Assembly: GCA_002408385.1 (NCBI GenBank)
Contig: DHSB01000059.1
Span: 1 to 14,100, forward strand
DNA length: 14,100 nt
Direction of reading: 5' to 3'
From: Myxococcales bacterium UBA5297
GTDB taxonomy: Bacteria > Myxococcota > Myxococcia > Myxococcales > UBA5297
In this document: positions 1 through 14,100 of the stretch, in pieces
Position numbering within the stretch: the first letter of the stretch is position 1
How the letters are laid out: every line of letters starts with the position of its first letter
Program-made: the position numbers and the translations under genes
The notes under the pieces: model-generated
What the model was told of the DNA's origin: nothing
Database searches by the model: none
What the model saw: only the letters and a program-made list of their open reading frames with translations

Positions 1-407
1 GAGTCGAAGCGCTGGGTCACGCAGGCGTGCTCCTCATAGTCGATCGAGACGCGGGTCGGATAGCCGTACCGCGGATCGTAGGTCGCCTCGATCTCGTCGG
101 CGCCGCGCTCCTCCGCCTCCTCGAGCAGGTCGAAGAGCCCGTCCACGGTCCGGTAGCGCTCGAGGCTGCCGGCAGGCAGCGGCGAGCCGTCCGCGGCCCG
201 GATCACCGAGACGACCTGCGTGCCGCGCACGGCGATCTCGACCTCCTCGAGCAGCTCGGCCGGGCAGAAGCAGTCCCATTGGAAGCGGTAGCTGTAGCCG
301 GCTGGCCGCTGGCTCTCCCAGAGCTTGCGCTGCCCGTCGATCTCGCCGCCGCAACCCGCGGCCACCAGCCCGAGCACGAGCCCCAGCCTCCTCGCCGCAC
401 GCATCAT
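1..407 (-). CDS. DUF6174-like lipoprotein, C-terminus cut by window edge
   Basis: The ORF opens at ATG 407 (a second ATG is adjacent at 404) behind a purine-rich GGGGAGAG ribosome site and stays open to position 1, so the C-terminal end lies outside the window. The N-terminus is a lipoprotein signal: basic MMRAARR, a hydrophobic GLVLGLVAAG stretch and a lipobox ending at Cys 19. The mature part has a W-x(7)-YSYRFQ start, a C-F-C pair, a TVDGLFDLLEEA block and a YDPRYGYPTRVSIDY block. This is the layout of the DUF6174 family of small envelope proteins, whose function is unknown. The protein is probably anchored to the inner or outer membrane facing the periplasm. Family assignment is by motif reading only. 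The plus-strand ORFs over this stretch look like shadows. Confidence 0.75.
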   Translation of the reverse strand, partial: MMRAARRLGLVLGLVAAGCGGEIDGQRKLWESQRPAGYSYRFQWDCFCPAELLEEVEIAVRGTQVVSVIRAADGSPLPAGSLERYRTVDGLFDLLEEAEERGADEIEATYDPRYGYPTRVSIDYEEHACVTQRFD

Positions 408-517
408 CGCTCTCTCCCCGGCCGCCTCACGCAGGGCCGCTCGGCGCCGCCGGCCAACGCTCACTCTGGCCCCGTCCGGGCCAGGGTCCGCATCGCGACC
501 TTCTTGCCGCAATAGCA

Positions 518-556
518 AAGAGGCGAGCGAGCTCGCGAAGAGCCCGATCGCCTCTT
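518..556 (-). terminator. Intrinsic terminator of the 590-970 lipoprotein
   Basis: On the minus strand, 9-bp arms AAGAGGCGA / TCGCCTCTT enclose a 21-base loop that contains the smaller palindrome GCGAGCTCGC. The right arm runs into TTTGCTATTG. It begins 34 bases after the stop of the upstream lipoprotein gene and lies before the next minus-strand gene, which fits a rho-independent terminator. The T-tract is short. Confidence 0.5.
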
Positions 557-589
557 GAAGCCTCGGCCCATCGAAGAGCCCGGCGCCGC

Positions 590-970
590 TCAGGGCTCGG
601 TGTCGGTGGCCTCGGTCGCGGCCGTGTCCGGAGCAGCGGCGTCGGCGGCGGCTGGCGGAGCGGCGGGGGCGTCGACGACGATCGACTGGTTGATGATGGT
701 GCCCGCTCGCGAGAGGTAGGTCGCGCGCTTGTTGCAGCCGGCGACCCCGAAGGTCCACGGCCGCATCATGTTGCCGGTCTCGATGACCGTGACCGTGAGC
801 TGATCCTCGGGGCAGCCCAGGTCGAACGCCGCGCGCTTGGCGATCGCCTCGGTGGCCGAGTTGCTCGCCTGCTTCGGCTGGCGCGCCTCGTCGCTCCTCG
901 CGGCCTTGCCTCCGCAGCCAACCAGTGAGAGAGCCAGCACTGCTGCGCCGATGATCGGGATCGCCTTCAT
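590..970 (-). CDS. Small lipoprotein with Ala/Pro-rich tail (hypothetical)
   Basis: This 126-residue protein starts at ATG 970, with AAGGAG nine bases upstream. A longer in-frame ORF extends further up, but that extension is low-complexity and has no ribosome site. Residues 1-19 form a lipoprotein signal with lipobox LVGC. The mature domain holds AAFDLGCPEDQLTVTVIE and then WTFGVAGCNKRATY. This two-Cys pattern (an A-x-x-LGC block and a GVxGCxxRAxY block) is familiar from small delta-proteobacterial lipoproteins of unknown role; that recollection is from general knowledge and unchecked. The last 30 or so residues are Ala/Pro/Asp/Thr rich and probably disordered. It is expected on the periplasmic face of a membrane. 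It stands alone, with a terminator behind it and a divergent neighbour at 1203. Confidence 0.7.
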   Translation of the reverse strand: MKAIPIIGAAVLALSLVGCGGKAARSDEARQPKQASNSATEAIAKRAAFDLGCPEDQLTVTVIETGNMMRPWTFGVAGCNKRATYLSRAGTIINQSIVVDAPAAPPAAADAAAPDTAATEATDTEP

Positions 971-1011
971 TGGAGAGTGCTCCTTGGGAAGTGTGGGGAA
1001 TGAGCGGGCGG

Positions 1012-1041
1012 ACAATACTCGAGGCCTTTCCGGCGACACAA
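1012..1041 (-). promoter_or_regulatory. Possible sigma70-type promoter for the 590-970 lipoprotein
   Basis: Read on the minus strand, TTGTGT and TATTGT are separated by 18 bases and lie about 40 bases upstream of ATG 970. Each box keeps the key bases of its consensus (TTG; TAT..T), but the spacing is at the long limit. This is the only AT-leaning patch in the divergent 971-1202 gap. Weak evidence. Confidence 0.25.
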
Positions 1042-1202
1042 GACGGGGATTCCGGAGAGCCCTCGGGCCCGGGGAGAGGCAGCGGCCGACGCGCCCGGTC
1101 TTGACGCCGGGCAAGCTCGCCGCCACAAGCCTGGACACCGGGGTTGTCGGCCCGCGCGCAGCGGGGCCGATTGGGACCGGGTCGGCCCGACGGGAGAAAG
1201 AC

Positions 1203-1736
1203 GTGAAGAAGCTCGAGTGCAGGCACTGCGGCGCCGCCATCGCGGCGGCGGACGTCCACGCGGAGCTGGCCATCGCCCGCTGCGCGCGCTGCTCTGCCAT
1301 CACCGACCTTGCCGGCCGCGCCGCCGCGGGAGCCCGCCGCGCCCCCGCGCCGCTTCCCGCGGAGCTCGAGGTCGAGGAGGGGCCCGGGACGCTCCACCTC
1401 TCCTGGCGCAGCTCCTCGTTCAAGCGCTTTGTCGCGCTCGCGCTCTGCGTCCTCTTGCTCGGCTCCTTCTCCGAAGTCTGGCCGAGGGTCGCCTTCCCGA
1501 TCGACACCGGGCCCTACCACCACGTGCGCCACCCCGGCTACGTCGGCATCGGCCTGGGGCTGCTCGGGTGGCCGTTGCTGTTGGGTTCAGCCTGGTCTTT
1601 CACCGCCGCCGGGGCCGCCCTCGCTTGGCTCGTGCTGCGGACCTTGCCCGAAGACCGCACGCTGCACCGGGAGCTCGCCGGCTATGCCGACTACGCGCGG
1701 CGCGTCCGTTGGCGGTTGGTTCCTGGCGTCCGGTAG
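1203..1736 (+). CDS. Zinc-ribbon / ICMT-like methyltransferase-domain fusion, membrane protein
   Basis: The start is GTG 1203, with GGGAGAAAG ending two bases upstream; product 177 residues. Residues 6-30 form a zinc ribbon (C6xxC9 ... C27xxC30). A low-complexity Ala/Pro/Arg linker follows, then a strand-like block (GTLHLSWRSSSFKRF) and one hydrophobic segment (about 76-89). Residues 102-177 match the C-terminal catalytic part of isoprenylcysteine carboxyl methyltransferase/PEMT-like membrane enzymes: TGPYHHVRHPGYVG, a two-helix hydrophobic hairpin, an acidic PED, Y-x-x-Y, and a closing RLVPGV. Members normally have four or five membrane helices, so the N-terminal helices of the methyltransferase are missing and replaced by the zinc-ribbon module. 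This is either a genuine fusion or a deletion junction near residue 95-100. Methyl transfer from SAM is family knowledge; the substrate is unknown. Confidence 0.7.
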   Translation: MKKLECRHCGAAIAAADVHAELAIARCARCSAITDLAGRAAAGARRAPAPLPAELEVEEGPGTLHLSWRSSSFKRFVALALCVLLLGSFSEVWPRVAFPIDTGPYHHVRHPGYVGIGLGLLGWPLLLGSAWSFTAAGAALAWLVLRTLPEDRTLHRELAGYADYARRVRWRLVPGVR

Positions 1737-2116
1737 CTCGCCAGCTCCTGCTCCGTCGTGGCTGAGCCACGCTCCCGCCTGCCCGACGCCCTCAAACCGC
1801 CGAATGCCCATCCTGAGGCCTGCAGAGGTCCGTAGGACTCGTCGGGGCAAGCCTGAAACCGCACCCTGCTCTTGGATCCGTCCAGACCGCCTGGCGACTT
1901 CCCCTGCACCTGGCCCCGAGGAAGCGCCTGCGCGCGAGCTTCGCCGCGAAGGACCCGCGAACCGCTGGTGGCCCGGGCTCGCGCTCTCGACAAGCGACCA
2001 AGATCTTCGACGGCCTCGGCGCGAAGACACTATTCTGCCGCCGTCGCCCCACCGAGCCGGGCCGAAAACCTGATGCTGACCAGGGCCGCCCCCTCGTCAG
2101 AGAGAGAGAGCCGCGG
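1737..2116. other. Gene-free stretch, no recognisable gene
   Basis: All frames over this stretch give Arg/Pro/Ser-rich translations without domains. A small hairpin, CGTGGC-tga-GCCACG (1757-1771), follows the methyltransferase stop but lacks a T-tract. A plus-frame near 1985-2100 contains the coding-like phrase ATKIFDGLGAKTLF, which could be a decayed gene tail, but nothing supports it further. The purine run at 2101-2110 is the ribosome site of the next gene. Confidence 0.4.
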
Positions 2117-2434
2117 ATGAACCCTCGCAACACCCTCGTCGGCCTGTTGCTCGCAGCACTCGTCTTCTCCGGTTGCGAGTGCACCAACGGCGACTGCGAC
2201 CTCGCCTGCGACCGTTACCACTCCTGCCCGGTCGCGCTCACGGACGGCAACCCCTGCTGGTCCTGCAACATGTTCGAGCTCGACGACGATGACCCGGGCG
2301 TCCGCTGCGCCAACTGCGTGCTCGAAAGCACCTGCGAGGAGATGGTCGTCGCCTGCAGCGCGGTCTGCGCCGAGGCCGGCGAGAAATGGGGCAATTCGCC
2401 CTCCTCCGGCGGCGGCGGCGACGACGACGACTAG
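2117..2434 (+). CDS. Cys-rich lipoprotein with GGGGDDDD tail
   Basis: This 105-residue protein starts at ATG 2117, six bases after the purine run AGAGAGAGAG. Residues 1-20 are a lipoprotein signal (TLVGLLLAALVFSGC). The mature part holds eleven more Cys at 22, 27, 31, 37, 47, 50, 64, 67, 73, 80 and 84, including CWSC and CANC pairs, which suggests a small disulfide-knotted extracytoplasmic domain. It ends in SSGGGGDDDD, encoded by a perfect GGC/GAC codon run. Short acidic Gly/Asp tails occur on secreted proteins of some delta-proteobacterial lineages (general knowledge). No domain family is recognised. It is immediately followed by a broken CPBP gene, so the true end of this gene could also be altered, although the stop looks natural. 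Confidence 0.65.
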   Translation: MNPRNTLVGLLLAALVFSGCECTNGDCDLACDRYHSCPVALTDGNPCWSCNMFELDDDDPGVRCANCVLESTCEEMVVACSAVCAEAGEKWGNSPSSGGGGDDDD

Positions 2435-2435
2435 G

Positions 2436-2866
2436 CCAACGGCCTGGCTCTTTCCGGTGGCGGTGGGACGGCTCGCCTACGGGACCGGCTGGACGACCGG
2501 GCTCGTCGCGCTCGCCGTCCCCGAGAGCAGCTCACCGGCGCTGGCCGCCTCTCCAGCGGCGCTCTTCGCCCTCAAGCTGCTCGTGCAGATGACCCTGGGC
2601 GCGCTCGTTGGATCTGTCCTCGCCGCCGGGGAGGAGCTCGGCTGGCGGGGCTACATGCTCACCCGCTTGATCGATGCCCGCCTGCCGCGGCCGGTCCTCT
2701 TGAGCGCGCTGATCTGGTGCGTCTGGCACGCCCCGCTCATCCTCAGCGGCCAGTACTCCGGCGGCAGCCCCTTGCTGTCGACGGTGGTCTTCTTGATCAC
2801 CGTCGTCGCCATCACCTACCTCTTCTCTCGGTTGCGCCTGGAAAGCTCGAGCTGGCCCCCGGCAGC
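2436..2866 (+). pseudogene. CPBP-family intramembrane protease fragment, both ends lost
   Basis: From just after the upstream stop, one frame reads a membrane protein with the CPBP (Abi/CAAX-protease self-immunity) motifs: GEELGWRGYML (catalytic EExxxR), then IWCVWHAPLIL (the H motif), then a LRLESSSWP block that normally precedes the third motif. Only about 140 residues are present. The N-terminal helices and the last motif (HxxxN) are absent, and there is no convincing start codon or ribosome site (GTG 2457 or 2463 are possible but unsupported). The reading frame degenerates near 2866, where a different frame becomes coding-like. I read this as an internal remnant of a gene normally 200-300 residues long. 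It is unrelated in position to the intact CPBP gene at 10066-11046 and has a different sequence type (ELGWRG versus ELFFRG). Confidence 0.65.
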
Positions 2867-3067
2867 CCGGAAGCCGAGCCGGCGCTCACCATCCGCGTGC
2901 TCTGCCTGGCGCCCGGCGACGGGCAGCCCTGGGGATCCGCAGACCTGCCGCCCAGCCCGCTGCCCGAAGAGAGCTTCCGCGACATCGTCGTGCTCGACCA
3001 GGGCGGGATGGTCTACGCCTACCGGACCGAAGAGGGCGTCAGCTACCAGCGCTACGACTGCCGCTGA
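2840..3067 (+). pseudogene. Unrecognised C-terminal gene tail joined to the CPBP fragment
   Basis: In a different frame from the CPBP remnant, codons from about 2840 to the TGA at 3065-3067 read as well-composed protein: ALTIRVLCLAPGDGQPWG, then PEESFRDIVVLDQGGMVY, then SYQRYDCR at the end. There is no start codon with a ribosome site, and upstream in this frame the translation is a shadow of the CPBP gene. It is therefore probably the 3' end of an unrelated gene fused by deletion somewhere within 2832-2866. I do not recognise the family. The stop lies eight bases from the convergent stop of the HemN-like gene. Confidence 0.35.
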
Positions 3068-3075
3068 AGCGCCTC

Positions 3076-4359
3076 TCAGAACGCGATCCGCGCCGGCCAA
3101 GGATCCCGCAAGGCGGTCGCCCAGATCGTGTTCACGTCGCTGAGGAAGAAGTAGTTCTGCGCGACGTGGATCCAGAAAGCGCCGCGGCGGTTGAGCCGGT
3201 AGCCCGAGGCGTCCTGCTCGAGCATCCCCAGCAGCCCGCCGGCGTCGAGCAGCGCTTCGATCCTGCGGCGCCCGGGCACGGCGCTCGCCCCCGGCTTCGT
3301 CTTCGGGACGTAGGTGTCGTAGAGCCGCCAGTAGAAGTCGTAGAGCCGCTCGAGCCGCGGCTCGATCGGCATCGAAAGTGCCACCGCGTGCCCGCGCTCG
3401 CGCACCGAGCGCACGTACTCGGGAACCGAGAAGGTGTTGAGCAAGTAGCGGCGCCCGTCGAACGAAGCCGCGCTCGGCCCAAGCCCGAGGAACCGCCGGC
3501 GCGTGACCGAGGAGTAGCGGTGCCCGCCCTCGGGGCGCATGAAGGACCAGACCGAGACCGGCGCGAAGCCCGCGGCCGTCGATCGGTCCCAGACGCGGCG
3601 GAACATCCGCCGCCGGGTCGGGAGCCGGGGCATCTGCACTCCCTGCAGCGCCCGGTGCGAGGCGACCGCGCTGTAGGGGAAGGTGAAGAGCGGATAGGCG
3701 GTCAGTTGCTGCGCGCCGCAGGAGAGCGCTTCGCGCAGGTCGGCGTCGAGGTCCTCCATCGACTGCCCGGGCAGCGCGAACATCAGGTCGACGTTGATCG
3801 CCCAGCGCTCGCGTGCCAGCCACTCGAGCGCGCGCCGTGCCTGCGCCGGCGAGTACTTGCGCCCGAGCCGCTGGAGCAGCGGCTGCTGGAAGCTCTGCAC
3901 GCCGAGGCTGATCGACTCGACCCCGAGATCCGCGAGCATCCGCACCTTCTTTGGCGTCAGGTCGGCGGGGTTGGTCTCCAGGCACAGCGGCCCGGAGACG
4001 GCGAACGCCTCGCGCAGCGACGCGGCGATTTGCGCGAGCTGCGGGCCGAGGATCGTCGGGGTGCCGCCGCCGAAGTAGATCGAGCTGACCTGCCGCCCGG
4101 GCAGCCTCTGTGCCCACTGCCGGGCTTCGGCGCCGACCGACTCGACGAAGGCGTCCGCGAGCGCGCGGTCGTACGGGATGCGGTCGTAGGGGCAGTAGGG
4201 ACAGAGCTGCGCGCAGAACGGGACGTGGACGTAGAGGCCGACCGGGCCGTCGATCTCCAGCCCGATGCTCTGAGGCCGCTCGAAGGCGAATTGCGTCCTG
4301 CCGGCGAGGAGCCTGCGCCCGAAGCGAACGGCGTTACGGATCACAAAGGCGCTCGACAT
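3076..4359 (-). CDS. HemN/HemW-like radical SAM enzyme
   Basis: This 427-residue protein starts at ATG 4359, with AAGGAG (plus 4369-4374) nine bases upstream inside the preceding gene, which it overlaps by 26 bases. It has the coproporphyrinogen-oxidase-like radical SAM signature: LYVHVPFC followed by C49-x3-C53-x2-C56 (the 4Fe-4S site), GGGTPT (97-102, SAM binding), ETNPADLT, GVQSF (153-157) and DLMFALPGQ (191-199). Relatives use SAM to make a 5'-deoxyadenosyl radical; they include HemN, the heme chaperone HemW, and methyltransferases or cyclopropanases of secondary metabolism. Here CPYCPY replaces the CPYCDF-type sequence typical of HemW, and the C-terminal half contains NTFSVPEYV and a Tyr-rich YDFYWRLYDTYVPK. 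Cytosolic. Third gene of an operon after a radical SAM and a START-like protein. Because of that context, I favour a biosynthetic role over heme synthesis. Confidence 0.8.
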   Translation of the reverse strand: MSSAFVIRNAVRFGRRLLAGRTQFAFERPQSIGLEIDGPVGLYVHVPFCAQLCPYCPYDRIPYDRALADAFVESVGAEARQWAQRLPGRQVSSIYFGGGTPTILGPQLAQIAASLREAFAVSGPLCLETNPADLTPKKVRMLADLGVESISLGVQSFQQPLLQRLGRKYSPAQARRALEWLARERWAINVDLMFALPGQSMEDLDADLREALSCGAQQLTAYPLFTFPYSAVASHRALQGVQMPRLPTRRRMFRRVWDRSTAAGFAPVSVWSFMRPEGGHRYSSVTRRRFLGLGPSAASFDGRRYLLNTFSVPEYVRSVRERGHAVALSMPIEPRLERLYDFYWRLYDTYVPKTKPGASAVPGRRRIEALLDAGGLLGMLEQDASGYRLNRRGAFWIHVAQNYFFLSDVNTIWATALRDPWPARIAF

Positions 4360-4879
4360 TCGCGGCGACTCCTTCGACGAAGTTGCGCGCCTCGCCCTCG
4401 GCCAGCGTGACCATCGCGCCCGCCAGCACCCCCTCGAGCTCGACGCTCTGCTCGTAGACGACGATCGCGCCGTGGCCGCCCTCGCCCGGCTCGACCTTGT
4501 AGAAGCCGCGCGAGGACTTGACGGTCGGCAGCAGGCTGGAGGCCTCGGACTCGAGCAGCTCGACGTCGAGGCGGCTGGCCGCCTCGTCCAGCGCGCGCCG
4601 GTAGGTCTGGCGCACGGTCATGCCGAGCCGCCGCTCGGTGTAGCGCACCCGCTGCAGCCGCGGCCCGTCCTCGAGGAGCTCGACCTCGGTGGAGGCGCCG
4701 GCCGAGGCGCGCAGGTTTTCGGAGGCGAAGAGCGTCTTGAGCACGCAGGCGGGGCTGCGGCCGACGGAGAAGCGGGCGCGCAGGACGTACCCGTCGGGCC
4801 GGCGCGAGAGCTCGATCTGCGGCGCGCCGCCGGTGGCGCCGGCCACGAGCGCCGAGGCGGTGATCCACGGCCAGACCAT
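4334..4879 (-). CDS. START/SRPBCC-like protein, probably exported
   Basis: This 181-residue protein starts at ATG 4879, whose A is shared with the TGA of the upstream radical SAM gene. GAGG (plus 4888-4891) lies eight bases upstream, so translation is probably coupled. The hydrophobic N-terminus (MVWPWITASALVAGATGG) may be a signal peptide or a membrane anchor. Residues 20-178 read as one alpha/beta fold with long strands (DGYVLRARFSV; STEVELLEDGPRLQRVRY; MTVRQTYRRA) and a closing amphipathic helix (ARNFVEGVAANVERL), which resembles the helix-grip START/SRPBCC lipid- or polyketide-binding family. No catalytic motif is visible. It could hold or deliver the hydrophobic substrate or product of the two radical SAM enzymes, but that is inference. 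Its 3' end overlaps the HemN-like gene by 26 bases. Confidence 0.6.
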   Translation of the reverse strand: MVWPWITASALVAGATGGAPQIELSRRPDGYVLRARFSVGRSPACVLKTLFASENLRASAGASTEVELLEDGPRLQRVRYTERRLGMTVRQTYRRALDEAASRLDVELLESEASSLLPTVKSSRGFYKVEPGEGGHGAIVVYEQSVELEGVLAGAMVTLAEGEARNFVEGVAANVERLCDP

Positions 4880-5835
4880 CAGTGGTACCTCACGAGCCCG
4901 AGGAGGGCTCCGGGCGTGAGGGTCTGGGAGAGCACGATCTCGGCGCAGCTCGAGTAGCCGCACTGCCGGCAGATCTCCGGGTTGCCGCTGGCGCGGCAGC
5001 ACGGGTGCTCGCCCTGGCCGTCGACGACCCACCAGAGCGAGGTCGGGTGCCGGAACGCCCCGTGCTCGAGCGCGTCGAGGCCGGCCCAGGAGTTGAGGAT
5101 GTCGAAGCCGCGGCGCTTGCAGTCGCGGATGGCGCCGACGGCCTCCTCGCGCTGCGCCTGGGAGAGGAGCAGGTGGTCGCGCCCGTAGTACGGGGTGTGG
5201 AAGAAGAAGATCAGCGGGGCGCGCTCGAGCTCGTCGGCGGCCAGGCGGCAGACCGCCTCGACCTCGCGGTAGTTGACCGTGTTGAGGGTGCAGATGACGG
5301 CCAGCCGCTTGCCGCGGCGCAGCGCCTCGCGCGCGTGCCCGGCGACGCGATCGAGCCCCGTGCCCCGCAGCGCCTGGTACGTCGGCGCCGTGCCGTCGAT
5401 GCTCACCCAGGAGAAGTCGTCGTGGGCCGAGAGCGGGAGCGTCGCGTTGGTGTAGACGTGGACCCGCAGGTAGCCGACGCGGCGGGCGAGATCGACCACG
5501 TCGTCGAGCCGCCGCTCGCCGTCGCGCCACAGGTAGGGCTCGCCGCCTTCGATATAGAGGAAGCGAGACCCGCGGCAGTGGAAGTCGCGCAGGTGCGCCT
5601 CGACCTTCGCCCACGGCATGTGCGCGCCGGTGCGCGAGGCGACCCGGCAGTGCTGGCAGGAGAGGTTGCAGCGGTCGGTCAACACCAGGCCGAGGACGAA
5701 GGGCCGCTCCCGCTTGCGCACGAAGAAGCTCCAGGCCACGTCGGCATAGTCGCGCACCATCGACGGGTGCGCGGCGAGCTGGCCCAGCTCGCCGATGCCG
5801 CTCATGAGTCGTTTCGAGAGTCTCGCCGGCAACAC
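4879..5835 (-). CDS. Radical SAM enzyme with C-terminal Cys cluster
   Basis: First gene of the operon. An ATG at 5841 directly abuts AGGAGG with no spacer. The third and fourth codons in frame are GTG (5835) and TTG, and GTG 5835 lies six bases after AGGAGG, so I place the start there. Positions below count from the ATG (320 residues). C58-x3-C62-x2-C65 in LTDRCNLSCQHC is the radical SAM cluster; IEGGEP (98-102) is the SAM-binding motif; NTVNYREVEAV and FFFHTPYYGRDHL follow. The C-terminus has C281, C282, C291, C294 and C299 (PCCRASG, EICRQCGYSSC), a likely auxiliary Fe-S or twitch/SPASM-like site. Cytosolic. Such proteins modify peptides, lipids or small molecules; the substrate is unknown. 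Gene order and touching ends argue for joint function with the START-like and HemN-like genes. Confidence 0.8.
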   Translation of the reverse strand: MLPARLSKRLMSGIGELGQLAAHPSMVRDYADVAWSFFVRKRERPFVLGLVLTDRCNLSCQHCRVASRTGAHMPWAKVEAHLRDFHCRGSRFLYIEGGEPYLWRDGERRLDDVVDLARRVGYLRVHVYTNATLPLSAHDDFSWVSIDGTAPTYQALRGTGLDRVAGHAREALRRGKRLAVICTLNTVNYREVEAVCRLAADELERAPLIFFFHTPYYGRDHLLLSQAQREEAVGAIRDCKRRGFDILNSWAGLDALEHGAFRHPTSLWWVVDGQGEHPCCRASGNPEICRQCGYSSCAEIVLSQTLTPGALLGLVRYH

Positions 5836-5841
5836 GGTCAT

Positions 5842-5847
5842 CCTCCT
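5842..5847 (-). promoter_or_regulatory. Ribosome binding site deciding the radical SAM start
   Basis: A perfect AGGAGG on the minus strand is followed immediately by ATG-ACC-GTG-TTG. Zero spacing makes the ATG at 5841 a poor start, while GTG 5835 is at the preferred distance. This is why the shorter start is chosen. Confidence 0.55.
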
Positions 5848-5957
5848 GCCAGTGGCGGAGCCTTCCGCAAGCCATATGCCACGACGCCGCTCTCGGAGAA
5901 GGCGGTGCGCGCGCGGTGAGGGTTCGACGAACCCGTCGAAGGTTGGTGATGGCCGAC

Positions 5958-6101
5958 CTACGGCAGCGCCGTCAGCCGGGCGATCCCGCGATAGCGCAGG
6001 ATGTTCAACCCGTCGCCGAGGCCAGATCGAGCGAAGAGCGCCGCGGGCACGAGCCGATCAGGTGCTCGGAGCCCGAACAGGACGAGCGGGGCCGAACGCA
6101 T
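5958..6101 (-). pseudogene. Small ORF or C-terminal gene remnant, unrecognised
   Basis: On the minus strand, ATG 6101 to TAG 5958 encodes 47 residues of good composition (SAPLVLFGLRAPDRLV; ARSGLGDGLNILRYRGIARL). In frame, the reading continues upstream past this ATG to the stop at 6135-6137, so the true left limit is unclear, and no ribosome site is evident. It lies about 120 bases upstream of the radical SAM operon on the same strand, so it may be the end of a lost upstream operon gene. I do not recognise the family. It could also be a chance reading frame in GC-rich DNA. Confidence 0.25.
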
Positions 6102-6134
6102 GCCCGCATCGCGTAGGAAAGCGGGCGGAGTGGC

Positions 6135-6240
6135 TCAAGCAGCCCTCGGCGCAAGCTCGCCGGCGGCAGGCGCGATCGCCTCGGCGGCGACCAGGCCTCG
6201 GAACAGCAGCGTCCCGGAGACGACCGCCACCGGCACCAGC
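6135..6240 (-). pseudogene. Hydrophobic C-terminal gene tail, 5' end lost
   Basis: On the minus strand, about 34 codons before the TGA at 6135-6137 read as a membrane-like C-terminus (PLVPVAVVSGTLLFRGLVAA, then a charged Ala/Glu end). It resembles the last helix of an integral membrane protein, perhaps a flippase, but is too short to classify. Immediately beyond 6240 the plus strand begins the WYL-like tail, so two 3' gene ends meet head-to-head here without start codons or a promoter. Confidence 0.28.
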
Positions 6241-6327
6241 GGCGAGGCCGAGGTGCTCGAGCCGCCCGCGCTGCGCGAGGCGGTCGCCGAGGCGGCCCGG
6301 CGGATCGCCGCCGCCCACCGGGAGTAG
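6241..6327 (+). pseudogene. C-terminal tail of a WYL-domain transcriptional regulator
   Basis: The plus frame reads GEAEVLEPPALREAVAEAAR and then RIAAAHRE before the TAG at 6325-6327. This matches the closing segment of YafY/WYL-domain regulators, where a G-x-EAEVLEP-x-LRE-x-V motif ends the WYL domain and is followed by a terminal helix. Only about 28 residues remain. The HTH and nearly all of the WYL domain are missing, and no start is present. WYL proteins are DNA-binding regulators responding to ligands (family knowledge). This remnant cannot function and marks a deletion or assembly junction at about 6240. Confidence 0.45.
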
Positions 6328-6441
6328 GGAGCGAGCGGCTCGGCGGCCAGGCTTCCGCAGAGCGGCCCAGCCGGCGGGCCAGGCCTCGTTGACCGCCCCG
6401 TCGCGCGGGGGCAGAGTGCGCCCCGGAACAGGGTCTGCCCG

Positions 6442-7695
6442 ATGCTCTGGCGCTTCTGCCTCTACGGCTTCCTCAAGAACCAGCGCTACTTCCAGCCGTT
6501 CTTCTACCTCGCGCTGATCGAGAAGGGGCTCGCCTTCTCCCAGATCGGCCTGCTGATCGGCCTGCGCGAGCTGCTCATCAACCTGCTCGGCGTCCCGATG
6601 GGCGCGGCGGCGGACGTCCTCGGCCGGCGCCGCTCGATGATCTTCTCCTTCGCCGCCTACCTCGTCTCCTTCCTCGTGCTCGGCTGGGCCGGCTCCTTCG
6701 CGGCCCTCGCCGCCGGGATGGCGCTCTTCGCCGTCGGCGAGTCGTTCCGCTCGGGCACCCACAAGGCGATGATCTTCGACTGGCTCGCGCGCGAGGGACG
6801 CTCGGAGGAGAAGACGCGCGTCTACGGCTACACCCGCTCCTGGAGCAAGCGCGGCTCGGCGGTCTCGGTGGTGATCGCCTCGGCGGTGGTGCTGCTGACC
6901 GACCGCTATGCCTACGTCTTCCTGCTCTGCGCCATCCCGTACGCCCTGGGGGTCGTCAACTTCCTTGGCTACCCGGCCTGGCTCGACGGCGAGGGGGCGA
7001 AGGAGGCCTCGCTGCGCCGGATCCTCTCCACGCTCTGGCAGGGCTTCGGCGACCTGCGGCGCAACCGGCCGCTGCGCGACCTGCTGACCGAGTCGATGAC
7101 CTTCGAAGGGACCTTCAAGGTCGTGAAGGGCTACCTGCAGCCCTTGCTCGAGGGGCTCGCCCTGGCGCTGCCGGTGCTCGTCGGGCTCGGCGATCGGCAG
7201 AGGACCGCGGTGGTGGTGGGCGCGGTCTACGTCGTCCTGCACGTGCTCGGCAGCCACGCCTCGCGGGGCGCCGACGGGGTGGCGCAGAGGGCGGGCTCCC
7301 AGGAACGGGCGGCGGGCTGGATCTGGGCCGGCTACCTGGCGGTCTTCGCCGGCATGGCGGCCGCGTTCCTTCTCGGGGCCGCCCCGGTGGCGGCCGCGGG
7401 CTTCGTGGTGCTCGCCGTGCTGCAGGACACCTGGCGGCCGCTGATGATCGCCCGCATCGACGACCACGCGCCGCCCGACCGGCAGGCGACGCTCCTTTCG
7501 ATCGAGTCGCAGGCCCAATCGCTCTTCTCCGCCGTGGCCGCGCCGGTGCTTGGGATCGCCGTCGACGCGCTCGCGGGGGACCTGCGGTTCCTGCCCGTGG
7601 CGGGTCTCGGGCTCGTCGCCTCCGGGGCGATCCTCGCGCTGCGCCGCCAGCGGGTGAGCGTCGTCCCAGGGACGAGCCCCGGGCAGGCGGGCTGA
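6442..7695 (+). CDS. Major facilitator superfamily transporter
   Basis: This 417-residue, strongly hydrophobic protein starts at ATG 6442. The ribosome site is poor (GGAACAGGG some ten bases upstream), and the upstream stretch in this frame offers no better start. Residues 54-64 (GAAADVLGRRR) form MFS motif A between helices 2 and 3, and the hydrophobic pattern is consistent with about 10-12 membrane helices split by a charged central loop (EASLRRILSTLWQGFGDLRR, around 190-210). A second half-like segment, DTWRPLMIARIDDHAPPDRQ, contains the loop motif expected between helices 10 and 11. It sits in the inner membrane; the substrate is unknown. It is divergent from the radical SAM operon and could export its product, but remnants of other genes lie between them, so the link is only suggestive. 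A palindrome follows its stop by about 50 bases. Confidence 0.85.
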   Translation: MLWRFCLYGFLKNQRYFQPFFYLALIEKGLAFSQIGLLIGLRELLINLLGVPMGAAADVLGRRRSMIFSFAAYLVSFLVLGWAGSFAALAAGMALFAVGESFRSGTHKAMIFDWLAREGRSEEKTRVYGYTRSWSKRGSAVSVVIASAVVLLTDRYAYVFLLCAIPYALGVVNFLGYPAWLDGEGAKEASLRRILSTLWQGFGDLRRNRPLRDLLTESMTFEGTFKVVKGYLQPLLEGLALALPVLVGLGDRQRTAVVVGAVYVVLHVLGSHASRGADGVAQRAGSQERAAGWIWAGYLAVFAGMAAAFLLGAAPVAAAGFVVLAVLQDTWRPLMIARIDDHAPPDRQATLLSIESQAQSLFSAVAAPVLGIAVDALAGDLRFLPVAGLGLVASGAILALRRQRVSVVPGTSPGQAG

Positions 7696-7746
7696 AAGTC
7701 GGGGCACGTCCAGGCCATCGCCGAGCCCTCGCAAACGAGCAAGCGT

Positions 7747-7787
7747 ATGGAGCACGGAGCTCCAGCCGCTGGAGCTCCGTGCTCCAT
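7747..7787. repeat. Perfect 41-bp palindrome (20-1-20)
   Basis: The left arm ATGGAGCACGGAGCTCCAGC and its exact complement GCTGGAGCTCCGTGCTCCAT flank a single C at 7767. Each arm also contains the smaller palindrome GGAGCTCC. It lies between the convergent ends of the MFS gene and etfA. It could act as a bidirectional terminator, but no T-tract follows on either strand. A mobile palindromic repeat or protein site is equally possible. Confidence 0.85.
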
Positions 7788-7831
7788 CACATCACCGTCC
7801 CCTTGCCCTGCTCGCTCCCCCGCAACGAAGA

Positions 7832-7873
7832 CCGCCCCGACCTCGCGCGCCGCAAGGCGCGAAGTCGGGGCGG
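7832..7873 (-). terminator. Terminator-like stem-loop after the etfA fragment
   Basis: An inverted repeat, CCGCCCCGAC ... GTCGGGGCGG, has further pairing inside (GCGCGCC/GGCGCG) around a GCAA loop. On the minus strand it is followed by TCTTCGTT. It begins about 23 bases after the etfA stop, consistent with a rho-independent terminator; imperfect stem and weak T-run. Confidence 0.5.
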
Positions 7874-7895
7874 AAAGGGAGCAACCCCTCGCGCC

Positions 7896-8426
7896 TCAGG
7901 CCGCCTTCTGCTCAGCCTTGCGCTCGTCGAGGGCGGCGATCAGCGCCGGGACCACCTCGTAGAGGTCCCCGACGATCGCGTAGTCGGCGATCGCGAAGAT
8001 CGGCGCCTCCGGGTCCTTGTTGATCGCCACGATCAGGTCCGCGCCCGACATGCCGGCCTGGTGCTGGATCGCCCCGGAGATGCCGCAGGCGATGTAGAGC
8101 GCCGGCTTGACCGTCTTGCCCGTCTGGCCGACCTGGCGGTCGTGGCCGATCCAGCCCGCGTCGACGCAGGCGCGCGAGGAGCCGACGAGCCTGTCGGCGA
8201 GCTGCTGCAGCAGCTCAAACCCCTCGGCCTTCCCGAGCCCGCGGCCGCCGGAGACGATCACCTCCGCCTCCTCGAGGGCCACGAGCAGCCGGGTCGACTT
8301 GACGGTCTCGAGCACCTTGGTGCGCAGCCGCGCCGCGTCGAGCGCCGGGGCGACGCGGACGATCGTCCCCTTGCGGCCGGCCTCCCGCTCGGCCTTCTTC
8401 ATCACCCCGGGGCGCACCGTCGCCAT
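7896..8426 (-). CDS. etfA: EtfA C-terminal FAD-binding domain only (5'-truncated etfA)
   Basis: This 176-residue ORF starts at ATG 8426. It contains the complete FAD domain of the electron transfer flavoprotein alpha subunit: IVSGGRG (57-63), [10 protein letters not shown] (83-92), [10 protein letters not shown] (99-108), [12 protein letters not shown] (114-125), [11 protein letters not shown] (134-144) and VGDLYEVVP (152-160). Full EtfA is about 320 residues. Here the first Met-Ala-Thr-Val-Arg-Pro is an internal motif of normal EtfA, and the N-terminal domain that packs against EtfB is gone. An in-frame TAG directly precedes the ATG, there is no ribosome site, and no etfB is nearby. EtfA/EtfB normally pass electrons from acyl-CoA dehydrogenases to the quinone pool. 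This copy is most likely a pseudogene created by the deletion or join at about 8427. Confidence 0.85.
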
Positions 8427-8477
8427 CTAGACCGTGCCCGGCGACCCGGAGTTCGACGTGCGCAAGGCACGCAAGAA

Positions 8478-8876
8478 GCTGCGCCGACGCTGGCCTTGCC
8501 GGATGCCGACGCGGAGATCGAGCCGCTACCGGTGGCCGGCGGAGGCCGGGGCGCCAAGACGGAGCTCGAGCGGCTCTCCACGATCCTCGAGCGGTTCAAC
8601 GACGAATGCGCCCGGCTGTTCGACGACCCGGAGCGCATCGTGCGCCGGATCCGCGAGGACGTCGCGCCCAAGGTGGCCGCCGACCCCGCCTACCAGAACG
8701 CGCGGGAGAACACGCCGCAGACAGCAAGGCTCGAGCATGAACGGGCGCTGTCGCAGGTGATGATCGGAATGCTCAAGGACGACGTGGACCTGTACAAGCA
8801 GTTCGCCAACAACCCGTCGTTCAAGAGGGCGGTTTCGGAGGCGGTGCTGGGGTTGATTGGTGCGGGTGGTTGGTAG
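8478..8876 (+). pseudogene. hsdR: C-terminal fragment of type I restriction subunit HsdR
   Basis: From about 8478 to the TAG at 8874-8876 the frame encodes about 130 residues typical of the end of HsdR: TLALPDADAEIEPLPV, LERLSTILERFNDECARLFD, RIREDVAPKVAADPAYQNAR, LSQVMIGMLKDDVDLYKQFA and NPSFKRAVSEAVLGL. HsdR is the roughly 1000-residue motor and nuclease subunit of type I restriction systems; its nuclease, helicase and most helical parts are missing, and there is no start site. Upstream, a different frame (8434-8475) briefly looks coding (GDPEFDVRKARKK), perhaps another sliver. The fragment is joined head-to-head to the etfA fragment. No hsdM or hsdS is present. Non-functional remnant. Confidence 0.75.
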
Positions 8877-8910
8877 CGGGCGCCGCCGAGACCTCACTTC
8901 GGCCGCCCAA

Positions 8911-9160
8911 GCCGAGCGCGACTGTCAGAAACCGCGGCTTCCCAGCTGCAAGTCGGGTCCTGACTGTCGAAAAGTGCGATTTGCCTCCGTCAACAGGCGT
9001 TCCAATGTCCGAAAAACGCGATTTGCACGGTGCAAATCGCGGTTTCAGAGCCGAAGGGGCCGACTTGCACGGTGCAAATCGCGGTTTCAGACCCAAAGAA
9101 GGCGACCTGCACGCGGGAAGCCGCGTCTCGAGGCGCAAAGCAGGCGAGCAGCCCGCAAAG
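8911..9160. repeat. Degenerate 42-bp tandem repeat array with internal inverted halves
   Basis: Units begin at 8911, 8953, 8995, 9037, 9079 and 9121 (the last is about 40 bases). The best pair (9037 and 9079) share 32 of 42 bases by eye; outer units are more degenerate. A 27-base block starting TTGCACGGTGCAAATCGC recurs at 9023 and 9065. Each unit is made of two roughly 21-base halves in opposite orientation, giving dyads such as CGCGATTTGCAC-g-GTGCAAATCGCG (9017-9041) and a near-copy at 9061-9081. There are no spacers, so it is not CRISPR. Because 42 is divisible by three, both strands also read as 14-residue repeats, but no start or ribosome site supports coding. Confidence 0.75.
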
Positions 9161-9164
9161 AGGA

Positions 9165-9191
9165 GGAGCCCGGCGGGCATCGCCGGGCTCC
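9165..9191 (-). terminator. Terminator-like hairpin downstream of a minus-strand tail
   Basis: Perfect 11-bp arms GGAGCCCGGCG / CGCCGGGCTCC surround a 5-base loop. On the minus strand the stem is followed by TCCTCTTTG, and on the plus strand by GTGCTGTGAG, so the T-rich side points to minus-strand transcription. It lies 30 bases beyond the stop of the minus-strand tail at 9221. Confidence 0.5.
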
Positions 9192-9220
9192 GTGCTGTGA
9201 GGCTCCACGATTCGGACGCG

Positions 9221-9310
9221 CTACCCGTCGGCAGGCGGGTCCGCGGGGGTGGTCGACGCCTCTTCGGCTGCCGCCTCAATCGTCTCGCCTGGGTGGCGGG
9301 TCGAGGGACG
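9221..9310 (-). pseudogene. Possible minus-strand C-terminal gene tail, unrecognised
   Basis: About 25 codons before the TAG at 9221-9223 read HPGETIEAAAEEASTTPADP and then a short end, an acidic Ala/Pro/Thr tail of plausible protein composition, followed by a strong hairpin at 9165-9191. Upstream of about 9310 the same frame becomes an Arg-rich shadow of the plus-strand PilY1-like gene. It is therefore probably the 3' end of a gene whose 5' part was lost. Short and low-complexity, so it may be chance. Confidence 0.2.
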
Positions 9311-9319
9311 GACGCGACG

Positions 9320-9925
9320 CGCGCGCAGCAGGCCGCGACCTACGACGAGAACCGGCTCACGGAAGAAAAGCTGGTCAAGCTCGAGCCCAAGCTCGACCCC
9401 AACGCCGCGGATCCGACTGTCCTCGCCACGGAGGCCGATAGCGGCTGGTACTTCTACTATCCGGCCATCGACGAGGCGACGGCGACCAACACCACCATCT
9501 ACAACGGCTGCGTCCTCTGGAGCACCCTGCAGCCGACCCCGCCGTGCACCGCCGACAACCAGTGCAGCGAAAAGTGCATCGGCGGTGGCTGCTTCGAGGA
9601 GTCGCGCGACTCCTGCCAGGCTGCGAGCACCTTGACCGCCTCGTTCCTCTACCAGGCGAACGCGACGACCGGAGGCTCTCAGTGCGGCCTGACGGCCAAC
9701 CCGACGCAGCGCAGCCAGACTCACGTGCTGGTGCCTCCGCCGCCGCCCCAGGAGATCATCCAGGTCAACACCTATGGCCAATACAAGACCTCGATCGCGC
9801 CAGCCCCGGGTATGGAGGCGCCTCCGGCGAGCGTCGAGACCTTCGACATGCTGCGCCAGTTCGGCACCCTGGAGATCCCCCGCAACGTCCACGAGTGCCG
9901 CCACCGCGGACGCTGCGACCAGTAG
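9320..9925 (+). pseudogene. PilY1-like C-terminal fragment (type IV pilus tip/adhesin relative)
   Basis: The frame from about 9320 to the TAG at 9923-9925 encodes roughly 200 residues. Features are EEKLVKLEPKLDPN, DSGWYFYYPAIDEATA, a NGCVLWSTLQPTPPC block, a Cys cluster (C-x5-C-x3-C-x4-C), AASTLTASFLYQANATTGGS and later VNTYGQYKTSIAPAPG. The GWY segment, the 'something-W-S-T-x-x-P ... C' block and the closing G-Q-x-x-x-S match the C-terminal propeller end of PilY1-like proteins, surface proteins that cap type IV pili and control retraction (family knowledge). Full proteins exceed 1000 residues; there is no start codon or signal peptide here. The 5' end meets a minus-strand tail at about 9310-9320. 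A terminator follows at 9958. Assignment is moderate. Confidence 0.5.
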
Positions 9926-9957
9926 AGGCGCAGCCGCCAGGCTGAAGAGGAGGATTG

Positions 9958-9994
9958 AAGGCTGCCGGCTGGGCTCCGTCCCGTCGGCGGCCTT
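9958..9994 (+). terminator. Intrinsic terminator after the PilY1-like fragment
   Basis: AAGGCTGCCGGCTGGG pairs with the complementary GTCGGCGGCCTT side (two G-T wobbles, one mismatch), followed by CGTTTGT. It lies 33 bases after the stop codon on the same strand, as expected for a rho-independent terminator. Confidence 0.55.
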
Positions 9995-10065
9995 CGTTTG
10001 TGGGGCGCGCGCAGCCGCGCCGGCGAGGCTCGAGGGCTCCGGCAAACCGCTCCCTCGGAGCTGCC

Positions 10066-11046
10066 TCAGCGACGGAAGATCTGGAGGGTGACCAGCAGGT
10101 TGAGCGCGATGAGCAGGGCCGCGTAGCTCCAGAGCGCCGCCGAGCGCAGCAGCGCGCCGGCGAGCACCGGCCCAGTGGCCGGAGGCGGCGTCCCAGGCTG
10201 TGGAGCCGGCGCCGCCGGGACGGCCCGCCCGAAGGCGCGCAGCAACCAGGCGAGGGCAAGGGCGCTGAGCGTGAGAATCACGAGCGAGCCCGAGAGCACC
10301 CAGGGCGTTGCCTCGCCGGGCACGGTGAGCGCCCTGGAGAGAGCCCTCTGCAGGCTTGGGAAGGCTCCCAGAACGATTCCCACGGTGTTGCCGGCCCCGT
10401 GGGCGACGAGGGCGGGCACGACCGAGTTGCTGCGCAGCGTGAGCAGCGCCGTGTACCCGCCAAGCACCAGGCCCCAGGGGAACATCAGCCAGTTGATGTG
10501 GGCGGTGGCAAAGAGGATGGCGGAGGCGACGACGGCGAAGCTGCGGCCGAGCGCCTCGAAGCGCGAGAGCAGGTAGCCGCGGAAGAAGAGCTCCTCGACC
10601 GCCACGCCAAAGAGCACCAGCGCCACTCCCCACAGCAGACCGAGCGGGTGCTGCAGCGCGGCGTAGGTCGGGCCCGGGTCGAAGCGGGCCCCGAGCATCG
10701 CGAGGGGAAGCATGGTGAGCGCGGCGAGCGCCTGGGAGATGGGCAGGCTGAGGGCACCGCAGGCCGCAGCGATGCCCAGCGCCCTTCCGCTCACGGGGCG
10801 CAAGCGGAACCGCTCGCGCAGAGAGCCTCCCCTGGCGACGAGGAGCAGGACCACCAGCAACCCCAGCTTGCCCGCCGGCTCGCGCAAGAGCGCGCCGAAG
10901 CCGTCCTCGGGCAGCAGCCCGGTCGAGAACATGGCGACCAGGGTGAGCACCAGGGCCGCGAGACAGGCCCAGAGGCCCCGCCGCAGCGGGCGCAGGTCGG
11001 GTCGCGCCTCGGCCGCGGCAGCGGGAAGGGGAACGCTTGCAGGCAT
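10066..11046 (-). CDS. CPBP-family intramembrane metalloprotease
   Basis: This 326-residue, multi-helix membrane protein starts at ATG 11046. No clear ribosome site is seen, but the N-terminal composition changes sharply just upstream. It has all three CPBP (CAAX protease and bacteriocin-processing) motifs: EELFFRGYL (E151, E152, R156), FATAH (H183) and VVPALVAHGAGN (H216, N220), embedded in hydrophobic helices. These residues form the glutamate/histidine active site of Rce1-like intramembrane proteases. Bacterial members act in peptide processing, self-immunity to bacteriocins or regulation; the role here is unknown. The C-terminal part has a Pro/Ala/Gly linker (around 285-300) and a last helix. 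The gene is intact, between the convergent PilY1-like fragment and the S8-peptidase tail upstream on the same strand. Confidence 0.85.
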   Translation of the reverse strand: MPASVPLPAAAAEARPDLRPLRRGLWACLAALVLTLVAMFSTGLLPEDGFGALLREPAGKLGLLVVLLLVARGGSLRERFRLRPVSGRALGIAAACGALSLPISQALAALTMLPLAMLGARFDPGPTYAALQHPLGLLWGVALVLFGVAVEELFFRGYLLSRFEALGRSFAVVASAILFATAHINWLMFPWGLVLGGYTALLTLRSNSVVPALVAHGAGNTVGIVLGAFPSLQRALSRALTVPGEATPWVLSGSLVILTLSALALAWLLRAFGRAVPAAPAPQPGTPPPATGPVLAGALLRSAALWSYAALLIALNLLVTLQIFRR

Positions 11047-11159
11047 GGGCGCAATCTACTGCGCCGGCGCCGCGGATGGCGCCCCGGCCCTGCCCGCGGA
11101 GGCGAGCGCGGGTCGAGAGCCCGCCGCCCCTGGCTCGGGGCCTTCGAGCCCGACGCGGC

Positions 11160-11570
11160 TCAGGGGCGGGGAACGAAGAGGCTCGTGCCGTCGCTGTCGC
11201 CGTCGGGGTCGTGGTTGGCGCCCGGCTCGTAGGCGAAGCCGGCCCCGCTGACGGTGTTGACCCGGAAGGTCACGCTCTTCTTGAGCGCTCCGCTCGAGAG
11301 GGTGCAGAGGCCCGCGGCGTCGGTGGTACACAAGCTGGTCCCGCCGCTGCTCCAGGAGCCGCTGACGGCGGCGCCAGGAACCGGGGCGTGGCGGGCGTCG
11401 TCGACGCGGACCGTGACGAGGGCCTTCCAGCGGCGCGCCGAGGGGACCATCGCGCCGTCGAGGTCTCCGACGTGGAGCGGGGCAGGCGGCGGGGGCTGCG
11501 CGGAAGCGACCGCTCGAGCCGCGTTGACTCGCCCGTAGACCGCGAGCTCGGCGTCCGCGAGCCGGTCCGC
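11160..11570 (-). pseudogene. C-terminal end of an S8 (subtilisin-like) serine peptidase with Ig-like domain
   Basis: Ending at the TGA 11160-11162, about 135 residues read ADAELAVYGRVNAARAV, the usual end of a peptidase S8 domain (Y-G-x-V-N-A-x-x-A). A Pro linker, LHVGDLDG and a beta-rich module follow: ALVTVRVDDARHAPVPGAAV, SGSWSSGG, a C-TTDAAGL-C pair, VTFRVNTVSG and NHDPDGDSDGTS near the end. This C-terminal module is common behind secreted bacterial S8 proteases (general knowledge). The whole catalytic domain (Asp/His/Ser triad) and signal peptide are missing. At about 11570 the sequence switches to the IS91-type transposase reading, so an IS insertion or a deletion destroyed the gene. 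It would have been secreted. Confidence 0.6.
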
Positions 11571-12345
11571 GCCCCTGCCTGGGGCAGTGCGAAGCCAAAG
11601 TGCGCCTGCATGGCCTCGATCTGCAGGCTCGAGAGCGCGTCGTCGGGATTGGCCTCGCGCAGCCCCAGGCTCTCGACGAGCGCCAGGTCCGGCGCACGAT
11701 GCGCGCGAGGATGCGCTCGAGATCCGAGAGCCGGGGCCGCGCGAGCTTCTCGAAGCGCACCGCACCGTCCTCGGGCGCGAGGAAGAGCCCGTCGGGCACG
11801 AGCGCGTGGTGATGCGGGTTGAGGTTGAGCCGCGACCCGAAGCGCTGGGTGAAGCAGACCGCCCCGGTCTTCTGTCCAGGCAGGCCCTGGCGGCGCGCCT
11901 GCAGCCGCTGCCAGCGAAAGACCTCGGACAGGAAGATCGTCGCCGAGCCCCGCGCCGCGCGCGGGAAGCGCGCCAGCAACGGGCGCAGCCAGCGCGGGTA
12001 GGAGAGCACCCACTGGCGCCAGGCGACGAACGGCAGGCCCCGGTCGACCAGGTGCGCGGCGGTCTCGTACATGCGCGCAGCACGAGGGGCAGAAGCCGCG
12101 AGCCTTGCAACTGAAGGCGACCAGCAGCTTCTCGCCGGACGCGGGGCAGCAGACGAGACGCGCAGAAAGCCCTCGGAGAGCAGGCCGCACGACAGGTAGC
12201 TGCGCAGCTCGCGCTCGACGTAGCGCGGCAGCCCGCGTCCCTGCCCGTTCAGCTCGGCGAGGAAGGTCGCGAGGTGCTCGCGCACGAGCCGGTGCAGCAG
12301 GGTCTTCTCCGGCTCGCGGCGCCGGTAGGGCCCAAACGGATCCCG
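11571..12345 (-). mobile_element. IS91-family transposase remnant (frameshifted, 3'-truncated)
   Basis: On the minus strand the N-terminal half of an IS91-like transposase is readable across two frames. The segments are REPEKTLLHRLVREHLATFL and YVERELRSYLSCGLLSEGFL; after a frame change near 12150, a zinc-binding CCPASGEKLLVAFSCKARGF followed by CPSCCA; after a return near 12070, YETAAHLVDRGLPFVAWRQW, SATIFLSEVFRWQRLQARRQ, GAVCFTQRFGSRLNLNPHHH and ALVPDGLF; then another shift near 11700. The HHHxxxxDG-like segment is the HUH/His region of this Y2/Y1 replicase-type family, which moves by rolling-circle replication. The C-terminal part with the catalytic Tyr is absent and replaced by the S8-peptidase tail at about 11570. 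IS91-type elements lack terminal inverted repeats, so element borders cannot be set exactly. The right limit lies near 12330-12345, against the peptidase-MA gene. Confidence 0.75.
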
Positions 12346-13687
12346 GTTGAGGTCTACGCCGACGCGCGAGCCCTCTCCGAGGTCTCCACCCTGCCGCTCG
12401 AGGCGATCAAGACCTCGAGGACCATCGCCGTCTGCAAGTTCAACCAGATCCTGATCACCAGCCCCAAGGCGCTGGTGAGGGGCTACGGCTGGCAGGACAC
12501 GCTCGCCCACGAGTACGTCCACCTCGTCGTCTCCAAGAAGAGCCATAACCGGGTACCGATCTGGTTCCACGAGGGCTCGCCAAGTACCTCGAGTCGCACC
12601 GGGACGGCGCCGCCGGCCGGGCGCTCTCGCCGGCCTTCCTCGCCCAGGAGCACAAGAAGAACAAGCTGATCCCTATCGAGCGGATGCACCCCTCGATGGC
12701 GCTGCTGCCCTCGCAGGAGGACACCGCGCTCGCCTTCGCCGAGGTCTTCACCGCCATCGAGCTTGTCTACGCCAGGGGTGGCAACCCGATGTTGGTGAGG
12801 CTGACCGAGTCGCTGCGCGAGGGGGCCGGCTACGAGGAGGCGATCGGGCGGTCGGTCGGCGCCCCGTTCTCCAGGTTCTTCGCCGACTGGAAGAGCTACC
12901 TCGGCAAGCGGGCCCACCCCAAGGACGCGCTGCCGCTCTCGGCCGAGAAGCGCCGCTTCACCGAGGACGAGGCCCCGAGCCCGGCGGGCCAGAAGACCGA
13001 GGAGGAGCGCGAGAAGATCCGCTTTGCCTACTTCCTGGAGATCGAGGACGAGCAGGGGCGGCGCCTCGCCCACCTCGGGGAGCTGCTGCGCGCCCGCAAC
13101 CGGAACAAGGCCGCGGTCGAGGAGTTTGCCAAGGCCTACCGCCGGGTCGGCAACCGCTCGCCGGCCCTCTCGACCCGCTACGCCCAGGCGCTGATGAAGG
13201 CGGGCGATCTCGCCAAGGCCGAGGCGCTGCTGCTGGCGAGCCTCGAGCCGTTCCCGGACTACGTGCGCACCCACCGGCTCCTCGGGCAGCTCTTCTCGGC
13301 GACCGGGCGGCCCGCCGAGGCCGAGCGCGCCTTCCTCGCGGTCGTCGCACCGCCCCCCACGCCGCGCTGCGGGAGATCTCCGCCGCCCGCCAGGACGAGG
13401 CGCGCTCGCTGCGCGAGTCGGACGCGCTCGACGTCCTCTCCGGCCGCGCGATGCCGGAGCAGGCCTCGACGACGGAGGGGATGATCCTCGTACGCAGTCC
13501 CCCCCCTGCGCCCGCGTGGTGCTCGACGGGCTCGACGACCCCCGCGCGGCTCCGAGTGGCTCCCGGCACCCACGTCGTCGGCCTTCTCAACGAGGAGCGG
13601 GGGATCGCCCGCGAGGCGGCGGTCGAGGTCGCCGCGGGCGAGGAGACGCTCGATGTCGCGCTCGGTCAGGCGACGTCGGAGCCTTGA
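12335..13687 (+). pseudogene. Peptidase-MA family protein with TPR and PEGA-like end, 5'-truncated and frameshifted
   Basis: The protein is readable only by changing frames. From about 12335: RIPVEVYADARALSEVSTLP, TLAHEYVHLV (zinc-binding HExxH) and PIWFHEG (the third ligand region of gluzincins). After a one-base loss in the G-run at 12573-12576: LAKYLESHRDGAAG, MHPSMALLPSQEDTALAFAE and FADWKSYLGKR, then two or three TPR-like helical pairs (RNKAAVEEFAKAYRRVGN; LAKAEALLLASLEPFPDYVR). Further shifts lie at C-runs near 13353-13358, 13499-13506 and 13539-13543, after which VVLDGLDDP, RVAPGTHVVGLLNEERG and VEVAAGEETLDVAL resemble a PEGA domain. The N-terminal part, including any signal peptide, is missing at the IS91 boundary. 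Either a decaying gene, or an intact 3' part with sequencing indels. Probably envelope-located. Confidence 0.65.
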
Positions 13688-14100
13688 GAGCGGTCGGAGA
13701 GGCGAGAAGCGAGGGCGTCTGCGTCCGCGCTTCCCCCGCCGTTTGTTCCGGCAGCGCCTCCCGCCGCGAGCTCTTCGGCGTGCTCGGCATTGCTTCCCCC
13801 GGCATGGCCGGGCGCCCGGGATGCCAGAGGTGGCTTGCCCTCTTGATTGAATTCAGTGAGAAAGCTGCCGAATCCTATTCGCACTATTGCGACCAACGAT
13901 GGCTCACGATTGGCGCACCGAATCTGCAAGGAATGAGGGCGCATCAAACCAGAATGACCGGACCCGTCGCCCTGGGGCGCTTGGCCGCCACCACCGAAGG
14001 GCTCGTCTCAATCGGCCGAACTGCGATTCACCGCGGTTGAGCGGCCGCAGGAGCGAGCCCCAGACTTCCTGCGAATCTCTTCGAGCGATTTGGGCCAGGC
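13688..14100. other. Right-edge stretch without a recognisable gene
   Basis: No frame shows a known family. Base composition drops in GC around 13845-13990 compared with the rest. An ATG at 13899 opens a frame that stays open to the window edge (MAHDWRTESARNEGASN at its start), but there is no ribosome site and the later translation is Arg-rich and shadow-like, so it is not called. GGCAT/ATGCC arms around a CCGGGCGCCCGG core lie at 13801-13825, a GC palindrome of unknown meaning. Confidence 0.35.

Follow-up and report, generated by a model that had tools for sequence, protein, structure and literature searches.

Evidence for an intergenic satellite class with a near-constant 42-bp period and mostly locus-specific sequence, enriched downstream of two orphan gene families in a Myxococcales bacterium

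A spacerless 42-bp repeat array was confirmed at ~8907-9135 of a 14,100-nucleotide stretch of DNA (the window, meaning the whole stretch analyzed) from Myxococcales bacterium UBA5297, and it is best read as one member of a genome-wide intergenic satellite class that is constant in geometry, not in sequence. The arrays of this class are real and intergenic, mostly specific to their locus, and partly grouped in families, and their lengths can differ by one complete unit. Their geometry consists of ~21-bp modules (two helical turns), usually combined in 42-bp units; in the family of the window array, the modules are alternating inverted halves. Class arrays are strongly enriched after the genes of two orphan families, X and Y. 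For X, this link extends beyond a single genus, and the arrays and gene families together hint at a type of bacterial repeat system that has not been described. The explanation we lean toward, tentatively and with slightly less than even confidence, is a BIME-like, helically phased satellite that is kept at the DNA level and tied to X and Y, with a function that we infer. The window is the entire contig C54 of a source genome of 7.65 Mb in 255 contigs, and the features around the array are collected in Table 1.

Table 1. The repeat array and its neighboring features in the window
Feature	Position	Strand	Basis
Spacerless array of ~21-bp halves, period 42	8907..9135	.	Half-unit matrix, TRF, self-identity and shuffles
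Best conserved units, inner dyad centers 9029 and 9071	9007..9093	.	Matrix, dyad counts, model R1
Strong GC hairpin, terminator-like, between X 3′ end and array	9165..9191	-	Fold of 9137-9220 minus, z -2.96
Remnant of the 3′ end of orphan gene X (final 33 codons and stop)	9221..9322	-	Profile A2 match 9224-9322, E 9e-10
Left neighbor ORF, at least 126 codons, without Pfam match	8496..8876	+	Own gene caller; Pfam

A 23-nt half-unit matrix, trained with strand and spacing left free on the window array and five other arrays, so that its scores are not independent, places plus-strand matches with starts at 8907, 8965, 9007, 9049, and 9091 and minus-strand matches with starts at 8945, 9029, 9071, and 9113. 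TRF reports a core at 9009-9113 with a period of 42, 2.5 copies, 80% matches, and a score of 147. At lag 42, self-identity over 8911-9160 reaches 0.63, and a value of 0.51 is seen at lag 84; in 300 dinucleotide shuffles, the maximum over lags 15-89 averages 0.34 and never rises above 0.41. The sequence-only reading had described alternating inverted halves; alternation is strict for the six halves at 9007-9135, the starts of which differ by 20 or 22 bases, but not before them, where a minus half expected at ~8987 is missing. Both inner dyads had been called strong: that centered at 9029, with 15 of 17 pairs matching, beats all 200 shuffles (best 13), but that at 9071 is ordinary (10 of 17; shuffle mean 10.3). 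The picture of progressively degenerate units, best conserved in the center, is a fair description, the bounds originally given for the array are good to ~25 bases, and model R1 matches 9009-9048 with an E of 1.8e-7. Adjacent units join directly, head to tail, and resemble one another over their full extent, without the unique spacers of a CRISPR.

The left neighbor ORF stops 31 bases before the array. An ORF without a Pfam match at 9326-9925 (plus strand) begins exactly where the X remnant, on the opposite strand, breaks off, and the locus therefore resembles a patchwork of gene pieces. Farther away and not adjoining the array, an ORF at 11059-12570 (minus strand) weakly matches the IS91-type Y2 transposase family PF04986 over 30 positions and resembles a decayed insertion sequence. 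At 7896-8426 (minus strand), an ETF alpha FAD-binding domain occupies an ORF of only 176 aa, probably a truncated gene.

The repeat unit of the window recurs in the source genome. BLAST of the window stretch retrieves C246 (82% over 195 bases) and C83 (81%), and the exact dyad pattern occurs at seven places on four contigs (reversed control, 0) and, among 40 neighborhood genomes, in the source genome only. A unit model built on sequence alone from 25 units at six loci matches at least nine loci at E ≤ 0.01 (150 of 4459 candidates scored): C54, C246, C83, C202, C91, C135, C9, C66, and C53, the last three lying outside the training set. The sequence-only reading had named absence of the unit elsewhere as grounds for giving up its interpretation, and no such absence was seen. 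Across 195 phylum genomes searched at E ≤ 0.001 with stricter filters, the model matched the source genome only. The family core is GCGATTGGC or GCGATTTGC. At eight of the nine loci, at least five halves alternate in a row, and at the ninth, C53, halves occur as pairs; four more consecutive halves at C9 share one orientation, and C224 and C227 have 41-bp direct units carrying the family core. Alignment of C246 with C54 reveals a 42-column insertion in C246 equal to one whole unit. The earlier idea of a palindromic mobile minisatellite is partly supported, namely by the dispersal of the family and by paralogous arrays that differ by one 42-bp unit.

A repeat of 14 residues in a peptide had also been proposed, given that 42 bp is 14 codons and that ORFs on both strands cross the array. 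We reject this reading as almost certainly wrong: sister arrays with 41- and 43-bp units are present and exclude a reading frame, 35 of 36 array rows (two rows being duplicates) fall outside called genes, and the two array-crossing ORFs, one per strand, both lack a Pfam match. Transcription of the array into structured or processed small RNAs, as a hairpin array or in a TIGR-like manner, has very little probability. Such RNAs would suit an array that adjoins the gene of a helical protein and has two motifs per unit varying between loci, like the TIGR arrays described in PMC12045711, but covariance and folding are both at shuffle level: 77.2% of cells in the inner helix are paired against 76.6% in shuffles, and 36 consensus units fold near their shuffles (mean z -0.49). 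The window has 0 Rfam matches, 15 profiled arrays contain no pair of spacer-like random blocks, and a hairpin stands between gene and array. The RNA hairpins of the sequence-only reading thus receive no general support, and RNA structure is not something that the arrays have in common.

Large numbers of non-coding satellites are, to our knowledge, unexpected in bacteria. Arrays with a TRF score ≥ 100 were counted in a 705-kb sample of the source genome (40 stretches, some on contigs touched by earlier searches and two containing known X or Y loci), with non-coding status assigned by our own codon-usage gene caller. Class periods (20-22, 41-43, 82-86, 125-127, and 166-169) account for 19 of the 28 non-coding arrays, or 26.9 per Mb, with one of the 19 (L115) looking coding. 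If the sample is fair, extrapolation gives about two hundred class arrays in the source genome. Class arrays are mostly unrelated in sequence and locus-specific. The 16 gaps that hold arrays comprise 3 convergent, 11 tandem, and 2 divergent ones, and a run of N falls within or borders the array in 5 of 15 array loci checked; such arrays break short-read assemblies. By eye, three source-genome arrays (L119:10217-10701, L142:117-486, and L135:14671-14832) share a CGTCG...CGACGAT dyad motif and are possibly a second dispersed family. Two others (L107:15705-16156 and L142:18872-19187) have the conserved block CCACTCGATGAGT in common, after which their sequence is more variable, a possible third family.

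The shared architecture was assessed on 23 units judged non-redundant, set against 4748 real non-coding 42-mers of the source genome. Reverse-complement symmetry (p 0.001), 10.5-bp periodicity of purines (p 0.0006), and 21-bp self-similarity (p 0.01) are all raised. When the window family and C123 are left out, z is 2.0, 2.6, and 2.3, respectively, so it is the period that the arrays firmly share. Circular reverse-complement symmetry attains p < 0.05 in 8 of the 36 array rows, five of which belong to the window family; dyads are strong in this family and a weak tendency elsewhere. A putative phased protein-binding array, another suggestion of the sequence-only reading, is compatible with a period near 42 (or 21) over unrelated sequences.

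Orphan gene X was recognized from a gene 3′ end common to C54, C246, and C83, which are homologous copies and hence not independent; the C246 copy is an intact ORF of ~251 aa. Searches with X gave no Pfam, NCBIfam, or PADLOC match and no significant PDB relative. The AlphaFold2 model of X is all-helical (pLDDT 87.2), and fold comparison of this model with the PDB yielded no meaningful match. A protein search found eight relatives at E ≤ 0.001 (7997 candidates scored), and profile A2 places X at nine loci in the source genome, eight of them testable since C228 leaves its contig after 125 bases. With an array defined by a TRF score ≥ 80, a class period, and a distance of ≤ 600 bases from the gene 3′ end, six of the eight have an array 3′ of X (C54, C227, C153, C107, C123, and C138), including C138, where the X copy is broken by a stop. 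The units at C153, C107, C123, and C138 lie outside the window family, and the arrays at C246 and C83 are degenerate members of it missed by TRF. All six X copies that were folded (C54, C246, C153, C107, C227, and C228) have a strong hairpin after the stop (z -3.0 to -4.9), and in all five of these with an array in view it stands between X and the array. Since the hairpin separates the two, the array is probably outside the X transcript.

The array with the most copies in the sample, 15.6 of 43 bp at C137, adjoins the 3′ end of a second orphan ORF, Y (245 aa), of which the source genome holds three intact copies and one pseudogene. Judged as for X, arrays follow two of the three intact copies (C137 and C69); the third, at C38, has 21-bp repeats with subthreshold scores of 65 and 72, and the pseudogene at C253 has no array in 1.2 kb without N. 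Taken together, 8 of 11 X and Y loci in the source genome qualify, and the three that do not (C246, C83, and C38) have degenerate arrays. As a control, 466 genes were sampled: 17, including X at C107 and Y at C137, have a class array within 600 bases of the 3′ end, and 14 have one at the 5′ end. This unselected sample thus displays no clear preference of arrays for 3′ ends, and most source-genome arrays lie away from X and Y. The two orphan families are not similar to one another, and no DNA-binding domain was recognized in either.

Other genomes bear on this linkage. X is present in 1 of 147 class genomes and in 3 of 195 phylum genomes (the source genome, G157, and G158). A pattern search found contig L084 of G147 (JAEUKJ010000689.1, "Deltaproteobacteria bacterium isolate new MAG-92"), which has two X genes, one cut by the contig end, and also carries window-family halves. 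Outside the source genome, three of four X copies have an array by the same definition: both in G147 (43 and 42 bp) and that in G158 (42 bp, 4.9 copies), with no tandem array at the X locus of G157. The X-linked unit of G158 contains GAACGCGATTGGC and recurs at a second G158 locus. Y occurs in 4 of 195 phylum genomes, one via a partial match, and its carriers include the source genome, G158 (two copies), and G141. G158, picked for X alone, has 26.0 class arrays per Mb (6 of 8 non-coding arrays, 231 kb). Class arrays make up 1 of 9 arrays in 247 kb of G157, the least sure of these counts because the source-trained caller marks only 33% of that genome as coding, and 0 of 1 in 127 kb of G147 outside its X loci. 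The remaining counts are 2 of 3 in G005 (200 kb), 1 of 1 in G003 (39 kb, coding-like), and 0 of 1 in G008 (40 kb); G001 has no arrays in 45 kb, and G036 and G014 (40 kb each) have no class period among TRF rows scoring ≥ 80. Both sampled Y genomes are array-dense; arrays are sparse in G157, where X but not Y was found. Because X in G157 is arrayless and G147 has arrays at X but no class array in 127 kb sampled elsewhere, X alone gives no genome-wide spread. In G158, a spacerless 21-bp array (L204:10885-11142) switches from direct to inverted halfway. G005, of the same order, has a 21-bp array (L230:10936-11051) and a 40-bp array (L231:17646-17819), both non-coding; neither X nor Y was found in it.

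A period that stays near four helical turns despite sequence turnover, together with 41- and 43-bp units and ordinary folding, argues for a constraint on DNA or for copying of fixed length. In the phased-satellite explanation that we prefer, arrays would be kept and multiplied as DNA, like BIME and REPIN clusters, and the period would be fixed because duplication or conversion proceeds in whole units and so stays in helical phase. The selected partner may be a protein reading one helix face, such as the X or Y product, gyrase, or a nucleoid protein. X and Y loci would act as source loci, by analogy with RAYT genes for REPINs, and in the window the X 3′ end, hairpin, and array would have survived where the rest of X was lost.

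The main rival, which we regard as doubtful, is a neutral satellite generated by slippage and gene conversion, with the period a mutational property of the lineage and X and Y bystanders in permissive places. Prokaryotic satellites are documented (PMC6749651), most of the present arrays are locus-specific and sit in gaps without clear orientation bias, and the paralogues C246 and C54 differ by one unit, all of which suits neutrality. Slippage alone, however, predicts neither a period near 42 over unrelated sequences, nor arrays at 8 of 11 X/Y loci against 17 of 466 genes, nor the X-linked arrays of G147 and G158. In a further, unlikely proposal, X and Y would be the protein partners in a novel two-part system. 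Both, being small and helical, would recognize DNA geometry, with modules in phase every two turns, and not sequence; each would act on the array downstream of its own gene and, in genomes with both, drive or tolerate the spread of phased arrays along the chromosome. If so, phased arrays might hold supercoils or organize the nucleoid.

The sequence-only reading had found no recognized REP or BIME here, which stands as regards tags and transposase but not the layout, which is BIME-like. As expected of REP/BIME elements, the arrays are extragenic, regularly spaced, and alternating in orientation, judged by strand runs and intergenic position. As to one repeat sequence present in many copies, another mark of such elements, the observations point both ways: the window family occupies at least nine loci, and most class arrays differ in sequence. 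Among 38 units, 5 contain GTAG, against an expectation of 5.3, and 15 contain CGTC, against 17.1. A RAYT search of the source genome gave two weak PF01797 matches, one of them a real ORF, with no array or half-unit beside it. Membership in the RAYT-driven REP/BIME elements accordingly fails, there being no tag enrichment and no RAYT with cognate arrays. That a Y1 (RAYT) transposase, unrecognized here or since lost, moved a BIME/REPIN system seems decidedly improbable. Such a system would explain alternating extragenic repeats with an adjoining partner gene, the captured 3′ ends of that gene, as PMC2817692 reports for rayt, and the Y1-like ORF itself (225 aa, HPH motif); against it stand the lack of a tandem repeat or half-unit at this ORF, tag counts at expectation, and units that differ between loci. 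Given that the tag and transposase criteria fail, we put forward phased satellites whose candidate partners are X and Y.

Several known systems share parts of this picture. TIGR-Tas arrays, as described in PMC12045711, likewise lie beside the gene of a helix-rich protein, alternate two motifs per unit, and vary in motif by locus. Here, in contrast, there are no variable spacers, X has no Pfam match and no Nop-domain match among the matches listed, and a hairpin stands between gene and array; TIGR membership fails, as the column conservation of the 15 profiled arrays displays no paired random 9-nt blocks. Like prokaryotic non-coding satellites, the arrays are tandem, non-coding, and, for the window family, spread through the genome. 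In 119 surveyed bacteria, PMC6749651 reports >4 satellites/Mb in 18 species, densities with which our 27 class arrays/Mb compare only roughly because settings differ, and dispersed non-coding long-repeat families in Leptospira interrogans among the bacteria surveyed. The satellites of this species and of Methanocella conradii are similarly non-coding tandem repeats >30 bp in genome-dispersed families (PMC6749651), but the present class holds one period over many sequences and is linked to two orphan families. The closest parallel in layout, RAYT-REPIN/BIME-2, combines alternating short extragenic repeats, tandem clusters, a partner gene beside the cluster, and captured partner 3′ ends (PMC2817692, PMC3116915). 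It differs in that most loci here are unrelated in sequence, spacers and GTAG/CGTC enrichment are absent, X and Y are not recognized transposases, and the period is locked near 42. A kept period, drifting sequence, and adjacency to X and Y would point to selection or a copying mechanism acting on helical geometry, with X and Y as concrete candidate partners for how BIME-like phased extragenic repeats arise and persist. Known phased operator arrays, iterons, and centromere-like sites repeat binding motifs in helical phase with their sequence kept; the present arrays share the phasing, but their sequence changes by locus, and were X and Y indeed partner proteins of a two-part system, it would be a sequence-free analogue of RAYT-REPIN or ParB-parS.
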